From the NCBI RefSeq assembly GCF_000023325.1, contig NC_012785.1, positions 1,116,001-1,180,000 of the forward strand: a stretch of 64,000 nucleotides of DNA. The letters are read 5' to 3'. A program made the translations under genes and the position numbers. The notes under the pieces were generated by a model. That model was not told the origin of the DNA. It saw nothing but the letters and a program-made list of their open reading frames with translations, and did not search any database. Source of the stretch: Kosmotoga olearia TBF 19.5.1. Its GTDB lineage: Bacteria; Thermotogota; Thermotogae; Petrotogales; Kosmotogaceae. How positions within the stretch are numbered: position 1 is the stretch's first letter; every line of letters begins with the position of its first letter. Below, one piece after another: positions 1 through 64,000 of this stretch.

Positions 1-625
1 TCCATTCTGAGAACACGAGATTCGTTGTAATTAACGTGCTCTTTGTTTCGTATCTCATTGCCAGGTATTGGAAGAGCAGCTCTGCACCTTCAATGTCAAA
101 GGAAATGTATCCTAATTCGTCTATTATCACCAGATCGAGCTTTTTGAATTGTTTTGCGTATCTCACAAGTTGTTTTTCGTCTTTTGCTTCTTTCAGTTCG
201 TTAATTAGGCCTGCCGCTGTTTTGAATAGAACGTTATATCCTTCTTCACAGGCTTTTATTCCTATCGCCGTTGCCAAATGTGTTTTTCCTGTACCGGAGT
301 TACCCAGTAGTATTAGGTTTCTATTCGCGCTCAGAAATTTCAACGATTTTAGTTCTTTAAGATGTTTCCTGGCGTCTTCTGGAAGGGCTGCTTCGTTGAG
401 TTCTTCAAATCTTTTGGGTGTTGGAAATCCTGCCCGCTTTATTTTCTTCACTATGTTTCTGCTTTCTCTGGATTGTACTTCCGATTCCAGTATCTCCAGA
501 AGGAATTCAATGTAACTCATGCCTTCTTGTTGAGCTTGTCTAGTGATTCTCTCGTAACTGTTGAATATTCCCGGTGTTTTCAGCCTTTTGCACAATCTCA
601 TTAGTTTTTCATCCACGGTGAACAC
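1..625 (-). CDS. istB: IS21 helper ATPase IstB, partial (3' end outside window)
   Basis: IstB is the AAA+ helper of IS21 elements; it binds DNA and ATP and stimulates the IstA transposase. The visible part matches the intact 248-residue copy at 4679-5425, including Walker A (GNSGTGKT) and Walker B (IIDELG). About 40 C-terminal residues lie beyond the left edge. The start codon overlaps the last 17 bases of istA, a usual arrangement for translational coupling in IS21 elements. Confidence 0.93.
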   Translation of the reverse strand, partial: MFTVDEKLMRLCKRLKTPGIFNSYERITRQAQQEGMSYIEFLLEILESEVQSRESRNIVKKIKRAGFPTPKRFEELNEAALPEDARKHLKELKSLKFLSANRNLILLGNSGTGKTHLATAIGIKACEEGYNVLFKTAAGLINELKEAKDEKQLVRYAKQFKKLDLVIIDELGYISFDIEGAELLFQYLAMRYETKSTLITTNLVFSEW

Positions 626-2078
626 CTACCAATCTGTCGAACTCAGAAGGATCACCGTGGTCTATCTGTATCTTCAAAGGATAGTCAAAGGTTTCATATT
701 GTATGGGCTTTTGTTGTAATAGGTTCCTCATTATGTCTGCTGTTGGGATAATCCCGTTTTCAAAGAGCACTTCTACCTTTTCGCAGAAGGTTTTTTCGTC
801 ATAATCGTTCAATAATTCCAGTAATTGTACGAATTCCCTTGGCTTAGTGGTATAATATTTGCCGAACAGGACTTTTAGTGTGTCGTTTAATGCCTGGAAG
901 GCTCTTGATCCTGCAAGGGCTCCAGGCTTTTTTCTTAGGGTGTTCAGGTAGTGAGCTATCTGTATGGCGTATTTACCTTTACCTCTTAAGCGTTTGTGAA
1001 CCGCAACGATTTTGCTTTCTTTCAATATTTCTATACGGTCTGGATATATCTTCAGCTGCACTCTCTTCCCGGGACAATCCTCAGGAACAGAATAGTAATT
1101 ACCGTCCAGCATTATTAACGAATATCTGGATATGATCCTTTCTTCAAGACGATAGTTGTTGTAGCTGGCGGTAGGTAATGCATTTAGTTTTTCTTCATTG
1201 AGAGCTTTTACCGGAACTAACTCTCTTCCATATACAGGAGAAGCATTTAGTTCTGCCAGTTTTTCTTTTAAATATTCATTCGCTTCTTCCAGGGAATCGA
1301 ATTCATTCCTTTCACTGAATACCCAATTTCTAACGAAACCAACACTTTCCTCATCTGTCCCCTTTTCCTGGGGTGAATAAGGATTACACAACCTGGGAGT
1401 GAATCCAAAGAAGGTGGCAAATTTGACGAAGTTCTTGTTCAGGTTCTTCCTGTCTTTCACCACCTTCATGTTGTCGTAGAATATCTCCTGTGGTACACCT
1501 CCAATCTCCTCGAAAAAGTCTATGTGTGCCTGGATTACCTCCTGGGCAGTTTCTCTTTCAAAGACCCTGGAAAAACGATACAGCGAACGATTCAGTACCA
1601 TGAATGCAGCAGGGTATTTCCCTTTTTCACCGGCAATGACGAGTTCCACCTCTCCCCAATCAAATTCAGCTCGTTTACCATCCGGCTTCTGAATGATGTA
1701 GACATCCCTTTGACCGTGTTCTTCCTTCCATTTGCGAACAATCCTTTTCACCGAGGTATAACTTATCTTGTGTCCTTCCTTAACCACCATTTGCCAGATT
1801 TTCTTCGCGGTGAATTGCAAATTCTTGGGTTTGTCCTTGTTGGAATCCAGGAGTTCTTCAATCCTCGCTACTGTCCTTGGCTCAATCGTCCGACGCTTAA
1901 AAGGAACGGGCTTCCTAACAATTACTTCCTTTGCGCTTCCTAATTTCACTGCTTCGATTCTGCGTAAATACTTCCTGACGGTGTTCCGGGATATCCCGGT
2001 GAGTCTTGTTACCTCACGAATAGAACCATATTCCTGATAGAGCCGTTGAATCTCTTTGACCTCGTACACGTTTTTCAC
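609..2078 (-). CDS. istA: IS21 transposase IstA, copy A
   Basis: This 489-residue DDE transposase catalyses strand transfer of the element. An N-terminal HTH (around residues 14-40, with GISRNTVRKYL) should bind the terminal repeats. The RNase H-like core follows, with acidic residues in AEFDWGEVE and IFYDNMK and a downstream glutamate in the SPQEKGTDEE segment. The length is normal for the family. The start is GTG with GGAGGT nine bases upstream. It appears identical to the copy at 5409-6878 and is followed by istB with a 17-base overlap. Confidence 0.95.
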   Translation of the reverse strand: MKNVYEVKEIQRLYQEYGSIREVTRLTGISRNTVRKYLRRIEAVKLGSAKEVIVRKPVPFKRRTIEPRTVARIEELLDSNKDKPKNLQFTAKKIWQMVVKEGHKISYTSVKRIVRKWKEEHGQRDVYIIQKPDGKRAEFDWGEVELVIAGEKGKYPAAFMVLNRSLYRFSRVFERETAQEVIQAHIDFFEEIGGVPQEIFYDNMKVVKDRKNLNKNFVKFATFFGFTPRLCNPYSPQEKGTDEESVGFVRNWVFSERNEFDSLEEANEYLKEKLAELNASPVYGRELVPVKALNEEKLNALPTASYNNYRLEERIISRYSLIMLDGNYYSVPEDCPGKRVQLKIYPDRIEILKESKIVAVHKRLRGKGKYAIQIAHYLNTLRKKPGALAGSRAFQALNDTLKVLFGKYYTTKPREFVQLLELLNDYDEKTFCEKVEVLFENGIIPTADIMRNLLQQKPIQYETFDYPLKIQIDHGDPSEFDRLVGVHRG

Positions 2079-2200
2079 CCCTCGTATACCTCCTTGAGCA
2101 GATTGTTTCTATTATCTCGCTCAAGAAGGTCTTTTTTTCCAGGGGGTAACGGGTCAATTTTCTATGGCCCTGGGGGGTCAATTTTATTTGACCACATACA

Positions 2201-2842
2201 CCATCTCAGGAAATTCCTAACAGCTTCCGTAGAAATGAAATTAGCATCAAAGTAGAGATACAAAATGCGCAAACTTCTGACTCTTGTACCAGGAAAACCC
2301 GAAAATGAAATAACCATGCTCTCATGACCCTTATCGAATAAAGAAAAGAAGACTTCCGTAAAAGCAAAAACTTTCTGGCGTATTGCAAGTTCGGAATAAC
2401 TTGTCTCCTCGTTAATATAAGGATTCACATAATGCAGGACATTTTTAAGTTTGTTAACTATTGCTACTGCTTCGTCTTCCGTAAGTACTCTGAATGTATA
2501 GTTATCCACCTTTTTTGTGTAATAAAGAGAAATTAGTGGATTCTCCTTTTTCCATTCAATCAACCCAAGACGCCACAAACTGTGAAGTATATTTATAACA
2601 TCTTGCACTACTCTATCCCTGGTTGCTCCCTGATACTCTTCTAATATCTTCTTCACGATTCTACCCACAGAGTTCTTGCCGTTGCAAAGCTCAGCAATGA
2701 ATCTAGCAGTATCGTTTAGTTGTAATTGCTGAGTTTCTGGATGCCTTCTACTTAAGAATACCAAACTTCCATTTTCTTCTTTCCTTTTGTATACGAGATT
2801 TTCTTCAATAAATCTGGGTGTACTATCGAGTATTCTGTTCAT
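2201..2842 (-). pseudogene. PqqD-like (RRE) protein with GNAT-like second half, truncated by IS21 copy A
   Basis: From ATG at 2842 (AGGAGGTG eight bases upstream) the protein opens with a PqqD-like domain of about 85 residues; DTARFIAELCNG is the typical helix. PqqD domains present the leader of a ribosomal peptide to its radical SAM enzyme. The second half aligns by eye with the interrupted gene at 7001-7398 through a shared pattern of acidic-D..I..N, LxYxxPF/Y, LxIRxKxF and SLxILxLYF-like steps, suggesting a GNAT-like fold. The reading frame enters the IS at residue 214 and the natural C-terminus is lost. It follows the radical SAM gene in the same operon. The domain calls are by eye. Confidence 0.72.
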
Positions 2843-3081
2843 TTTTCCACCTCCTGATGAGAGAACCACAAATTTACAAAAATGAAGTAAAAAGTTGAAA
2901 AAAATAAGGAGAGACTGTTCGGCTTCGCTTTCCACTACATCTGAGTGTCTGCAACTCCAGCGCTTCTTGTTTTTTGAAATCGCTCAAAGTGCCTTGTATT
3001 CTTATCGCAATGCATTACCCCCATCTTTTCTTCATCTTTTTTGTCAAGCAATCACGATCACGATGAATGTTTAAATGCTCA
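2843..3081. other. Spacer between the radical SAM gene and the PqqD-like gene
   Basis: These 239 bases separate two genes of one operon. Apart from the Shine-Dalgarno sequence of the PqqD-like gene, no open frame with coding character, hairpin or repeat stands out. Confidence 0.5.
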
Positions 3082-4491
3082 TCACTTTGAAGCGTAAAAA
3101 GGGACTCTTTCAGACCTCCTGAATTCAATAAATCCGTCGTAAAATAATGGTTTAAGAAAGTTCAAGACGTCCGCAGAGGTCACAGATAGATCTGAACATA
3201 AATCTGGAAGAGCAATTGCTCCGTTATCAAAAATACTTTTCAGTATCCTTGCTTTGTATCCATCAACTTTGTACTTTCTTTGCAGCGTTTCACCTAATCT
3301 ATAAAACCTTGTCAAGAAAGCTTTATCTTTTTCCAAGTGCATCAGCGTATCTTGACTAACCACAACATAGTATTCTTTGAAAGCTTTTTGGATATTTAGT
3401 AAAAACATTTCAAGCTCTTTCAAGGCACGCTCACATCTTTCGGAAATTTCATCTAAAAACCCCTTTTGGAGCAAACTAACTGGGCAAGGCATACACCAAT
3501 CTTCATAGTAGCATTGAGAACAAATATAAGGTTTCCGCAGTTTTATTAATTCACTAACACTGTTAATAAAATCATCCATTCGTTTTTTGTCTTTTTCTTC
3601 AATAAACTCTTTGTTTAAGAGATCGATCATTGGGAGCCTGCCAACATTTGCCTCTTTATCCAAAATAGCGACACATGGAATAATACAGCCGTTTGGAAGT
3701 AGCGAAAAATTCCCGTTTAATACACCACACCTTGGTGGCAATGGACATAAATCCGTACCATACATGATATTGTAGTAAACTGCTTCAGGAGGAAACAATG
3801 ATTTGGAATTGAGATAATATCTCTTATAGTCTAGGGATAAGTACTCTTCCAAAATAATTTCCCACGCTTCTAAAAATTCTTCAGATGATAAAGCTATATC
3901 TGGGTTCTCCCGAGCATTTCCCTCCAATAAAAGCCCACCTATAACCACCATATCAACTGGAAGTGAATTGAAAAATGCAGGTATCTTATGAACTTCTAAT
4001 TTGTTCTTCCTATTCAAAGTCATTTGAATAACAATGGGCACGTACCTTCCTGGTTCCATAACATTTTTCAGATTATTTAGCGCCTTTAAAATCTGAACAA
4101 ACGTTCCTTTACCACGTATATAATCGTTCGATGTATCGCTAATACCTTCCATGCTTATATTTATTGCACCAACACCGCTATTTACAATTTTCTCTGATAG
4201 TGTAATATCCCGAAGTAATACACCATTTGTAACAAGTTCAGTATAAATCCCTTTCAATGAACAGTAAAAGATAAGCTTGTCAAGTTCTTTAAACAATGTT
4301 GGTTCTTTCGTTGTGAAATTTACTTTTTTAACCCCAATACTTGCTATCTTATTCACTATTTTCATTGCACTGTCAAGATCAAGCTCCTGGAAACTATCTA
4401 ATTTACTCCCTACAAAGCAGTGCTTGCAATTGAGATTACATTTTGGTTCAATTTCCCATCTTATACTTGAAATTTGCAAGCTGTTGAGCAT
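3082..4491 (-). CDS. Radical SAM/SPASM peptide-maturation enzyme
   Basis: A 469-residue radical SAM protein. The cluster motif CNLNCKHC is at residues 18-25. A second cysteine set in the C-terminal half (CPLPPRC, GCIIPC and CSQCYYEDWCMPC) fits a SPASM domain binding extra Fe-S clusters, as in enzymes that cross-link or epimerise ribosomal peptides. The last about 90 residues resemble a winged-helix or PqqD-like recognition domain. I start at ATG 4491, with GGGGTGA upstream; a GTG at 4503 overlaps the stop of the preceding gene. Neighbours are a PqqD-like protein and a GNAT-like protein, the usual company of RiPP maturases. Substrate unknown; the reaction is inference. Confidence 0.85.
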   Translation of the reverse strand: MLNSLQISSIRWEIEPKCNLNCKHCFVGSKLDSFQELDLDSAMKIVNKIASIGVKKVNFTTKEPTLFKELDKLIFYCSLKGIYTELVTNGVLLRDITLSEKIVNSGVGAINISMEGISDTSNDYIRGKGTFVQILKALNNLKNVMEPGRYVPIVIQMTLNRKNKLEVHKIPAFFNSLPVDMVVIGGLLLEGNARENPDIALSSEEFLEAWEIILEEYLSLDYKRYYLNSKSLFPPEAVYYNIMYGTDLCPLPPRCGVLNGNFSLLPNGCIIPCVAILDKEANVGRLPMIDLLNKEFIEEKDKKRMDDFINSVSELIKLRKPYICSQCYYEDWCMPCPVSLLQKGFLDEISERCERALKELEMFLLNIQKAFKEYYVVVSQDTLMHLEKDKAFLTRFYRLGETLQRKYKVDGYKARILKSIFDNGAIALPDLCSDLSVTSADVLNFLKPLFYDGFIEFRRSERVPFYASK

Positions 4492-4499
4492 GGTATCAC

Positions 4500-4617
4500 T
4501 CACCCCAAAAAGTATGAATATACAACCAGATCAGCTGTATAAAATTCGCCTTCTAATACAATTTCTTTGGTAAAGCCCGATTTCCTTAACAAATCAGTCA
4601 ATTCTTTTTGTCCAGTT
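4500..4617 (-). pseudogene. 3' part of the GNAT-like gene split by IS21 copy B
   Basis: When the IS and one copy of the 6-bp target duplication are removed, this piece joins in frame to the 5' part at 7001-7398. It gives a continuous C-terminus running through QKELTDLLRKSGF, then a D-x-VVYSYF-like last strand, and TGA at 4500-4502. A glycine-phenylalanine step before a final beta strand is typical of GNAT acetyltransferase C-termini. The stop overlaps the upstream GTG of the radical SAM gene, so the two genes were translationally coupled before the insertion. Confidence 0.75.
4612..4617. repeat. Target-site duplication of IS21 copy B, left copy (CCAGTT)
   Basis: CCAGTT lies directly outside the left terminus of copy B and is repeated at 7001-7006 outside the right terminus. 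IS21 elements make short target duplications of 4-8 bp, so six is normal. Removing one copy with the IS restores the reading frame of the interrupted gene. Confidence 0.85.
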
Positions 4618-4678
4618 TGTATAAAGTCAATAGGTTTTTGACCCGGGAGGGCCATAAGGAAATGACCCGCTACCCACC

Positions 4679-5425
4679 TCAGGTATCTTCTAAAATATCC
4701 CTTCTTCGGTAACTTCTTCCAGACATATTGAGAATCAAAGTGTTGTGTGTAATTCTGTCTAACAATGCCATGGTTAGCGCTTTGTCATGGAAAATCTTTA
4801 TCCATTCTGAGAACACGAGATTCGTTGTAATTAACGTGCTCTTTGTTTCGTATCTCATTGCCAGGTATTGGAAGAGCAGCTCTGCACCTTCAATGTCAAA
4901 GGAAATGTATCCTAATTCGTCTATTATCACCAGATCGAGCTTTTTGAATTGTTTTGCGTATCTCACAAGTTGTTTTTCGTCTTTTGCTTCTTTCAGTTCG
5001 TTAATTAGGCCTGCCGCTGTTTTGAATAGAACGTTATATCCTTCTTCACAGGCTTTTATTCCTATCGCCGTTGCCAAATGTGTTTTTCCTGTACCGGAGT
5101 TACCCAGTAGTATTAGGTTTCTATTCGCGCTCAGAAATTTCAACGATTTTAGTTCTTTAAGATGTTTCCTGGCGTCTTCTGGAAGGGCTGCTTCGTTGAG
5201 TTCTTCAAATCTTTTGGGTGTTGGAAATCCTGCCCGCTTTATTTTCTTCACTATGTTTCTGCTTTCTCTGGATTGTACTTCCGATTCCAGTATCTCCAGA
5301 AGGAATTCAATGTAACTCATGCCTTCTTGTTGAGCTTGTCTAGTGATTCTCTCGTAACTGTTGAATATTCCCGGTGTTTTCAGCCTTTTGCACAATCTCA
5401 TTAGTTTTTCATCCACGGTGAACAC
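4679..5425 (-). CDS. istB: IS21 helper ATPase IstB, copy B
   Basis: The complete 248-residue IstB. An N-terminal helical region is followed by an AAA+ domain with Walker A GNSGTGKTH near residue 107, Walker B LDLVIIDELGY near residue 164, and a sensor segment TTNL. The length is that of the family. ATG at 5425 overlaps the 3' end of istA by 17 bases. Its stop lies just inside the left terminal repeat of the element. Confidence 0.96.
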   Translation of the reverse strand: MFTVDEKLMRLCKRLKTPGIFNSYERITRQAQQEGMSYIEFLLEILESEVQSRESRNIVKKIKRAGFPTPKRFEELNEAALPEDARKHLKELKSLKFLSANRNLILLGNSGTGKTHLATAIGIKACEEGYNVLFKTAAGLINELKEAKDEKQLVRYAKQFKKLDLVIIDELGYISFDIEGAELLFQYLAMRYETKSTLITTNLVFSEWIKIFHDKALTMALLDRITHNTLILNMSGRSYRRRDILEDT

Positions 5426-6878
5426 CTACCAATCTGTCGAACTCAGAAGGATCACCGTGGTCTATCTGTATCTTCAAAGGATAGTCAAAGGTTTCATATT
5501 GTATGGGCTTTTGTTGTAATAGGTTCCTCATTATGTCTGCTGTTGGGATAATCCCGTTTTCAAAGAGCACTTCTACCTTTTCGCAGAAGGTTTTTTCGTC
5601 ATAATCGTTCAATAATTCCAGTAATTGTACGAATTCCCTTGGCTTAGTGGTATAATATTTGCCGAACAGGACTTTTAGTGTGTCGTTTAATGCCTGGAAG
5701 GCTCTTGATCCTGCAAGGGCTCCAGGCTTTTTTCTTAGGGTGTTCAGGTAGTGAGCTATCTGTATGGCGTATTTACCTTTACCTCTTAAGCGTTTGTGAA
5801 CCGCAACGATTTTGCTTTCTTTCAATATTTCTATACGGTCTGGATATATCTTCAGCTGCACTCTCTTCCCGGGACAATCCTCAGGAACAGAATAGTAATT
5901 ACCGTCCAGCATTATTAACGAATATCTGGATATGATCCTTTCTTCAAGACGATAGTTGTTGTAGCTGGCGGTAGGTAATGCATTTAGTTTTTCTTCATTG
6001 AGAGCTTTTACCGGAACTAACTCTCTTCCATATACAGGAGAAGCATTTAGTTCTGCCAGTTTTTCTTTTAAATATTCATTCGCTTCTTCCAGGGAATCGA
6101 ATTCATTCCTTTCACTGAATACCCAATTTCTAACGAAACCAACACTTTCCTCATCTGTCCCCTTTTCCTGGGGTGAATAAGGATTACACAACCTGGGAGT
6201 GAATCCAAAGAAGGTGGCAAATTTGACGAAGTTCTTGTTCAGGTTCTTCCTGTCTTTCACCACCTTCATGTTGTCGTAGAATATCTCCTGTGGTACACCT
6301 CCAATCTCCTCGAAAAAGTCTATGTGTGCCTGGATTACCTCCTGGGCAGTTTCTCTTTCAAAGACCCTGGAAAAACGATACAGCGAACGATTCAGTACCA
6401 TGAATGCAGCAGGGTATTTCCCTTTTTCACCGGCAATGACGAGTTCCACCTCTCCCCAATCAAATTCAGCTCGTTTACCATCCGGCTTCTGAATGATGTA
6501 GACATCCCTTTGACCGTGTTCTTCCTTCCATTTGCGAACAATCCTTTTCACCGAGGTATAACTTATCTTGTGTCCTTCCTTAACCACCATTTGCCAGATT
6601 TTCTTCGCGGTGAATTGCAAATTCTTGGGTTTGTCCTTGTTGGAATCCAGGAGTTCTTCAATCCTCGCTACTGTCCTTGGCTCAATCGTCCGACGCTTAA
6701 AAGGAACGGGCTTCCTAACAATTACTTCCTTTGCGCTTCCTAATTTCACTGCTTCGATTCTGCGTAAATACTTCCTGACGGTGTTCCGGGATATCCCGGT
6801 GAGTCTTGTTACCTCACGAATAGAACCATATTCCTGATAGAGCCGTTGAATCTCTTTGACCTCGTACACGTTTTTCAC
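5409..6878 (-). CDS. istA: IS21 transposase IstA, copy B
   Basis: A 489-residue transposase apparently identical to the copy at 609-2078: N-terminal HTH, DDE core with FDWGEVE, FYDNMK and the EKGTDEE segment, and a C-terminal DNA-binding-like extension. GTG start at 6878 with GGAGGT nine bases upstream. Nothing in the frame suggests decay. Confidence 0.96.
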   Translation of the reverse strand: MKNVYEVKEIQRLYQEYGSIREVTRLTGISRNTVRKYLRRIEAVKLGSAKEVIVRKPVPFKRRTIEPRTVARIEELLDSNKDKPKNLQFTAKKIWQMVVKEGHKISYTSVKRIVRKWKEEHGQRDVYIIQKPDGKRAEFDWGEVELVIAGEKGKYPAAFMVLNRSLYRFSRVFERETAQEVIQAHIDFFEEIGGVPQEIFYDNMKVVKDRKNLNKNFVKFATFFGFTPRLCNPYSPQEKGTDEESVGFVRNWVFSERNEFDSLEEANEYLKEKLAELNASPVYGRELVPVKALNEEKLNALPTASYNNYRLEERIISRYSLIMLDGNYYSVPEDCPGKRVQLKIYPDRIEILKESKIVAVHKRLRGKGKYAIQIAHYLNTLRKKPGALAGSRAFQALNDTLKVLFGKYYTTKPREFVQLLELLNDYDEKTFCEKVEVLFENGIIPTADIMRNLLQQKPIQYETFDYPLKIQIDHGDPSEFDRLVGVHRG

Positions 6879-7000
6879 CCCTCGTATACCTCCTTGAGCA
6901 GATTGTTTCTATTATCTCGCTCAAGAAGGTCTTTTTTTCCAGGGGGTAACGGGTCAATTTTCTATGGCCCTGGGGGGTCAATTTTATTTGACCACATACA

Positions 7001-7006
7001 CCAGTT
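7001..7006. repeat. Target-site duplication of IS21 copy B, right copy (CCAGTT)
   Basis: The second copy of CCAGTT, paired with 4612-4617 across the element. Confidence 0.85.
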
Positions 7007-7398
7007 ACGTTTTTTTCTATTTTTAGATTAACTTTAACTTTGCTTATGACCGGATGTGCTTGGGACAAATTATGTATAGAATCAACGAGGAATTCTTCTG
7101 CTTTTGAAGGCCGGTTTCTACTTGCAAATAACACCAAGTCTGCAGACTTGGAAAAACTTCCAGGTGACGGTAATTGATAATATGAAACCTTGTGAATTTT
7201 CCCATCTACAAATTCGCTGTAAACATAAATAGAGTAATTGAAAAACTTCTCCCGAATATAGAGATCATTAAACACCTGTTTGTACACAAATGGACTCAAG
7301 TAATTTAAGCCTTTGCTGAAATTGGATTTATTTATAAACTCTATTAACGGCCTAATATCAGCATCTGATAATGCCCTTCTAATACTACTTTCCATCAT
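7001..7398 (-). pseudogene. 5' part of a GNAT-like gene split by IS21 copy B
   Basis: ATG at 7398 (a second ATG follows at 7395) has GGAGGTG upstream. About 133 codons are read before the IS is reached; joined to 4500-4617 the protein would be about 170 residues. The N-terminal pattern (D-A-D-I..L-I-E-F-I-N, then L-N-Y-L-S-P-F) and the C-terminal GF...D.VVYSYF are compatible with a GNAT fold, and the order of conserved steps parallels the second half of the PqqD-like protein at 2201-2842. The start overlaps the end of the preceding gene. Role probably in peptide maturation with the radical SAM enzyme, by context only. Confidence 0.72.
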
Positions 7399-7876
7399 TT
7401 TCTGGCACCTCCGCAATTTCTCTTGTTTCAGATAAGCCAAACAAATCTTCTGGTTTAAGATTCCACACATTTTCTTCTACTACATCTATATTCACACTTT
7501 TTTCCCAGTAGACTTCTGGAACCTTATAACCTTGTCCTTGGAGATCTAAATCTTCGATTGATTTTACTCGATCTGCAAGCCATCTGTGAAAAAAGTGACA
7601 GACACTCTTTTCTAAACAACAACTTTCGGTTTTCTCACCTCCGAAGAGGATTTTTTCTTGCATTTCCAATGTTCTTGAAAAATCCACCTCTAACGTATCA
7701 GAAGAGATAAAAGCTTTGTTCAAACATTTCCTGCTGTCGATTAGGTAATAATCCAAAACTATCTGTGTATCTTGATTGCTGCTGAGTTTTTCGAATTTTT
7801 CCTCAAGCTTTTGAAAATGGATTTCTTCCCGTTTTCCAAGCCTTCTTTGGCACCTTAGAGAAACCTGTCGCGCCAT
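7385..7876 (-). CDS. Unrecognised protein, probably 5'-truncated, first gene of the peptide-maturation operon
   Basis: The frame is open for 163 codons, but the first about 20 read through an IS3-type remnant in another frame, so the real N-terminus is probably missing. The segment FEKLSSNQDTQIVLDYYLID is shared, at DNA and protein level, with the broken exported-peptide gene at 9607-9903; the two are paralogues. The middle holds SCCLEKSVC, a possible metal or modification site, then HFFHRWLADRV. The C-terminus is acidic. The stop overlaps the start of the GNAT-like gene, showing coupling. It could be a substrate or partner of the radical SAM enzyme; I recognise no family. Confidence 0.5.
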   Translation of the reverse strand: MARQVSLRCQRRLGKREEIHFQKLEEKFEKLSSNQDTQIVLDYYLIDSRKCLNKAFISSDTLEVDFSRTLEMQEKILFGGEKTESCCLEKSVCHFFHRWLADRVKSIEDLDLQGQGYKVPEVYWEKSVNIDVVEENVWNLKPEDLFGLSETREIAEVPENDGK

Positions 7877-7986
7877 TTGTAATACTGAGCTTGTGAAATT
7901 CCATGTTCTCTGCAGATTTGAGAAACGCTCTTTTCTCGACGAAGTTCTTCCAGAATTATTGCCAGCTTTTCTTCTGCCGGGGGTTT
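7855..7986 (-). pseudogene. Remnant of an IS3-type orfA transposase HTH
   Basis: Between stop codons at 7987 and 7855 the minus strand encodes AEEKLAIILEELRREKSVSQ, then ICREHGISQAQYYKWRDRFL. This is the N-terminal helix-turn-helix of IS3/IS911-type OrfA proteins, including the usual YYKWRDRFL ending. No start codon, no orfB and no terminal repeats are visible, and the frame is closed at both ends, so it is a decayed fragment. It lies exactly upstream of the truncated gene at 7385-7876 and probably marks the rearrangement that removed that gene's start. Confidence 0.8.
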
Positions 7987-8103
7987 CTACGCCATTAACT
8001 GCACTCTTTGTCTTTATTCTGGTTCTCTACTTTTTACCTGTTCAATTCTTCAGGGGAGCAGTATATAGTTTTTGTTCCATATTTGGGAGTCGAAGGAAAT
8101 TCA

Positions 8104-9021
8104 TCAATCCTTTCTAGCAAATAGCTTCAATATTTCAATAGAGTCCTCTGGACAGAAACCGTAACTATCGGAGATGTTTTCTCTTCCAGATATTGATCCA
8201 TCGAAGGGTTTTTCGACACATTTTGAACATAGCCTGCATTCTTCTGTGGAAAGGCTCAAATCCCATTTTGTAGATTTAGAAAAAATATTGCTTTCCAGAA
8301 AACAATTACCTTTTCCGGATAGTATTACTGCAACGTGGTTGCGATAGAAAATATTCTCCGATAAACCTAGTTCCAAGACATCAATAAACTTTGCACCAAT
8401 AACATTTTCGGAAAATTCGTTGTTCTGACTGTATAGCGTATCTACGTTGCTTACAAGAAGACCTGTTCCCATGTGTTTTACCAGGTTGTTGGTGAATTCT
8501 ATGTTATTAGCTGCTGATACAAGCAACGCTGTCCCACGGTATGTGAAACCTCCTTGGATTTTTTCCCTAACACCATTGAATACCGAGGTAGATATCGAAA
8601 GCGATCCACCAGAAAATAATATAGCGGTGCCGGAGGTCTCAAACTTACAATTTCTGAAGCTCACGTTGCTCATTATAATTTGAAAAAGCCTTCCATCCCC
8701 TCTGAATTTTATCCCCTCAAATTTTAGTTCATCAGAACCAATAACAACGATCATGGGGATTTCCGAATCAACTGGTTCAAAATAAACTTTTCCTTTCTCA
8801 CCAACTATCTCAAGGGATTTGTTTATGACAGCTTTTGTATTATAAACACCTGGCATGACTTTAATAATGTCACCATTTTGAGCGATATCAATAGCTTTTT
8901 GAAGTGAATTTATGTCACCTTCTGGATTGACTGTTATCGTTCTTCCCATCTCATCTGCAATCAAAAGTGTTGAAAGAACCAGTAAAACTGTGAAAAGCAT
9001 TAATGATTTTCTTAATGACAT
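8104..9021 (-). CDS. Secreted right-handed beta-helix (NosD/pectate-lyase-like) protein
   Basis: A 305-residue exported protein with a signal peptide over the first 23 residues (MSLRKSLML, then a leucine-valine core ending LLIAD). The opening ITVNPEGDINSLQKAIDIA with GDIIKVMPGVY is the classical start of a NosD-type parallel beta-helix, and regular coils such as NNIEFTNNLVKHMGTGLLVS and GAKFIDVLELGLSENIF follow. Four cysteines near the C-terminus (CRLCSKC and one more) could form disulfides or bind metal. ATG 9021 is used, with a G-run upstream. It begins 18 bases after the cysteine-rich secreted protein gene and is probably co-transcribed. Substrate unknown. Confidence 0.78.
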   Translation of the reverse strand: MSLRKSLMLFTVLLVLSTLLIADEMGRTITVNPEGDINSLQKAIDIAQNGDIIKVMPGVYNTKAVINKSLEIVGEKGKVYFEPVDSEIPMIVVIGSDELKFEGIKFRGDGRLFQIIMSNVSFRNCKFETSGTAILFSGGSLSISTSVFNGVREKIQGGFTYRGTALLVSAANNIEFTNNLVKHMGTGLLVSNVDTLYSQNNEFSENVIGAKFIDVLELGLSENIFYRNHVAVILSGKGNCFLESNIFSKSTKWDLSLSTEECRLCSKCVEKPFDGSISGRENISDSYGFCPEDSIEILKLFARKD

Positions 9022-9039
9022 ACCTGTCCCCCCCATAAT

Positions 9040-9432
9040 TCACATTAAAAAGCTTTGCTTCAAATTCAGGCCTACTTCACGGCGACAGCATGTCTCATAA
9101 GGAGTATCGAGAAGTGAATACCAACTACATGGATAAATCGTTACACATTCATATTCACCAACACAGGTTTCAGGATAGGTGCACTGTGCGAGACAATATG
9201 CAGTACATGCTGCATAACAAACAGCATTTGTTCCACAAGTAGCACATCCTACTACACATGATGCGTAACAGGTCCAATCAGTGTATGCAGGGCGTACTTC
9301 TGTGCACCAACATTCAGTGCGGGGTTCAGTTATACTGTCGTCACATTCTACTCGAAGTGGAATTATACTTTCTACAGAAAACAATACTGTTGAAACCATA
9401 ATTAGAAGAACAAAAACCATCCTTCTTAACAT
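9040..9432 (-). CDS. Secreted cysteine-rich protein (16 Cys)
   Basis: A 130-residue protein beginning MLRRMVFVLLIMVSTVLF, a clear signal peptide, from ATG 9432 with AAAGGAGGG upstream. The mature part of about 108 residues holds 16 cysteines, many in a CxxxC rhythm: CYASCVVGCATC, then CYAACTAYCLAQC, ending TCC. The central block resembles halocin C8-like bacteriocin domains in spacing, but that is a visual comparison. It could be a disulfide-rich toxin, a metal-binding protein, or a substrate of the radical SAM enzyme at 3082-4491. The beta-helix gene follows 18 bases downstream. Confidence 0.75.
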   Translation of the reverse strand: MLRRMVFVLLIMVSTVLFSVESIIPLRVECDDSITEPRTECWCTEVRPAYTDWTCYASCVVGCATCGTNAVCYAACTAYCLAQCTYPETCVGEYECVTIYPCSWYSLLDTPYETCCRREVGLNLKQSFLM

Positions 9433-9606
9433 ACGAATCCCTCCTTTTGTTTCTTTATTTCCTAAGTACATGTGCCTTCGACCCCCAAATATGTGACAAA
9501 AGCTATTTGTTTTCAGGATATAAAAATAAAAAATCCTGCTATGTCAAGAAAGTGCTGTAAAAACTTCCCTGTATCCCAAAAGAGACTACAACTCCGTATT
9601 TAGATA

Positions 9607-9903
9607 TCACAATCTTGCTTTACCTCTATCGGAACAAAAGAAATAAATTCTCAAACACTTCCAACTGTCGATCAGGTAATAATCCAGAAATTATCTGAGT
9701 GTCTTGATTGTTGTTGAGATTTTCAAAGTCGAAATTCAAAGAATTTACGTATACGTTTTCCGCGGTGCATTTGCTTGAACCATCTTTTGGTCCAACCACA
9801 TCATCTGGATCAGCCAGCAAAATTGAAAATTAATCAGCCAGCAAAATTGAAAAATTAAAGAGTATAGATAGTAAAAACAATATGAGTATTTTTCTGATCA
9901 TAT
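9607..9903 (-). pseudogene. Broken gene for a small exported protein, divergent from the first regulator
   Basis: ATG 9903 (AGGTGG upstream) opens a signal peptide, MIRKILILFLLSILF then SILLAD, but TAA follows at codon 24. The next 24 bases repeat the end of the signal-peptide coding sequence, after which the frame continues through ADPDDVVGPKDGSSKC and ENLNNNQDTQI. Past QI the best match to the gene at 7385-7876 (LDYYLIDS-KCL) is in another frame, so a one-base insertion is also present. The gene is therefore inactivated by a tandem duplication and a frameshift. Its place relative to the regulator at 10064 mirrors that of the intact peptide gene at 16077-16298. Confidence 0.7.
9809..9857. 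repeat. 24/25-bp tandem duplication inside the exported-peptide pseudogene
   Basis: Two adjacent units beginning ATCAGCCAGCAAAATTG occupy 9809-9832 and 9833-9857 and differ by a single A in an A-run. On the coding (minus) strand the second unit starts with TAA in frame, which ends translation at codon 24 although the downstream frame is kept. Confidence 0.9.
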
Positions 9904-9926
9904 TGACCACCTACTTTCTGTGGGCT

Positions 9927-9943
9927 ACAATTACATTGTAGCA
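9927..9943. promoter_or_regulatory. Perfect inverted repeat between the peptide pseudogene and regulator 1
   Basis: CTACAAT-TAC-ATTGTAG is a perfect 7-bp inverted repeat with a 3-bp centre, 24 bases upstream of the peptide pseudogene start and 120 bases upstream of the regulator. It has the geometry of an operator for a dimeric HTH protein; the divergent regulator is the obvious candidate. Binding is inference. Confidence 0.45.
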
Positions 9944-10063
9944 GTTTGCATATGATTTCAAAATTTATAGGTGTTGCAACCCAGCTCTATAAAAGTGTTT
10001 TGGGAGATAAAATATGGTGCATATTGGCTTTTCACGGAATTCATGGTGTAACACTTCATATGA

Positions 10064-11725
10064 TTGGAGAGAGAAAAACTGAGAAGTAAGATAAAAGCCC
10101 TTTTACAGGTACTAGATAACAATGGCAGTTTTGCAAAACCTTTCTTGAATTATTATGAAAGCGCCGGTTTACCTTCTGGATGGAGAAGCTACATTCAGGC
10201 CATTAAACTCGCATGGAACAGAAAGTACTTCAAAGCCCTGAAGATTCTAGAAACAACTCTAGTAATTACCAGAAAAAACGGAATTCTTTACTATCTAATA
10301 CTCAGTAAGAAAATGAGCATTTTGCATTTTTTGGGGCGAGAAGAGGCTACCGCTGTCTATAACAAGCTTCGTGAAGAGTTTTCAAGAATTCCTCCATTTT
10401 TGCGTTCAGCAGTGGCATCAAATTTACTAAACGTTTATGCAAGAACTGCTGATAACCCCAAAATGAAGAAGTTTAGGTTCTGGAGCGATTCTTATAAGAA
10501 AGATCAAAGTGGTTGGTGTTTTTTTCTTCTGGGAAAAGCCAGAGATTTTACCAAAAAAGGAGATGTCGTAAAGGCAAAAAGGCTTTTCCAAGAATGTATT
10601 GAAGAATCCCTTAAAGCTGATCACCCGATTGCAATTGCAACTGCTTATAACGATGCTGCCTGGCATTTAAGATCAACATATCCCGAAGATTCTATAAATT
10701 ATGCCCGAAAAGCTGCCTACTTAAATGGAAAATATAGGGAAAGCCCGGCTTCAGCACTTCCGAGTATCGATACACTAATCGAGGTAGAAAAGGACTTTGT
10801 GAGTAAAGAAGTAGTGAACCTTGAGATTTTTGCCGGATGTATGGAATGCGTACCAAAAGAAATGGAGAACCATATAAGGAAAAGATATGCTCATAGAATG
10901 ATACTATTACCAAAAATCCTCACCGATTTAGAAAAATCCTTATATGAAAACGATATGGAACTGAGAGAGTGGTTGAGTAAAAATATAAAGTCTATAAAGC
11001 AGACATCCTTACTTTCTGGAGTTGCAAGGGACAACCTCAGCAAACTCATTAACGGCAAAACCCAAACCGTCAGGGGTGAAACTTTAAGGAAGATAATCAC
11101 CGGATTGAAAATCGAGGTTGATCCACTCAACGATCCTTATCCGGTCGTGAACGAATGGATAAAACTTCAGATAGATAAAGGCTTTGAAAATGCGATAACA
11201 GAACTGGAAAAACTCAAACCATCCGAACATGAAATATTAATCCCCTCAACATACACCGCTCTTTTAAACAGAAGGAAAGATCATCCTTACCTGAGCAGGA
11301 AGGGAACGCTTTCCCGCGCACTGGAACTTTGCAAAGGAGATCTTCAAAAGTTCAAAGAATTTACGGAAAATCGTTATGAAACAAAGAAATTCGTGGCTCA
11401 ACTCTTCGAGCTTCATCCGTTCCTCGAAGGCAGGAGAGACCTTGTCAGGAAATTCCTGAAGGCCTTGCCTGCGAGAAAAAGAAAAGAGTTCATCCATAAG
11501 TATCTTCAACTCGGAGATGAAGACAGAGAGGTAATAGATACCTTCATGAGAAACTACGTTCGCTACGACAGGAACTGGGGGCTAAGGGTCAAACCTCCTG
11601 CAGAACTTTATCCCTTCACCCAGAAATACAGACTAAAGAAAACCCAGACCGCCCTCGCTTACTGGGCGCTGGATAAGAAGAAGGAAAGGAAAAAGCTGGC
11701 TAATAGACTGTTGAAGTTTGTTTGA
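10064..11725 (+). CDS. Helical-repeat regulator with central HTH (regulator 1)
   Basis: A 553-residue soluble protein. Residues about 40-250 look like TPR-type helical pairs (AIKLAWNRKYFKALKILE; GDVVKAKRLFQECIEESLKA; ATAYNDAAWHLR). Residues about 296-350 contain an XRE-like HTH, with LLSGVARDNLSKLINGKTQT followed by VRGETLRKIITGL. The C-terminal 200 residues are helical and basic. It is paralogous along its length to regulator 2 at 16457-18037. TPR plus HTH recalls RNPP peptide-sensing regulators, though there the HTH is N-terminal. The start is uncertain: TTG 10064 has no good ribosome site and a near ATG (10060) is out of frame. It lies divergent from an exported-peptide pseudogene. Confidence 0.75.
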   Translation: MEREKLRSKIKALLQVLDNNGSFAKPFLNYYESAGLPSGWRSYIQAIKLAWNRKYFKALKILETTLVITRKNGILYYLILSKKMSILHFLGREEATAVYNKLREEFSRIPPFLRSAVASNLLNVYARTADNPKMKKFRFWSDSYKKDQSGWCFFLLGKARDFTKKGDVVKAKRLFQECIEESLKADHPIAIATAYNDAAWHLRSTYPEDSINYARKAAYLNGKYRESPASALPSIDTLIEVEKDFVSKEVVNLEIFAGCMECVPKEMENHIRKRYAHRMILLPKILTDLEKSLYENDMELREWLSKNIKSIKQTSLLSGVARDNLSKLINGKTQTVRGETLRKIITGLKIEVDPLNDPYPVVNEWIKLQIDKGFENAITELEKLKPSEHEILIPSTYTALLNRRKDHPYLSRKGTLSRALELCKGDLQKFKEFTENRYETKKFVAQLFELHPFLEGRRDLVRKFLKALPARKRKEFIHKYLQLGDEDREVIDTFMRNYVRYDRNWGLRVKPPAELYPFTQKYRLKKTQTALAYWALDKKKERKKLANRLLKFV

Positions 11726-12004
11726 GGTGTTTTTTATGCTTTACGGTGTCTTCGGTGTTTAACTAGCGGATAGTAGGCTACCGTACAGTAGGTTGTTTTC
11801 GAAAAGATAATAATATCGGAAATATCTTCAAGATTGATGATACTGTGTAGAAAGCTGGGCATAGTTTCTTCTTTTATGTAAGTATACTGTATCACTACAA
11901 TTAGTGTTGATTCTTGGAGGCATAATACCTTCATATACGCTGCTAAATGCGATCATGGTACAATAAGCGTGAAAGGGTGTGTGAAAGAAAAGAGGTGAAA
12001 CAAT
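11726..12004. other. Intergenic, no gene seen
   Basis: These 279 bases after regulator 1 contain no convincing coding frame, terminator hairpin or repeat. The last part, with AAGAGGTG at about 11990, is the leader of the antitoxin gene. Confidence 0.5.
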
Positions 12005-12238
12005 ATGACCATAATTGTAAAGTTTGAAGAATTGATTGAGGCTATAAAAAAGACCAATGATGTTGTTTTTCTTCAATTTGTGGATAATTTGATCAAGGAA
12101 GGTGAGCTTGATCCTAATTTGTTGCCTAAAGATATTCTGTGGAAGATTGTAAACGCGCGTAAGAGTGAAGAATTAACGGATGACGATATTGATTCTATTG
12201 ATAAAGTAAATAGCGAGAGCGAATGGTATGAACTATGA
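12005..12238 (+). CDS. Antitoxin of a RelBE/ParDE-type pair
   Basis: A 77-residue acidic protein (EELIEAIKKTNDVVFLQFVD near the start, ELTDDDIDSID near the end) directly upstream of a RelE/ParE-like toxin and overlapping it by four bases (ATGA). Size, acidity and order match a type II antitoxin, although the DNA-binding fold is not clear. ATG follows AGAGGTGAAACAAT. Function assigned by the toxin partner. Confidence 0.72.
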   Translation: MTIIVKFEELIEAIKKTNDVVFLQFVDNLIKEGELDPNLLPKDILWKIVNARKSEELTDDDIDSIDKVNSESEWYEL

Positions 12239-12471
12239 AAACGTTTCTCTCAAAGCAAGCGAAAAAGTATCTTGATAAATTGCCAAAAAATATACGTGAG
12301 AAAATCGTTTCAGCTATAAAAAACATTCCCCTCGGTGATGTTAAGCCGCTGAAAGGTAAGTATCGGGGATTTTATAGATTACGTGTCAGTAATCACCGTA
12401 TCCTATTCAAACGTGAAGACAATACGATTTATGTTTACAGGATAGATGTGCGAGGAGATGTGAATAAATAG
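12235..12471 (+). CDS. RelE/ParE-family toxin
   Basis: A 78-residue basic protein with the RelE/ParE outline: FLSKQAKKYLDKLPKNIREK at the start, GDVKPLKGKYRGFYRLRVS in the middle, and HRILFKREDNTIYVYRID at the end. RelE toxins cleave ribosome-bound mRNA and ParE toxins poison gyrase; the conserved arginines suit either, with the RVSNHRILF segment closer to RelE. It overlaps the antitoxin by ATGA. No second copy is seen in the window. Confidence 0.88.
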   Translation: MKTFLSKQAKKYLDKLPKNIREKIVSAIKNIPLGDVKPLKGKYRGFYRLRVSNHRILFKREDNTIYVYRIDVRGDVNK

Positions 12472-12600
12472 AATTAAGTATCCCAGATTCTGGTAAGAGT
12501 TATCCACTAAAGTGTATTGAAATCTTTCCTAAGCCCATGGAAGAGGAAGTGTCCCCCCAACAGTTATGAAAATCTCGAACTATTCGGAAATGAAATAAGG

Positions 12601-12792
12601 CTATTCCCAGGCTTTTTTGACAATCTGAAGGGCTTTATAAATCATAGGATCAGCTTTGCCAATTATCCAAGATATTTTTCCCTCAAGACTCAGATTTATG
12701 GGAATATCCGGCTCTATATGGCTTCCTTCCTCGAGAAGTAAAATCCTAGCTGATAGATTTGCATTGTATTTTTGATTGACGTTTTCTATATT
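12601..12792 (-). pseudogene. Unrecognised C-terminal coding remnant
   Basis: On the minus strand an open stretch of 63 codons without a start codon ends at TAG 12601. It has coding character: RILLLEEGSHIEPDIPINLS, then GKISWIIGKADPMIYKALQI. A stop codon lies directly upstream. I do not recognise the parent protein. It sits downstream of the PQQ-propeller gene next to another duplicated fragment, in a stretch that seems to collect gene debris. Confidence 0.35.
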
Positions 12793-12802
12793 TTATGATC
12801 GA

Positions 12803-12856
12803 TGTAGATACAACATCCTCTGGAAATATCTGTGATGCAATTGGTACTACCCAGTC
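12803..12856. repeat. Duplicated 3' fragment of the alpha/beta hydrolase gene
   Basis: This stretch is about 85 percent identical to 14218-14270 inside the hydrolase gene. On the minus strand it encodes VVPIASQIFPEDVVS, against VVPVSSQIFPEDVVS in the hydrolase. The rest of the second hydrolase gene is absent. It directly follows the PQQ-propeller gene, as if a second hydrolase gene once lay here. Confidence 0.7.
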
Positions 12857-14045
12857 ACCTCAACTCCTCAAGAATGTAAAAATTACCACCTGTATCTCCA
12901 TCGAAGATATATTTTCCCACCTTGTACGGTGCTCCTCCTACCCTTCCTTCTCCGCCTTCGTATTCATACATCCAGATTAATTTTCCATCTTCTGCTGAAT
13001 AACACCTTATCTCAGGGCCCCAATTATGTACGTATATTCTTCCGCTTTCTTTGTCCAGATAAACATCATCGGCTGAGTACCTTGTCCACGCCTTCCATAC
13101 CACATCCCCATTCTCTGTGTTCAACGCATATATATACCCTGCTGGCCTCATCAATATCAACTTGTCATCATATATTTGCAATCTATTCCCAAATCCCCAG
13201 TTCACTGGATGAACACTGCTGTCATCGGGAAAATAACGTCTCTTCCACACTACTTCACCGGTATCTCTTTTCAACCTCACCACAAGTCCAAACCATGTCG
13301 CTGCATATACGCTATCTCCGTATATCACCGGGACGGTTGCAAAATCATCTCTGTGTTTGCTCTCTATCTCATACTTCCATACTACTTTTCCAGTCTCCTT
13401 GTCTATAGCATAAAATGTGGGATTGTAATCGTCGTCATCGTAATCTCTGCTTGTCACGTATATCAACCCTCTCTCTTCATCTATCACCGGTTCTGTGTAT
13501 ATGAAAGCTTTTAACCCCTTCGTCTCCCATATCTTTTCTCCTGTATCTTTATCAAGCTTTATCAAAGCTCCTTCTCTATAACCAACATGGTCGAGGACGT
13601 ATAAATATCCTTCACCTTGAGCCAACCCAGTTTCAGGCCTTTTACCCTGAAGTCTATATTCCCACTCTACCTCCCCTGTCCATTTGTCAAGCGCCATCAC
13701 CGCCGAGCTTGATTCTTCCGTTTCCATTCGGATTATATATACCTTGTCTCCACATATTTCTATATCGGCTCCCAGGTTAAGAAATGTCCGAATGCGTTTA
13801 TCCCACACCACTTCTTTTCGATTCAAATCTATCGCTGCAACCAGCTCATCGTCTCCTCTCGTGTAGAGTATTTCCTCTTCCTTATCATATGCAAAATACC
13901 TTGGCTGCACCGCCGAAATTATTCCTGGCTCAAATTTGTATTTCCACAATAATCGCACGTTAGTCTCATCAAAAAGATGAATCAGTGCGCATGAAGATAT
14001 GATAAAACAAATAACAACCAGCCCACCTATCGTCGCTATTTTCAT
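12855..14045 (-). CDS. PQQ-type beta-propeller lipoprotein
   Basis: A 396-residue lipoprotein. The N-terminus MKIATIGGLVVICFIISSC ends in a lipobox (ISSC-A). The rest is made of PQQ/quinoprotein-like blades, each with an AIDLNRKEVVW- or DKDTGEKIWE-type turn (at least six, for example ALDKWTGEVEW, AIDKETGKVVWKY, ALNTENGDVVWKA). Such propellers act as scaffolds or ligand-binding proteins outside the membrane; BamB is a known relative, but quinone-enzyme residues are not evident. ATG 14045 is chosen for its GGAGGGGA site. It is the last gene of the operon 16298-12855. Confidence 0.82.
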   Translation of the reverse strand: MKIATIGGLVVICFIISSCALIHLFDETNVRLLWKYKFEPGIISAVQPRYFAYDKEEEILYTRGDDELVAAIDLNRKEVVWDKRIRTFLNLGADIEICGDKVYIIRMETEESSSAVMALDKWTGEVEWEYRLQGKRPETGLAQGEGYLYVLDHVGYREGALIKLDKDTGEKIWETKGLKAFIYTEPVIDEERGLIYVTSRDYDDDDYNPTFYAIDKETGKVVWKYEIESKHRDDFATVPVIYGDSVYAATWFGLVVRLKRDTGEVVWKRRYFPDDSSVHPVNWGFGNRLQIYDDKLILMRPAGYIYALNTENGDVVWKAWTRYSADDVYLDKESGRIYVHNWGPEIRCYSAEDGKLIWMYEYEGGEGRVGGAPYKVGKYIFDGDTGGNFYILEELR

Positions 14046-14082
14046 CGTATCCCCTCCACAGAATGACAAACACCTTCGTTTT

Positions 14083-15316
14083 TCACTGTCCATCTTCCAA
14101 TTCCAATATTATGTTGAGTATTTCTATTAGCCTTTCACTAACCTTGGTATTCGTAGCAGTCTCTGTCAGATGATTCGCATCTGGTGCTGGTTTGGGTTCT
14201 ATATATCTCGCTCCGGGTGATACAACATCCTCTGGAAATATCTGTGACGACACTGGTACTACCCCGTCACTTTCATTTGAACCCACTACCACATTGTCCC
14301 ATGCAAATTGTATCCCATAATCGGGATTCAAATACCCTCCTCCTGCCACATATAGCGCTCCTATACAAAATCTGTGAATATTCCAAAAACTCGTTGCCAT
14401 GTACCACGCCCCCGTTACCAAATACGATACACTCAATGTTTCACACATATTCTCTGTGAATTTCAAGTTTTCTCCAACTTCCGTACTATCTTGACTCATT
14501 GTTTCCAGCAACTCCGTTATCTTTTTCTGTTCCCCGTATATGGAGGCATAGTAAATGGTTCCTTCTTCCCCATTTGCAGGCAAATTGGTATCCGCTAAGC
14601 GTTCTAAAAATGTACTTCCTGGTATCATTTCCTTCATTGTGGTGGGTGTGTTCATCGACAAAATTGCCCCCAAAACCAATATAAACACTCCCAATCCTGC
14701 TGCTACTAACATTGCTGGGCTCACTCCCGAAACTAATAGACTGATTCCTGCGTTGATACGTAAAAATAGCAGCAACCAAGCAAGTGCCATCGCTATTATG
14801 ACTCCAAGAGCAGCGGATCTCATTGCCGGTCCAAGTTCGTATGGGTCCACCGCTGGTGGTGTTACTATCGCTGCATCTGTTATTCCCAGGAAAATTGTCC
14901 ATGTTAATTTATCCGCTATACTCGCTCCTGTGTGTGGTGTACCTATTGTTATCACCGCTTTAACGTTCGCTTCGCTTATGTCTTGCCTTATATACTCTCT
15001 CGATATCAGTCCTCCCATACTATGAGCTATTAGGATAGGCGTTTCCATTTGTTGTTGTTCTATATGTTGCTTCAACTGAACAGCTATACCTTCTATGCTT
15101 GGCATTGTCTGTGATAGTTTCAAATGTTGGTGTAGAACATCCAGCGGCTAATTCGTACTTGCTGCTCAGATATTCTGCAAGTTCATTCCATGTCTCACCT
15201 TCTGAGTTAAATCCATGAACAAATACCATTGGATATGGTATATATGATATTTCTTCATTTGACAATACCACTACTGCATATAAAATTATCGTTAGTATCA
15301 TTATTAACCGCTTCAT
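14083..15316 (-). pseudogene. Secreted or membrane alpha/beta hydrolase (lipase-like), frameshifted
   Basis: ATG 15316 opens a signal peptide (MKRLIMILTIILYAVVVLS) followed by PMVFVHGFNSEGETWNELAE, the oxyanion-hole region of lipases. Near 15100-15125 the homology moves to the other frame, which continues with ILIAHSMGGLISREYI (catalytic serine), two hydrophobic segments, GSNESDGVVPVSSQ (acid residue) and DANHLTE (histidine). All triad elements are present but in two frames, so a one-base change has broken the gene, or the read contains an error. ATG 15316 overlaps the stop of the upstream lipoprotein gene (ATGA). Confidence 0.75.
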
Positions 15317-16056
15317 TTTTTCATCACCTTCAATCTCTTCGTCACAATTTTCATTGTATTTCTGAGCACAACTCCATGCGAGTGCCAGTTTATATTTATC
15401 TGTTTTGGGATATAGACTCCCGATCGATCTTCAAACAAAAAAGTGACATTCGTAAATATGTCCTTACCCCTGCGTATCTCCATACTTTTTGGTAAATTCA
15501 GTTTATCGTCTATAACCACTTTTTCATATATATTGTTTTCTTTGTTAAAACATTCGTACACACTGATACCTTCTTTGCTTTTCACAAGCTGATAATTATT
15601 CTGTTTAAGGAACTCCCTCATTTCAAGCAACCACCTATCCGGAAGATTTTTCTCAATATCTTTCAACGATTCTGGCAGATCCTCCATTTTGTGCTTATCA
15701 AGATTGATGAGTTTAACGCTTTGTTTCGTTATTTCCAGCATCCTTCGCTCACCATCTGAAAAATTTTCCGGTTGAAAATATACTCGCTTTATGTGTGGTT
15801 CCATCTCAACGGAGAAAAATTTCCTACTTATTGTGTGGTCATCATAGCTCGTTTGAACGAACACATCGTAATGCCATACGACTATCCTCGTTCTCACAAA
15901 TTCTGAGGTAGAATACGCGGTTGGCATTCCGGGAGATTTCACTGCCTCAGTCTTTGCATCACGCTTCACAGTTGCTTCAGTTGGAGCCATATTCATACAT
16001 GCTGTGATAAGTAAAAATATCATCGCAATCGAAACAAGGCACCATGTTTTTCTCAT
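15313..16056 (-). CDS. Envelope lipoprotein, LolA/LppX-like
   Basis: A 247-residue lipoprotein: MRKTWCLVSIAMIFLLITAC with a lipobox before C20. The mature part has alternating beta strands and segments such as GISVYECFNKENNIYEKVVI and DDKLNLPKSMEIRRGKDIF, then YIPKQININW. This pattern is seen in LolA/LppX-type half-barrel proteins that carry lipids or lipoproteins, so I call it LolA-like by pattern only. ATG 16056 is chosen for the strong GGGGGGAG site; an ATG at 16080 overlaps the previous stop. It sits between an exported peptide and a hydrolase gene in one operon. Confidence 0.65.
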   Translation of the reverse strand: MRKTWCLVSIAMIFLLITACMNMAPTEATVKRDAKTEAVKSPGMPTAYSTSEFVRTRIVVWHYDVFVQTSYDDHTISRKFFSVEMEPHIKRVYFQPENFSDGERRMLEITKQSVKLINLDKHKMEDLPESLKDIEKNLPDRWLLEMREFLKQNNYQLVKSKEGISVYECFNKENNIYEKVVIDDKLNLPKSMEIRRGKDIFTNVTFLFEDRSGVYIPKQININWHSHGVVLRNTMKIVTKRLKVMKK

Positions 16057-16076
16057 ATTGCTCCCCCCTATTCTTC

Positions 16077-16298
16077 TCATGTATCTCGTACTCCCCTAAC
16101 TTCTCCCAGTTTTCTTCCGCGGAATTTAACCAGAGCCGATTGTGGTAGAATGAGAAGTAAGTTAGCCGTCAACTGCTGGATTATCACAGGATTTGTGTTT
16201 TCTGTGTTAGCGTTTGCATCTGTTTCATCAGCAAACGTTATTGTTACTGTCAAAAACAACATTATTAATATCAGCAAAATCTTTATGAATTTTTTCAC
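16077..16298 (-). CDS. Short exported peptide (73 residues), divergent from regulator 2
   Basis: A GTG start at 16298 with GAGGGGGAAGATA upstream. The first 23 residues form a signal peptide (KKFIKILLILIMLFLTV ending TFADE). The exported part of about 50 residues has an acidic, asparagine-rich start (ETDANANTENTN), a hydrophobic stretch (IIQQLTANLLLILPQSAL) and a basic tail (KFRGRKLGEVRG). No known family. It heads an operon with the lipoprotein, hydrolase and propeller genes, and lies divergent from the HTH regulator at 16457. It could be a signal-peptide precursor or a small toxin; inference only. Confidence 0.6.
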   Translation of the reverse strand: MKKFIKILLILIMLFLTVTITFADETDANANTENTNPVIIQQLTANLLLILPQSALVKFRGRKLGEVRGVRDT

Positions 16299-16354
16299 TA
16301 TCTTCCCCCTCTTATTTGCAGGATAATACATCCCATGTGATTTTTCAAATTTTC

Positions 16355-16393
16355 AGGTTCTGTAATTCGCTTTTGTAGTAAGTTTCAGAACCT
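16355..16393. promoter_or_regulatory. Inverted repeat between the exported-peptide gene and regulator 2
   Basis: AGGTTCTG (16355-16362) and CAGAACCT (16386-16393) are perfect 8-bp complements separated by 23 bases, both preceded by TTTC or TTTT. They lie in the 158-bp divergent promoter region of the exported peptide (start 16298) and regulator 2 (start 16457). They could be two half-sites of an operator read by the regulator. Confidence 0.4.
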
Positions 16394-16456
16394 AAAATTG
16401 CTTGAAATCGTTACATTCGCATTTTTCCGTCATAACTGAAACAAGGGGTTGGAAAA

Positions 16457-18037
16457 GTGAAGAAACTGCCCGAACTGCTCATGCCTGTATTCAGATATGG
16501 TGCATTTGCAAAACCTTTAATAATTAAAATCATCAATTCCAATTTGTCAGATAATATAAGGTACACTGCGCTTTCTTTTGTACATACGTGGAAAGGTGAC
16601 TATGACAAAGCGCTTTATTACACCCATAAGGCGCTTGATCTTTGTGGAAATAGCGGCATGCGCTATATGCTTCTTGCAAGGGAGCTGTCGTGCAAGGCAA
16701 GTCTCGGAAATAAAGATGAAAAGCTTTACCAATTTCTAAAAAGTAATTTGAATAAAATAAGCGGAAGAACACGAGAAGAAATAGAAGCAGTTATTTCAAA
16801 CGTAGAAGCAAGATGGGGAATAGCAAAATTGAAGAGAAAAACAAGAATTTGGGGGAGTAAAAAGATATTACCTGCCCTTGCTTTTCTTCATCTTGGTCGT
16901 GCGCGGAGACTTGCTGAAGAAGGAAAACTTCCTCAGGGGGTTCATCATTACATTCAGGCATACAGGCTTTCAAAGAATATTCCTCATCCTTCAGGAATTA
17001 CCAGTTCTCTTAACGGCCTTGCATGGAGAATAAGGGAAAAACATCCATTTTGGGCTCAGTCGATAGCGAGAAGAGCGGTGTATTATCTTGGTTATTACCG
17101 AGAGATTCCAGGCAATCTTTTTGGATGTCTTGACACGTTATTTGTGATTGAAAAAGCGATTAATTCATGTTCCATAGCGCAAACAGCGCGAGTAATTGCA
17201 TCTCTGCCAGTACCAAAGAACTATGAAAAACTTTCAAGGGAAGCAGAAAAATTCATTCCCAATTACTATATCTCTATGTACGAAAATACGGAAGAATTGA
17301 GGAAATACCTCAAAACGCTGATAGGTCCATACAGAAAAGAAAACGTAAGTATAGCGGGCCTTTCGGCGATTTTCACGGGTAAGACAAAGGTGATAAGAGG
17401 AAATACGCTGAGGAAAATAATAGAAAGGATAACAGAAAGTAGAAATGTGGATATTACCAGAATGCCTTATCCTGTATACAACGAATTGGTAAAACATAGG
17501 ATTGAAAAAAGCTTTGATGAAGCAGTTAAATATTTGGAAAAACTTCCGTTTTCAGAGAGGAAACGCCTTTTCTTTTCCACATTCATCGCACTTATTGACA
17601 GGGAGAAGTTTTACCTCTCAAGGAAAGATAAATTACTTGAAACGTATAAATCCCTCCGTGGTATAGATACATTCGCAAATCTTATGAGCAAAAGGTACGA
17701 AACAATGAATTTTGTGGTCGATATGGTAAAAGCTCATCCATACATAGAAGGAAGGAAAGCTGCGATACGCAAGGCTGTCGATAGAATGAGGATAGATGAG
17801 TTTATAAAACACTATGCGAAATTCAACGAGCACAACAGGAAACTGCTGGACAAATTTCTTCGAAACTACGGCAGGTATGATGGTATAAGGTTCGGGGTGA
17901 GGATAGATGGACCTGAGAGAGTGAGAGCATTTGCAAAGAGGTACAGATTGAAGATACAACCATGTTTTATTGCCTATTGGTGTGAAGAAGATGGAAGGAC
18001 ACGAAGAAAACTGGAAAGGATTTTGGAAATCATATAA
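16457..18037 (+). CDS. Helical-repeat regulator with central HTH (regulator 2)
   Basis: A 526-residue paralogue of regulator 1. GTG start with GGGGTTGGAAAA upstream. Shared landmarks: FAKP near the N-terminus, TPR-like helices (ALSFVHTWKGDYDKALYYTH), a central HTH-like segment (SIAGLSAIFTGKTKVIRGNT, then LRKIIERI), a block around SKRYETMNFVVDMVKAHPYI, and a C-terminal GRYDG...RYRLK segment. The two proteins differ strongly, so the duplication is old. It is divergent from a gene for a short exported peptide, which suggests a peptide-responsive regulator. The ligand and DNA site are not known. Confidence 0.75.
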   Translation: MKKLPELLMPVFRYGAFAKPLIIKIINSNLSDNIRYTALSFVHTWKGDYDKALYYTHKALDLCGNSGMRYMLLARELSCKASLGNKDEKLYQFLKSNLNKISGRTREEIEAVISNVEARWGIAKLKRKTRIWGSKKILPALAFLHLGRARRLAEEGKLPQGVHHYIQAYRLSKNIPHPSGITSSLNGLAWRIREKHPFWAQSIARRAVYYLGYYREIPGNLFGCLDTLFVIEKAINSCSIAQTARVIASLPVPKNYEKLSREAEKFIPNYYISMYENTEELRKYLKTLIGPYRKENVSIAGLSAIFTGKTKVIRGNTLRKIIERITESRNVDITRMPYPVYNELVKHRIEKSFDEAVKYLEKLPFSERKRLFFSTFIALIDREKFYLSRKDKLLETYKSLRGIDTFANLMSKRYETMNFVVDMVKAHPYIEGRKAAIRKAVDRMRIDEFIKHYAKFNEHNRKLLDKFLRNYGRYDGIRFGVRIDGPERVRAFAKRYRLKIQPCFIAYWCEEDGRTRRKLERILEII

Positions 18038-18087
18038 TACCAACCGGAAATTTTCTTTTGTCAACATCGATCAGAAATGTGAGAAAT

Positions 18088-18192
18088 CGTCCCGCAGAAC
18101 TTTATCCCTTCACCCAGAAATACAGGCTAAAGAAAACCTCAAACCTCATCAATCAAGTACCCATGGAAGAAATTATTCAACAATACAAATGA
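18088..18192 (+). pseudogene. 3' remnant of a third regulator paralogue
   Basis: Reading CCC GCA GAA CTT, this stretch encodes PAELYPFTQKYRLKKT followed by a short unrelated tail and TGA at 18190. Over about 42 bases it differs at one position from the end of regulator 1 (about 11599-11650), yet it lies behind regulator 2. No upstream part of a third gene is present. It is a gene fragment left by recombination or an incomplete duplication. Confidence 0.7.
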
Positions 18193-18445
18193 CGGAACGA
18201 ATTAGACGTTACCTAACATACAGTTTATGGTTTGATCACGCTTGCCCAAATGGTCTTCCCACTTTGTAAACAGTAGAACCATTATATCGAGATTGTAATT
18301 CCATAGGTGGTGGAGAAACCCGCTCCCTTCATAAACTCTGAGATTAGAGACTAGATACCCGAGATTCAGAAATCAAGAAACTCGGAATATTTTGCAAAAC
18401 GCAAAAAATGAAAGTTTGAAAACGCAGAATATCTTTGTCACACGC
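18193..18445. other. Intergenic, no gene seen
   Basis: Between the regulator remnant and the end of the SDR gene. A short inverted pair (CCGAGATTCAG and GAAACTCGG near 18360-18388) is visible, but no T-run follows it and no coding frame convinces. Confidence 0.4.
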
Positions 18446-19216
18446 TTAACTTTTCCTCTTTTCTCTTTCGGTCATTTTTCCCATTAGTTTACCAATCGCA
18501 TGAGGAAATCTGCGTGCTATGAACAGATAAATGCGCGTTTGAAGATTTGGTGTTATCACCCATTTGGTGGATAGAACTTTCTTAGCAAGCGCACGTCCGA
18601 CATCTGCCGGATCAGCCATTACTTGTGAGGGAATTCCGAGTGGTGATGCTGATTTGGTGTTTGTTAAAGGTGGATGCATGACCGTAACGCTGATACCGTA
18701 TCGGGCAAATTCATACGATAGGGTTAGTGTTAATGCTTCAATGGCTCCTTTTGTGGAAGAATATCCGTAGATTCCCGGAAAGCCCGTTATCCCAACCCCT
18801 GAACTAACGTTATGAATGATTCCTTTTCTTCTTGCTTTCATGTAAGGCAAAACGGCATTGATCATTCGAACGTAACCGAAATAATTCACTTCAAATTCTC
18901 GCCTGGTGTCTTCAATATCTTTCATTTCAAAAGGCGCAAAGATAGCCAAACAGGCATTGTTGACAAGAATATCAATCTGACCCCATTTTTGGATAACTTT
19001 CTCAACCGATTCTCTGACTTCCGGGTCCTGAGTGACGTCAGTCTTGCAAAAAAGTAGATTATCCGGGAAGGATTTCTGTAATTCTTCGAGATTATCTCCT
19101 GCGAGATCGAATGCAGCAACCCGATACCCCTCATCCAATAAAGCTGAGGCCATATGAAATCCTATTCCGTTATTTGCATCGGTAATGATGACTACCTGTC
19201 GATCATTATTGACCAT
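18446..19216 (-). CDS. Short-chain dehydrogenase/reductase (SDR)
   Basis: A 256-residue classical SDR. The NAD(P)-binding loop reads TDANNGIG, where the family normally has TGxxxGIG, so the first glycine is aspartate. DVTQDPEV, LVNNACLAIF (NNAG-like), NVSSGVG and the catalytic YSSTK are intact. The substrate cannot be told; the helix after YSSTK and the C-terminal ARRFP segment resemble lipid- or steroid-type SDRs. ATG 19216 is chosen from AGGGGTG 12 bases upstream. It stands alone, divergent from the MFS gene. Confidence 0.88.
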   Translation of the reverse strand: MVNNDRQVVIITDANNGIGFHMASALLDEGYRVAAFDLAGDNLEELQKSFPDNLLFCKTDVTQDPEVRESVEKVIQKWGQIDILVNNACLAIFAPFEMKDIEDTRREFEVNYFGYVRMINAVLPYMKARRKGIIHNVSSGVGITGFPGIYGYSSTKGAIEALTLTLSYEFARYGISVTVMHPPLTNTKSASPLGIPSQVMADPADVGRALAKKVLSTKWVITPNLQTRIYLFIARRFPHAIGKLMGKMTEREKRKS

Positions 19217-19407
19217 CTTTCTTGACACCCCTTTAGAACGCTGAGGCTTAAATTTCCGTTTTTTCCGTTGGGATATTATTATAAACAAATTCATCTCATT
19301 TAGGAAAATGGTGCTCAATGTGCTGATAATACAATATTGATTACCGACTCTTCAATGCTGAATCTGCTATAATGAATTCCAGATGAAAATACAAGAGGTG
19401 ACAATAC

Positions 19408-20610
19408 TTGAACCAATCTAGAAGGCATTTCATAGCTTTTCTCTGGCACGCTTCATTTCTGGCTTTCACAATGGCATTCGTCGAGGTAAATACTGTCTTG
19501 CCATCTTTGGTGTTAAAAGCTGGTGGTGGAAGTTTTTCGATTGGTTTTATTACAGCGTTGACTACCGGAATTCCTTTGTTAGGACAACTGTTTTTCGCCA
19601 GTATCCTCGTTTCTAAACCAAAGAAAAAACCTTACCTGCTTCTTGGAATATATCTAAGAACGCTTTCTCTTGCAACAATAAGTTTTCTGTTGTCAAGTTC
19701 ATTAAGTGGTATGATTCTTCTGGCTTTAATCTTTATCGTTCTTGGCATTTTTTCTTTTAGTGGTGTTTTTGCTGGAATTTGCTATACTGACCTTTTGGGA
19801 AAGTCCATTGCGAGGGACGCTAGGCGAAAATTTATGGCGTTCAGGCAGATTATCAGCAGTGGATTAGCCCTTGTCGGCGGACTTTTTGCAAGATATATTG
19901 TTCAACGATTTGAATACCCGACAAATTACTCGGTGATGTTTTTAATCGCCGCGACTTCTCTTGGAATTGCCTCAATAGGTTTTTGGGCTATCCGAGAAGA
20001 AAGCGTAGACACAACGGAATTACCCGGGTTCTGGAAGATTTTGAAAAGCATTCCTAAGACTATAAAAGCGGATCCAAATCTTAAAAACTATGTGCTCTTT
20101 ACCAACGCAACAGGCTTCGGACTTATAATCATTCCCTTTTATGTGCTCCTCGCTAAAAAATCCTTTGGATTAACCGGGGAAAACATAGGGAATTTTCTTC
20201 TGTTGCAAATGATCGGAATGACCGCAGCGGGATTTTTCTGGGGATATTATTTAAACAAATCTGGATACAAAAAGATCCTGAAATGGTGTATTTTTATTGG
20301 TGCGCTGATACCAATTTTGGCTTTGTTTCTTTCAAAAACAACAGCATCATTGTATGCCCTGGTTTTTTTGTTCTCTGGCATAACACTAAGTGCCAGGAAA
20401 ATGAGTTTTGAAGGGTTGTTGATTGAAATAACCAACGAAAAAAACCGGGCCCTGTACACCGGTACTGCGGGTGCTTTGAATCTCGTTACCGCGCTCTTGC
20501 CTTTGCTAATGGGGTCTCTGGTAAATTTTGTGGGCTTTACGATAATATTTACGTTCTCAAGCTTATTTATACTTTCAGGAACCTTGTTTTTGAAGGCAAT
20601 TAAGGCATAA
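19408..20610 (+). CDS. MFS-type membrane transporter
   Basis: A 400-residue protein with about 12 hydrophobic segments and a basic loop after the second pair (SKPKKKPYLLLGIYLRT), as in major facilitator transporters. A TTG start follows AGAGGTGACAATAC. The first helix carries acidic FVEVNTVLPSL. No substrate signature is recognised. The gene is divergent from the SDR gene by about 190 bases and is followed by the FmdB-like gene on the same strand. Confidence 0.82.
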   Translation: MNQSRRHFIAFLWHASFLAFTMAFVEVNTVLPSLVLKAGGGSFSIGFITALTTGIPLLGQLFFASILVSKPKKKPYLLLGIYLRTLSLATISFLLSSSLSGMILLALIFIVLGIFSFSGVFAGICYTDLLGKSIARDARRKFMAFRQIISSGLALVGGLFARYIVQRFEYPTNYSVMFLIAATSLGIASIGFWAIREESVDTTELPGFWKILKSIPKTIKADPNLKNYVLFTNATGFGLIIIPFYVLLAKKSFGLTGENIGNFLLLQMIGMTAAGFFWGYYLNKSGYKKILKWCIFIGALIPILALFLSKTTASLYALVFLFSGITLSARKMSFEGLLIEITNEKNRALYTGTAGALNLVTALLPLLMGSLVNFVGFTIIFTFSSLFILSGTLFLKAIKA

Positions 20611-20662
20611 CGTTAACTTGAAACCGGATACTGATAATAATATTTGAGTGAGGAGGTATATT

Positions 20663-20878
20663 ATGCCTATATATCGTTTCAAATGCGAAAGCTGTGGTAA
20701 AGAAGAAACATTGCTTTTAAAGATGAACCAGGAAGTGCCGAATTGTCCACATTGTGGCGGTAAACTTGTAAAACAGATATCCAGAGTTAGGTTTGTTTCA
20801 GGCTCTTCAAGCTTGTCTGGAGGTTCAGGTTCAAGCTGCTCGGGTTGTTCTGGCGGAAGCTGCTCGAGTTGTGGCTAA
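20663..20878 (+). CDS. FmdB-family zinc-ribbon protein
   Basis: A 71-residue protein. MPIYRFKCESCGKEET and CPHCGGKL form the two CxxC knuckles of the FmdB/CxxC_CxxC_SSSS family, and the tail is a serine-glycine-cysteine run typical of that family. ATG 20663 has GGAGGTATATT upstream. Role unknown in most organisms; FmdB was named as a regulator of formamide metabolism. It may be co-transcribed with the gene 53 bases downstream. Confidence 0.9.
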   Translation: MPIYRFKCESCGKEETLLLKMNQEVPNCPHCGGKLVKQISRVRFVSGSSSLSGGSGSSCSGCSGGSCSSCG

Positions 20879-20931
20879 AAACATCCTTATGCAAAAAGCT
20901 GATCAACTCTCCAAAAGGATGGTGGGAAGTT

Positions 20932-21255
20932 ATGGAGTATAAGTTTGTCAAGTTTGAGGTTTTAATACCTGAAGAATACGTAGAAGCACTCAGGGAAAAA
21001 GTAAATGCCGCGGGTGCCTGCCGCCTTGGCAATTACGATAATTGCCTTTCGTACCACCCGGTTAAAGGATTCTGGAGGCCACTGGAAGGAGCTAATCCAT
21101 ATCTTGGAGAGGTAGGGAAAATAGAAGAGGGAGAGGAAGTAAAGGCCGAGTTTCTGTGTGCAAGGGAATATGTGGATGAAGTGGTAAAGGCTATCAGGGA
21201 GGTTCATCCATACGAAGAGCCCATGTTTTTCATAATTCCTCTCTTAAATGAATAG
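20932..21255 (+). CDS. NIF3/YqfO C-terminal-like domain protein
   Basis: A 107-residue protein: KFEVLIPEEYVEALREKVNA, then GACRLGNYDNC, GFWRPLEGANPYLG and a final VVKAIREVHPYEEPMFFIIP. This is the CutA-like insert domain of NIF3/YqfO proteins, here as a stand-alone form found in many bacteria. The fold suggests trimer formation and metal binding; the true role is unknown. ATG 20932 is chosen for the AAAGGATGGTGGG site. Confidence 0.85.
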   Translation: MEYKFVKFEVLIPEEYVEALREKVNAAGACRLGNYDNCLSYHPVKGFWRPLEGANPYLGEVGKIEEGEEVKAEFLCAREYVDEVVKAIREVHPYEEPMFFIIPLLNE

Positions 21256-21332
21256 ACTGTGACTGGTCTCAAAAAGAAATACACTGCCCTAAGGAAGAGT
21301 TATCGTTAATTAAAATATTATAAAATTCTTCT

Positions 21333-21347
21333 CTCCACCATGTGGAG
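21333..21347. terminator. Weak hairpin between convergent genes
   Basis: CTCCAC-CAT-GTGGAG forms a 6-bp stem in the 127-bp gap between the NIF3-like gene and the convergent glycosyltransferase gene. It has no proper T-run (ATATTTCAT follows), so its role as terminator is doubtful. Confidence 0.3.
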
Positions 21348-21382
21348 ATATTTCATATTTCTTATTTCAAAAACAATAACTA

Positions 21383-22825
21383 TCAAAACAAAGGTTCAGG
21401 CTTTCCGCCTTTTAGAAAGAATTCGGGTATTGCCGGGATTAACGGTTCAATTTTAAGCCGTTCTTCGATAGTTTTTAGATATTTCTTTGCTGTAGCTAGC
21501 CAGGTATAATAGTTTTCGACGTAGTCGCTTACTTTAGATGAGAGTTCTCTTCTATACTCCGGATTAAGCATTAATTTTTCCAATCCTTTTATTATAGAAA
21601 AAGTATCCTCTGGATCAACGAGTACACCAAGTTCTTCACAGTCTCTTTTAAGAAACTCTGATGGACCACCATTTTTCGTCGCTACAACAGGTAAACCACA
21701 GGCCATTGCTTCAAGAGGAGCAAGACCAAAGGGTTCATAAAGGGAAGTCAAAGCAAAAATACCTTCTTTCCTCGAAACCAATCTATAAAGAGCGGCAAGT
21801 TCCTTTTGGCTGGTAATGTTGATAAAGAAGACGCGATTTTGAGCATTGTGCTGGCGCACCAATTCCACGAGTTCGCGGAGCGTTTCGCCCGATTCACCGC
21901 TGAGTCTCGGGTATTCTTTGTACACATCATAAACACCTCTTGCGACTATGAGAAGATTAGTAGCATTCATTAACTTCTTACTAGATAGGTAAGCCCTCAG
22001 TAAACCTGTTATATTCTTTTTTTGATCCATTCTGCTCGAAGAAACGATAAATGGTTTATCAAACCTTTCTGGTGCATAGATTTTAATAACACTTGAAAGA
22101 CGATTTTCAATTGCAATATCTATATCGTTCGGATAAGGGTTAAATATTTTAGTATTAACCCCGGGAGGTGCAACAACAAACTTTGTGTCATCATTTACGT
22201 CAATCCATCCTTTATAAAGTTCGTGGGAATACTGCTCGAACCGTTCAATTGTGGTGCTCACAAAATTAACAGCGGAATATCTCATGGATACCCTTTCAGC
22301 CTGGATTCTGTATGAAAAGTTGTAAACTCTGTCAAACTGTGGAAAATTTTCAGGAGTCACACCGAGTTTATCCATTTTCTGAGCGCCGAGGGAGTGAGCA
22401 GTAAAAGAAAAAGGAATTTTTCTTTTTAGAGACAGGATAGCAGCAGATATACCGCCATCTCCATAGTGCGAAGTGACAAACTCCGGAAACCTTTTTTCCC
22501 TGTTGTAGAGCCTCTCGATTCCGGCAACATAGTCTTTAAGGTAGGGCCAAAGTTTCTCCTTAGATAAAAATTTCTTACCTCCAAAATCGATCCTGACAAT
22601 CCTGACACCTTCAACACCCGGATAGAAATCAAAAGGCTCTGAAAATTCTGGCCATTCCTTGTCTTCGATCCTTCTTGTGATTATATCCACATCTATCCCG
22701 AGAGATGCCATCGCTATGGCCAACTCTTTTACATATACGAGCTGTCCGCCGAAATCGGGGTGGTCTGTCCAATGACTATCGAGGGAATCAAAGTTCCCCT
22801 GTGGATTTAAAAAGGCAATTTTCAT
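21383..22825 (-). CDS. Sucrose-phosphate-synthase-like GT4 glycosyltransferase
   Basis: A 480-residue retaining glycosyltransferase of the GT-B fold. The start KIAFLNPQGNFDSLDSHW with HPDFGGQLVYVKELA is typical of sucrose- or mannosylfructose-phosphate synthases; FTAHSLGAQKMDKLG, SSRMDQKKN and YEPFGLAPLEAMACG, then NGGPSE, are the sugar-nucleotide site. It probably links a nucleotide sugar to a sugar phosphate, or runs the reverse reaction. It overlaps the PfkB kinase by four bases and belongs to a sugar-uptake operon, which hints at sucrose-type disaccharide metabolism. The acceptor is inference. Confidence 0.82.
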   Translation of the reverse strand: MKIAFLNPQGNFDSLDSHWTDHPDFGGQLVYVKELAIAMASLGIDVDIITRRIEDKEWPEFSEPFDFYPGVEGVRIVRIDFGGKKFLSKEKLWPYLKDYVAGIERLYNREKRFPEFVTSHYGDGGISAAILSLKRKIPFSFTAHSLGAQKMDKLGVTPENFPQFDRVYNFSYRIQAERVSMRYSAVNFVSTTIERFEQYSHELYKGWIDVNDDTKFVVAPPGVNTKIFNPYPNDIDIAIENRLSSVIKIYAPERFDKPFIVSSSRMDQKKNITGLLRAYLSSKKLMNATNLLIVARGVYDVYKEYPRLSGESGETLRELVELVRQHNAQNRVFFINITSQKELAALYRLVSRKEGIFALTSLYEPFGLAPLEAMACGLPVVATKNGGPSEFLKRDCEELGVLVDPEDTFSIIKGLEKLMLNPEYRRELSSKVSDYVENYYTWLATAKKYLKTIEERLKIEPLIPAIPEFFLKGGKPEPLF

Positions 22826-23754
22826 GAGATCGACCTCGTTTCCATGATTTTTTTTAGTACTTCAATAGAAGGAATAGGGACTGATTTATCTTCCGTTTCC
22901 AACCTAAAGGCAGCGGCGGCATTCCCTATTTTAGCGGCCCCGAAAACGTCGAAGCCCTTCAATAATCCGTGATACAAACCACTCCAAAAAGCATCTCCAG
23001 CCCCAGTGGTATCAACAACATTTTTAGCGTACGTATGGATTTTTTTTACTTTTTCTCCATCAGAAACCAAGACACCGTCTTTGCCCAAGGTGAGAACGAC
23101 ATTTTCGACACCACATTTGTGATATTCATTTATGTATCTTCGAGGCGACATTTTTCCAAAGATATGAAAGGAATCATCTAAGGAAGGTTTTACCAAATAA
23201 ATGTCTTTCATGAATTCTCTTATAAAAGTTTTACCGTCAGAACCGTTTTCCCACAGGATTTCTCGATAATTTGGGTCAAAACATACTTTTGTACCTCTTT
23301 TTTTTGCTATTTCAAGCACTTTCATAACGGTTTTCCGGGCTGGATTACGAGAAAGCGGCCAACTCGTCAGGTGAATAAACTCAACTCCTTCAAAGAGCTT
23401 CTCAGGCTCTTGAGGAAATTCTATTTTGTAATCTGCGCCCCTAATTGGCATAAATAGTGGAGTATCTTGGGATTTTGAAACTATGACAAAACTTGTGGGA
23501 AGCTTGCTTTGGTTTATAAAGGTAGTTTTAATCCCTTTTTCTTCTAACCATTTTTTGTAGCCTCTTCCAAAAGGGTCATCTCCTACTGAAGCAAGTAACA
23601 ATGGTTCAATGCCGAGATTCTTAAGATTTATCGCCAAGTTTCCTGGAGAGCCAGCATAATATTTTTTAAAACTTTTTGCATCAGCAAGATCATCCACATA
23701 CTCTTCGGAAATCAAGTCGATGAGCAGTTCGCCAATTATTAAAATCTTTTTCAT
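22822..23754 (-). CDS. PfkB-family sugar kinase (fructokinase-like)
   Basis: A 310-residue ribokinase-type kinase. KKILIIGELLIDLI is the N-terminal signature, YYAGSPGNLAINLKNLG the substrate loop, and DTTGAGDAFWSGLYHGLL the ATP/anion-hole motif with the catalytic aspartate. Fructose is the likely substrate because the next gene is a sucrose-phosphate-synthase-like enzyme, but this is context. ATG 23754 is used, with GGTGGTG upstream; longer readings lack a ribosome site. Confidence 0.88.
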   Translation of the reverse strand: MKKILIIGELLIDLISEEYVDDLADAKSFKKYYAGSPGNLAINLKNLGIEPLLLASVGDDPFGRGYKKWLEEKGIKTTFINQSKLPTSFVIVSKSQDTPLFMPIRGADYKIEFPQEPEKLFEGVEFIHLTSWPLSRNPARKTVMKVLEIAKKRGTKVCFDPNYREILWENGSDGKTFIREFMKDIYLVKPSLDDSFHIFGKMSPRRYINEYHKCGVENVVLTLGKDGVLVSDGEKVKKIHTYAKNVVDTTGAGDAFWSGLYHGLLKGFDVFGAAKIGNAAAAFRLETEDKSVPIPSIEVLKKIMETRSIS

Positions 23755-23771
23755 AGCACCACCACACAAAC

Positions 23772-24626
23772 TTATTTTATTCCTGTCTGAGAAATGCTCT
23801 TTACATACTGCCCTTGAAGCGCAACGAAGAGCATTAACACCGGGGCTGTCATCATTGTGGCAAAAGCCATTATGTCGCCCCAATCCCTCGGATATTGACC
23901 GAAGAAAACCTGCATAGCAACAGGAAGAGGTCTGTATTCTGGTCCTCTTGTAACCATGAGTGGCCAGAGGAAGAAACCCCATTGTGTAAGGAATTGCAAA
24001 ATCGCAACACTTGAAAGTATGGGTTTTGATAAAGGTAGAGCAATCTTCCAGTATATTTTAAGCCAGTTCGCTCCGTCTATCAGAGCGGCTTCTTCGAGCG
24101 CTTTTGGAAAACCAATGAAAAATTGGTAAAAAAGGAAGATGTAAAACGGATTGGCTATAAAGGGAATTATCTGAACATGATAGCTATCGAGCCAGCCAAA
24201 TCTATTTGTCATTAGGAGCAAAGGAATCGCAATGGTTTCAAAAGGGATTATCATCAAAGCCACTATGAGCGATACTAAAAAGCCTCTTCCTCGAAAAGTG
24301 AATCTTGCTAATCCAAAAGCCATCATGCTGTTTACAAAAAGTCCAGCTATAACTGTTGCAGTAACTATGAAGACTGAGTTGAATATGAACCTGCCAAAAG
24401 GCATTCTGGTAAAGACATCCAGATAGTTTTTAAGCGACACAGGCGATGGAATGAAAGCTTTAATCGATCCCATTCTTCTGAGAATATTCAGCTCGTCTGG
24501 ATTGAACGATGTCGAGATCATATATATCAGAGGAAAAAGGAAAAATATAGCGAGCAGTGTCATGAGGGTGTAACTGATAATCTTATCCACAAGTTCTATT
24601 CTTTTCTTGCTTCTTTTTTTGATCAT
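23772..24626 (-). CDS. Sugar ABC transporter permease (MalG type)
   Basis: A 284-residue inner-membrane protein with six hydrophobic segments. The EAA loop reads EEAALIDGANWLKIYWKI, then LPLSKP, which contacts the ATPase. It follows the MalF-type permease after one base and precedes the kinase gene by 17 bases. No ATP-binding gene is present in the operon, so a shared MsmX-type ATPase elsewhere is likely. Confidence 0.92.
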   Translation of the reverse strand: MIKKRSKKRIELVDKIISYTLMTLLAIFFLFPLIYMISTSFNPDELNILRRMGSIKAFIPSPVSLKNYLDVFTRMPFGRFIFNSVFIVTATVIAGLFVNSMMAFGLARFTFRGRGFLVSLIVALMIIPFETIAIPLLLMTNRFGWLDSYHVQIIPFIANPFYIFLFYQFFIGFPKALEEAALIDGANWLKIYWKIALPLSKPILSSVAILQFLTQWGFFLWPLMVTRGPEYRPLPVAMQVFFGQYPRDWGDIMAFATMMTAPVLMLFVALQGQYVKSISQTGIK

Positions 24627-24627
24627 T

Positions 24628-25527
24628 TCATGACACCTCTCTTTCTTCTCTCAAAACAAAACGCTGGGTTACAGAAATTGCCAGGACAAGCAAGAAGAAA
24701 ACGACAGTCAGTGCGGAAGCATAACCAATGTATTGCCTTTTGAATCCCATGTTGAAAATATGAAGCACAACAGTATAAGTAGCACCATTAGGACCTCCAT
24801 CAGTCATGATTTTTACCTGGTCAAAGAGCCTGAAAGCCAGAATTGTTGTTGAAATAATTACAAATGCCGTCGTATTTTTCAACTGAGGAAGAGTTATCTT
24901 CAAAAATTTCTGCCAAGCATTTGCTCCATCAATAGTTGCAGCCTCATAAAGAGATGCCGGAATTTCTTGAAGCCCGGTTAGGAATATCAGCATCTGAAAA
25001 CCAACACCTTGCCAAATTGACATGAACATAATCGCCGGAAACGCCCAGTTTTCACTCTTTATAAAATCAACAGGTTGCCAGCTTCCAAAACTTATTTTGT
25101 GAAGAAAAAGATTTATCAACCCCTCCGGATTATATAGAAAAGTCCAGATGACCGAGACAACAACCATTGTGGTGACTGTAGGCATAAAATAAACAGTTCG
25201 GAAGAATTTAGTAAAATTAATTTTTTTGTTTACCAGCAAGGCCAACCCAAGTGCAAAGACTGTTTGAATTGGAACAACAATTAGAACGAACTTGAAAATG
25301 TTCAGTAATCCCTTCCAAAAGAGATCATCATTCAATATTTTTTTATAATTTGCCAGTCCAATGAACTTTGTCGGCAATCTTGAGATTAACCTTTGGTTGG
25401 TAAAAGAAAGATAAAAAGCCGAAAGAAAAGGGATAATTATAAAAGTAATCAGTAAAATCAAACCAGGTAGAAGGAATATAAAAGCATATTTGAAACCTCT
25501 TTTTTTCTCATAGTATATCCTCGACAT
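24628..25527 (-). CDS. Sugar ABC transporter permease (MalF type)
   Basis: A 299-residue permease with six membrane segments and the EAA loop YEAATIDGANAWQKFLKI, then LPQLKN. The initial YAFIFLLPGLILLITFIIIP is characteristic of MalF/UgpA-type subunits. AAGGGTG lies upstream of ATG 25527. It pairs with the permease at 23772-24626. Confidence 0.92.
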   Translation of the reverse strand: MSRIYYEKKRGFKYAFIFLLPGLILLITFIIIPFLSAFYLSFTNQRLISRLPTKFIGLANYKKILNDDLFWKGLLNIFKFVLIVVPIQTVFALGLALLVNKKINFTKFFRTVYFMPTVTTMVVVSVIWTFLYNPEGLINLFLHKISFGSWQPVDFIKSENWAFPAIMFMSIWQGVGFQMLIFLTGLQEIPASLYEAATIDGANAWQKFLKITLPQLKNTTAFVIISTTILAFRLFDQVKIMTDGGPNGATYTVVLHIFNMGFKRQYIGYASALTVVFFLLVLAISVTQRFVLREEREVS

Positions 25528-25555
25528 TCTTTTTCACCCTTCTTTCCGAAAAAGA

Positions 25556-25577
25556 GATGGGGTGAAACCACCCCACC
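25556..25577 (-). terminator. Hairpin between binding-protein and permease genes
   Basis: On the minus strand GGTGGGG pairs with CCCCATC (one G-U pair) around an 8-base loop, followed by TCTTTTTC. It lies between the binding-protein gene and the first permease. Such intercistronic hairpins usually protect or partly terminate the mRNA, so that the binding protein is made in excess. Confidence 0.55.
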
Positions 25578-25611
25578 TCCATGATTTTACTCTAACTTTC
25601 TTTGTGGTAAA

Positions 25612-26874
25612 TCAGTAAATAGGATAACCTTCGTTATACTCGATGTCTTCGTTAATCTCTTTGGTTGCTCTATCAAGTTCCTTTCTGATATCTGAACCAT
25701 TTATTATGTTATCAATAGCTTTTGCAAAAGCGGCTGTGATAGTCGGATACGCTGGTGTGACTGGCCTTGGAACAGCGATAGTTTCAAGTTGCTGAACGAA
25801 TATGTTGAGGGGACCACCTTCACCATATAAAGGTGACAAAGCTATCGCGCTTTTTCTCGATGGAACAGCACCGTTGGCATTGGTCATCTTTATAATTTCC
25901 TCAGGTCTTAAGAGGAACTGGAGGAATTTCCAGGCAGCTTCAGGATGTTTACAATTAGTGGTTATACTCCAGGCCCAAGAACCCATACCTGTGGCTTGTT
26001 TGAAGAATTTTGGCATAGGAATAAGCACAAGCTTGTCTCCAAGGGCCTGCCTGTACTGGTTGTACACCCAGTGACCAACCCATGAAAGGGCCGCTTTGCC
26101 TTCAATAAATTCATTGTCTCCTGGGGGATTTGGATTAACAAAGCCCTGGGCGAAAAGTGCCTGGAACCACGCCGCAGCTGCGAGAGCTTCAGGACCGTTG
26201 AGTACGCCTTCTGCAGACATATAATTGCTGCGGTCGATCAAATCTGCACCAAAAGCCTGGAATATCGGAGAAAAACCGTAAGTGTACCATTCACCAACAC
26301 CATAGTTGATCTTCATGTCAAGCGGATATTTCACTTCAGGAAGAGCCTTTAATTTTCTGAGAATATCCATGAATTCCTCAAAAGTCCAGGCGTCTTCCAC
26401 ACTGGTGGGAATTCTTGCACCAATTTTCTCTAGATATTCTTTGTTTCCCCATATCGCGAGCCCGGAATCAAAGGTGCCAAGGGCATAAATGTGGCCATTA
26501 TAAAGCCCTTGAGAGATGATCGAAGGAAGGAAATCGGCTTTCATTTCTGGAGTAAGAAATTCGTCAAGAGGATAAAGATATCCTGCCCAGGCATAGTTAG
26601 AAACGTAAGGGCCGTCAAGGTCGAGAATGTCTGGAAGCCCCCCTGCGAAAGCAGCTGCATTTACCTGATCGTTGTAGCTTCCTTCAGGAAGTTGAACAGC
26701 TATAACTTCAATTTCATCTTGGATAGCATTGAATCTCTTAACCTGTTCTTCGATAACAGCTCTTTCTTCTCCGCGACCGGAATGGAACCACATCTTAATC
26801 TGCACTTTTCCAAAAACCGTAATTGAAAGAGTGAAAATCAACAACATTAAAAGAACCACGGAAACTTTTTTCAC
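25612..26874 (-). CDS. Sugar-binding protein of the ABC transporter
   Basis: A 420-residue family-1 extracellular solute-binding protein. A GTG start at 26874 has AGGAGGGATTT upstream; the signal peptide KKVSVVLLMLLIFTLSITVF ends before GKVQIKMWFHSG. Inside, EVIAVQLPEGSYNDQVNAA, the DIDGPYV-like DLDGPYVSNYAW segment, and GMGSWAWSITTNCKHPEAAW are typical of such proteins. No lipobox is present. The ligand is probably a disaccharide or glycoside, judged from the enzymes of the operon. Confidence 0.9.
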   Translation of the reverse strand: MKKVSVVLLMLLIFTLSITVFGKVQIKMWFHSGRGEERAVIEEQVKRFNAIQDEIEVIAVQLPEGSYNDQVNAAAFAGGLPDILDLDGPYVSNYAWAGYLYPLDEFLTPEMKADFLPSIISQGLYNGHIYALGTFDSGLAIWGNKEYLEKIGARIPTSVEDAWTFEEFMDILRKLKALPEVKYPLDMKINYGVGEWYTYGFSPIFQAFGADLIDRSNYMSAEGVLNGPEALAAAAWFQALFAQGFVNPNPPGDNEFIEGKAALSWVGHWVYNQYRQALGDKLVLIPMPKFFKQATGMGSWAWSITTNCKHPEAAWKFLQFLLRPEEIIKMTNANGAVPSRKSAIALSPLYGEGGPLNIFVQQLETIAVPRPVTPAYPTITAAFAKAIDNIINGSDIRKELDRATKEINEDIEYNEGYPIY

Positions 26875-26913
26875 ACAAATCCCTCCTATTGATCCCCTCA
26901 AAGGGATCAGGAA

Positions 26914-27681
26914 TTATAGAACATGGAATTTTCCTTCTTCTTCACATTTCTTGAGTTTTTTTATGTGACTTTCGTCTTTTGTACCAGTAATGACAAATTC
27001 TTTTCCTTGCCATTGGTTTATAAGAACCAGCGATTTTTTGAAGATCTTTGATGAACTTGCCAGGATGTAAATCATGGGGCTTGTCTGCATAATCGTCTTC
27101 TTTGTTTCTGCCTCCAAAAGTGTAGAAGAATAATAGCCTATTTCATCTATTCCATTGACACCCATAAAAGCTTTATTTACGTGATATCTGTCAAAGAAGG
27201 GGTTAATCTCGAGATCCAAAAAGTTCATCGTACTGTACTGAAAGTATCCCCCTAAAACCACGAGCTTAACTTCAGGATGCTGAACAACGGTGTTTATTAC
27301 ATAAAGAGAATTCGTTACGATCGTTAGATTTATCGGTGGAGTCTTAAGAAGTTCTTCAATAAAGAAAAGCGTTGTACTTCCGGAATCAACGAAAATAACG
27401 TCATTTTTCTCAACAAGAGCAACTGTTTTTTTTGCTATCAACTTTTTTTCATCTACATCAACAGCTATCTGTTCTTGAAATTGGGGATCGTATCTCTGTG
27501 GACGTAAACTGATTGCACCACCATGTACTCTTTTCAGAAGTCCTTGTTGCTCGAGTTTTTTTAGGTCTGTTCTTATGGTGACCTCGGAAACGCCCAACTC
27601 TTCAGCAAGGCTCGAAGAATAAATCTTTCCATACTTGTTCAATTTTTCTATAATGTAGTTTTTTCTCTCCTCAAAAAGAAT
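26914..27681 (-). CDS. DeoR-family transcriptional regulator
   Basis: A DeoR/GlpR-type repressor. The N-terminal HTH (YSSSLAEELGVSEVTIRTDL, then KRVHGGA) is followed by a sugar-phosphate-binding domain (IFVDSGSTTLFFIEEL; KAFMGVNGID; LASSSKIFKKS). It should respond to a phosphorylated sugar made from the imported substrate. Homologues start at F-E-E-R, and GGGAGGG lies six bases upstream of an ATT (27681), so I place the start there; in-frame TTG 27729 and ATG 27723 lie further up without a ribosome site. First gene of the sugar operon. Confidence 0.88.
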   Translation of the reverse strand: MLFEERKNYIIEKLNKYGKIYSSSLAEELGVSEVTIRTDLKKLEQQGLLKRVHGGAISLRPQRYDPQFQEQIAVDVDEKKLIAKKTVALVEKNDVIFVDSGSTTLFFIEELLKTPPINLTIVTNSLYVINTVVQHPEVKLVVLGGYFQYSTMNFLDLEINPFFDRYHVNKAFMGVNGIDEIGYYSSTLLEAETKKTIMQTSPMIYILASSSKIFKKSLVLINQWQGKEFVITGTKDESHIKKLKKCEEEGKFHVL

Positions 27682-27759
27682 AGTAATCCCTCCCAAAAGA
27701 AAGGTATCATTTCCAAAACACATTTTCAAAACTCAATTATATGGCTTTATAGAGCATTA

Positions 27760-27829
27760 CGAAAGATTATTCTCGATAGAAGGTTGTATTTTCGTTTGCT
27801 TTCGTTTTTTTACGATTAGTTTCGATTTA
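27760..27829. promoter_or_regulatory. Operator with TTTCG repeats every 10 bp, upstream of the DeoR operon
   Basis: TTTCG occurs at 27790, 27800 and 27820 and TTACG at 27810, so four copies stand exactly ten bases apart on one face of the helix. A reverse CGAAA is at 27760 and TCTCG at 27771. DeoR-family repressors often bind TTTCG-type direct repeats, so this is a good candidate for autoregulation by the adjacent regulator. Confidence 0.65.
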
Positions 27830-27858
27830 TTTTTATGCAAATAAGATTATAGGAATAG

Positions 27859-28110
27859 AACACCATTTATACTGAAGCATATCCATTTAAATACTCGAAA
27901 GAAAATGAAAAAGCATTTGGTTACAATTAGTGTTTAGCTGATAAATATGGAATTTTGTTACGTTGTACCCCCCGAGATATTTTTGACAGTCTTCCAGATG
28001 AAGGTTTTTTGAAAGATCGCAGGTTAGAACAAACGGAATCAAACTCCATTTATTACAAAATATGTGCTTTCGCTGTGGGAACAAGCGAAGGATTAGACTT
28101 TAGCTCTTAG
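27859..28110 (+). pseudogene. Possible decayed coding remnant of unknown family
   Basis: Between two stops the plus strand reads YTEAYPFKYSKENEKAFGYN, a TAG at 27928, then ADKYGILLRCTPRDIFDSLP, DEGFLKDRRLEQTESNSIYY and a TAG at 28108. The composition is protein-like and the frame is kept on both sides of the internal TAG. No start codon or ribosome site is seen and no family is recognised. It may equally be non-coding. Confidence 0.3.
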
Positions 28111-28144
28111 GTTGCTAGCTAAGTTGCCGTGACTTTCTTGAAGC

Positions 28145-29050
28145 TCACTTGCATATCTCTTTGAATTCGCAGAAATCGCACCTTTGACTTCGCTCAGCGG
28201 GGAAATACGAGATGTCTTTGGGTTTGTTTGTTTCAGGATCTTCGAGGTAGTCATCCATCTGTTTTATGCAACGTGATATGTAATCCTTCATTTCCAAGAG
28301 CTGTTCTTCGTCAAAGGTGTAAACCTCTGATTTTCCGTGGAGAAGGTATTCGTTGACGCACTTGATCTGTTCTACGTTCTCGTATTTTTCAAGCACGTAA
28401 ATAGTGTACAACTTCAGTTGAAGCGGATCTCTGTCTGGATTGGGTTTACCTGTTTTCCAGTCAACAATGACAAGTGTGTTTGTTTCTTTGTCCCTGTAAA
28501 GGAAATCGATTATAGAAAAGACTTTTACTCCCTCATACTCAAAACTCGGAAAGTCTTCGTCAACTTCCAAAACATCAACACGCCCTTCCATAACCATTCG
28601 GTATGATCTTGATCTCTCGAAGTTTTTCAGGGAGGTTTTTATCCTGTTGAGAATGTCTTTGCTTTTGTTTCTCAAAAAATCCTTTCTGCCGTAGTAAATC
28701 TCCGAAAGCATGACATACTCTTTAGGCCATCTTTCCCAATCTTCCTTGTGATCAACGGAATCGACCCAGGATTGTCTGAGTAGCTTTCTGATATTTTGAA
28801 AGGAGTCTTCAACGGAAAAAGATTTGGTTCTTATCGCTTTTTGTATCTCTTCGTGGATTGCTTGACCGGAGAGTGAATATATATTTTGCAGTTTTCCAAG
28901 TAAATAAGCCTTTCTTTCCAATTCCGTAGCATCCGATTTCCAGCCTCTCCATGCCATGAAGGTTTTGTAGTAATATTTTCTCTTGCACTCTTCAAAAAGT
29001 CTCTGTTTTGAAAGAGACCACGATTTTTCCGGATAATCCATATTGAACAT
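28145..29050 (-). CDS. PD-(D/E)XK nuclease, RecB/Cas4-like with Fe-S cysteines
   Basis: A 301-residue protein. The core IDFLYRDKETNTLVIVDWKT, then GKPNPDRDPLQLKLY, matches the RecB-type nuclease motif (D...DWK...Q). One cysteine near the N-terminus (FEECKRKYYYKTF) and three near the end (CDFCEFKEIC) have the spacing of the 4Fe-4S cluster of AddB and Cas4. It probably cuts or processes single-stranded DNA ends. No cas genes or helicase lie nearby. ATG 29050 follows GGAGGGTGAATT, three bases after the nitrilase gene, so the two are co-transcribed. Confidence 0.82.
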   Translation of the reverse strand: MFNMDYPEKSWSLSKQRLFEECKRKYYYKTFMAWRGWKSDATELERKAYLLGKLQNIYSLSGQAIHEEIQKAIRTKSFSVEDSFQNIRKLLRQSWVDSVDHKEDWERWPKEYVMLSEIYYGRKDFLRNKSKDILNRIKTSLKNFERSRSYRMVMEGRVDVLEVDEDFPSFEYEGVKVFSIIDFLYRDKETNTLVIVDWKTGKPNPDRDPLQLKLYTIYVLEKYENVEQIKCVNEYLLHGKSEVYTFDEEQLLEMKDYISRCIKQMDDYLEDPETNKPKDISYFPAERSQRCDFCEFKEICK

Positions 29051-29053
29051 AAT

Positions 29054-29812
29054 TCACCCTCCAGGATTCATGTCTACGTACAAAATGCCCTGCCGAAAAA
29101 GCGGCAGTTCAGCGATTATTTTTCCGTTTTTATCTATTGCCATAGCACCACCAAATGAGTCTTCAAGAACACCATCCCCCAAACAGTTGGCGAATAAGCA
29201 GTTTGCACCAGTTTTGGCAACACGATCTACGTAGAACCACTTTTCTTCAGTATTCCACCATTGCTGCACATCATCGATTTTATAAGCGCTTCTCGCCATA
29301 GGGATAAGCAAAAGATCCGGTTTCAATCTTTTTGCTGCTTCAAGTGCGTCGTCGTGAAAAAGCTCACCGCATATCAGAAAAGTTGCTCTACCGAATGGGG
29401 TTTCAACCGCTTCGAATCCGTTTCCTTCTTTGTAGATATCGGCTGGTGCATTGGGTGAATGCCATCCCGGATCAGTTCTACGATGTTTCAGGACGATGTC
29501 TTTTTCAGGAGAAATTAGTATAGCTGTATCATACAGCGTTTTGTTTTCTCTTTCAAAAATTCCCAGGGCGATCCATATATTCAAATCCTTCGAAATCATC
29601 GAAAGTCTTTCTATGAATTCATCGGAAATCGTTTCACCGAGATCGAGATCCTTTTCAGGAGAATCTGTGTTCACGAGACCGGTAAGAGCGGTTTCTGGAA
29701 AAAGGATTAGTTCCGCGTCATTTTTTGAAGCTTCCGCAACAAGGTCACAAATAATGGAAAAATTCTCTTCTTTGTGCTCTCTGATTTTGTTTACAGCTAT
29801 TGCTAGTTTCAC
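29054..29812 (-). CDS. Carbon-nitrogen hydrolase (nitrilase superfamily)
   Basis: A 252-residue amidase-type protein. The catalytic triad is visible: glutamate in ILFPETALTG, lysine in VLKHRRTDPGW, and cysteine in FLICGELFHDD. The family hydrolyses amides or nitriles; the substrate cannot be read from the sequence. A GTG start at 29812 with AAGGAGGAAATCTC is preferred over longer readings. It is co-transcribed with the RecB-like nuclease gene. Confidence 0.88.
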   Translation of the reverse strand: MKLAIAVNKIREHKEENFSIICDLVAEASKNDAELILFPETALTGLVNTDSPEKDLDLGETISDEFIERLSMISKDLNIWIALGIFERENKTLYDTAILISPEKDIVLKHRRTDPGWHSPNAPADIYKEGNGFEAVETPFGRATFLICGELFHDDALEAAKRLKPDLLLIPMARSAYKIDDVQQWWNTEEKWFYVDRVAKTGANCLFANCLGDGVLEDSFGGAMAIDKNGKIIAELPLFRQGILYVDMNPGG

Positions 29813-30117
29813 GAGATTTCCTCCTTCATCTACTGAAATGGGAAAGGGAATTATTCGGATAGCTCGCTTGATTATATTATAAGCTTTATCGAAAAACAAT
29901 TTACTGAGTGCTTTTGAGTTTCGCATCCAGAGGTGTATCAAGATAAGCATACCTTATTCCTAACAGATGTGAGAAAATAATAAATGAATCAAGTAGAGGA
30001 GTAAGGTGTACTACTAAAACATAGATGTTCTTATCTTGTAATTCATAGATTTGCGGTGGTTTAGTTTTCTTGGTTGAAATAAGGGTTTCCAGCTGTGAAA
30101 AGAAAGGGAGTTGAAAT
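29813..30117. other. Divergent intergenic region, no gene seen
   Basis: This 305-base AT-rich gap separates the nitrilase gene from the SWIM-domain gene and must hold both promoters. No strong palindrome, hairpin or short gene stands out. Confidence 0.5.
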
Positions 30118-31794
30118 ATGCTGGGTTGGTTAAATGAAATGACAATCGAAGATATCAGGGAGCTTGTAAGCTCTCAGGTTTTTGAAAGAGGGGAAAGTTA
30201 CTTTCGTCAGGGAATGGTCTTGGATATTAGAGAATCTGGTGATACTTTAAGAGCTAGAGTCAAAGGCTCTGGAGATGAAGTATATTCGGTACAAATAAAG
30301 GAAAGCAACGGGCGTATTTTGGCTACCTGTACCTGCCCTTATGATGGTGTATGTAAGCATGTTATTGCTACTTTGCTGTATGCAAAGCAGCAGGAGATTA
30401 AACCCTCTTCGCATGGTGCATTTTCTGAAAAACTTGAGTCGTATATCAACAACCTGGATATTTCAAGCTTAAAGGAAATGTTGATGGATTTTTTGAAAAG
30501 GTATCCAGAGGAAGCTGAAGCTCTTGAGATGATGATTTTAGCAAAGAACGACGAAGCGGAAGCAAAGAAATCTTTGAGAAATTTGCTTTCAAAAACTTTT
30601 TCTAGGGGGTTTGTAGAATATAGAAGGGTGTACGAATATGTACAAGAACTGAAAGGACTTATTGTTTACGGTAGATATCTATCTCGGGTTTCTCCAGAGC
30701 TTTCCGCATGGTTCTTTGAAGAAATTTATAAAAGATCCATACGGCGTTATGATCAAATAGACGATTCAGATGGTACGTATGCACTTTTTGTGGATACCAT
30801 TGGGTACGAATGGGGGAGGGTACTTGAGAAGATAGAAAATCTGGATGGAGAGAAAATTGCTGGAAAGATTTTGAAGTTCATTTTAGATGACAAATACGGT
30901 CTATCTGAAGAGCTTCTTAAAGATATTTATCCGGCTCTCGGGAAAAAAGGCGCTGGGAAATTGCAGAATTGGCTCCGGGAATGTTATGAACAGGAGCTTA
31001 AAGCTTTGAAAAGCAATCAGAAAAGTGTTAGCCTGGATTTTCATAAATATAAATATCAGCTCAAGAAGCTAAGTTTGTTAATGGAAAATCTGGACGAATA
31101 CGTGAGATTGTGTATGGACTTCCCATTACCCAATGACTATTTTGATGCGGTAAAGGAGTTAAAAAGAGCCGGGAGAATTGAAGAAGCTTACCGGATAGTG
31201 TGTCAGGGTGAAGAGAGTTGCAAAACTCTAGAGTTAAGTCTTTTAAAAATAAAGCTTATGAAAGAACTGGGTCATCCGGATACAAGTAAATATGCTCTGG
31301 AGCTTTTTAAAAGAGCGCCTCTTCTTAATGTTTACGAGATATATATTAGCACAATTCCAGACGAAGGTAAAGAAAAAGCGAAGCAGGAAACAATTGAGTG
31401 GTTAATTGAAAATCGTAAAATTCCTTATGTCGTGGACATCCTTCTCGTGGAAAAAAAGACTGAAACGCTCCTTGAGTTATATAATAAATATCCAGAAGCA
31501 TTTAGAGAGTTGTCTTATAAGACCTTAGAATCCATAGCTGCTTTATTTGAAAACATAGCTCCCATTGAAACAGCTGATATTTATTATAATCTTGCCCTTG
31601 AGGTTTTACAAAGGGCACAAACCAGATATTACCATCACGCCATCCGGTATCTAAAAAAAGCTAAAAGTAACCTTTTAAAAGCCGAGAGGGCTGACTTATG
31701 GGACAAGCTAAAAGAGGAGATAATAGCTAAGCACCGTAGAAAAACCACATTTATGAGGATGTTTCACCGTTCTATACAGAGTGGTAAGAAATGA
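30118..31794 (+). CDS. SWIM zinc-finger protein
   Basis: A 558-residue protein. Near residue 80 the SWIM motif reads ATCTCPYDGVCKHVIATLLY (CxC...CxH). Before it, EDIRELVSSQVFERGESYFR with a small beta domain is the usual N-terminal extension. The remainder is helical, with TPR-like or HEAT-like pairs. SWIM proteins bind DNA or proteins; in bacteria they often accompany SNF2 helicases, none of which is seen here. ATG with AAAGGGAGTTGAAAT upstream. Confidence 0.88.
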   Translation: MLGWLNEMTIEDIRELVSSQVFERGESYFRQGMVLDIRESGDTLRARVKGSGDEVYSVQIKESNGRILATCTCPYDGVCKHVIATLLYAKQQEIKPSSHGAFSEKLESYINNLDISSLKEMLMDFLKRYPEEAEALEMMILAKNDEAEAKKSLRNLLSKTFSRGFVEYRRVYEYVQELKGLIVYGRYLSRVSPELSAWFFEEIYKRSIRRYDQIDDSDGTYALFVDTIGYEWGRVLEKIENLDGEKIAGKILKFILDDKYGLSEELLKDIYPALGKKGAGKLQNWLRECYEQELKALKSNQKSVSLDFHKYKYQLKKLSLLMENLDEYVRLCMDFPLPNDYFDAVKELKRAGRIEEAYRIVCQGEESCKTLELSLLKIKLMKELGHPDTSKYALELFKRAPLLNVYEIYISTIPDEGKEKAKQETIEWLIENRKIPYVVDILLVEKKTETLLELYNKYPEAFRELSYKTLESIAALFENIAPIETADIYYNLALEVLQRAQTRYYHHAIRYLKKAKSNLLKAERADLWDKLKEEIIAKHRRKTTFMRMFHRSIQSGKK

Positions 31795-31902
31795 AGGCAA
31801 TTAACAGTAAAAAAACGGTTTCTGAACATGGATACAGATAAAAAACCCGGAAACCGAAGATAGCGTCACCACATAATGTGTTCCAGGATGTAGAATTAGA
31901 AC

Positions 31903-32640
31903 ATGATAAAAGAAATTTGCGCCAAAAAAGCTGTTACCAGGACGAAGATTCCGGTTGCGAGATACACAGTAAATCCGTATATTGGCTGTACTTTTGGCTG
32001 TAGGTATTGTTTCGCCAGGTTTATAGGTGCTTTCAAGTACACCTCTGGGACTTGGGGAAAAGACATATTGGTAAGAAAGAACATTCCGGAACTTCTTCGA
32101 AAAGAAATTAACAAGCTCTCCCCAGGAAAATTTTTTCTCTCAACTTCTTGCGATCCATATCAGCATATTGAAAAGAAATACGAGATCACGAGAACCGTGA
32201 TAAGGATACTTTTATCCCACTGGATGCCTATTTTTATCATGACGAAGTCTTCCCTCATACGAAGGGATATAGATCTTCTGATGTTGGAGGTAGATTTAGA
32301 GGTTAATATTACCATCACTACTGACAGAGAAGATGTGAGAAAACTTCTGGAACCGGGTGCTCCCTCGATTCAGGAGAGACTTGAAACCATAAAATTTCTC
32401 AAAGAAAAAGGTATCAAAGTAGGTGCCTTTGTTGGGCCTGTGCTTCCCATGAATCCAGAAAAACTCGCGCTAAAGCTTTCAAGGCTGATTGAAAGGGTGC
32501 ATCTAGATCCACTCAATTATCCCGGTCAGGTGAAAAATATCTATATCAAAAACGGCTGGAATAAATGGCTACATAAGGACTCCTTTTATGAAGTCAGGGA
32601 AGTCTTTGAAAAAATCTTTGGCAGTGAGAATGTGGGGTGA
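31903..32640 (+). CDS. Radical SAM protein, spore-photolyase-like (SplB-type)
   Basis: A 245-residue radical SAM protein with the motif YIGCTFGCRYCFARF near residue 27. NPYIGC...CRYC and FLSTSCDPYQHIEKKYEITR are typical of the SplB-like COG1533 group, which includes spore photoproduct lyase relatives and many uncharacterised enzymes. The other usual elements, ITIMTKS-like and NITITTDRED, are present. The organism need not sporulate; the role is unknown. The ribosome site is weak (AGGATGTAG). Confidence 0.85.
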   Translation: MIKEICAKKAVTRTKIPVARYTVNPYIGCTFGCRYCFARFIGAFKYTSGTWGKDILVRKNIPELLRKEINKLSPGKFFLSTSCDPYQHIEKKYEITRTVIRILLSHWMPIFIMTKSSLIRRDIDLLMLEVDLEVNITITTDREDVRKLLEPGAPSIQERLETIKFLKEKGIKVGAFVGPVLPMNPEKLALKLSRLIERVHLDPLNYPGQVKNIYIKNGWNKWLHKDSFYEVREVFEKIFGSENVG

Positions 32641-32747
32641 AGCTGGGAGCAGCTCCGTGGCAACAAAAAACGTTGTCGGTTGCAAATAATAACCGAGATC
32701 CGAGAACCGAGAGCCCGAGAAAGTCGGTGCGTGATTCAAAAAAAGCT

Positions 32748-32819
32748 GTCATTCTGGAAATGTTTAATCCAGAATCTGGGTTTCTTAAGTACGAGATCCT
32801 GAATCAAGTTCAGGATGAC
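32748..32819. repeat. Palindromic repeat unit with two internal hairpins
   Basis: The ends GTCATTCTGG and TCAGGATGAC are near-complements. Inside, TTCTGG/CCAGAA (32752-32774) and ATCCTGA/TCAGGAT (32796-32816) form two stems. This is the typical architecture of a REP- or RUP-like mobile repeat. Confidence 0.6.
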
Positions 32820-32865
32820 GAGCAGACTTGTGAGGCTGCAATAAATCATTGTTTTTTTATCGTAG

Positions 32866-32885
32866 GGGCAGAACATGTTCTGCCC
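32866..32885. repeat. Perfect 20-bp palindrome
   Basis: GGGCAGAACATGTTCTGCCC equals its own reverse complement. It lies in the middle of the MITE-like element and could form a hairpin or serve as a protein-binding site. Confidence 0.85.
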
Positions 32886-33031
32886 TTCGTGGTTAATTTA
32901 ATTTGCTATTGGTCGTCTTACCCTCTCGGATTCTCTGGCTCTCGGTTCTCGATCGTTACAAACAACCTACAACCACAATCGGCATCGGGGTTTTACTGCG
33001 TCTGTAAGCCTCCTGGACGAAGTCCAGCACT

Positions 33032-34327
33032 TCAATTACGCTGCGAAAACACCTTGGCTGGTGTTGAAATCGAAAGCATCCCTCCCTTTTGTTCGAATAC
33101 CACTTCCACATAGGAAGCAGTATAATCTCTGATTATCAGTTTTCCTGTTGTCTCATTTGCCTTTTCGAGAATCTGATAATCAAATCGAGCCTTTCTGAAA
33201 TCCCTCAATGGTGAATATGCTGAAAAGAGCCTTATTTCAGATATTTCCCAATCATTGGCTTCAATCGAAACTTTAACCTGAAGACCTGTTTCTGACGCCA
33301 CAGCCGAGTATTCTGCCATAACTTTTGGCAACGGTATTCCTTCTTCGAGGTTCATAAAGAGAGCACCTATCGCCTGGACAGTCCTTGGTATTTCAGCACT
33401 GTGCCCTGCATTAGGGGCATAAACCATTCCTTTCTCACCGGGAAGGCCGTTGAAATACAGCGTGGCAGCATCAACTGGCCAATAAGAATCGTTTGTGCCG
33501 ACTATTATGAGTTTCGGTATATTGAGATTTTCTCGATAACTGTAAGGATCAACATATCTTAGAAGATCGACCCTTTTTTCGTCATTTAGGTCATTTAATA
33601 TACCTGTCTCAACATACTCACTTATCGATTTACTATAATCTCCCCAAAATTCTATTTGGTGTTCCATTTGTTTTTTCATGTTGAGATTGTCAAAGGCAAT
33701 AGGGGCAATGGCTTTAACGCGCCTATCGCAAGCCGCTGTTAACCATGTAGTCCATCCTCGCTTCGAAGCACCTGATAGTATGAATCCTTCTATTTCATGC
33801 CCGTTTTTTCTCGCATAATCAGAGATCACATTCATAGCGGTTATTGTACTCCTGACCATTGGTAGAAGTATTGGCCATTCATAGTCTCCTGTTTCTAAAA
33901 ATCTGCTGAAGGTGTAGGCGATAAGCCAATCTTCCTTGTAATAACCGTCAAAGAGCGGTTGATTTGGTATGTCAAACAAGACAGCAACGTATGCTCCGTT
34001 CTGTACAGCTATCATCGTAAAAAGTGGAAGCAATTTGGTATCAAGTTTGTAGCTTCCCGTTATGAATATGAGAGCATTCTTCGAACGAAGATTCGCTGGT
34101 TTTATTATGAGGAGATGGTTTTTCCAATCCACTCCCTTCCAGTTAAAAGACCTGAAAAGGAAAACACCAAAATTTGAAGGTCCTGGTTTGGGTGGAACTA
34201 CGATTTCAAAACATGCCTCTTCCATTGTTTTTGGAAGTTCTTCGGGTGTTACGTAATCTATGAGACTTGCTCCAGTGAGTATCGAGAAGCTAAGAAAAAG
34301 TAAGAAAAAGCAGACAAGCTTTTTCAC
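33032..34327 (-). CDS. Secreted PhoPQ-activated-protein-like alpha/beta hydrolase
   Basis: A 431-residue exported protein with signal peptide MKKLVCFFLLFLSFSILTGA. The segment FILSGASKRGWTTWLTAACD carries the serine nucleophile in the form shared by the PhoPQ-regulated (PqaA-like) family, VKAIAPIAFDNLN follows, and KLIIVGTNDSYWPVDAATLY holds the acid residue, NAGH the histidine. Substrate unknown. ATG with GGGGGGATACC upstream. It is alone on the minus strand between an intergenic element and the DUF362 gene. Confidence 0.85.
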   Translation of the reverse strand: MKKLVCFFLLFLSFSILTGASLIDYVTPEELPKTMEEACFEIVVPPKPGPSNFGVFLFRSFNWKGVDWKNHLLIIKPANLRSKNALIFITGSYKLDTKLLPLFTMIAVQNGAYVAVLFDIPNQPLFDGYYKEDWLIAYTFSRFLETGDYEWPILLPMVRSTITAMNVISDYARKNGHEIEGFILSGASKRGWTTWLTAACDRRVKAIAPIAFDNLNMKKQMEHQIEFWGDYSKSISEYVETGILNDLNDEKRVDLLRYVDPYSYRENLNIPKLIIVGTNDSYWPVDAATLYFNGLPGEKGMVYAPNAGHSAEIPRTVQAIGALFMNLEEGIPLPKVMAEYSAVASETGLQVKVSIEANDWEISEIRLFSAYSPLRDFRKARFDYQILEKANETTGKLIIRDYTASYVEVVFEQKGGMLSISTPAKVFSQRN

Positions 34328-34416
34328 GGTATCCCCCCTGACTGTGATCGATTAATCCCGTTTAATCCTATTTATTTTTTATACATTTGAACTTAGAAAA
34401 TTTCGTCCAAAAACAC

Positions 34417-35481
34417 TCACAGAACAGCGACCTTCACAAGTTCATATTTTCTACTGCCTAGCCCAACTTTTTCAGCATATTCCAGTTGAGTTTTCCAGCT
34501 AACATCCGGATGAACCTCAAGAAACGGATCATGTCCCACTGTCTCAAGGACAAGGTCCATACAGGCCTGATCAAGTGCCACAGGATCGGTGCTGGCAGCT
34601 ATGCCGACATCCGGAGCTACAGGAGGCTTATTTATACTCCAACAGTCACAGTCAGGAGAAACATTCGTTATGAACGAAACAAAGATGGCTTTTTTATTCA
34701 TGAGAGTTGCTTTAGCATACTCTACCATTTTTTTACTCAACAACTCCGTGGAGCTATCCCATTTTGGTACCATGGCTCCATAATTACACATGGCTATACA
34801 TTGGCCGCAGCCAATACATATATCATAATCAATTCTTGCCACTCCTTCTATCGTTATTGCTCCAACAGGACAATGTCTTTCACACATCCCACAAGCAACA
34901 CAATTAACTTCTTTCACTATTGGTTTGGAGTTTGAATGTTGCTCAAGTTTTCCTGATCTTGAAGCACTTCCCATACCAACATTCTTTATCGTTCCACCAA
35001 ACCCCGTTTGTTCGTGACCTTTAAAATGGGTCAAGACAACCATGGCATCCGCTAAAGCTATTGCAGAACTGATTTTAGCTTCTTTAACGTATTCTCCATT
35101 TATCGGTACTTTTATTTCATCGGAACCTCGAAGCCCATCAGCAATGATAACAGGGGCACCGATGGTTTCCGGCGCAAAGCCGTTAAGGTAAGCAGTCTGT
35201 ATATGATCTACAGCATTGGACCTGCTGCCCTTGTAAAGGGTGTTGGCATCGGTTACAAAAGGTTTTGCTCCAAACTTCTTTATCTGATCAACTACTATTC
35301 GAACGTAATTTGGCCTGATAAAGGCAAGGTTGCCGTACTCACCGAAATGTATCTTCACTGCAACGAGTTCATCTTTCTTTATTATCTTTTCCATTCCAAC
35401 TTTTTTGAGGAGAAGCTGAAGTTTTTTTAAAAGCCCCATTTCAGGTGTAGTCATCATATTCGTAAAGAAGACCTTGGCCAT
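34417..35481 (-). CDS. DUF362 protein with 2x[4Fe-4S] ferredoxin domain
   Basis: A 354-residue protein. The N-terminal part (AVKIHFGEYGNLAFIRPNYV; DANTLYKGSRSNAVDH; THFKGHEQTGFGGTIKNVGM) is DUF362. CVACGMCERHCP and CIGCGQCIAMC are two 4Fe-4S sites. The function is unknown but redox-linked. I start at ATG 35481 with AGAGGTG; GTG 35490 lies inside that site. Thirteen bases separate it from the flavin-reductase gene upstream, so both are probably one operon. Confidence 0.9.
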   Translation of the reverse strand: MAKVFFTNMMTTPEMGLLKKLQLLLKKVGMEKIIKKDELVAVKIHFGEYGNLAFIRPNYVRIVVDQIKKFGAKPFVTDANTLYKGSRSNAVDHIQTAYLNGFAPETIGAPVIIADGLRGSDEIKVPINGEYVKEAKISSAIALADAMVVLTHFKGHEQTGFGGTIKNVGMGSASRSGKLEQHSNSKPIVKEVNCVACGMCERHCPVGAITIEGVARIDYDICIGCGQCIAMCNYGAMVPKWDSSTELLSKKMVEYAKATLMNKKAIFVSFITNVSPDCDCWSINKPPVAPDVGIAASTDPVALDQACMDLVLETVGHDPFLEVHPDVSWKTQLEYAEKVGLGSRKYELVKVAVL

Positions 35482-35493
35482 ACATTTCACCTC

Positions 35494-35946
35494 TTATAAA
35501 AGTATTCTATGTTCCCCATAAAGCATAGGGGCTTCATCCTTGAAAACCTTCTGGTCTATTACCTCGCCAATAAAAATGGTGTGATCACCGGCATCTGCTT
35601 TACTCTTTATCTGACATTCAATATAAGCAAGTGTTCCAGGAAGGATTGGAACATCATTTTTACTGAGGCTGTAGTCTATCCCGGCAAATTTATCGCAATT
35701 CCTCCCACTTTTTGTGCCAAAAAGTACGACTATTTCCTTTGCACTTTTTTCCATGATGCAGACACCAAATTTATCTGTTTCATTTAGTAATTTATGAGAG
35801 TATCGGGCTTTTCCAATAGAAATGGCGATCATCGGTGGATTAATCGATACCCTTGTTATCCAGGCAACGGCGATACCATTCATTTTCCCGCCGGCATTCA
35901 TCGTGACTATGGTGGTGCTGTTGTAAAGTTTTCCCAGAGCATCCAT
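35494..35946 (-). CDS. Flavin-reductase-like FMN-binding protein
   Basis: A 150-residue flavin reductase-domain protein (VTMNAGGKMNGIAVAWITRV, NPPMIAISIGKARYSHKLL, FGVCIMEKSAKE and a final HTIFIGEVID). Such proteins bind FMN and pass electrons from NAD(P)H or ferredoxin. GGAGGATGATAGTCAT precedes ATG. The downstream DUF362 ferredoxin gene suggests an iron-sulfur electron partner. The palindrome at 35973-35999 lies just upstream. Confidence 0.9.
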   Translation of the reverse strand: MDALGKLYNSTTIVTMNAGGKMNGIAVAWITRVSINPPMIAISIGKARYSHKLLNETDKFGVCIMEKSAKEIVVLFGTKSGRNCDKFAGIDYSLSKNDVPILPGTLAYIECQIKSKADAGDHTIFIGEVIDQKVFKDEAPMLYGEHRILL

Positions 35947-35972
35947 ATGACTATCATCCTCCTAAGAAGATT

Positions 35973-35999
35973 TATAATAATGTTTCTAAGATTATTATA
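35973..35999. promoter_or_regulatory. AT-rich palindrome upstream of the flavin reductase operon
   Basis: TATAATAAT and ATTATTATA form a perfect 9-bp inverted repeat around nine bases, 27 bases upstream of the flavin-reductase start on the minus strand. The half-sites resemble PerR/Fur-type boxes, which fits a redox operon, but the 9-base spacing is not the usual PerR one. Confidence 0.45.
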
Positions 36000-36130
36000 G
36001 AACATGTGTATAGCTAATATATCACGTTAACGATTAAATCTTTACTCCATTATTATAGCTTTCGATAGTCTTTTAGTAACTTATTCTTAACTCGCGCGCA
36101 ATCTTATATGTGGAGTAGAAAGAATAGAAT

Positions 36131-36157
36131 GGGTATGTACCCCACCCCGTGGTATGG
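36131..36157. promoter_or_regulatory. Candidate CsoR operator upstream of copA
   Basis: GGGTATGTACCCC followed by ACCCCGTGGTATGG contains overlapping GGTA...TACC symmetric elements, the kind of G/C-tract palindrome bound by copper-responsive CsoR. It lies about 27-50 bases upstream of copA, and a csoR gene ends the operon. Confidence 0.6.
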
Positions 36158-36183
36158 GGATTGTCCTGAAGAGGAGGGTAAGG

Positions 36184-38619
36184 ATGTCTAAAATCAGAAA
36201 AGAATACATAGTTAAGGGAATGACCTGTGCGGCTTGTGTTAGAACTGTTGAAAAACTGGCTGCAAAAGTTGAAGGTGTCAAAAATCCTGTCGTGAGTCTC
36301 GCGTCGGAAAGGCTGATTTTTGAAACAGATACAGAAATAAACGAAGAAAAGCTTTTTCAGTTGATTAAAAGTGCCGGATACGAATTAGAGAAACCGCAAG
36401 ACACCAGAAAAATCACCCTCGGGATCGATGGCATGACGTGTGCTTCCTGTGCAACAGCAGTAGAACGCTCCATTGGAAAACTCGAAGGAGTGCTTTCGGT
36501 ATCAGTCAATCTAACCACGGAAAAAGCAATAATAGAATATGACCCTTCCCGTGTCAGAATTTCCAGTATAAAACATGCTGTCGAGAAAGCCGGTTATACG
36601 GCGAATATCATGACAACTCAAAGCTATGATAAAGATCGCGAGAGAAAAGAAACCTTGATTCGTTCTTACTGGAACAGATTTTTATTTTCTTCGATCTTTA
36701 CCGTTCCCCTTCTTATAATCGCTATGGGACATATGTTAGGTGTTAAACTTCCTTCCTTTATTTCACCTGAAGCCAATCCGCTTAATTTCGCCTTGATCCA
36801 GCTCCTATTAACAATTCCTATCATTATAGCCGGAAAGGATTTTTATCTAAAAGGTATCCCTAACCTTTTACGGGGACATCCGAACATGGATACGCTTGTT
36901 GGGCTTGGTACAGGTGCTGCTGTAATTTACGGTGTCTTTGCAACGATTCAAATAGCATTGGGTAACTATTACTTTGTAGGAGACCTGTATTTCGAAACAG
37001 CAGGTGTAATAATTTCTCTCATCTCTTTAGGAAAGTATCTTGAAAATCTCTCCAAAGGAAGAACTTCTGAATCTATAAAAAAACTCATGAATTTAGCTCC
37101 TAAAACTGCATTTGTTAGAAAAAGCAACGGCTACGAAGAGATCCCTGTTGAAGAAGTTGAAGTCGGAGATATTCTGATGGTCAAAGCTGGTATGTCGATC
37201 CCTGTAGATGGTGTAGTAATTAGCGGTAACAGTACCGTTGACCAATCCATGCTTACCGGTGAATCTATTCCCGTTGATGTTAAGGAAGGTTCTAAGGTTA
37301 TTGGCGGAACAGTCAATCTCAGTGGTGTTATTGAAATCAAAGCCACAGAAGTTGGAAGCGACACTACGCTAGCAAAAATAATCAAACTTGTAGAAGATGC
37401 ACAAGCTTCAAAAGCTCCTATAGCCAGATTAGCTGATATTATCAGCGGATATTTCGTTCCCTTTGTTCTATTGATTGCAGGTATAACTTTTCTGGTTTGG
37501 TTTTTGCTGGGGTACGGCTTCACCTTTTCCCTGACAATGATGATCTCTGTTCTCGTTATCGCCTGCCCCTGTGCTCTCGGTCTGGCAACACCAACGGCTA
37601 TAATGGTTGGAACAGGTCGAGGAGCGGAAATGGGAATTCTGTTTAAGAGCGGTGAGGCTCTTGAAATGACCCACAAAGTGAATGCTATCGTGTTCGATAA
37701 AACCGGGACGATAACCGAGGGTAAACCTAAATTACTTGATATTGTACCTTTGAATGGCTTCGATAAGGCTAAAGTACTAAAACTCGCTGCAAGTATGGGT
37801 GTTAAAAGTTCACATCCGCTGGATAAAGCTGTTGTCGAGGCTTATAAAGGTAATCTGCACAAAGTAGAAGATTTTGAGGCTATTCCAGGAAAAGGGATAG
37901 TTGCCAGGGTTAATGGGAAAGAGGTAAAGATTGGCAGCGTAAAATTTAATAAATCAAATACCAGAGAACTCGCTGACATCATCAAAAAGTTATCTGATGA
38001 TGGGAAAACGCCTGTAGTTGTCACTTATGACGGTAGAGTAATCGGGGTACTTGGAATAGCAGATGTAATCAAACCTACTTCCAGAGAAGCTATAAGAAAG
38101 CTCAAAGAAAGAGGAACCAAAACCTTTATGGTTACGGGTGACAACAAAAGGACAGCACTCGCTATTGCACGTGAGGTAGGATTAGATGATGTGATGGCTG
38201 AGGTACTGCCTGAAAACAAAGCTTCCGTGATTAAGAAGCTGAAGAGCGAGGGCTACATAGTCGGAATGGTTGGTGATGGAATAAACGATTCGCCGGCTCT
38301 TGTAGAAGCAGATGTTGGAATTGCAATAGGTTCTGGTACCGATGTTGCAATAGAATCTGCGGATGTTGTTCTGATGAAGGACGACCTGAACGACGTTGTA
38401 AACGCGATAAAACTCTCAGATGCCACGATTAAGAACATCAAACAGAATCTTTTTTGGGCATTTTTTTACAACATAATAGGGATCCCCATAGCTGCAGGCG
38501 TTTTTTACATGATCTTCGGTCTAAAACTGAACCCGATGATCGCTGGAGCGGCTATGGCCTTTTCAAGTGTGAGCGTAGTTATGAATGCCTTGAGGTTAAA
38601 AAGAGTGAAGCTTGACTAG
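36184..38619 (+). CDS. copA: Copper-exporting P1B-type ATPase
   Basis: An 811-residue heavy-metal ATPase. Two N-terminal HMA domains (GMTCAAC and GMTCASC) bind Cu(I), the membrane part has the CPC motif in VIACPCALGLATP, the phosphorylation site is DKTGT, and the hinge is GDGINDSPAL. SVMNAL-type residues in the last helix pair fit a Cu(I) pump. It transports copper out of the cytoplasm. ATG 36184 follows AGGAGGGTAAGG. copZ and csoR follow. Confidence 0.95.
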   Translation: MSKIRKEYIVKGMTCAACVRTVEKLAAKVEGVKNPVVSLASERLIFETDTEINEEKLFQLIKSAGYELEKPQDTRKITLGIDGMTCASCATAVERSIGKLEGVLSVSVNLTTEKAIIEYDPSRVRISSIKHAVEKAGYTANIMTTQSYDKDRERKETLIRSYWNRFLFSSIFTVPLLIIAMGHMLGVKLPSFISPEANPLNFALIQLLLTIPIIIAGKDFYLKGIPNLLRGHPNMDTLVGLGTGAAVIYGVFATIQIALGNYYFVGDLYFETAGVIISLISLGKYLENLSKGRTSESIKKLMNLAPKTAFVRKSNGYEEIPVEEVEVGDILMVKAGMSIPVDGVVISGNSTVDQSMLTGESIPVDVKEGSKVIGGTVNLSGVIEIKATEVGSDTTLAKIIKLVEDAQASKAPIARLADIISGYFVPFVLLIAGITFLVWFLLGYGFTFSLTMMISVLVIACPCALGLATPTAIMVGTGRGAEMGILFKSGEALEMTHKVNAIVFDKTGTITEGKPKLLDIVPLNGFDKAKVLKLAASMGVKSSHPLDKAVVEAYKGNLHKVEDFEAIPGKGIVARVNGKEVKIGSVKFNKSNTRELADIIKKLSDDGKTPVVVTYDGRVIGVLGIADVIKPTSREAIRKLKERGTKTFMVTGDNKRTALAIAREVGLDDVMAEVLPENKASVIKKLKSEGYIVGMVGDGINDSPALVEADVGIAIGSGTDVAIESADVVLMKDDLNDVVNAIKLSDATIKNIKQNLFWAFFYNIIGIPIAAGVFYMIFGLKLNPMIAGAAMAFSSVSVVMNALRLKRVKLD

Positions 38620-38654
38620 AATGATTCTCAACTCGAAAACACGGAGGTGTTAAA

Positions 38655-38861
38655 ATGAAAGTTTTTATTGATGGAATGACCTGTAATCATTGTAAAATTA
38701 GAGTTGAAAAAGCCCTTGCAGAAATAGAAGGAATCAAAAGAGCGGTAGTAAATCTTGAAGGGGGCTTTGCCGTAGTCGAAACAGAAAAAGATATTCCAGT
38801 GGAAGTGTTGAAAGAAGTAATTGAGAACACAGGTTACACTTTTGTAAGGATTGAAAATTAA
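38655..38861 (+). CDS. copZ: Copper chaperone (HMA domain)
   Basis: A 68-residue protein, one HMA domain with MTCNHCK (CxxC) and the usual beta-alpha-beta pattern. It should carry Cu(I) to the N-terminal domains of CopA. It is 35 bases downstream of copA with GGAGGTG upstream. Confidence 0.92.
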   Translation: MKVFIDGMTCNHCKIRVEKALAEIEGIKRAVVNLEGGFAVVETEKDIPVEVLKEVIENTGYTFVRIEN

Positions 38862-38893
38862 AAAAAGTTCTTCCTGATATTGGGGGTAAAATT

Positions 38894-39181
38894 ATGGATT
38901 ATTCAAAGCACGAACATCCAAAGCATTTTAAGGCACTTAAGGTTCTAAAAACTGCGCGTGGACAGATTGACGGCATCATTAAGATGATTGAAGAAGAGCG
39001 GTATTGTGTTGATATTTCCACCCAGTTGCTCGCGGTTATTGCGCTTTTAAAACGTGCTAACATTGAGATAATTAATAAGCACGTTGAAACCTGTGTTAGA
39101 GAAGCTGTTGAATCTGGAGAGGTGGAGGAAAAACTCGAAGAGCTTGAAATGCTCATGAAGTACATAGGAAAAACTTTCTGA
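38894..39181 (+). CDS. csoR: Copper-sensing repressor CsoR
   Basis: A 95-residue DUF156 protein. The helical bundle carries the cysteine in ERYCVDISTQL and the later H and C in INKHVETCVREAV, the C-H-C copper site of CsoR. It probably represses the copAZ-csoR operon, and the candidate site lies at 36131-36157. A strong terminator follows. Confidence 0.92.
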   Translation: MDYSKHEHPKHFKALKVLKTARGQIDGIIKMIEEERYCVDISTQLLAVIALLKRANIEIINKHVETCVREAVESGEVEEKLEELEMLMKYIGKTF

Positions 39182-39203
39182 TTAATTGGAGCAACATAGG
39201 AGT

Positions 39204-39238
39204 AAAAACTAACGCTGAGATATTCAGCGTTAGTTTTT
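39204..39238 (+). terminator. Rho-independent terminator after csoR
   Basis: A perfect 15-bp stem (AAAAACTAACGCTGA with TCAGCGTTAGTTTTT), a 5-base loop GATAT, and a T-run. It ends the copper operon. Confidence 0.9.
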
Positions 39239-39328
39239 TATAAGGTTTATTAGTTTAGTGTGAGATGTGGTAGAGTAAGATTGAAAAAATTCAAGTAATT
39301 GCAGAAAAATTCAAAGGGAGTGGTAGAA

Positions 39329-39832
39329 GTGGATGTGAAGATCAGAGCGATGGAAAGGGAGGATTACCCTGCTTGGTATGAAATCAGGAACCTTCCGAAA
39401 GTTTGCGCCAACACTATGTCCATTCCTTACATATCTATGGAAAACGCAAAAAAGTATGTCGAACTCGATCTCGAAAACAGGGAAACAAGAACCCTGGTAG
39501 CTGAAGTAGACGGCAAAGTTGTCGGTTTTGCCAGCATTCATTTTATGAAAGGAAGACGGCGCCATATTGCCGGAATCGGTATGATGGTCCATGACGACTT
39601 TCACGGAAAAGGTATAGGTACCAAATTAATGGAGGCACTGATCGATCTTGCAGATAATTGGTACAATATACGCCGAATCCAGCTCGAGGTTTATGTGGAC
39701 AACGAGCCTGCGATAAAACTTTACAAGAAATTCGGGTTTGAAATAGAGGGAAGGTTAAGAGACTTCTCTTTCCGAAATGGTGAATATATAGACGCTTACA
39801 TAATGTCAAGGATAAAGAAAGATTGTGACTAA
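39329..39832 (+). CDS. GNAT N-acetyltransferase
   Basis: A 167-residue GNAT enzyme with the acetyl-CoA loop MMVHDDFHGKGIGTKLMEAL (motif A), AIKLYKKFGFEIEGRLRDFS (motif B) and DAYIMSRI at the end. It resembles RimJ/RimL or spermidine/amino-acid acetyltransferases; the substrate is open. GTG 39329 is chosen for its GGGAG spacing; other GTG codons lie just upstream. Confidence 0.85.
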   Translation: MDVKIRAMEREDYPAWYEIRNLPKVCANTMSIPYISMENAKKYVELDLENRETRTLVAEVDGKVVGFASIHFMKGRRRHIAGIGMMVHDDFHGKGIGTKLMEALIDLADNWYNIRRIQLEVYVDNEPAIKLYKKFGFEIEGRLRDFSFRNGEYIDAYIMSRIKKDCD

Positions 39833-39882
39833 ACACCGGTAGGGGTATAAACCTCTGTTGGGGAATGAACGGGGGTGTTTTT

Positions 39883-40293
39883 ATGGCGAAACTGATGAGA
39901 GTAATAAACAGAGATCAATGCATTGGTTGTTATAGCTGCATGTACGCCTGTTCGAGAACATGGCAGCAAGTTATAACCGTTGAAAAAGCTGCTTTGAGGG
40001 TTAAAAATTACCCCGGTGTGGAAGGGGCGTTTTCGGTGAGGATATGCTACGGGTGTGAAAATCCCGATTGTGCAACGGCTTGCCCCACTAAAGCTCTCAC
40101 CCCGAGAAAAGGCGGAGGAGTCGTTCTGGACAGCGAAAAATGTATCCACTGCGGGAAATGTATCGAAGCATGTGTTCCGGGAGCGCTGCAATGGGATACA
40201 GAGTTTGAAATTCCAATAGTGTGCCGTCATTGTGGCGTTTGCGCTTCTTACTGCCCGAACGATGTTCTCGCCCTTGTGGAGGTGGGAGAATGA
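39883..40293 (+). CDS. Polyferredoxin subunit of the AOR-type oxidoreductase
   Basis: A 136-residue protein with four 4Fe-4S motifs: CIGCYSCMYACS, CYGCENPDCATACP, CIHCGKCIEACV and CRHCGVCASYC. It should pass electrons from the tungsten/molybdenum centre of the next gene product. GGGGGTGTTTTT precedes ATG 39883. The stop overlaps the AOR start (ATGA). Confidence 0.9.
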   Translation: MAKLMRVINRDQCIGCYSCMYACSRTWQQVITVEKAALRVKNYPGVEGAFSVRICYGCENPDCATACPTKALTPRKGGGVVLDSEKCIHCGKCIEACVPGALQWDTEFEIPIVCRHCGVCASYCPNDVLALVEVGE

Positions 40294-42050
40294 GACGCTT
40301 CTACATGCTCGATATTGACCTGACAGATAATAAATGGGAAACTGTTGATGTTACCGAATTGTTCGAAGAATGGCTTGGTGGAACAGGCGTTGCAACGAAA
40401 TTGCTCGTTGATTCCTGCCCTCCAAATGTGGATCCTCTTTCTCCTGAAGCTCCTGTAATATTTGCGATAGGCCCTTTAAACAACATGTTTCCTGTCATCA
40501 CAAAAACCGTGTGCCTCTTTAAGTCACCCCTCACAGGTAATCTTGGTGAATCTCACGCTGGCGGGAGGCTCGGGTTGTCTCTCTACGAAGCCGGTTATCA
40601 TGTTTTACGCATTCGTGGTAAAGCAAAAGAACCCTCTTACATAGTCATAGAGAACGATCGGGTAAAGCTTAAACAGGCCTATTCTTTAAAGGGAATGTCT
40701 GCACTGGCAACGGAAAGAGTTCTCAGAGATAGGGAGCATGGTATAGGAAAACGCTCTATTATCAGGATTGGCCCGGCGGGTGAAAGGCTTTCCCCCATTG
40801 CCTGTGTTACAGTTGATTCTTCGAGGCATTTTGGAAGACTCGGGCTTGGAGCTGTTCTCGGATCTAAAAATATAAAGGCACTCGTTATATCCGGGAATAA
40901 ATACTGGAAGTTAACTGACAGGAAGCGCTACAACGCACTTTATCACAGGATATACAAGCAAGTTGTGGAATCAGAGGCGATGGCCAAATACCATGATCTA
41001 GGTACCGCAATGAACGTTGTCCCACTCAGCAAAATAAACGGACTACCAACACGAAACTTCTCTCAAGGTTTTTTCGAGGGTGCCGATAAGATCTCGGGCG
41101 AAGCTTTTGCAGAAAAGCATCTGGCACAGCAAATAGCCTGTGCGGGCTGTCAGATAGGTTGTATCCACATAGCAACATTCAGAGAAGCCTTTGACGAGAG
41201 GCACCATATGTATAAAACCTTGAAAGTATCATATGACCACGAATTGGTTTTTTCCTGGGGTTCCAATCTTTCAATAAATTCTACGGAGATGATCCTGAAG
41301 CTTCTACAATTTGTTGAAAAACAGGGATGGGACGCTATAAGCATGGGTGTAACCCTCGCATGGGCAACTGATGCTTTTCAACACGGCGTGATAAATGGAA
41401 CACATACACTTGGTGAAATTTTGAATTTCGGTGATGGTGAAACCTATCTAAGAGTGTTAACCAGAATTGCACGGTCAGAAAATGAGTTTTATTCAGATCT
41501 AGAAAAGGGAGCCGCCTTTTGCTCACAGAAATACGGTTCCGCTGAGAACGCCATAGTATTTGGAAAAAACGAAGCTCCGGGATACATAACCGGCGTGAAT
41601 GCTTTCCTGGGATACGCAACAGGTGTCAGACACTCTCATCTTGATAGCGCCGGATATTCCATCGACCAGAAAATGATTAATTCACCGGTTACCTTCGAAG
41701 AGCAGATTGAAGCTCTTTATAAAGAAGCACTCTGGAGAACCATCTTTAACTCCCTTGTCGGTTGTCTTTTTGCAAGAAAGATTTATGACAGAGAAACTAT
41801 TCTTGAAGCTCTCGAGAGTGTCGGGATCGAAGGTTGGGATAAAGAAAGGATGGATATACTGTCTCATAAGATTCACGGATTGAAATATAAATTCAAATTG
41901 GATAACGGCTTCGATTTTGAAAGTCTAAGGTTGCCGAGGAAGCTGGCCGGTGTTTATACAACGACAGGCAAGTTAAGCGAAGAGGCATTTAATAAAGGGA
42001 TAGCAATGTATCACTCTTTTGTTGAGAAAGATATAGAAATGGTAAGCTGA
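40290..42050 (+). CDS. Tungsten-type aldehyde:ferredoxin oxidoreductase
   Basis: A 586-residue AOR-family protein. N-terminal LFEEWLGGTGVATKLL, the pterin-binding GESHAGGRLGLSLYEAGYHV and SSRHFGRLGLGAVLGSKNIK, and the CxxCxxxC segment ACAGCQIGCIH (plus a later cysteine in SLVGCLFARKIY) mark the family. Such enzymes oxidise aldehydes to acids using W- or Mo-bis-pterin and ferredoxin. The exact aldehyde is unknown. The start ATG 40290 overlaps the ferredoxin stop. Confidence 0.9.
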   Translation: MRRFYMLDIDLTDNKWETVDVTELFEEWLGGTGVATKLLVDSCPPNVDPLSPEAPVIFAIGPLNNMFPVITKTVCLFKSPLTGNLGESHAGGRLGLSLYEAGYHVLRIRGKAKEPSYIVIENDRVKLKQAYSLKGMSALATERVLRDREHGIGKRSIIRIGPAGERLSPIACVTVDSSRHFGRLGLGAVLGSKNIKALVISGNKYWKLTDRKRYNALYHRIYKQVVESEAMAKYHDLGTAMNVVPLSKINGLPTRNFSQGFFEGADKISGEAFAEKHLAQQIACAGCQIGCIHIATFREAFDERHHMYKTLKVSYDHELVFSWGSNLSINSTEMILKLLQFVEKQGWDAISMGVTLAWATDAFQHGVINGTHTLGEILNFGDGETYLRVLTRIARSENEFYSDLEKGAAFCSQKYGSAENAIVFGKNEAPGYITGVNAFLGYATGVRHSHLDSAGYSIDQKMINSPVTFEEQIEALYKEALWRTIFNSLVGCLFARKIYDRETILEALESVGIEGWDKERMDILSHKIHGLKYKFKLDNGFDFESLRLPRKLAGVYTTTGKLSEEAFNKGIAMYHSFVEKDIEMVS

Positions 42051-42070
42051 ATATGAAACTCTAAAAAACA

Positions 42071-42095
42071 ATAAGGACCCGGTAAGGGTCCTTAT
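42071..42095. terminator. Bidirectional terminator between AOR and the Spy-like gene
   Basis: A perfect 10-bp stem (ATAAGGACCC and GGGTCCTTAT) with a 5-base loop, T-rich on both sides, in the 65-bp gap of two convergent genes. Confidence 0.85.
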
Positions 42096-42115
42096 TTCTT
42101 ATTATGCTTATTATT

Positions 42116-42808
42116 TTACTCAATTCCCGCGTATTCTTTTAAGGTGTCCAGGAATACGGGTGAAAGAACAATTCTCGTAAGAACCTTCTCTGCTTCCATT
42201 CTGAGATTTTTCATTCTTGGGTCATTCGTTGCTCTTTTAAGTAATTCCATTTTTTCTTGGGGTGGCAAGTCCCTGAAATTTTTGAGCCTTTCTTGAATGT
42301 ATGGTGCATCTTTCAATGGCTTTTCTCTTAGCCCGTTTATGAACATTTCGCGAAATTGTGGGGAATTTCTCAGTCTGTCAAATACTCTATCTCTTGCCAT
42401 TCGCATAAGTTTTTCCATTTGAGTCACCGTTAGGTTGTCTTTGATGACCTTTTGAGCGCCTTTAAGTGTTTCGAAGGTTTCACGGTTGTTTGCAATGAGT
42501 TTTTCTCTCAGTTTTTCGATAGCAGCGGTATCATCTTCGAGCATAGCCTTTTTCAGTTCGAGAAGAAGCTCTTCTTTTTGCTTCAAAAGAGAATCCAATT
42601 TCTCTCTCACTTCCGTGAGACCTTCAAAGATCTTCGTCGCTTGTTCTTTTGTTAATTCCATTTGTTTGAACACTTCGATAATTCTGATGCTTGCTTGTAG
42701 CTTGATGAGCTCCACTCTTTGAGCAATGTCACCATTAGCCGGTGGAACCGCAAAGGACATACCTACAAGAAGAACCGCAAACAACAAAAACGCAAGTGTC
42801 TTCTTCAT
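42116..42808 (-). CDS. Exported Spy/CpxP-like helical protein
   Basis: A 230-residue exported protein with signal peptide MKKTLAFLLFAVLLVGMSFA. Residues about 30-150 are highly charged helices (VEIK...KEELLLELKKAMLEDD; REKLIANNRETFETLKGAQK), the style of Spy/CpxP periplasmic chaperones and LTxxQ proteins (ELTKEQATKIF, NLTVTQMEKLM). The tail FRDLPPQEKMELLKRAT is unusual. It likely acts on envelope stress; by pattern only. Confidence 0.6.
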   Translation of the reverse strand: MKKTLAFLLFAVLLVGMSFAVPPANGDIAQRVELIKLQASIRIIEVFKQMELTKEQATKIFEGLTEVREKLDSLLKQKEELLLELKKAMLEDDTAAIEKLREKLIANNRETFETLKGAQKVIKDNLTVTQMEKLMRMARDRVFDRLRNSPQFREMFINGLREKPLKDAPYIQERLKNFRDLPPQEKMELLKRATNDPRMKNLRMEAEKVLTRIVLSPVFLDTLKEYAGIE

Positions 42809-42921
42809 AATTCAACCCCTCCTTTTTTGGAATCACACTGTTATGATTCGTTGAGAAAAAAGGAGGTTTAGATTCTAATAATTTTCTAATTTTTTGGAAT
42901 AACTATAAAGGAGATAACGCT

Positions 42922-43152
42922 TCAGGATTGTTGGGGGTCTTCTTCGTTTTTTTTATCTTCATCTTCTTGATCTTGTTCTTTCAACACTGATCGGTAAATA
43001 AGATATCTTACATACATAGCAAAACCAATGATTATGATGCTCAAAAGAACAAGCAACCAGCGCCCGGTGAAAAATGAGCCAACGAGCGATAGGGTAAGGA
43101 TGAAAACGAAGGGAAAATATATGAGGTCGAACAGCTTTCTCAGATTTTTCAC
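42922..43152 (-). CDS. Small two-helix membrane protein
   Basis: About 76 residues, with two hydrophobic segments (LIYFPFVFILTLSLVGSF; WLLVLLSIIIIGFAMYV) and an acidic tail rich in D, E and Q. GTG 43152 follows AGGTGATTGACA. Function unknown. It is close to the next operon on the minus strand but not overlapping. Confidence 0.6.
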   Translation of the reverse strand: MKNLRKLFDLIYFPFVFILTLSLVGSFFTGRWLLVLLSIIIIGFAMYVRYLIYRSVLKEQDQEDEDKKNEEDPQQS

Positions 43153-43192
43153 TGTCAATCACCTACCATTTCCGTTTACAATCTCTGCTATC

Positions 43193-43693
43193 TTATCCCT
43201 CTAAGTAGATACTTCCATTTGACGCTACATTGACGTATAAGATTAAATCATCTAATTCAACAGATTTCGCCATGATGGTAACATCATCGTGAATGAATGA
43301 GAACTCTTCGGTAGGTACAAAGTGGACTCTACCAAAACGCATGTAAAGTTCGGTGATATGTGATCCTGTTACGGGTCTTCCAATGGTGGCAGAAACGCCG
43401 CGAAGAAAAAGGTACTCGAGTTCCTCGGGGGTTGGGAATCTTTTATCCAGAAACAAAACCTCATTTTCTACGGTTCCCAGGACAACTATCTCCTGTGACA
43501 GGTCAACCAGAGGCGCTCCCTCCAGTTTTTCATATTTTGCAAACAATTCAAGAGAGGTGCAGGTAAAACAAAAAGCTTTTCCAGCGTAAGATATAAGATC
43601 CGAAGGCTTCAGGAGCCTTAGAATTTTTCGGGATACAGGGTATTTTATTCTGACGGTAGGTTTTGTCAATATTCTCGCTCCCTCAGAGATCAT
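43193..43693 (-). CDS. Unrecognised protein of the MoxR/VWA operon (166 residues)
   Basis: A soluble protein with beta-rich composition (EIVVLGTVENEVLFLDKRFP; SFIHDDVTIMAKSVELDDLI). I do not recognise a domain. It overlaps the preceding 287-residue gene by 11 bases and is the last of four coupled genes whose first members are a MoxR AAA ATPase and a VWA-like protein. Role probably tied to that module. Confidence 0.7.
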   Translation of the reverse strand: MISEGARILTKPTVRIKYPVSRKILRLLKPSDLISYAGKAFCFTCTSLELFAKYEKLEGAPLVDLSQEIVVLGTVENEVLFLDKRFPTPEELEYLFLRGVSATIGRPVTGSHITELYMRFGRVHFVPTEEFSFIHDDVTIMAKSVELDDLILYVNVASNGSIYLEG

Positions 43694-44546
43694 TATTCGC
43701 TACAAAGTTCTCTAAAGAATCTATCATCGTCTGGATAGCTTTAAAATAATAATGGTAGAAATGTTCAAGATTCTTCAACCAGTAGGTTGAAGCGATCAGC
43801 GGGATTTCAAACACCGTTGCTGCGGGTTTTGCAAGCTTCATATCCGGTGTGATACTTGATGGTTTCAGTGTATCGTATTTTTCAATTAATTTCGTTCTCA
43901 CAAACCTTGATAGTTCTATGATCGTTGAGATATCAATCTCTTTTCTTAGTCGTGGAATACCAAAAATTATCTTTACCCTATCCTGATACGGAAAGATAAA
44001 ACTATCGCCCCATTTGAACTGTATCCATCTGCGAAAGGTTTTGACGTATATGTCGTAGAGTTCATCATCTATTTCTTTTGCCAGGCGCAGGTATCCTTTA
44101 CCGGAAATCGAATCCTTTAGAATCTCTCTTTTCAGCAACCGCTCATTTCCTAAATATGAGATGAAATACAACCTTAGAGGTGCCTGAAGGATTGTTCTGA
44201 CAATCTTTAGCTCCGTGGATTCTGGAAAAAGGTTACGATAGAGTTCCATGAGGGGTTCTGATACCTTTGATTCTTCTACTCGATAAATGGAACTTGTGGT
44301 TTCATAAGGCGATGTTGAAGAAATCGCAAAAAATCCCCTTCCTTCTGAATCCACAAAAAGTGAAAGTACCGGGAACATTTCAAGTTCGTCCTGTACTATC
44401 GTGGTGAGGAAATGCCCAAAACTCGTTTCGAGCACATCTTCCTTGTTTTTTAACAACTTGGCTTCTTCTTTGAACTCGAGTTCAAGTTCTACGTAGTACT
44501 TTTCTAAAATACCTTTGATTGACTCTGGTCCTTCGAACAATATCAT
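43683..44546 (-). CDS. Unrecognised protein of the MoxR/VWA operon (287 residues)
   Basis: A soluble protein with charged helices (KYYVELELEFKEEAKLLKNK; DDELYDIYVKTFRRWIQFKW) and a hydrophobic patch near the end (PAATVFEIPLIASTYWLKN). No domain is recognised. The start ATG 44546 overlaps the stop of the VWA gene (ATGA). It is conserved in position here, between the VWA protein and the 166-residue protein. Confidence 0.7.
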   Translation of the reverse strand: MILFEGPESIKGILEKYYVELELEFKEEAKLLKNKEDVLETSFGHFLTTIVQDELEMFPVLSLFVDSEGRGFFAISSTSPYETTSSIYRVEESKVSEPLMELYRNLFPESTELKIVRTILQAPLRLYFISYLGNERLLKREILKDSISGKGYLRLAKEIDDELYDIYVKTFRRWIQFKWGDSFIFPYQDRVKIIFGIPRLRKEIDISTIIELSRFVRTKLIEKYDTLKPSSITPDMKLAKPAATVFEIPLIASTYWLKNLEHFYHYYFKAIQTMIDSLENFVANNDL

Positions 44547-45736
44547 CTTAATACCACCACCGATGAACGACCATAAACTTCTTTTGCTTCTTCCACAAAT
44601 TCTTTATTACACTGCCTGGATAAAACGAAAAGAACCTTGCGCTTTACCAGAGGCAAATCAGTGTAACCATCGGTGAAAACTATGATACCTTCAGGTCTCA
44701 GGTTTTCCTGGGCGTAATCGATGGCTGGTTGTAGGTCAGTTTCACCGCGCCCTATGAGTTTCAAATCTTTCCACATTCCTTTACCGTATTTCATTACAGA
44801 TTGCACGGTTTCATCTACCTGAACAAGCCAGATCCGCGAATCCGTCAATCTTGTGACAATATCTATTTCACTGAAAAAGGCATTGAATTCGTCTTCAATT
44901 ATGCTTCCGCTGGTATCGAGAACGACAACAATTTTTGCCGCGTAATCGTTTCGCCACCCCGGTTGATCGTCGTATCTTCTATTTGGTCTCAAAGGGGTTC
45001 GATATCTTCCAACGTGTACCGATGAACCAAAGAATCGTCTGATCATCGTTCGCCAATCGAGTATTGGCCTATCGAGGAATAAAGTTACAACATGCTCCAG
45101 GCCTTCAGGAAGACCGTCTTTTGCCTTTCTGTAGGTTTCCGCAACAACGTTATTCAACAATTCCTGAACGAATTCTTTTGGGAGCTCGAAGTTTCCGAAG
45201 TCCTCGTGAGAATCGGTTTTTTCAAGGTTGGTCTCTATGAGCTCGAGGTCTATCGTTTTATTCTTTTTCATGAATTCTACTGCCCAATCGTGGTAATATT
45301 CAGCGGTTTGGTTTGGTAGAAATGCCGGTGGAGCAATGAACATTCTCTCATTATCTGTTCCGCACCCTTCCATCAAAAGTTCATCAAGGGGAAGGCTGAA
45401 AGCGTCGAGAACGGGTATGAATTGATTTATAGCTGCGTCCATGCATAAGTCCCAGAGTAGTCTGTCTCTTTTTTCCTTTACCGGTATCAAAATGTGGCCG
45501 TTGACTATATGAAGGGCCTCATGTTCAAGCAAGGCAACAACAAGTTCTAACGGTTTGTCTCTTAGTACTTCCGGATTGTACAGAAGTTGTAGATTACCTC
45601 TCGATGAAACCCTGAGCTTGAATGTCCTGACGGTGGAACTCCGAACTCTTTCTATAAATAAAAACAAATAGTTGTAAAAGGGACTTCTTCTTCCCAGCTC
45701 TATGACCGCTTCTTCGACGATATCCCTTCTAAACAA
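44543..45736 (-). CDS. VWA-like metallopeptidase-domain protein (DUF2201 type)
   Basis: A 397-residue protein. The N-terminal domain has the zinc-peptidase-like HEALHIVNGH near residue 80, and the C-terminal domain a VWA-like core VVVLDTSGSI (MIDAS DxSxS) followed by IIVFTDGYTDL. Such proteins pair with MoxR AAA ATPases and are thought to help assemble or activate metalloproteins. I start at TTG 45736, four bases after the MoxR stop, because GAGGGAG lies seven bases upstream; longer readings overlap MoxR. Confidence 0.82.
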   Translation of the reverse strand: MFRRDIVEEAVIELGRRSPFYNYLFLFIERVRSSTVRTFKLRVSSRGNLQLLYNPEVLRDKPLELVVALLEHEALHIVNGHILIPVKEKRDRLLWDLCMDAAINQFIPVLDAFSLPLDELLMEGCGTDNERMFIAPPAFLPNQTAEYYHDWAVEFMKKNKTIDLELIETNLEKTDSHEDFGNFELPKEFVQELLNNVVAETYRKAKDGLPEGLEHVVTLFLDRPILDWRTMIRRFFGSSVHVGRYRTPLRPNRRYDDQPGWRNDYAAKIVVVLDTSGSIIEDEFNAFFSEIDIVTRLTDSRIWLVQVDETVQSVMKYGKGMWKDLKLIGRGETDLQPAIDYAQENLRPEGIIVFTDGYTDLPLVKRKVLFVLSRQCNKEFVEEAKEVYGRSSVVVLR

Positions 45737-45737
45737 A

Positions 45738-46826
45738 TCAATTCTCCCTCTTTTCAAGATAGTTGAGGACATCGGAATCTGTTGCCAGTTCTTCCAGTAA
45801 ATTCTCAAAAAAGACTCTTTTTAAACCCTTTTCGTTTTCGAGTTGATAAGCGATGTGCCTTATTATGGCGAAGAAAGAATCTCTCGGAATAACCTTGCTC
45901 AACTTGAGGAGGTTAGAAGCTATCCTTGGTACACGTTCAAAGTATTCCTGAACCGCTTTATCATCGAGTTCAGATAGGAACTTCGTCAGTCTCGATACCA
46001 TCGCGCTTACACCTGAAATATCCAGAGAAGACAATCGATTTAGCAATGGTTCGTCTAACTCAAGAAGAATCTCTTCTGCTTTGGGTAGCAGCTGTTTTCC
46101 ACTTATCTGATCGATGAACGTTCTCGCTGCTTCTGGGCCGAGAATTCCGGCTGCAAGTACGTAACCGTATTTCTTGAGATCTTCAGAGCTAAAGGTTTTT
46201 AAAACCCTGCCGAGTTTATACCAGCTTCTTGGACTGGGACGAAGCTCCAGCCTCATGGAGACTATTGTATCCCTTGATAAAAATTCAGGATATTCCTTTA
46301 TGAACTCATTGATTTCATTCGGAACTCCAACCTTTTTTGCCCATTCTATCCATTCCGTCGGTGTAGGTGTGATTTCAAGATGGAAAAAGCGAGACATGAA
46401 GGCAGGGTCGGTTATCAATTCGACCTGGTCGTATTCTTCATCTGGCGGGTTTGCCGCTGCCATTATCCAGCAACCCTCCGGAAGGAGATGATTGTGTATC
46501 CTTCTATCTATAAGAAGCTGCATGATAGCGTTTCTTATAGATCTATGTGCCCTGTTTATTTCATCTATCATAAGAATGACATTTCCATTTTCCGGCCACC
46601 AATCAGGTTTGAGGAAAACAGTTTTATTTTCATCTCGTGCAGGAAGACCTATCAGGTCTCCAGGCTCCATTTGTGAGATAACAAGTATTATGAGCTCTCT
46701 ACCAGTTTCCTCCGCTATCTCCCTTGCAAGATCTGTTTTTCCGACACCGAAGTGCCCCCATACGAGAGGTATTTCTCCGGCCTCCATTATCTTTTTGCTC
46801 AGATATTTTACCTCTTCGACTCTCAA
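45738..46826 (-). CDS. MoxR-family AAA ATPase
   Basis: A 362-residue AAA+ protein: Walker A GHFGVGKTDLA, Walker B VILMIDEINRA, sensor 1 MAAANPPDEEYDQ and a helical C-terminal half. MoxR ATPases act with VWA proteins to activate partner enzymes. TTG 46826 has GGAGGGATAGAT upstream. First gene of the four-gene operon ending at 43193. Confidence 0.88.
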   Translation of the reverse strand: MRVEEVKYLSKKIMEAGEIPLVWGHFGVGKTDLAREIAEETGRELIILVISQMEPGDLIGLPARDENKTVFLKPDWWPENGNVILMIDEINRAHRSIRNAIMQLLIDRRIHNHLLPEGCWIMAAANPPDEEYDQVELITDPAFMSRFFHLEITPTPTEWIEWAKKVGVPNEINEFIKEYPEFLSRDTIVSMRLELRPSPRSWYKLGRVLKTFSSEDLKKYGYVLAAGILGPEAARTFIDQISGKQLLPKAEEILLELDEPLLNRLSSLDISGVSAMVSRLTKFLSELDDKAVQEYFERVPRIASNLLKLSKVIPRDSFFAIIRHIAYQLENEKGLKRVFFENLLEELATDSDVLNYLEKREN

Positions 46827-46893
46827 ATCTATCCCTCCAGGAATTGCCAATGTACTTCTAAAAACTAGCTTAATTTTACTGCAAAACAGTGCT

Positions 46894-48523
46894 CTAATCC
46901 TCATTATAGCACAAGATTTTTAACGACCACCATGCGCTTGTTACCCACAGGGTAACGGGAATAAGCACCCCAAAGAAGATCTTCATTTGAGGTGTTTCTG
47001 GAATCCTCAAGAATTTGAGAAAGGTTCCCAGACCATCCGTAACATATAAAGTTAAAGGAAGGGATGTAAAAAGAGGTATGACACTGCTGAACAGAAAAGA
47101 AACAATAGCTCCTGTTATGGTGAGAGCTTTGAACACATTCTTGCTTTCGCCTGTCCCGTGGTGTTTTTCGAGTGTTCCTCCAACAAGGGAGAGTACAAAA
47201 ATTGTAGGAATCATGAAAGGTGTGAACAGCCTCAGGAAGTTGCTTATGCTTGGAATTTTGATCGTAAGGTACTGATAGATGCCAAAGACAATTAGCGAAT
47301 AAATGAAAGTTATAATCAATGCTTTTGCCAGTACCGGTTTTATGCCCTTTCGCGGCAGTGCTGCATTATAATCGCCAACCTGCCTTTCGAAGGCAGAAAT
47401 GGCCGTTGAGGAGATCGTTGTGTAGTTGCATATGAGGAAGATCAGCAGGCTCAAAAGCTGCAGTATCCCTCCTCCCCTTAACAAAGACGGATTTGTCAGA
47501 ACTATCGCTGGAATAAAAAAGGTTGGATACAAAAAGGCGAAAGCCAGCTTTGGCTCCCTAAGGATTAAAAGCAGATCCTTTCTGAGAAATGCCAAGAAAG
47601 GCAAAGGCATGTACAATCCTCTGAATCCTCTGCGGTATTTCTCCCCTGTGAACTTGACCACAAACGATTCAGGGTCTTTCTGTATAGCGCAATATTCAGG
47701 AGCTCTAAAGCTCTAAATACCAATCCGGTGTATGCAAGAAACAGTATCCGTTCTTTTAATCCCCGGTTAACGCGTTCACGAAGGGAGACCAGGGCAGGTG
47801 TTTTTGGGCAACGAGTGTCTGGAGATTCTTCAATTTCTCAGCAACTTCCAGAGGCTGGGCAATATCTATCGCTGAAAAGTCCATCAATCTCAAGGTAAAG
47901 ACGAAGGCAAGGAGGGTGATCCCCGTCATGAGGGTTGATATCACCTTCATAAAACGTCCCCTGGCTATGAAAACGATCCCGAATGATATCATTGTGGCTA
48001 TTGCGAAGATGAAGAGGATATATATCAGGAGAAGCATGACGGAGATCCAGAAACGTGTCCCAACAAAACCGAGCCCATAGAGAGCACTCAAGAACACGGG
48101 GACGAATAGAGTTATCGGTAATCCACCGGTTGCAAGGACTTCCAGCAACTGTACCTTAAAGATCGTTGTTGATTTCACGGGTGTCGTTCTGAGGAACTGA
48201 AGGCGTTCTGAAAAAAACAGGTTCGATATGGTAACAGGAAGTTCGCTTCCCAGCATGATGATGAATATGATTGAGGACAAAAACGAGATGATAATGCGCT
48301 CAAAATCAATCCCGGCAAGCTCATCGAGTTGCCCGGAAAGACCGGCAATTTTCTGAAAGCTGGGTATAAACACCTCTGTCAAGTAAAAGAGAAAGGGGAC
48401 AGCAAGAAAAACTAAAAGAGCAAAAGTTGTTATAATTACTGCGAGCCCTTTTATTCCGTAGCGGGATAGCATATGGAATTTTTCCTTTGATCTCCACTTT
48501 ATAAGAGAAAGAAAGATTTTCAT
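46894..48523 (-). pseudogene. ABC-2-type permease gene with two frameshifts
   Basis: From ATG 48523 a membrane protein of 255 residues runs to TAA 47756 (PWSPFVNALTG at the end). In the next frame, LKERILFLAYTGLVFRALEL continues; in the third frame, from about 47670, QKDPESFVVKFTGEKYRRGF and another 245 membrane-rich residues follow to 46894. Loss of one G in a GGGG run and one further base explain both breaks. The whole product of about 540 residues would be a large ABC permease. No ATPase gene is next to it. Confidence 0.7.
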
Positions 48524-48550
48524 ACTTTAATTTTACCCGAGGTACAGAAT

Positions 48551-48871
48551 ATGTGGATTATAATTTTGCTCTTTGGAATCACTTTAGTGGTTGCTCTTTT
48601 AGTTAAAGGTTATCAGGAGCCGGATGAAGAAACTGATCTTGCCGATTTGGGCACGTTCGATATAACATTTTCACCCCACGCACTGAAACGAATAAAGGAA
48701 AGAGAGATCAATCCTGAGGAGATAATAAAACTCCTGAAGGATAAAGATTCTCATGCTGAAATAGAAGCAGGTGGAAGGATAAAAGTGACAAACGGAGATT
48801 TGACCGTTATAATTACCAAGAACGGATCATCGCTTTACGTACTCACAGTCTTTTGGGAAGAGACAAAATAG
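48551..48871 (+). CDS. Membrane-anchored DUF4258-like protein
   Basis: A 106-residue protein with one N-terminal membrane helix (WIIILLFGITLVVALLV) and a soluble part with FSPHALKRIKEREINPEEII, then LTVIITKNGSSLYVLTVFW. The latter resembles DUF4258, a family of toxin-like or RNA-binding domains. The fusion to a membrane anchor is unusual. Divergent from the ABC-2 pseudogene by 27 bases. Confidence 0.65.
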   Translation: MWIIILLFGITLVVALLVKGYQEPDEETDLADLGTFDITFSPHALKRIKEREINPEEIIKLLKDKDSHAEIEAGGRIKVTNGDLTVIITKNGSSLYVLTVFWEETK

Positions 48872-48907
48872 TGTTAAATCACTGAATTTACTGGTGGGAG
48901 GTTTGTT

Positions 48908-49663
48908 ATGAAGAATTTTTTTGGGCCTGTGTTGCTGTTTTTGGTTTTGCTCTTTGCTTCCTGTCATCCAATTGATAACCCAATTGACGGTGATGGCCTG
49001 ATTCTTTTTGACGAAGGTCACGCCCAGACAGCCGGGAATGCTGATTGGGTGATCGACGGAGGATATTCGGAATTCGCGGATGCCCTCAAAGAAAAAGGGT
49101 ATTCAGTTGAAAGTACCGATGATCCTTTTGATTATTCCACACTTGCACGTTATGATGTCGTTATTATCCCTGAGCCCAATATCCGATTTAGCTCTGATGA
49201 AATAAGTGCGCTGAAACGATACGTTGAAAATGGTGGAAGTGTCTTCTTCATTGGAAACCATAGCGGAGCAGACAGGAATAATGACGGCTGGGATCCGGTT
49301 GAGATCTTCAATGAGGTTGTTAATGATGATTTTGGATTTAGATTTGACAGCAATACCGTCAGCGAGGACCCAATTGAAGATATTTTAGTAACACCGATTA
49401 CTTACGGTGTGAATGCAGTAGGAATGTGGGCTGGCAGTACCATAACCATTATCAATGATTCAAAGGTCCATGTTGCTATTAGGGCTTATGAGAAGCCTTA
49501 TGTTGTTTATGGTTATTACGGAAGCGGAAAATTTGTAGCGATTGGTGACAGCTCGCCCTTTGACGATGGGGATGGCGATCCCGGAGACAATCTCTACGAT
49601 AATTGGTATGATTATGATGATAGCGTTCTGGCTGTGAATATCGTTGATTGGTTGAGCAAGTAA
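48908..49663 (+). CDS. Lipoprotein with a GATase/DUF4350-like domain
   Basis: A 251-residue lipoprotein: MKNFFGPVLLFLVLLFASC with lipobox before C19. The mature part (LILFDEGHAQTAGNADWVID; FDYSTLARYDVVIIPEPNIR; ALKRYVENGGSVFFIGNHSG) has the strand-helix order of ThuA or GATase-1-like folds as in DUF4350 and glycan-handling proteins. An acidic C-terminal run (DDGDGDPGDNLYDN) could bind calcium. GGGAGG upstream of ATG. Function unknown. Confidence 0.65.
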   Translation: MKNFFGPVLLFLVLLFASCHPIDNPIDGDGLILFDEGHAQTAGNADWVIDGGYSEFADALKEKGYSVESTDDPFDYSTLARYDVVIIPEPNIRFSSDEISALKRYVENGGSVFFIGNHSGADRNNDGWDPVEIFNEVVNDDFGFRFDSNTVSEDPIEDILVTPITYGVNAVGMWAGSTITIINDSKVHVAIRAYEKPYVVYGYYGSGKFVAIGDSSPFDDGDGDPGDNLYDNWYDYDDSVLAVNIVDWLSK

Positions 49664-50054
49664 GGGAAAAACTGTTTTGTGAAAGAGTTTAGTCAACGAG
49701 AGAGAATAATTATGTATGTAGCATTTAGTTTATGTGGCAGCACTGTCTGCAATAAAAAGGTGTAATATTTTAAAAACCATCCCAAATTCGTAGTAGAAGA
49801 AATAAAAGCATACTAAAATAATTCAGTTAAAAAGGGGATTTCCGAAGAGTAGCGTCACGGCGCTAAAAGATGGAAAACAAAGGTGATGGATATAATATAT
49901 TTGAAAGTGTTGCTAAACGGAGTATAATAGATTAAGAGTCACATGATTTTGATGAATTCTTACGAGTTGCGATTCAATCCCTGACTTTGTTTTTCAAGGA
50001 ATTTATGCTTGACGAAAAGAGTTTAACCATACCACATAGAGGGGGGGAAATTAG
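49664..50054. other. Intergenic region upstream of the cohesin/papain pair
   Basis: 391 bases without a convincing gene. AGCGTCACGGCGCT near 49850 is a short hairpin, and a promoter-like pair lies at 49901-49928. The rest is AT-rich leader sequence ending at a strong GAGGGGGG site before 50055. Confidence 0.5.
49901..49928 (+). promoter_or_regulatory. Sigma-70-type promoter for the cohesin/papain genes
   Basis: TTGAAA (49901) and TATAAT (49923) are 16 bases apart, a near-consensus sigma-70 pair, 127 bases upstream of the lipoprotein gene. Confidence 0.6.
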
Positions 50055-51392
50055 GTGAAAAGGATTTACTTGATTTTGGCTCTTTTGGTTGTTTTAGTAC
50101 TTTCGAGTTGTATGCTTTTCAAGAATGATCCACCACTTATTTCACTTCACAGTACAGTTACGGAGGGGCAGGAAATTGCTCCAAAGACGATGGTTAGTTT
50201 TTCCTGGTCAGTATTGGATTCCGCAGACGATCCCCTTACGGTTAAATTTACCCTGAAAAAAGATGGCGAAGTGATTTTAGAAGAAGCGGGGATCAATGAA
50301 AAAACCGTGGCTATAGAAGAAGAAGGGCATTATACGGTTGTAATAACTGCTAACGACGGAAAGAATGTAACCACTGAAGAATTGAACTTTAAAGCAACGA
50401 ACCTGGTCACGGAGCTTTATCAGTCAGACAGTGGCCTCATATATTTAGACAGGAATCAATGGTTTGATTATGCTGAAGATGCTGAAGGTGACATCTTAAT
50501 TCGTTTTTACAAGGCAGAGGTTGATGAAACGGGAGAGGGTACCTATACTCGCATAAGATTGAACCTGGTTGATACGGACGGAGATGGATTGGGAGATGCC
50601 TGGGAAGAAATACCGAATGATCGTCCGGATCTGCAAGACTGGATTTCTTGCCCAGCAACTCTCACAGCATACGATACAACCTGGCAATTCTATCAGTTGA
50701 TGTACGGTGAGGATTTCATACGCTGTAGATATTATGGAACCAGCGGTACTTATCAAGGTTACGTGTTAGTGGACACTTTAGCAGAGGTTGGGTTCGAACT
50801 TGGAGTCCCCTATTCAAGGTATATTTACATGGATACCCCATATGGTCCCATTGGGGATTATAAAGGGTTCATGTTGAGGGAGAGGTATGATTCGGATTCA
50901 AAACCTGTTTTTAGTATTGAAGCCACACCTACCAGTGTCTCTACCGGTGCTACATTCACAGTGAAGGTCGTTGGGAAAAATGTAGCGGATTTTGCAAAGC
51001 TTTATGATACAAGGTACATGCAGCTTTCCCTCTGGAAGGATAGTGGAATAACGCTCGAGAGCGTTGATTTTAGCGACTTTATGGATGGTTTTGCCGATGT
51101 TTCCGCATACAATGTTAACGACAACTCAGTAACCCTTTATAAAGGTTTTACCGTTGATAAGGATGAACCGGAAGAAGCCTCGGATGTTTTTGCTGTTTTG
51201 ACCTTTAAAGTCAACGATGACTTTGATGGTTCCGAGATTTCCCTTGGCTTGGCGTATGAAGGTTGGTGGACAGGTTATGGCGATTATGTTGACCTGCCCA
51301 ATCCGATTTTTAGGGATAAAGACAACAAAGCGCTTGATGGGTTCGTAATTGACTACGTTCCGGTAACAGTAAGCGTTGAGTCAGCGGACTAA
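50055..51392 (+). CDS. Lipoprotein with cohesin-like domain
   Basis: A 445-residue lipoprotein (MKRIYLILALLVVLVLSSC, lipobox). Residues about 30-115 look like an Ig/PKD-type domain (LISLHSTVTEGQEIAPKTMV, VVITANDGKNVTTEELNF). Residues about 290-440 follow the cohesin pattern: FSIEATPTSVSTGATFTVKV, LQLSLWKD-type strand, ITLESVDFSDF, then FAVLTFKVNDDFDGSEISLG. Cohesins hold dockerin proteins. The next gene ends in a dockerin, so the pair probably docks on the cell surface. The cohesin call is by eye; related carbohydrate-binding folds remain possible. GTG-free start, strong GGGGGG site. Confidence 0.65.
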   Translation: MKRIYLILALLVVLVLSSCMLFKNDPPLISLHSTVTEGQEIAPKTMVSFSWSVLDSADDPLTVKFTLKKDGEVILEEAGINEKTVAIEEEGHYTVVITANDGKNVTTEELNFKATNLVTELYQSDSGLIYLDRNQWFDYAEDAEGDILIRFYKAEVDETGEGTYTRIRLNLVDTDGDGLGDAWEEIPNDRPDLQDWISCPATLTAYDTTWQFYQLMYGEDFIRCRYYGTSGTYQGYVLVDTLAEVGFELGVPYSRYIYMDTPYGPIGDYKGFMLRERYDSDSKPVFSIEATPTSVSTGATFTVKVVGKNVADFAKLYDTRYMQLSLWKDSGITLESVDFSDFMDGFADVSAYNVNDNSVTLYKGFTVDKDEPEEASDVFAVLTFKVNDDFDGSEISLGLAYEGWWTGYGDYVDLPNPIFRDKDNKALDGFVIDYVPVTVSVESAD

Positions 51393-51404
51393 GGGGGTGA
51401 AGAC

Positions 51405-52871
51405 ATGAGGCGAACAATTCTTTTGCTTATCGTGGTGTTGGCTATTGTTTCAATAGGATTGGCTGATTTGAAGTCCGAGGCTTCTGCTAACCAGTCAATC
51501 ATAAACGAGTCGATTAGATCCGCTGGCCTATTGTGGAATGCAGGGCTTAGCGAGGAATTTATAGAGAAATACGAGGCCTTTAACCTAAACAGCCTCGAGG
51601 AATTGTTTTCTAGACTCAGCGGATATGTATTCCTTCCTGGCGAGGTTCAGTTGAAAATAGATGAATATGTCAAAAAAATCTATGAGCAGGGGTTAAAAGG
51701 AAAGGTCACAATCGATGGCATGACCACGACCGATGATCTGATAATGGCTTCATACGTGTTCTTGCAACCTGAAACAGTGCCAGATGATACTTTTTACAGG
51801 ATTGAGCCTGTAAGGGATCAGTACTATCATGGCAGTTGTTGGGCTTTCGCGACGTCTGGTTCCTTTGAAAGCGCTAGAGCCGTACAGGAGCTCGGTGAAA
51901 TAGACGGGAATGCCGACAACATTTTTGATTACTCCGAGCGATGGTGTGCTTATCATAACATCGACTGGGATGTTTATTATGCTACTGGATACGAATATGT
52001 GCAGGACAGGAACAGCCTTGAGGGCGGTAATAGTTACTTCGCTATGTATAATGCTGTAAGATATGGAATGATGGAAGAACAGTATGCCCCATATTCCGAA
52101 GTTTTTATGGTTACTGACGAGGTTATACCGCTGCCTCCATCAGCGTACGGTGCTCCCAGAGTGAGGTCGTCCAAGACAATAATGATCCCGAGCGCCTATA
52201 CTTTCAAGGACTTAGGGTATACATACGAGCAATATCTTGACATTATCCAGCTAGCAATTGCAGAGTACGGTTCCCTTGCTGTATCATTTTATGTCCCTTC
52301 TGATCTTTACTATTATGAAAAGGGCATTTACACCCCTTCTCCAGGAGCATACAACACCGGAGGACATGCGGTAACGTTGGTTGGTTGGGCAAAAGCGGAA
52401 GATCTGGACGATATAGTTCTGGCGGGCAAGATAAACCCTGATGCAGCACCTGTTATCGAAGAAGAGATCGAGTCTTATGAATATTATGATCCTACGTTAG
52501 ATGCTACATTTGTCGCTGATATGTTCTGGATAATCAAAAACTCCTGGGGCTATTCCTGGGGGGATGGCGGCTACTTTGTTGTTCCTGTTATCACTGAAGA
52601 ACAATATAATAGTGAAGAAATAGGTTGGTGGCAGATAGAATCCCGTTCAATGTTTGTCCCTGTGTTTGATACCCTTGAGGAACACGCTGCCGATGATCTT
52701 GATATCAATGGAGACGGGGTCGTTAATCTTCAGGACTTCAGTGCACTGGTTAATTACATCGGTAGCGAAGATGAGGAAATAATAGCCAAATGTGACCTTT
52801 CTTACCCGAAAGATGGAGTAATAAACGGTGAAGATGTGGCTGCCTGGATATATCTTTACAACAATAGATAA
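51405..52871 (+). CDS. Secreted papain-like (C1A) cysteine protease with dockerin
   Basis: A 488-residue exported protein with signal peptide MRRTILLLIVVLAIVSIGLA. After a propeptide-like region of about 110 residues comes a papain domain: C145 in YYHGSCWAFATS, H321 in GGHAVTLVGW, N379 in IIKNSWGYSWGDGGYFVV. The C-terminal 55 residues hold two calcium-loop repeats, LDINGDGVVNLQDFSALVNY (433-452) and DLSYPKDGVINGEDVAAWIY, a type-I dockerin. It should cleave proteins outside the cell while bound to the cohesin-like lipoprotein encoded 12 bases upstream. Thermostable papain relatives with dockerins are rare. Confidence 0.88.
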   Translation: MRRTILLLIVVLAIVSIGLADLKSEASANQSIINESIRSAGLLWNAGLSEEFIEKYEAFNLNSLEELFSRLSGYVFLPGEVQLKIDEYVKKIYEQGLKGKVTIDGMTTTDDLIMASYVFLQPETVPDDTFYRIEPVRDQYYHGSCWAFATSGSFESARAVQELGEIDGNADNIFDYSERWCAYHNIDWDVYYATGYEYVQDRNSLEGGNSYFAMYNAVRYGMMEEQYAPYSEVFMVTDEVIPLPPSAYGAPRVRSSKTIMIPSAYTFKDLGYTYEQYLDIIQLAIAEYGSLAVSFYVPSDLYYYEKGIYTPSPGAYNTGGHAVTLVGWAKAEDLDDIVLAGKINPDAAPVIEEEIESYEYYDPTLDATFVADMFWIIKNSWGYSWGDGGYFVVPVITEEQYNSEEIGWWQIESRSMFVPVFDTLEEHAADDLDINGDGVVNLQDFSALVNYIGSEDEEIIAKCDLSYPKDGVINGEDVAAWIYLYNNR

Positions 52872-52890
52872 GGCAGATTTGTAGCAGATA

Positions 52891-52924
52891 AAGCGGAACC
52901 TTTTTATAAAGGTTCCGCTTTTTT
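52891..52924 (+). terminator. Rho-independent terminator after the protease gene
   Basis: AAGCGGAACC and GGTTCCGCTT form a perfect 10-bp stem around a 10-base AT loop, followed by a T-run. It ends the cohesin/papain operon; the convergent flippase-like gene stops at 52971. Confidence 0.9.
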
Positions 52925-52970
52925 GCTATTTTGTATTAATGCATCATCGATACTTATTCTTGTTTTGAAA

Positions 52971-54053
52971 TCAGGTATCTATCTTGGCTTTCGTGTTCTT
53001 CCCTCTTCTGACCTGTTGAATAAAAAATACCAGGGAACCCACAACGATCACAAAATGATAAGTCAACAACCTCCAGAGGGTAACGCTTATAGCTATAAGA
53101 TCTTTGGGGACAGCGTCTTTCAGCATGAAAAAAAGCCCTGCTTCGAGCGCGCCGCTCGCACCGGGGGTCGGTACATAAAAAGCCACAAGAAACAGCAGCT
53201 CCTGGACCCCCCAAACATCAAGAAAAGAAGCCGTTACAGGTTTTCCAGAGGTCTTTGATAGCCCGATGATGAGGAAATACAGGATGAATTTGAAAACCAT
53301 GCTGAAAAGAATAGCGAGCCCAACATCCACGAACATGTAGTGAGGGCCTTTGCGCCAGATGAAATGCATGTAATAGTTAAATTCCTCAAAGTTTTTAAGC
53401 AGTCTCTCGCGAACTTCGTCGGGTTCGCAGTTCAGCCACTTCGCAAATAACTTACGTAAAAACTTTGGTTTTACAAGAAGATCTACGAGTCTTGTGAGAA
53501 GTTTCCGGGAATAAGAGAGAGTAGTCAACAACACCAAAAGGGCAAAGGTAAAAAAAGCACCCAGAAAAGCAAGAATTCCAATTCCTGGTATATTCAAAAA
53601 ACTTCTCCAGTATTTAGGAAGAAAGAAGATCGCCAGGGTAAGTATGGCTATATTTGTCATAACATAACGTGAGACGATTACAGCCGCGGCTGTTGTAACG
53701 TCTATGCCTTTTTTGGTTAAATCGTATATCTGGAATGGCTGCCCACCAGCAGCGAAGGGAGTTATGTTGTTGAAGTACTGCATGAGGAGATTGTTAGTGA
53801 AAGCATATGAATATTTGAATTTTATTCCAAAGGCTCTGAGAAGCAGAAGGGTTCTGAGGGCGTTTATAGACAATGCTATCAAATACAACAGAAGTGCGCC
53901 AAGGATCCACTGAAACGGAAGCTTCAGGAAAAGAGAAAGATCCAGTTCTTCTCCTGTAAGAGCCAATATAGCTAAAATAACGATAACACTTATAAGAATC
54001 GCGTAGACTATATTCTTTGATGAGGCTTGCCGTTTAACTCCCTTTTCTTTCAT
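52971..54053 (-). CDS. LPG-synthase-TM/flippase-like membrane protein (UPF0104), copy 1
   Basis: A 360-residue integral membrane protein of the AglD/lysylphosphatidylglycerol-synthase-TM family, with about eight hydrophobic segments and the family motif NITPFAAGGQPFQIYDLTKKG near residue 90. Such proteins move or modify lipid-linked sugars or amino acids across the membrane. AAAAGGAGCATGT precedes ATG 54053. It is paralogous to 62484-63545. It stands alone here. Confidence 0.85.
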   Translation of the reverse strand: MKEKGVKRQASSKNIVYAILISVIVILAILALTGEELDLSLFLKLPFQWILGALLLYLIALSINALRTLLLLRAFGIKFKYSYAFTNNLLMQYFNNITPFAAGGQPFQIYDLTKKGIDVTTAAAVIVSRYVMTNIAILTLAIFFLPKYWRSFLNIPGIGILAFLGAFFTFALLVLLTTLSYSRKLLTRLVDLLVKPKFLRKLFAKWLNCEPDEVRERLLKNFEEFNYYMHFIWRKGPHYMFVDVGLAILFSMVFKFILYFLIIGLSKTSGKPVTASFLDVWGVQELLFLVAFYVPTPGASGALEAGLFFMLKDAVPKDLIAISVTLWRLLTYHFVIVVGSLVFFIQQVRRGKNTKAKIDT

Positions 54054-54510
54054 ACATGCTCCTTTTGGCATTTTTTTGCTTTGAAATTATAACATGCCAA
54101 CTATTTTTCGCTTTTTAGTGTTTCCAGTACGTGAGGTCATTACCACCGAATATTTTGAAAACGATTTTTCATTCAATACCCGATTTTAAATAATGGCAAG
54201 GGATTTTTGGATAATATGGGATAATCAACGTCATTGAGTGAATATTGGTTTTGTAAACGTTTGACACGCTTTCGATTCTGTTGATAGAAATTGTGCAAAG
54301 TGGGTGAGATGCACGCTAAAGTAATTAGTTTTAGTAATTGGTTAGTTACTATAAAAGGAATTGATAATAGAGCATTTCTTTTTAGTTTTATTAATGGGCG
54401 TTAGGTAAATTTTGAAATGCTCTGATTATTTTAATTTAAAGCCTCCCTATGGTATACTTTCAGCTAAAATACGGCAAAGATTAGCCACTATCTATTGGGG
54501 AGGTGTTGTT
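54054..54510. other. Long intergenic region upstream of the liv operon
   Basis: 457 bases without a gene. It contains the divergent promoters of the flippase-like gene and livJ. A TGGTATACT at about 54450 is an extended -10-like sequence for livJ. The inverted repeat at 54369-54423 is listed separately. A TGTAAACGTTTGACA near 54252 looks like a LacI operator, but its relevance is unclear. Confidence 0.5.
54369..54423. repeat. 10-bp inverted repeat in the liv upstream region
   Basis: AGAGCATTTC (54369-54378) and GAAATGCTCT (54414-54423) are perfect complements separated by 35 bases, about 90 bases before livJ. It may form a stem in the leader or be an operator pair. Confidence 0.5.
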
Positions 54511-55614
54511 GTGAGAAGACTAGTTGTAGTATTGTTGATTTTATCCATGGGGATTATATCGCTTGGGGCGATCAAGATAGGGGTTGTCTTGCCGATGACA
54601 GGCGGGATTGCCGCTTTTGGAAGAATGGTCTGGGAAGGAGTAGAGATTGCACGTGAATTGTTTCCTACCGCTCTTGGACAGGAAATAGAGCTTGTGTTGC
54701 TTGACAATCGTAGTGACAAGGTTGAAGCTGCCAACGCCGTAAGGCGTGCAATTGAACACGAAAAAGTGCTGGCAATTCTTGGGGAAATTGCGAGTTCTCA
54801 CACTCTGGCTGGAGGGGCTGTTGCTGAAGAAAAACGTACTCCGATGGTTTCACCTTCTTCGACCAATCCTCTTGTGACCTCAGGGAAAAAGTATGTTTCT
54901 CGTGTGTGTTTTATCGATCCATTCCAGGGTTGGGCTGCAGCCAAACTCGCTTTTGAAAATCTTGATGCGAGAAACGTTGCGATCTTCATGGATGTTGAAC
55001 AGGACTATGCTGTTGGTCTGGCAAACTTCTTCAAAAAGACCTTCCTTGAACTTGGAGGCACTGTTTTCTTCGAATACTACAAAACTGGAGACCAGGATTT
55101 CTCTGCACAGGTGTATGACGCTCTTATGAGAGGTGCCGATGCTTTCTTCATTCCCGGGTACTACCAGGAGATTGCACTTATAGCTATTCAGGCAAGGCAA
55201 CTGGGTTTCTACGGTCCGCTCGTAACCGGTGACGGTGCGGATGCTCCCGAAACTATCTCCATCGGTGGAGATGCTGTCAATGGTCTTTACTTCACAACCC
55301 ATTACCATCCAGATAGTCCAGCTGTTACAGAAAATGCCAAGCTCTTCTTAGAAAAGTTCAGAGAAAAGTATGGAAAAGAACCGGCAGCTCTCAGTGCTCT
55401 TGGTTTTGATGCGTACATGGTTATAAGGGATGCCATAATCAGGGCTGGATCTCTCGATAAAGATGCTATCGCGGAAGAAATAAGAAAAACGAAGAACTTC
55501 CCGGGAGCTACCGGAATCATCAACATCGATTCCAACGGGGATGCGGTAAAATCTGTGGCAATAGTAAAAATAGAAGACGGCAAATTCAAGTACGAGACCA
55601 CTATAAATCCATAA
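54511..55614 (+). CDS. livJ: Branched-chain amino-acid ABC transporter binding protein
   Basis: A 367-residue LivJ-type binding protein. GTG 54511 follows GGGGAGGTGTT. The signal peptide RRLVVVLLILSMGIISLGA precedes IKIGVVLPMTGGIAAFGRMV; YAVGLANFFKKTFLELGGTV, FFIPGYYQEIALIAIQARQL and GFDAYMVIRDAIIRAG are family hallmarks. No lipobox is seen. Ligands are usually leucine, isoleucine and valine, but relatives bind other amino acids or amides. Confidence 0.9.
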   Translation: MRRLVVVLLILSMGIISLGAIKIGVVLPMTGGIAAFGRMVWEGVEIARELFPTALGQEIELVLLDNRSDKVEAANAVRRAIEHEKVLAILGEIASSHTLAGGAVAEEKRTPMVSPSSTNPLVTSGKKYVSRVCFIDPFQGWAAAKLAFENLDARNVAIFMDVEQDYAVGLANFFKKTFLELGGTVFFEYYKTGDQDFSAQVYDALMRGADAFFIPGYYQEIALIAIQARQLGFYGPLVTGDGADAPETISIGGDAVNGLYFTTHYHPDSPAVTENAKLFLEKFREKYGKEPAALSALGFDAYMVIRDAIIRAGSLDKDAIAEEIRKTKNFPGATGIINIDSNGDAVKSVAIVKIEDGKFKYETTINP

Positions 55615-55622
55615 CATGATTT

Positions 55623-55653
55623 AAGAGAGGGAATGCACATTCTTCCCTCTCTT
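55623..55653 (+). terminator. Hairpin between livJ and livH
   Basis: AAGAGAGGGAA and TTCCCTCTCTT make an 11-bp stem with a 9-base loop and a T-rich tail directly after livJ. It probably sets the excess of binding protein over permease by partial termination or by mRNA protection. Confidence 0.75.
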
Positions 55654-55717
55654 TTCCCGTTTTTCTTTTCTTTTTTTTCACTTCATCTTTCTTCTGTGAT
55701 GTTCGGAGGTGGACTTT

Positions 55718-56659
55718 TTGGATTGGAGGACATTATTGCAGAATTTTGTTAACGGTTTGAGTCTGGGTTCACTGTATGCACTTATAGCGATCGGCTATAC
55801 TATGGTTTATGGTATTTTAAGGTTGATAAACTTCGCCCATGGCGATGTTTTCATGATGTCTGTTTATTTCGCTTTCTATTTCGTTACTATCGGAAAGCTT
55901 CCATGGTGGCTTTCATTTGCTTTGGCGATTCTTGGAGCGGCTCTGTTGGGATTTGCTATAGACAGAGTTGCATATAAACCTATAAGAAATGCACCTCGTG
56001 TTTCAGCACTTATAACAGCAATTGGTGTATCGTTTTTTCTTGAAAGTCTGGCGGTAGTTGTATTTTCCGGTATTCCTAAATCTTTCCGCAATATCTATCC
56101 GAATTTTCTGAACAAAATGATAATTATAGGTGGCCATGAAGAAATCAAGTACGGAAGAAAGGTCATAATGGGAGGATTGCGTTTTCCTCTGGTTTCTCTG
56201 GTCACATTGATCATAACAGGAATAATACTGGTAATTCTGTGGTGGATAATTTACAGGACAAAAATAGGAATGGCAATGAGAGCAGTTTCAGTTGATATTC
56301 CTACAACAGCTCTCATGGGAATAAATGTAGATAATGTTATTGGATTTACTTTTGCTTTTGGCTCAGCATTAGCGGCAATAGGAGGACTGCTCTGGGCTAG
56401 CCGATACCCGCAGATCTGGCCGTATATGGGCTTTATGCCAGGATTGAAAGCTTTCATTGCAGCCGTTTTCGGTGGTATTGGCTCCATTCAGGGAGCTGTA
56501 ATTGGTGGATTGCTATTGGGGTTAACAGAGATAATGTTGGTGGGGATCTTCCCGAGCCTGGCTGGTTATAGAGATGCGTTCGCTTTTTTCATACTCATCA
56601 TTATTCTTTCTTTGAAACCCAATGGTTTACTGGGTAAGAAAATTATCGTAAAGGTGTGA
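55718..56659 (+). CDS. livH: Branched-chain amino-acid ABC permease LivH
   Basis: A 313-residue membrane protein with about eight hydrophobic segments; LSLGSLYALIAIGYTMVYGI, the N-terminal LivH signature, is present. TTG 55718 with GGAGGTGGACTT is preferred; GTG 55709 lies inside that site. Last bases overlap livM (TGATG). Confidence 0.92.
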   Translation: MDWRTLLQNFVNGLSLGSLYALIAIGYTMVYGILRLINFAHGDVFMMSVYFAFYFVTIGKLPWWLSFALAILGAALLGFAIDRVAYKPIRNAPRVSALITAIGVSFFLESLAVVVFSGIPKSFRNIYPNFLNKMIIIGGHEEIKYGRKVIMGGLRFPLVSLVTLIITGIILVILWWIIYRTKIGMAMRAVSVDIPTTALMGINVDNVIGFTFAFGSALAAIGGLLWASRYPQIWPYMGFMPGLKAFIAAVFGGIGSIQGAVIGGLLLGLTEIMLVGIFPSLAGYRDAFAFFILIIILSLKPNGLLGKKIIVKV

Positions 56660-57726
56660 TGTCAGTGAGATTATCTAAGAGAGTTAACTTAATACTGACG
56701 ATAACATTTTTGCTTTTCATCGCTCTTTTGCTTTACCTGGCCGACGGGAATCTTAACACCTATTATGTAAGGATTATCTCTCTCATTGGTATATACGGAA
56801 TAATGGCGGTTAGCCTGACTTTAATCAATGGAATCACAGGTATTTTTTCACTGGGACATGCCGGATTTATGGCCATCGGTGCCTACACTTCTGCGCTGTT
56901 GACCATGTCCGTACAACAAAAAGAAATGACTTTCATTCTAGATAAGCTCATCTGGCCGTTCAATTCGATACAGATCCCATTTCTTCCGGCAACGTTGATC
57001 GGCGGACTTGTAGCTGCTGGTTTTGCTTTCTTAATTGGATGGCCGTCTCTTAGGTTGTCCGGAGATTACCTTGCGATCACAACATTAGGATTCAGCGAAA
57101 TAATAAGGATCCTGGCACTCAACCTGAGATCTGTAACAAATGGTGCTCTCGGGCTTAAGGGTATTCCAACCTACACCAACGTGTGGTGGGCCTGGGGCTG
57201 GTTATTTGTTACGGTGTTGTTCATAGCTAGCTTGGTCAACAGTAGTTATGGAAGAGCATTGAAGGCAATACGTGAAGATCGTGTCGCAGCTGAATCGATG
57301 GGGATAAACGTTTTCAGGCATCAGTTAATGGCCTTTGTCGTAGGAGGATTTTTTGCCGGTATTGCGGGTTCTCTTTATGCCCACTGGTTATCCACAATTG
57401 ATCCCAGAACAACCACAATAGGAGTCCTACTGACTTTCAACGCTTTGATAATGATAGTTATAGGCGGTCTCGGCAGTATAAGTGGTGCCATCATTGGTGC
57501 AGCTCTTTTCGCTTTCCTGACCGAGTGGCTGAGATTCCTAGAGGAATCTATAAAGATTTTCTCATTCGAATTCTCCGGTATTCCTGGCATGAGAATGCTG
57601 GTACTTTCGGCTCTCTTCGTAATCGTGATGATCTTCTGGCCACGCGGCATAATGGGAAAAAATGAGTTGACATGGAATAATCTGTACAACTGGATCTTTA
57701 GAAAAAAGGGTGAAGCCAATGAGTAA
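56659..57726 (+). CDS. livM: Branched-chain amino-acid ABC permease LivM
   Basis: A 355-residue permease. GIMAVSLTLINGITGIFSLG, HAGFMAIGAYTSALLT and GAIIGAALFAFLTEWLRFLE are typical of LivM. Start ATG 56659 shares a base with the livH stop; overlaps livG by eight bases. Confidence 0.92.
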   Translation: MSVRLSKRVNLILTITFLLFIALLLYLADGNLNTYYVRIISLIGIYGIMAVSLTLINGITGIFSLGHAGFMAIGAYTSALLTMSVQQKEMTFILDKLIWPFNSIQIPFLPATLIGGLVAAGFAFLIGWPSLRLSGDYLAITTLGFSEIIRILALNLRSVTNGALGLKGIPTYTNVWWAWGWLFVTVLFIASLVNSSYGRALKAIREDRVAAESMGINVFRHQLMAFVVGGFFAGIAGSLYAHWLSTIDPRTTTIGVLLTFNALIMIVIGGLGSISGAIIGAALFAFLTEWLRFLEESIKIFSFEFSGIPGMRMLVLSALFVIVMIFWPRGIMGKNELTWNNLYNWIFRKKGEANE

Positions 57727-58558
57727 ACTGTTAGAACTTAATCACGTAACCATGAAGTTTGGTGGGCTTGTTGCCGTAAATGATTTCGATAATTACATTG
57801 AAGAAGGAGAAATTCTCGGCTTGATTGGCCCCAATGGTGCAGGAAAAACAACTGTGTTCAATGTGATCACAGGTGTTTATGTTCCAACAGAAGGGCGAAT
57901 AATCTTTAATGGTGTGGATATCACACCTTTTAAGCCTCACCAGATCACGCATCTTGGCATTGCTAGAACGTTCCAGAACATAAGGTTGTTTGAAGAAATG
58001 ACCGTTCTGGAAAATGTTATGGTGGCCCAGCATCACGAGCTTGCTACGACAGATGCTGAAAAATTGTTGCGGCAAGCAGGTAGGGAACCTTACGGTGCTG
58101 GTGGGATGTGGTTCTGGAAAGCTGTTTTGAGATTGGGTTATCTAGACAAAGAAAAAAGCATAATGAAAAAATCAATGGAGCTCTTAGAACGGATGGGATT
58201 GGCGGAATTTGCAAACGAAAAAGCGAGTTCTCTTCCATACGGTGCACAACGGCTTTTGGAAATTGCAAGGGCTTTAGCAACTGATGCAAAACTTCTCTTG
58301 CTGGACGAGCCTGCCGCCGGAATGAATCCATCCGAAAGTCATGATTTGATGAATATGATCCGGAAAATCCGGGACGAATTTGGTGTTACTATTTTCCTTA
58401 TAGAACATGATATGAAAGTCGTCATGGGATTGTGTGAACGTATTTTAGTCATGGATTACGGAAAACTCATCGCAAACGGAACACCCGAAGAGGTTCAGAA
58501 GAATCCGAAAGTAATAGAGGCTTATCTCGGGGAGGAATGGCAGAATGTCGGAACGTGA
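57719..58558 (+). CDS. livG: Branched-chain amino-acid ABC ATPase LivG
   Basis: A 279-residue ABC ATPase: Walker A GPNGAGKTT, family-type loop ARTFQNIRLFEEMTVLENVM, LPYGAQRLLEIARALATDAK signature, Walker B LLLLDEPAAGMNPSE. The insert with DKEKSIMKKSMELLERMGLA is usual for LivG. The start overlaps livM and the end overlaps livF. Confidence 0.93.
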   Translation: MSKLLELNHVTMKFGGLVAVNDFDNYIEEGEILGLIGPNGAGKTTVFNVITGVYVPTEGRIIFNGVDITPFKPHQITHLGIARTFQNIRLFEEMTVLENVMVAQHHELATTDAEKLLRQAGREPYGAGGMWFWKAVLRLGYLDKEKSIMKKSMELLERMGLAEFANEKASSLPYGAQRLLEIARALATDAKLLLLDEPAAGMNPSESHDLMNMIRKIRDEFGVTIFLIEHDMKVVMGLCERILVMDYGKLIANGTPEEVQKNPKVIEAYLGEEWQNVGT

Positions 58559-59267
58559 TTTCTTATTGACAATAGAAGATCTCAGGGTAAACTATGGAGC
58601 AATAAAAGCTTTGAAAGGTATAAGCCTCAACGTTCCCCAAGGGAAAATAGTTACATTGATCGGTGCAAATGGTGCGGGAAAAACAACCACGCTTTCGGCT
58701 ATTAGTGGCTTAGTGAAAGCTGCATCTGGAAAAATTACTTTTAACGGCGAAGATATAACCAATCTTCCACCTCACGAAATTAACCACAGAGGAATTTCGT
58801 TAGTTCCTGAAGGCAGGAGAATATTCCCAAATCTGACGGTACGGGAAAATCTCCTCATGGGAGCCTACAACAGAAAAGACAAAGATGAAGTCCAGAAAAG
58901 TATGCAATGGGTATTCGACTTATTTCCCCGTTTGAAAGAACGTATAAACCAGCTTGGTGGAACGCTTTCAGGCGGTGAACAGCAAATGTTGGCCATAAGC
59001 AGGGCTTTGATGTCAAAACCAAAGCTCCTCATGATGGATGAACCATCTCTTGGCCTTGCTCCCATGCTGGTAATGGAGGTTTTTGAAGTCATAAAAAAGA
59101 TAAACGAAGATGGCGGAACAATTCTCCTAATTGAACAGAACGCAGCTGGAGCACTCAAGGTTTCTCATTATGGCTACGTTCTCGAAACAGGAAGGATAAC
59201 GCTTGAAGGCCCTTCAAAAGAGCTTTTAGCTAACGAAGAGGTTAAAAACGCTTATTTAGGAATTTGA
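58545..59267 (+). CDS. livF: Branched-chain amino-acid ABC ATPase LivF
   Basis: A 240-residue ABC ATPase: Walker A GANGAGKTT, VPEGRRIFPNLTVRENLLMG, signature LSGGEQQMLAISRALMSKPK, Walker B LLMMDEPSLGLAPM. The VLETGRITLEG end is typical for LivF. It completes the liv operon. Confidence 0.93.
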   Translation: MSERDFLLTIEDLRVNYGAIKALKGISLNVPQGKIVTLIGANGAGKTTTLSAISGLVKAASGKITFNGEDITNLPPHEINHRGISLVPEGRRIFPNLTVRENLLMGAYNRKDKDEVQKSMQWVFDLFPRLKERINQLGGTLSGGEQQMLAISRALMSKPKLLMMDEPSLGLAPMLVMEVFEVIKKINEDGGTILLIEQNAAGALKVSHYGYVLETGRITLEGPSKELLANEEVKNAYLGI

Positions 59268-59295
59268 GCTTAAAACACTTGAGAGGGTTGAAGAT

Positions 59296-60117
59296 ATGCG
59301 TATAGGCATAATTGGTGTAGGAAACATTGGAAGTATCCTTGCCAGAAAGATTCATAATAGATTTTCAATGGACGTGGGAATGCTTTTTCTGTGCGACCGT
59401 TTTCCCGAAAAACTCAGGGATTTTGCCGATAATGATAAAGTTAAAATCTCTGACGACCCAGAGAAAGTTTGTGAACAGTCGGATGTGATATTTCTTGCCG
59501 TCAAACCTCAAGACGCAGATAACTTGCTATCACAGATAGCAAGCATAGACTTTTCGGAAAAAGCGGTTGTGAGCACGATGACGGGAATTTCCGTGTCGAC
59601 AATTCAGAAAGCGTTGGATGCAAAAAACGTCGCCAGAATTATGCCAAATATCCCAATAGATATAGGAAAAGGTGTAATCGCGCTTTATTTTTCTGATTCC
59701 TTTGAGAAAGCCAGAAGGGAACTCATTCTTAAACTTTTGGACCCTCTTGGTACAGTTATTACCGTAAACGAGAAAGATTTTCCGGCTGTTACGGCGTTGA
59801 GTGGTAGCGGCCCGGCGTTCATTTTTGTTATTATAGAGGCATTGATTGACGTTGGGCTGAAAATGGGGCTTTCGTATGATACTTCTAGAGCACTGATTCT
59901 TGATATGATTCTCGGCTCGGTAGAGCTGTTAAAAGTGAAAGGGAACCATCCTGGTGAGTTCAGGCACATAGTGACTTCTCCCGGAGGGACAACGATCGAA
60001 GGGATCTATTCTTTGGAGCGTGAAGGTCTCAGGGGTACGATTATGAAAGTCCTTTTTGACACCTACTCTCGAGCTATCGATATAAGTAAGAAGGCTTCAG
60101 GTGTAGATAATACATAA
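59296..60117 (+). CDS. proC: Pyrroline-5-carboxylate reductase
   Basis: A 273-residue ProC: N-terminal NAD(P) fold GIIGVGNIGSILARKI, AVKPQDADNLLSQIA, MPNIPIDIGKGVIALYFS, and the dimer motif ALSGSGPAFIFVIIEALIDV, then TSPGGTTIEGIYSLEREG. It makes proline from pyrroline-5-carboxylate. It may be co-transcribed with the liv genes (28 bases). Confidence 0.9.
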   Translation: MRIGIIGVGNIGSILARKIHNRFSMDVGMLFLCDRFPEKLRDFADNDKVKISDDPEKVCEQSDVIFLAVKPQDADNLLSQIASIDFSEKAVVSTMTGISVSTIQKALDAKNVARIMPNIPIDIGKGVIALYFSDSFEKARRELILKLLDPLGTVITVNEKDFPAVTALSGSGPAFIFVIIEALIDVGLKMGLSYDTSRALILDMILGSVELLKVKGNHPGEFRHIVTSPGGTTIEGIYSLEREGLRGTIMKVLFDTYSRAIDISKKASGVDNT

Positions 60118-60150
60118 TTTTTTTCATTTTTCGGACTATTTCCTGTATAA

Positions 60151-60248
60151 TTTCTAATATCCTTGCGCTATTTTCATGGTGCCCTTGTCTTCTGTTTAAT
60201 AAGAAGATAAGGGCACCAAGATTTCAGGCAAATGTTTCTAATATCCTT
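60151..60248. repeat. Hairpin element flanked by 14-bp direct repeats
   Basis: TTTCTAATATCCTT occurs at 60151-60164 and 60235-60248. Between them GGTGCCCTTGTCTTCT and AGAAGATAAGGGCACC (60178-60217) pair into a 16-bp stem with one G-U or mismatch. A hairpin bounded by direct repeats looks like a small mobile repeat, but no other copy is visible. No T-run, so not a normal terminator of proC. Confidence 0.55.
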
Positions 60249-60511
60249 CCGTAACTACAAAATTTAGGTTAATAGGAAAAGATTCTTAGAAATGAACGGT
60301 AAAACTCGCTCTTGTAATAAAAGCATACTTGAGTAGATATTCTTAGTTCAATAGTATGGTAGAATTTTGGTGTGACATTAAGTCATGTCATCCACGGTTT
60401 GTTCTCAATTTAGGAGTCTATTTCGTATTTTTTAACATATAAAAACGATGAACTACTTCTTTTCTTATTTTAACTGGGAAGTAGTAGGGTTTATTTGCCT
60501 AAAAAACATTA

Positions 60512-60558
60512 TGTATGCTTGAAGCATACAACTTTTTATGTCTGATATTATGTATAAT
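60512..60558 (+). promoter_or_regulatory. Palindrome and -10 box upstream of the glycosyltransferase operon
   Basis: TGTATGCTT-G-AAGCATACA (60512-60530) is a perfect 9-bp palindrome, and TATAAT stands at 60553-60558, 25 bases before the TTG start. The palindrome covers the expected -35 area, so a repressor site is plausible. Confidence 0.5.
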
Positions 60559-60582
60559 GATATTGATTGGTGGTGAAGTGTT

Positions 60583-61716
60583 TTGGTAAGCTTTGTGTAC
60601 GGTGTGATCATAGGATTTGTATTTGCGTTTATTGGGTACGTGAAAAATCACTTCACAAAAAAGCTTCTGGACGTTAATTATTCAGACGATGTTGATTACT
60701 CTGTTGTGGCTGTCATTGCCGCAAAGAATGAAGAAAGTGTTATAGAAAATACCGTTCGCAATTTGTTGACTAATTCCCCCCGATCTTTTCGGGTAATTGT
60801 TGTTGACGATAAATCCACGGATTCCACATATAAAATCCTGAGCGAGTTGTCAAGGGAATTTCCAAATTTGACCGTTGTTCGTAACACTGGTGCTCCAGGT
60901 AAATCTGAAGCTTTGAATGTTGCTCTTGATCTGGTCAAAGAGGATATTGTACTTTTCCTTGATGCTGACGCGCGTGTGGATTGGGATTTTATTAAGGAGT
61001 ATTCCAAACTCTTCCGCTCCCCTGAAATTAATGTTGTATTCACAGACTTCGAATCATATAATCAATCACGTACCCTGGCAGTTATTCTCCAGGATCTTTA
61101 TTTTTCCTTTATAAAAGCATTCGTATATTCTGGACTGTTTTCACCAACGATCTTCATGAACAGCGGCGTTTTCATCAGGAGAAAGGTTTTCGATATTGTT
61201 GGAAAGTTCGATCCACAAACTCTCGTGGATGATTTTGATTTAGCTCTTAGGCTCTGGAAGAGGAAACTCAAAGTGAAATTCGTCAGAGGCAAAAGGTGCA
61301 AGATACAGTATGCTTTCAGACTACAAGATTTATTCAAACAACACTGTCGCTGGTACATTGGGGGCATCAAAAAAATCTTTGAACAGTTCTCTGAGGGTTA
61401 CTATCTCGGTATTATAGCGATAGTAGCAATTGGAGCATTTGTGCTTTTTCCTATTTTGATGCTTGTATTAGCATACTTGCTAAAGGCTGATTATCTACTC
61501 AGCACAGTTATGCCGTTGTTCTGGGGCATTTTATACTCAAGTTCTTTGTTCAGCTATCTTTTCCACGATGGCCACAGGCCAAAAGAAATACTTATTAACA
61601 CCATTATAGGTGTTCCTGTAATGTACGCTTTCTTCCAAATCGCTATTCTGGTTTCTTTTGTCAGGTCTTTTGAAAAGAAATCTACGTGGTATAAGGTCAA
61701 GCGAGAAAAGATATGA
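60583..61716 (+). CDS. Membrane-associated GT2 glycosyltransferase (processive type)
   Basis: A 377-residue protein: one N-terminal helix, a GT2 domain (VIAAKNEESVIENTVRNLLT; VVDDKSTDS; LFLDADARVD), the acid DDFDLALRLW and the QxxRW-type QHCRW, then four C-terminal membrane helices. This is the order of cellulose- or hyaluronan-synthase-like enzymes, so it may make a polysaccharide or a glycolipid. TTG start with GGTGGTGAAGT. Confidence 0.88.
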   Translation: MVSFVYGVIIGFVFAFIGYVKNHFTKKLLDVNYSDDVDYSVVAVIAAKNEESVIENTVRNLLTNSPRSFRVIVVDDKSTDSTYKILSELSREFPNLTVVRNTGAPGKSEALNVALDLVKEDIVLFLDADARVDWDFIKEYSKLFRSPEINVVFTDFESYNQSRTLAVILQDLYFSFIKAFVYSGLFSPTIFMNSGVFIRRKVFDIVGKFDPQTLVDDFDLALRLWKRKLKVKFVRGKRCKIQYAFRLQDLFKQHCRWYIGGIKKIFEQFSEGYYLGIIAIVAIGAFVLFPILMLVLAYLLKADYLLSTVMPLFWGILYSSSLFSYLFHDGHRPKEILINTIIGVPVMYAFFQIAILVSFVRSFEKKSTWYKVKREKI

Positions 61717-61749
61717 AGGCCATGGGTTTACTTAAGGGTGTGTGAAAAA

Positions 61750-62487
61750 ATGGCTCCATTGATTACGATAATCGTACCGGTCTTCAACGAAGAATTCTTT
61801 TTGGAAGATACATTGAGATCAATTCGGGCACAAAGCTTCAAAAATTACGAGCTCATCGTTGTTGACAATGGCAGTACCGACAAAAGTCCTGAGATTGCGA
61901 AAAAGTACGCTGATAAGGTGGTATTTGAAGAGCGAAAAGGCTCTATCTATGCAATGCATAAGGGATTCGAAATGGCGGCTGGAGATATAATAACCAGCTG
62001 TGATGCTGATACGCTTTATCCAAATAATTGGTTGGCAAAAATGGTTCAAGCCTTTCAAAAAGACAAAGTTGTGGCAGTATACGGCCCCATGGCTTTTAGA
62101 GAGAATGGACCGGTTTTAAGAAGGCTTACTGTATTCAGTTACTGTTTGCTTAATGGACTTTCAAATCTCGCAGGTGTAAGTTTGTCAGGTGCGGCAAATC
62201 TTGGGATTAGAAAAGATGCGTATTTTGCTGTTGGCGGTTACAAATTGAATAGCAAAGTCGCTTCCCAGGATTTTATTCTTGTAAAAAAACTCAAAAAAAT
62301 AGGCAAAGTCAAATTTTGTCCTTCTATGATATGTTACACTTCGAATCGGCGCTATACAAAGGTAAACTTCATGCACGGGCTCAAAGAAGCCTTTAGGTTA
62401 TGGCTTGATGTGGCTCTCAACAGAAACAAGATTACCTATGACAATTATTATGATGAAGATTACTACAAGAAAAAGGAGAAACGATGA
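61750..62487 (+). CDS. GT2 glycosyltransferase
   Basis: A 245-residue soluble GT2 enzyme: ITIIVPVFNEEFFLEDTLRS, VVDNGSTDKSPEIAKKYADK, ITSCDADTLYPNNW. The first DxD-like acid pair and a final NYYDEDYYKKKEK tail are present. It overlaps the flippase-like gene by ATGA. Probably extends the product of the preceding enzyme. Confidence 0.88.
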   Translation: MAPLITIIVPVFNEEFFLEDTLRSIRAQSFKNYELIVVDNGSTDKSPEIAKKYADKVVFEERKGSIYAMHKGFEMAAGDIITSCDADTLYPNNWLAKMVQAFQKDKVVAVYGPMAFRENGPVLRRLTVFSYCLLNGLSNLAGVSLSGAANLGIRKDAYFAVGGYKLNSKVASQDFILVKKLKKIGKVKFCPSMICYTSNRRYTKVNFMHGLKEAFRLWLDVALNRNKITYDNYYDEDYYKKKEKR

Positions 62488-63545
62488 AAAAGAAGAACTC
62501 TTCCTTGCCCATTAGAGGAATGTTCGCTGGTATTGCTATAAGCATCATTATATTACTGGTTATACAAAAGATTTTTGGAGCCAAAATTGATTCTAGCTTA
62601 CTAAAAAGTTCCTGGCCTATAGTTGTTGCTGCAATTTCTCTACTTTTCCTGAGTTTGGGCGTACCAGCTCTAAGATTGCTCCTTCTCCTGAAAAGTTTGA
62701 ATGAGCGTTTGTCTTATTTTAGATCGTACAGGAGTACAATCTTAAGCTTGTTTTTTAGTGCTATTACCCCATTCGCTGCAGGTGGGCAACCATTTCAAAT
62801 TTATGATTTAACAAAGGCTGGAATCAATGTTTCGCATGCATTGGCTGCCGTAATCTCACAGTACCTGATATCAAATTTCTCCACAGCTTTCCTGGCTGTT
62901 CTTCTATTACCACGTTATCTCAGTTACTTTGCTAAGCTAGAAACCACTGGTACAATATTTGCTTTTGGCATTGCTATAACGATTACTGTTGGAATATTCT
63001 TTACCTTTCTAGCTCTTTCAAGAAACCTGCTAATAAAATTTTTGAATTTTATTTCACATCGAAAGTTCTTACTCACTGTAATTGGAAAGTTGGCTAAAAA
63101 AGACAAAGAAACTATCGTGGGTGTTATCCGTGAGAAGTTTGAAAGATACAACGCTGGAATGCAAAACATTTGGTCTAAGAAACCTTTAACGCTTGTAATT
63201 GACTTCTTCTTAGCCCTGGGTTACCTGTTGATAAATTACAGTATTTTTTATGTAACCGTGGTTGGTATTTTGATGAATAAAGGTCAAAACTTCAATTTCT
63301 CTCTAATTGATAGTATAGCCGTGCAAACGCTTTTGAGCTTTGTAGTTTACTATATTCCTACCCCGGGATCGAGCGGAGGTTTTGAATCCGGGATGTTTGT
63401 TATGCTAAAGGGTATGCTTCCAAACCAATCACTGATTATCGCTATTTCAATCTGGAGATTTGTTACCTATCACTTTCTGATTCTGGTTGGGCTTATAAAC
63501 TTTTTGCTGAGCTTTGGCCAAAAAGGCCAGAAGGAGTTGAACTAA
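62484..63545 (+). CDS. LPG-synthase-TM/flippase-like membrane protein, copy 2
   Basis: A 353-residue paralogue of 52971-54053 with the same motif (AITPFAAGGQPFQIYDLTKA), similar helix order and the late PTPGSSGGFESGMFVMLKGM loop. In this operon it probably handles a glycosylated lipid made by the two GT2 enzymes. Confidence 0.85.
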   Translation: MKKKNSSLPIRGMFAGIAISIIILLVIQKIFGAKIDSSLLKSSWPIVVAAISLLFLSLGVPALRLLLLLKSLNERLSYFRSYRSTILSLFFSAITPFAAGGQPFQIYDLTKAGINVSHALAAVISQYLISNFSTAFLAVLLLPRYLSYFAKLETTGTIFAFGIAITITVGIFFTFLALSRNLLIKFLNFISHRKFLLTVIGKLAKKDKETIVGVIREKFERYNAGMQNIWSKKPLTLVIDFFLALGYLLINYSIFYVTVVGILMNKGQNFNFSLIDSIAVQTLLSFVVYYIPTPGSSGGFESGMFVMLKGMLPNQSLIIAISIWRFVTYHFLILVGLINFLLSFGQKGQKELN

Positions 63546-63547
63546 AC

Positions 63548-64000
63548 ATGATCAAAAAACTATTACTTTCTCCAGTATATGAAATTATCTGGTTGTTTTA
63601 GTCTGGAATTATACTCTTCATTCTTCCTATGATCGCAAAGTCAAGATCTAAAGGAAAACTTCCGGAACCTCCCTTCATAATGTGCGTGACCCACGTTGGT
63701 AACTTTGACCCATTATTTGTTGTACGAACATCAAAACGTTACAGAGCAAAGGCTTTGTATCAAGTAGATGGACCATACCCGTTAGTGAGATTCCTTTACA
63801 AGGCATTTTGGCGATTTAGAGTTTCTCAAGATCCAAAGATAAAACAGACTCTGAACAAGAAAACCATACGGGACGTGATCCTGTATCTTAAAAAAGGTGG
63901 TACTGTCATGATATTTCCAGAAGGTTACTGGAACTGGGAAAAAAGACTTTACCCCGGAGTAGCTGTTGTTGCCCATAGAGCAAATGTACCGATCGTACCC
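63548..64000 (+). pseudogene. PlsC-type 1-acyl-glycerol-phosphate acyltransferase with in-frame amber codon, partial
   Basis: ATG 63548 starts two bases after the flippase-like gene. Codon 18 is TAG (63599-63601); the frame then runs open to the window edge with CVTHVGNFDPLFVV (HxxxxD motif) and VMIFPEGYWNWEKR (FPEG motif). These are the PlsC catalytic elements, so the downstream protein is an acyltransferase. A restart at ATG 63629 would spare most of it. It is either a very young pseudogene, a restart, or a read error. Confidence 0.72.

Follow-up and report, generated by a model that had tools for sequence, protein, structure and literature searches.

The window analysed here is a stretch of 64,000 nucleotides (G000:C1:1116001-1180000) out of the 2,302,126-bp genome of Kosmotoga olearia TBF 19.5.1. 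Within it, a gene for a small cysteine-rich exported protein and a gene for an exported beta-helix protein lie together on the minus strand, among inverted repeats and the remnants of insertion sequences:

9040-9432, minus strand: cysteine-rich exported protein, 130 aa, 16 Cys, with a predicted strand-helix-helix-strand core (reading frame, alignment and AF2 model)
8104-9021, minus strand: exported right-handed beta-helix protein, the conserved partner, 305 aa when read from ATG 9021, with another in-frame ATG at 9036
9475-9506: 32-nt inverted-repeat arm upstream of the cysteine-rich gene, 88% complementary to 8065-8096
8065-8096: second 32-nt arm of the inverted repeat, downstream of the beta-helix gene, pairing with 9475-9506
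7784-8065, minus strand: IS3-like remnant (left end and orfA, named by eye) abutting the cassette, 88% identical to an element in L008 (11817-12100); further copies exist
9507-9726, minus strand: upstream region conserved with the cassette and ending in another orfA-like junction (copy comparison)
9830-9901, minus strand: degenerate short exported-peptide ORF (a signal peptide, then a stop, next to a short duplication) that diverges from the regulator; no more than an association
10064-11725, plus strand: TPR/HTH-like regulator, adjacent and divergently oriented in Kosmotogaceae alone; no more than an association

The cysteine-rich gene and its surroundings

Translation from the ATG at 9432 yields the protein of 130 residues, and the longest frame in the list of open reading frames begins at 9471. 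A Shine-Dalgarno-like sequence, AAAGGAGGGA, lies directly before ATG 9432 and the start chosen in an earlier note on this DNA is therefore favoured over that at 9471. The same note had described a secreted protein with 16 cysteines in a CxxxC rhythm, a description that holds: the cysteines fall at residues 30, 41, 43, 55, 59, 63, 66, 72, 76, 80, 84, 90, 96, 102, 115 and 116, CYASCVVGC and CYAACTAYCLAQC are both present, and the hydrophobic, signal-peptide-like N-terminus appears, by eye, to be of the Sec type. Cleavage is likely after S19 (judged by eye), which would give a mature protein of 111 residues containing all 16 cysteines. Against a cysteine background of 1.0%, taken from the 26 ATG-initiated open frames of at least 300 aa within the window, the binomial probability of at least 16 cysteines in 130 residues is about 4e-13. 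The mature Kosmotoga protein is acidic, with 6 Lys and Arg against 14 Asp and Glu. A second copy in the same genome is 98% identical and a third, in genome G002, 94%. The gene is real, since its dN/dS is 0.12-0.16 in all three pairwise comparisons of these copies and its homologues retain the cysteines; both it and the beta-helix gene are under purifying selection.

Inverted repeats bracket both genes in all three Kosmotogaceae copies, those of the window being 32 nt long and the others 28 and 22 nt. With up to three mismatches allowed, the 19-nt core of the window's repeat is matched only twice within the window, where 0.05 would be expected. IS3-like remnants adjoin these repeats, and homology extends beyond both arms in all three copies, so that the repeats may not mark the true ends of the element. 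A scan for promoters and terminators gave results at chance level. Over the pair and its flanks, DNA identity is 93.7% between the two copies of the K. olearia genome, 90.4% between the window and G002, and 96.0% between the second copy and G002. As the pair is thus 90-96% identical between genera, compared with 69% for a Cu-ATPase-like gene of G000 and G002 (one gene only), these sequence identities are best explained by horizontal transfer of the pair. The same flanking repeats also enclose other cargo, namely an ABC exporter in L132 (5546-8094) and an ABC ATPase with a membrane protein in L133 (337-3111), which suggests cargo exchange between them. The TPR/HTH-like regulator belongs to a family found in nine places in this genome, including 10064-11725 and 16457-18037 of the window, L010 3988-5640 and L132 8462-10114. 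A short ORF for an exported peptide diverges from several of these regulators (window 16077-16331, L010 3632-3913, L132 8106-8387 and L093 625-849), an arrangement reminiscent of peptide-pheromone receptor pairs.

A radical SAM gene is also located in the window, at 3082-4503. It is flanked by two copies of an insertion sequence (IS21-like by eye; 1-2203 and 4801-7003), which are identical along the 2203 bp that fall within the window, and a PqqD-like ORF (2162-2935) and another ORF run into these copies. An island near the second cysteine-rich copy (L131 3504-12476, about 815.5-824.5 kb of the genome) contains three radical SAM/SPASM peptide-maturase-like genes together with ABC transporters.

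Family distribution and the beta-helix partner

No fitting Pfam or NCBIfam model was found for the cysteine-rich protein. Weak matches to Pfam DUF3756 in two of ten family members (best E 0.27) were disregarded. A profile built from the two Kosmotoga copies and that of G002 retrieved distant homologues and was widened to a ten-row profile, A4, which leaves out G052, G085b and the second Kosmotoga copy. Of 103 Thermotogota genomes searched with A4, 11 carry the family, at 13 loci in all. Weak signals of the first profile in G089, in G030 and at a third site of G085 did not recur with A4 and are excluded from these counts. A scan of genome contigs with the single protein revealed no relatives, and the same contigs scanned with A4 gave three loci, all in Thermotogota MAGs. 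Relatives were found neither in viral contigs or plasmids nor, with the homologue L057 as the query, in phages, and the titles and abstract openings listed by literature searches disclosed no paper on the pair. These proteins constitute an undescribed family. Its members are single modules with 10-16 cysteines, that of G086 having an odd number (11). Fourteen columns of A4 are invariant, ten of which are cysteines (C30, C43, C55, C59, C63, C76, C80, C84, C90 and C102), and CxxxCxxxC occurs twice in all ten aligned rows; the broken G052 gene, which is outside the alignment, is without both middle cysteines. G085 (L056, L058) holds both subtypes of the protein, with and without C41/C96, the second broken by an in-frame stop.

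The coupling to a secreted beta-helix protein, as proposed in the earlier note, is strongly supported across the family. In the window, the beta-helix gene starts 18 nt downstream of the cysteine-rich gene on the same strand, and inspection of the second Kosmotoga copy, G002 and ten further loci found it immediately downstream in 12 of the 13 family loci, the exception being G021. Order and strand are the same in 12/12, with a spacing of 11-68 nt. Conversely, 12 beta-helices score above 290 bits, and they are the very 12 that adjoin a cysteine-rich gene; the next-best beta-helix scores 136 bits, and no cysteine-rich neighbour was seen in 15 further loci inspected. Protein trees of the two partners, that of the cysteine-rich protein excluding G021 (no adjoining partner) and G052 (frameshifted), recover the same main groups (Kosmotogaceae plus G100 and G085a; G078 plus G079; G080 plus G084 and G085b), with some forks left open. 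The structural model of the partner is good (pLDDT 90.9), and the structural neighbours listed for it are mostly polysaccharide-acting beta-helices of low identity. Eight of its columns are invariant, with no evident catalytic set among them by eye. At L084, L085 and L098, the gene after a distant beta-helix encodes an exported protein that, by eye, begins like a thioredoxin with a CxxC; that of L085 has an SfLAP match below the cut-off.

The cysteine-rich gene is disrupted in 4 of the 13 loci, by a frameshift in G080, an in-frame stop in G085b, two frameshifts in G052 and a frameshift in G021, counts that are small and in which sequencing errors are still possible. The beta-helix gene is open in all three broken loci that have one adjacent (G080, G085b and G052), and the partner may therefore act alone. 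This pattern of decay resembles the loss of a toxin with its immunity kept, but also simple dispensability.

Predicted fold and cysteine pairing

AF2 modelling of the mature cysteine-rich protein from 11 rows gave a mean pLDDT of 72.8 and a pTM of 0.46, the middle blocks mostly reaching 76-96 and the ends being disordered. The predicted order is a strand (19-24), a helix (34-47), a helix (51-65) and a strand (75-81) in mature numbering, to which 19 is added for the full-length protein, and the core helices carry cysteines at i, i+4 and i+8. The antiparallel helical hairpin that characterises alpha-hairpinins is present in this model, as a prediction. A Foldseek search with the model returned no match under E 0.001, Vanabin2 being a weak row at E 5.4. 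Five of the seven rows of a VIA structural search are plant alpha-hairpinins or vicilin leaders that span the hairpin (Z 2.9-5.2 over 36-40 residues, with Z 5.2 over 37 residues to 9q1l_F); the other two are IpaH and Ole e 6. These low Z scores may reflect only a common arrangement. A profile search of the PDB gave nigellin-1.1 as its sole match (E 0.012), and the likeness to the plant peptides is probably convergent.

The distribution of the cysteines bears on their pairing. In G052, both middle helix cysteines (C59 and C80) have been lost together, with alanine in their place, and C41 and C96, which lie on the two strands, both occur in G100, G085a and the Kosmotogaceae copies, the other six rows of A4 having neither. 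That the cysteines change in facing pairs favours disulfides, although the events are few and phylogenetically non-independent.

Proposed role, alternatives and known systems

The reading that we prefer, at roughly even chances, is that the cysteine-rich protein is a hairpin stapled by disulfides that acts at the cell surface together with a beta-helix partner of its own. On this reading, the cysteine-rich protein would be exported by the Sec pathway and stapled by disulfides, with two antiparallel helices zipped by three inter-helix bonds (C55-C84, C59-C80 and C63-C76). The hairpin would rest on a two-stranded sheet clamped by more cysteines, C41-C96 in this lineage and C30, C43, C90 and C102 in all members. 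Both proteins would be made from one operon and would act together in a dedicated surface or periplasmic complex, in which the hairpin protein would be scaffolded or bound by the beta-helix. The fold here is a model prediction, and the pairing, the physical complex and the surface role are inferred.

The main rival, which we regard as possible at best, is a secreted antagonist (a bacteriocin in the loose sense) whose exported beta-helix protein would be the cognate immunity or neutralising partner. Patchy spread with horizontal transfer, a broken cysteine-rich gene beside an open beta-helix gene at 3/3 such loci, and the proximity of both Kosmotoga copies to radical SAM genes, several of them peptide-maturase-like, with ABC transporters also near the second, are all consistent with antagonism. 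However, the sequence shows strong conservation and not diversification, acidic residues prevail in the mature Kosmotoga protein and, outside Kosmotogaceae, the pair sits amid ordinary genes (by eye). Halocin C8-like families, against which the earlier note had recommended a search, offered no help: the best score of the halocin C8 profile (TIGR04449) in the family is 15.2 bits, for a G085 member, none of the 103 genomes exceeds the cut-off of 24 bits, and 0/10 members have any NCBIfam match. Identity with halocin C8 was rejected on this basis. A more elaborate version of antagonism, and a rather doubtful one, envisages a triple-rung disulfide-zipped hairpin convergent with plant alpha-hairpinin defence peptides, the producer being protected by a dedicated exported beta-helix and the two-gene cassette having spread among thermophilic anaerobes.

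Two further explanations are less likely than either a surface complex or antagonism. A role in binding copper or another metal, comparable to that of Csp or vanabin and assisted by a NosD-like helper in the periplasm, would suit the CxxxC runs on helices, the weak Vanabin2 row and the sub-cut-off NosD matches of the window's partner. Such matches are common for beta-helices, though, the predicted core has two helices rather than a four-helix bundle, and the loss of cysteines in facing pairs suits disulfides. The earlier note had named a clear match to a metallothionein-like or structural surface protein as grounds for abandoning its reading; none was found in family databases. With no metallothionein or Csp copper-storage Pfam family matched at E<=10 in ten members, these identities were rejected, and metal binding is unlikely. 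The proposal in the earlier note that the protein is a target of the nearby radical SAM enzyme, i.e. a cross-linked RiPP precursor, fared worse and is highly improbable. The radical SAM and PqqD-like genes lie about 4.5-7 kb away, and the three radical SAM/SPASM-like genes about 8.5 kb or more from the second copy. Yet none of the other 16 family genomes searched has a match to the window enzyme at E<=1e-20, and the enzyme's absence from G002, carrier of the 94% copy, makes a substrate role unlikely; the proposal was rejected on this distribution. The conserved maturase of radical SAM RiPPs is lacking, as no homologue outside Kosmotoga adjoins a comparable maturase gene (by eye), the signal is of the Sec type with no leader recognised by eye, and the SAM gene stands between two insertion-sequence copies that are identical and at least 2.2 kb long. 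The radical SAM link is a trait of Kosmotoga islands, not of the cysteine-rich family. Unrelated-looking radical-SAM-like genes occur at two other loci (L064 4206-5453 and, by eye, L058 9847-10899).

What is new is a protein family that neither Pfam nor NCBIfam models, together with its link to one particular beta-helix protein. That strict anaerobes should nevertheless export such a protein, with 10-16 conserved cysteines, makes oxidative folding at the Thermotogota envelope directly testable. If the pair proves antagonistic, it would represent a new toxin-partner type.

Several known systems share features with the pair. The halocin C8 domain is likewise secreted and cysteine-rich, but no family member attains its profile cut-off. 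The partner has the right-handed parallel beta-helix and the export of NosD and Beta_helix proteins (PF05048, PF13229), but possesses its own conserved C-terminal region and is dedicated to the cysteine-rich gene, whereas its distant cousins are solitary. It also has the beta-helix fold of the polysaccharide lyases RbmB and PL6, to whose structures it is 10-16% identical, in contrast to which its invariant columns include no evident catalytic residues by eye. The closest resemblance in shape is to the plant alpha-hairpinins (nigellin-1.1, Luffin P1, and the Jug r 2 and Ara h 1 leader peptides), with which the family would share the antiparallel hairpin and its CxxxC...CxxxC staple, the CxxxC-Xn-CxxxC motif being present in its members. 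Alpha-hairpinins, however, are short four-cysteine plant peptides cut from a precursor, whereas the Kosmotoga protein is bacterial, exported and about 110 aa long, with three cysteines per helix, a two-stranded sheet, one module per gene and a genetic tie to a beta-helix protein. If the hairpin fold is right, the family would be a bacterial example of a fold for which this analysis gave plant peptides as the only matches.

Follow-up and report, generated by a model that had tools for sequence, protein, structure and literature searches.

Gene organization

The window analyzed here is a stretch of 64,000 nucleotides from the chromosome of Kosmotoga olearia TBF 19.5.1 (NC_012785.1, positions 1,116,001-1,180,000 of 2,302,126 bp in total), and all coordinates below refer to it. 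Two adjacent open reading frames on the forward strand encode a lipoprotein and a secreted papain-family protease. They are separated by 12 nt, just as the first-pass annotation of this region had described them, and share a reading frame. A promoter-like site precedes the pair and a terminator-like hairpin follows it:

49901..49928, + strand: promoter-like site TTGAAA-16-TATAAT, sigma-70-like, agreeing at 11/12 positions (consensus scan), upstream of the two-gene unit
50055..51392, + strand: lipoprotein gene, 445 aa, GTG start (from ortholog alignment); anchor with a cohesin-like domain
51405..52871, + strand: gene for a secreted C1A (papain-family) protease with a C-terminal dockerin, 488 aa (PF00112, PF00404, Foldseek matches to falcipains and cathepsins)
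52890..52921, + strand: intrinsic terminator-like hairpin, 14 pairs plus a T tract, closing the unit

Since these two elements bracket exactly two genes, with no third gene inside, the pair looks, from its sequence, like a two-gene transcription unit. We rejected the reading of both frames as a single read-through fusion gene, because the protease has a separate start, ribosome-binding site and signal peptide. Upstream of the pair, the ORF at 48908-49663 (251 aa) carries a possible lipobox (ASC) and matches to DUF4350/ThuA/GATase1-like domains, and its neighbor at 48551-48871 shows a weak DUF4258 match.

Domain architecture of the protease

The features of the protease, all on the same strand, are as follows:

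51405..51464, + strand: Sec-type signal peptide, residues 1-20, with basic n-region, hydrophobic core and ...SIGLA-D
51465..51776, + strand: N-terminal pro-region, residues 21-124, preceding the C1A domain; probable zymogen propeptide
51777..52604, + strand: C1A catalytic domain, residues 125-400 (PF00112 match at 132-393)
51837-51839, 52365-52367 and 52539-52541, + strand: active-site codons of C145, H321 and N379, invariant in 28 homologues
52692..52862, + strand: dockerin domain, residues 430-486 (PF00404 above cut-off)
52701..52736, + strand: dockerin calcium loop 1, residues 433-444, DINGDGVVNLQD; canonical, with D433, D437 and D444 invariant
52794..52835, + strand: dockerin loop 2, residues 464-477, DLSYPKDGVINGED; non-canonical, with a two-residue insertion

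Peptidase_C1 (PF00112) matches the protein at 1e-21 in Pfam, and the complete papain Gln/Cys/His/Asn active site is present, with Q139, C145, H321 and N379 invariant across 28/28 homologues. The earlier assignment as a secreted C1A protease with C145, H321 and N379 in its active site is thereby borne out. The closest structural relatives of the protease model in Foldseek are falcipains and cathepsins, and the pro-region is modeled as helical with low-to-moderate confidence.

The first-pass annotation had further suggested a search of the C-terminus with the Dockerin_1 model (PF00404), which matches residues 433-479 at 1.7e-5 and 25.4 bits, above the curated cut-off of 22.9 bits. When the whole K. 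olearia genome was scanned, the same domain scored 29.4 bits and was the single dockerin found even at E<=10. Two calcium-loop repeats had been proposed for it. Loop 1 is indeed canonical (D433-I-N-G-D437-G-...-D444), whereas loop 2 is not fully so, spanning 14 positions from D464 to D477 instead of the 12 residues of an F-hand calcium-binding loop. This two-residue insertion occurs in most members of the family, while G097 and G099 have a canonical loop 2; in the Athalassotoga group loop 2 is degenerate, with most of its acidic residues gone, although D464 is kept. Asp 433, 437 and 444 in loop 1 and Asp 464 in loop 2 are invariant in the 28 homologues. The difference between a canonical loop 1 and an atypical or degenerate loop 2 points to a single, asymmetric mode of cohesin-dockerin binding as the likely one.

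Domain architecture of the lipoprotein

Three regions can be distinguished in the lipoprotein:

50055..50111, + strand: signal peptide with lipobox LSSC, residues 16-19, and lipidated Cys19 (lipobox also in orthologues)
50124..50903, + strand: spacer of beta-sandwich (Ig/PKD-like) domains, residues 24-283 (weak PKD/Big_9 matches; strands in the AlphaFold2 model)
50904..51389, + strand: cohesin-fold domain, residues 284-445 (PDB profile matches, PF00963 on orthologues, Foldseek, family profile)

The LSSC lipobox noticed earlier is found at residues 16-19, and a lipobox is kept in every orthologue with a complete N-terminus. An AlphaFold2 model, built with 28 orthologues, predicts a confident chain of beta-sandwich domains (overall pLDDT 84.8, mostly 80-94 within the spacer). 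The N-terminal part diverges among orthologues, and the C-terminal cohesin domain is the best-conserved part of the protein.

The identification of the C-terminal domain as cohesin-like draws on several kinds of evidence. The most direct search, with the Pfam Cohesin model (PF00963) as the first-pass annotation had proposed, gave no match to the K. olearia lipoprotein (hmmscan, E<=1) and none across its genome at E<=10. On orthologues, the same model exceeds its cut-off of 24.1 bits in G013 (L089; 30.0 bits) at the same gene position, falls just short of it in G080 (23.3 bits) and G042 (L070; 23.1 bits, E 0.0011), and matches more weakly in G100 (17.8 bits), G031 and G023. When all PDB sequences were searched with a profile built from the C-terminal domain, cohesins took ranks 1-5, each with a weak score (E about 0.1). 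Profile-profile alignment (hhalign) with seven known cohesins is marginal (E 0.032), and a phmmer search of the PDB with the G013 cohesin found nothing. The predicted fold, the second check that had been suggested, does resemble a cohesin: the single-domain Foldseek matches listed for the lipoprotein model are cohesins throughout, with target-normalized TM scores of 0.60-0.72 (2jh2 0.72, 4uyp 0.71, 6kgf 0.71, 2xdh 0.64). They include Ruminococcus flavefaciens ScaC, a cohesin-like module of Clostridium perfringens, ScaB of P. cellulosolvens, a C. cellulolyticum cohesin, CaCohA2 (6kgd), A. cellulolyticus ScaC and the non-cellulosomal Archaeoglobus fulgidus cohesin (2xdh). Multi-domain matches, such as complement C3 and similar proteins, reflect the tandem sandwiches of the lipoprotein.

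Beta-sandwich folds are readily confused, and the failure of the Pfam model on the K. olearia domain together with the marginal hhalign score would also suit a generic Ig/CBM-like adhesion module, in which case the dockerin might stabilize the protease or bind something else. We regard this as very unlikely, given that no other Ig-like fold is among the single-domain Foldseek matches listed, that PF00963 matches orthologues at exactly the lipoprotein gene, and that this best-conserved domain occurs only beside dockerin proteases. We conclude from the orthologues, the profile search and the predicted fold that this C-terminal domain is a cohesin whose sequence has diverged strongly, in keeping with its first description. 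The lipoprotein of G013 (L089, G013:C46) carries a far more typical cohesin of 30 bits beside its dockerin protease; it is 21% identical to that of K. olearia, so that the sequence may have diverged extremely or the domain may have been exchanged for another with the same function.

Distribution in Thermotogota

A comparison with related Thermotogota had been recommended by the first-pass annotation, and we searched 103 genomes of the phylum with a profile of this cohesin family. It is present in 28 copies in 27/103 genomes, one per genome except for two in G026; the one member in K. olearia adjoins that genome's one dockerin gene. For 27 of the 28 family cohesins, in 26 genomes, the next gene downstream on the same strand encodes a C1A protease with a dockerin, and the distance between the two genes ranges from -32 to +15 nt. 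This count includes G100, whose two genes occupy the ends of two contigs, with orientations that match. The dockerin proteases of G018, G030 and G009 are located at contig edges and were excluded from the judgement of neighbors. The host genomes belong to 13 genera in 7 families, and from group to group the pair has different flanking genes. The association of all intact family cohesins with a dockerin C1A protease (27/27) is far beyond chance, and the pair is more general than was first noticed. Within genus g9 the unit occurs in 1/7 genomes (G042), which suggests that it may move as a block. In G026 (L084, G026:C33), two lipoprotein-protease pairs stand in tandem; the sequence of the second pair is different, and its specificity might be as well.

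Natural controls are provided by C1A genes that lack a dockerin. Such paralogues in G008, G009, G011, G013 and G102 have no cohesin neighbor, and in G064, where two long C1A proteins lack a dockerin, the cohesin family is missing from the whole genome. The cohesin thus tracks the dockerin and not the protease. The dockerin-less genes at L213-L217 (G013:C114, G011:C75, G009:C80, G008:C1 about 1737527 and G102:C54) are directly preceded by a gene for a PQQ/BamB-like beta-propeller, some with CarboxypepD_reg and fn3 domains, and this is possibly a second, different partner of the C1A family. Outside Thermotogota, no cohesin-family neighbor was detected at 37 distant C1A loci of other phyla with the profile, which would miss diverged cohesins; some planctomycete proteins among them end in dockerin-like repeats.

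The 28th copy, in G028, is a frameshifted lipoprotein gene whose partner protease has been lost, so that the unit has decayed as a whole. This joint loss would also be compatible with a lipoprotein whose main role is regulatory, serving the dockerin-protease to which it binds as chaperone, activator or inhibitor (zymogen control), with anchoring secondary. A C1A protease is a hazard to the cell that makes it, and immunity proteins, chaperones and inhibitors are typically encoded in just this way, in strict 1:1 operons with the gene for the partner in first place. However, the conserved interaction module has a cohesin fold and the dockerin is a separate C-terminal module, which is the classic layout for tethering; moreover, the lipobox is conserved and there is no sign of an inhibitor-like element. 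We therefore judge a primarily regulatory role to be unlikely.

Two further arrangements were encountered in other Thermotogota. Four consecutive ORFs (887, 726, 637 and 274 aa) with dockerin matches make L081 (G102:C64:1-8473) a candidate multi-dockerin cluster. Large proteins at L105 (G006:C17), L110 (G007:C292), L111 (G028:C59) and L113 (G029:C29) combine in one chain a cohesin and, after it, a dockerin-like loop, and could self-assemble.

Probable cohesin-dockerin pairing

Since the K. olearia genome has a single dockerin even at E<=10 and a single cohesin of the family, the choice of partner is nearly forced, and the description of a one-enzyme system holds quite literally in this organism. 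The dockerin might instead have its partner in some other cohesin-bearing protein of the envelope while the lipoprotein serves another client, and large cohesin-bearing proteins do exist in other Thermotogota. In K. olearia, however, PF00963 has no match and both the family cohesin and the dockerin are single, which makes this extremely improbable.

Modeling of the complex, also proposed at the outset, was possible as one chain because of the shared frame. A single TAA was read through to give a 655-residue cohesin-GGED-protease chain, with an alignment in which 5 more rows were natural read-throughs and 30 were unpaired. The cohesin and dockerin were modeled with a pLDDT of about 94 and the linker was floppy (46-55); the pTM was 0.79 and the mean pLDDT of the five models spread from 76 to 86. 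If the cohesin were placed randomly, the pTM would have an approximate ceiling of 489/655 = 0.75, a figure for which not all 489 residues are confident. As 0.79 exceeds this ceiling, the model appears to place the cohesin firmly against the protease-dockerin part. The pTM gives placement and not the docking face, and we take the model as supporting, not proving, the pairing. A Foldseek search with this model listed the papain part alone and was silent on docking. Mirror-tree correlations were high (cohesin-catalytic 0.93, cohesin-dockerin 0.88). Once the catalytic domain was controlled for, however, a partial correlation of just 0.24 was left; the signal therefore mostly reflects shared ancestry and was set aside as evidence of binding.

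Discussion

We consider it highly probable that the two genes encode a 1:1 calcium-dependent cohesin-dockerin anchor that would hold a protease at the cell envelope. The computations establish the gene layout, the lipobox, the catalytic triad, the dockerin family membership, the cohesin fold and the obligate linkage across the phylum, whereas physical binding, its calcium dependence and the location and side at the membrane are our inference. The lipoprotein would be lipid-anchored in the cell envelope, with its beta-sandwich spacer holding the single cohesin domain away from the membrane. Sec would export the C1A protease, probably in zymogen form with a propeptide at its N-terminus, and the calcium-binding dockerin at its other end would plug into the cohesin of the lipoprotein. 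In this way the active enzyme might be kept at the envelope 1:1 with its anchor and not be lost to the medium. It could be on the outer surface or face the periplasm, and would presumably serve to degrade environmental or envelope proteins.

To our knowledge, cohesin-dockerin pairs outside cellulosomes have mostly been scattered domain annotations with the partner unassigned; the key survey of such non-cellulosomal modules is reportedly that of Peer et al. in 2009. Here the genome names its own pair, with one cohesin and one dockerin in neighboring genes, a pattern found in 26 genomes and accompanied by natural controls, and two small recombinant domains would suffice to test the function of a non-cellulosomal pair. 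Our results suggest a way in which Thermotogota hold an extracytoplasmic protease, reveal a cohesin lineage mostly missed by current domain models, and offer about 27 natural partner pairs, several of them from thermophiles, for protein engineering. A more speculative and rather doubtful extension is that they represent a separate, ancient lineage of cohesin-dockerin recognition, which in its simplest form consists of one lipoprotein and one enzyme. If so, the modules would be seen here in a pre-scaffold state, scaffoldins having arisen elsewhere through cohesin duplication and enzyme recruitment, and the orthologues could serve as a natural set of heat-stable cohesin-dockerin pairs that are orthogonal to one another.

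No prior description of the pair was found in the accessible portions of the open-licence literature, although the 2009 survey may list single Thermotogota modules; no paper in that literature was found to combine dockerin and Kosmotoga, and the Thermotogae papers found do not appear, in their accessible portions, to describe the pair. Non-cellulosomal pairing as such is already known, and what appears to be new is its minimal 1:1 form, conserved across the phylum, in which a papain-family protease would be tethered by one cohesin and one dockerin.

The system shares its two kinds of module with the cellulosomes of Clostridium, which differ in having a multi-cohesin scaffoldin and a set of dockerin enzymes, whereas K. 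olearia has one cohesin and one dockerin. A cellulosome is defined by a multi-cohesin scaffoldin with several dockerin enzymes, a combination absent from the K. olearia genome, and a cellulosome remnant was rejected since there is neither a scaffoldin nor a second dockerin. Cohesins and dockerins occur in many organisms that are not thought to degrade cellulose (PMC9012536). An S8 protease of C. thermocellum, whose double dockerin dDoc_0689 binds the cell-bound ScaD (reviewed in PMC12484212), likewise has a proposed dockerin-mediated anchoring at the cell surface, but it is a serine protease with a double dockerin within a full cellulosome system. The nearest functional precedent is R. flavefaciens RflaF_05439, in which cysteine-peptidase-like modules are combined with an X-dockerin that binds the cell-surface ScaE cohesin (PMC3573020). 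As proposed for Kosmotoga, cohesin and dockerin keep this protein of the cysteine-peptidase type at the cell surface; its modules are of the NlpC/P60 type and not C1A, it uses an X-dockerin dyad, and its sortase-anchored ScaE is common to a cellulosome in a system with over 220 dockerins. The A. fulgidus cohesin-dockerin pair, an orthogonal anchor that has been used for surface display (PMC9705933), resembles the Kosmotoga pair in its cohesin fold (2xdh) and in being a cohesin and dockerin pair from a (hyper)thermophile without a cellulosome. The Kosmotoga modules differ from it in residing on a lipoprotein and a protease, in a two-gene unit conserved across a phylum, and in the far divergence of their cohesin.
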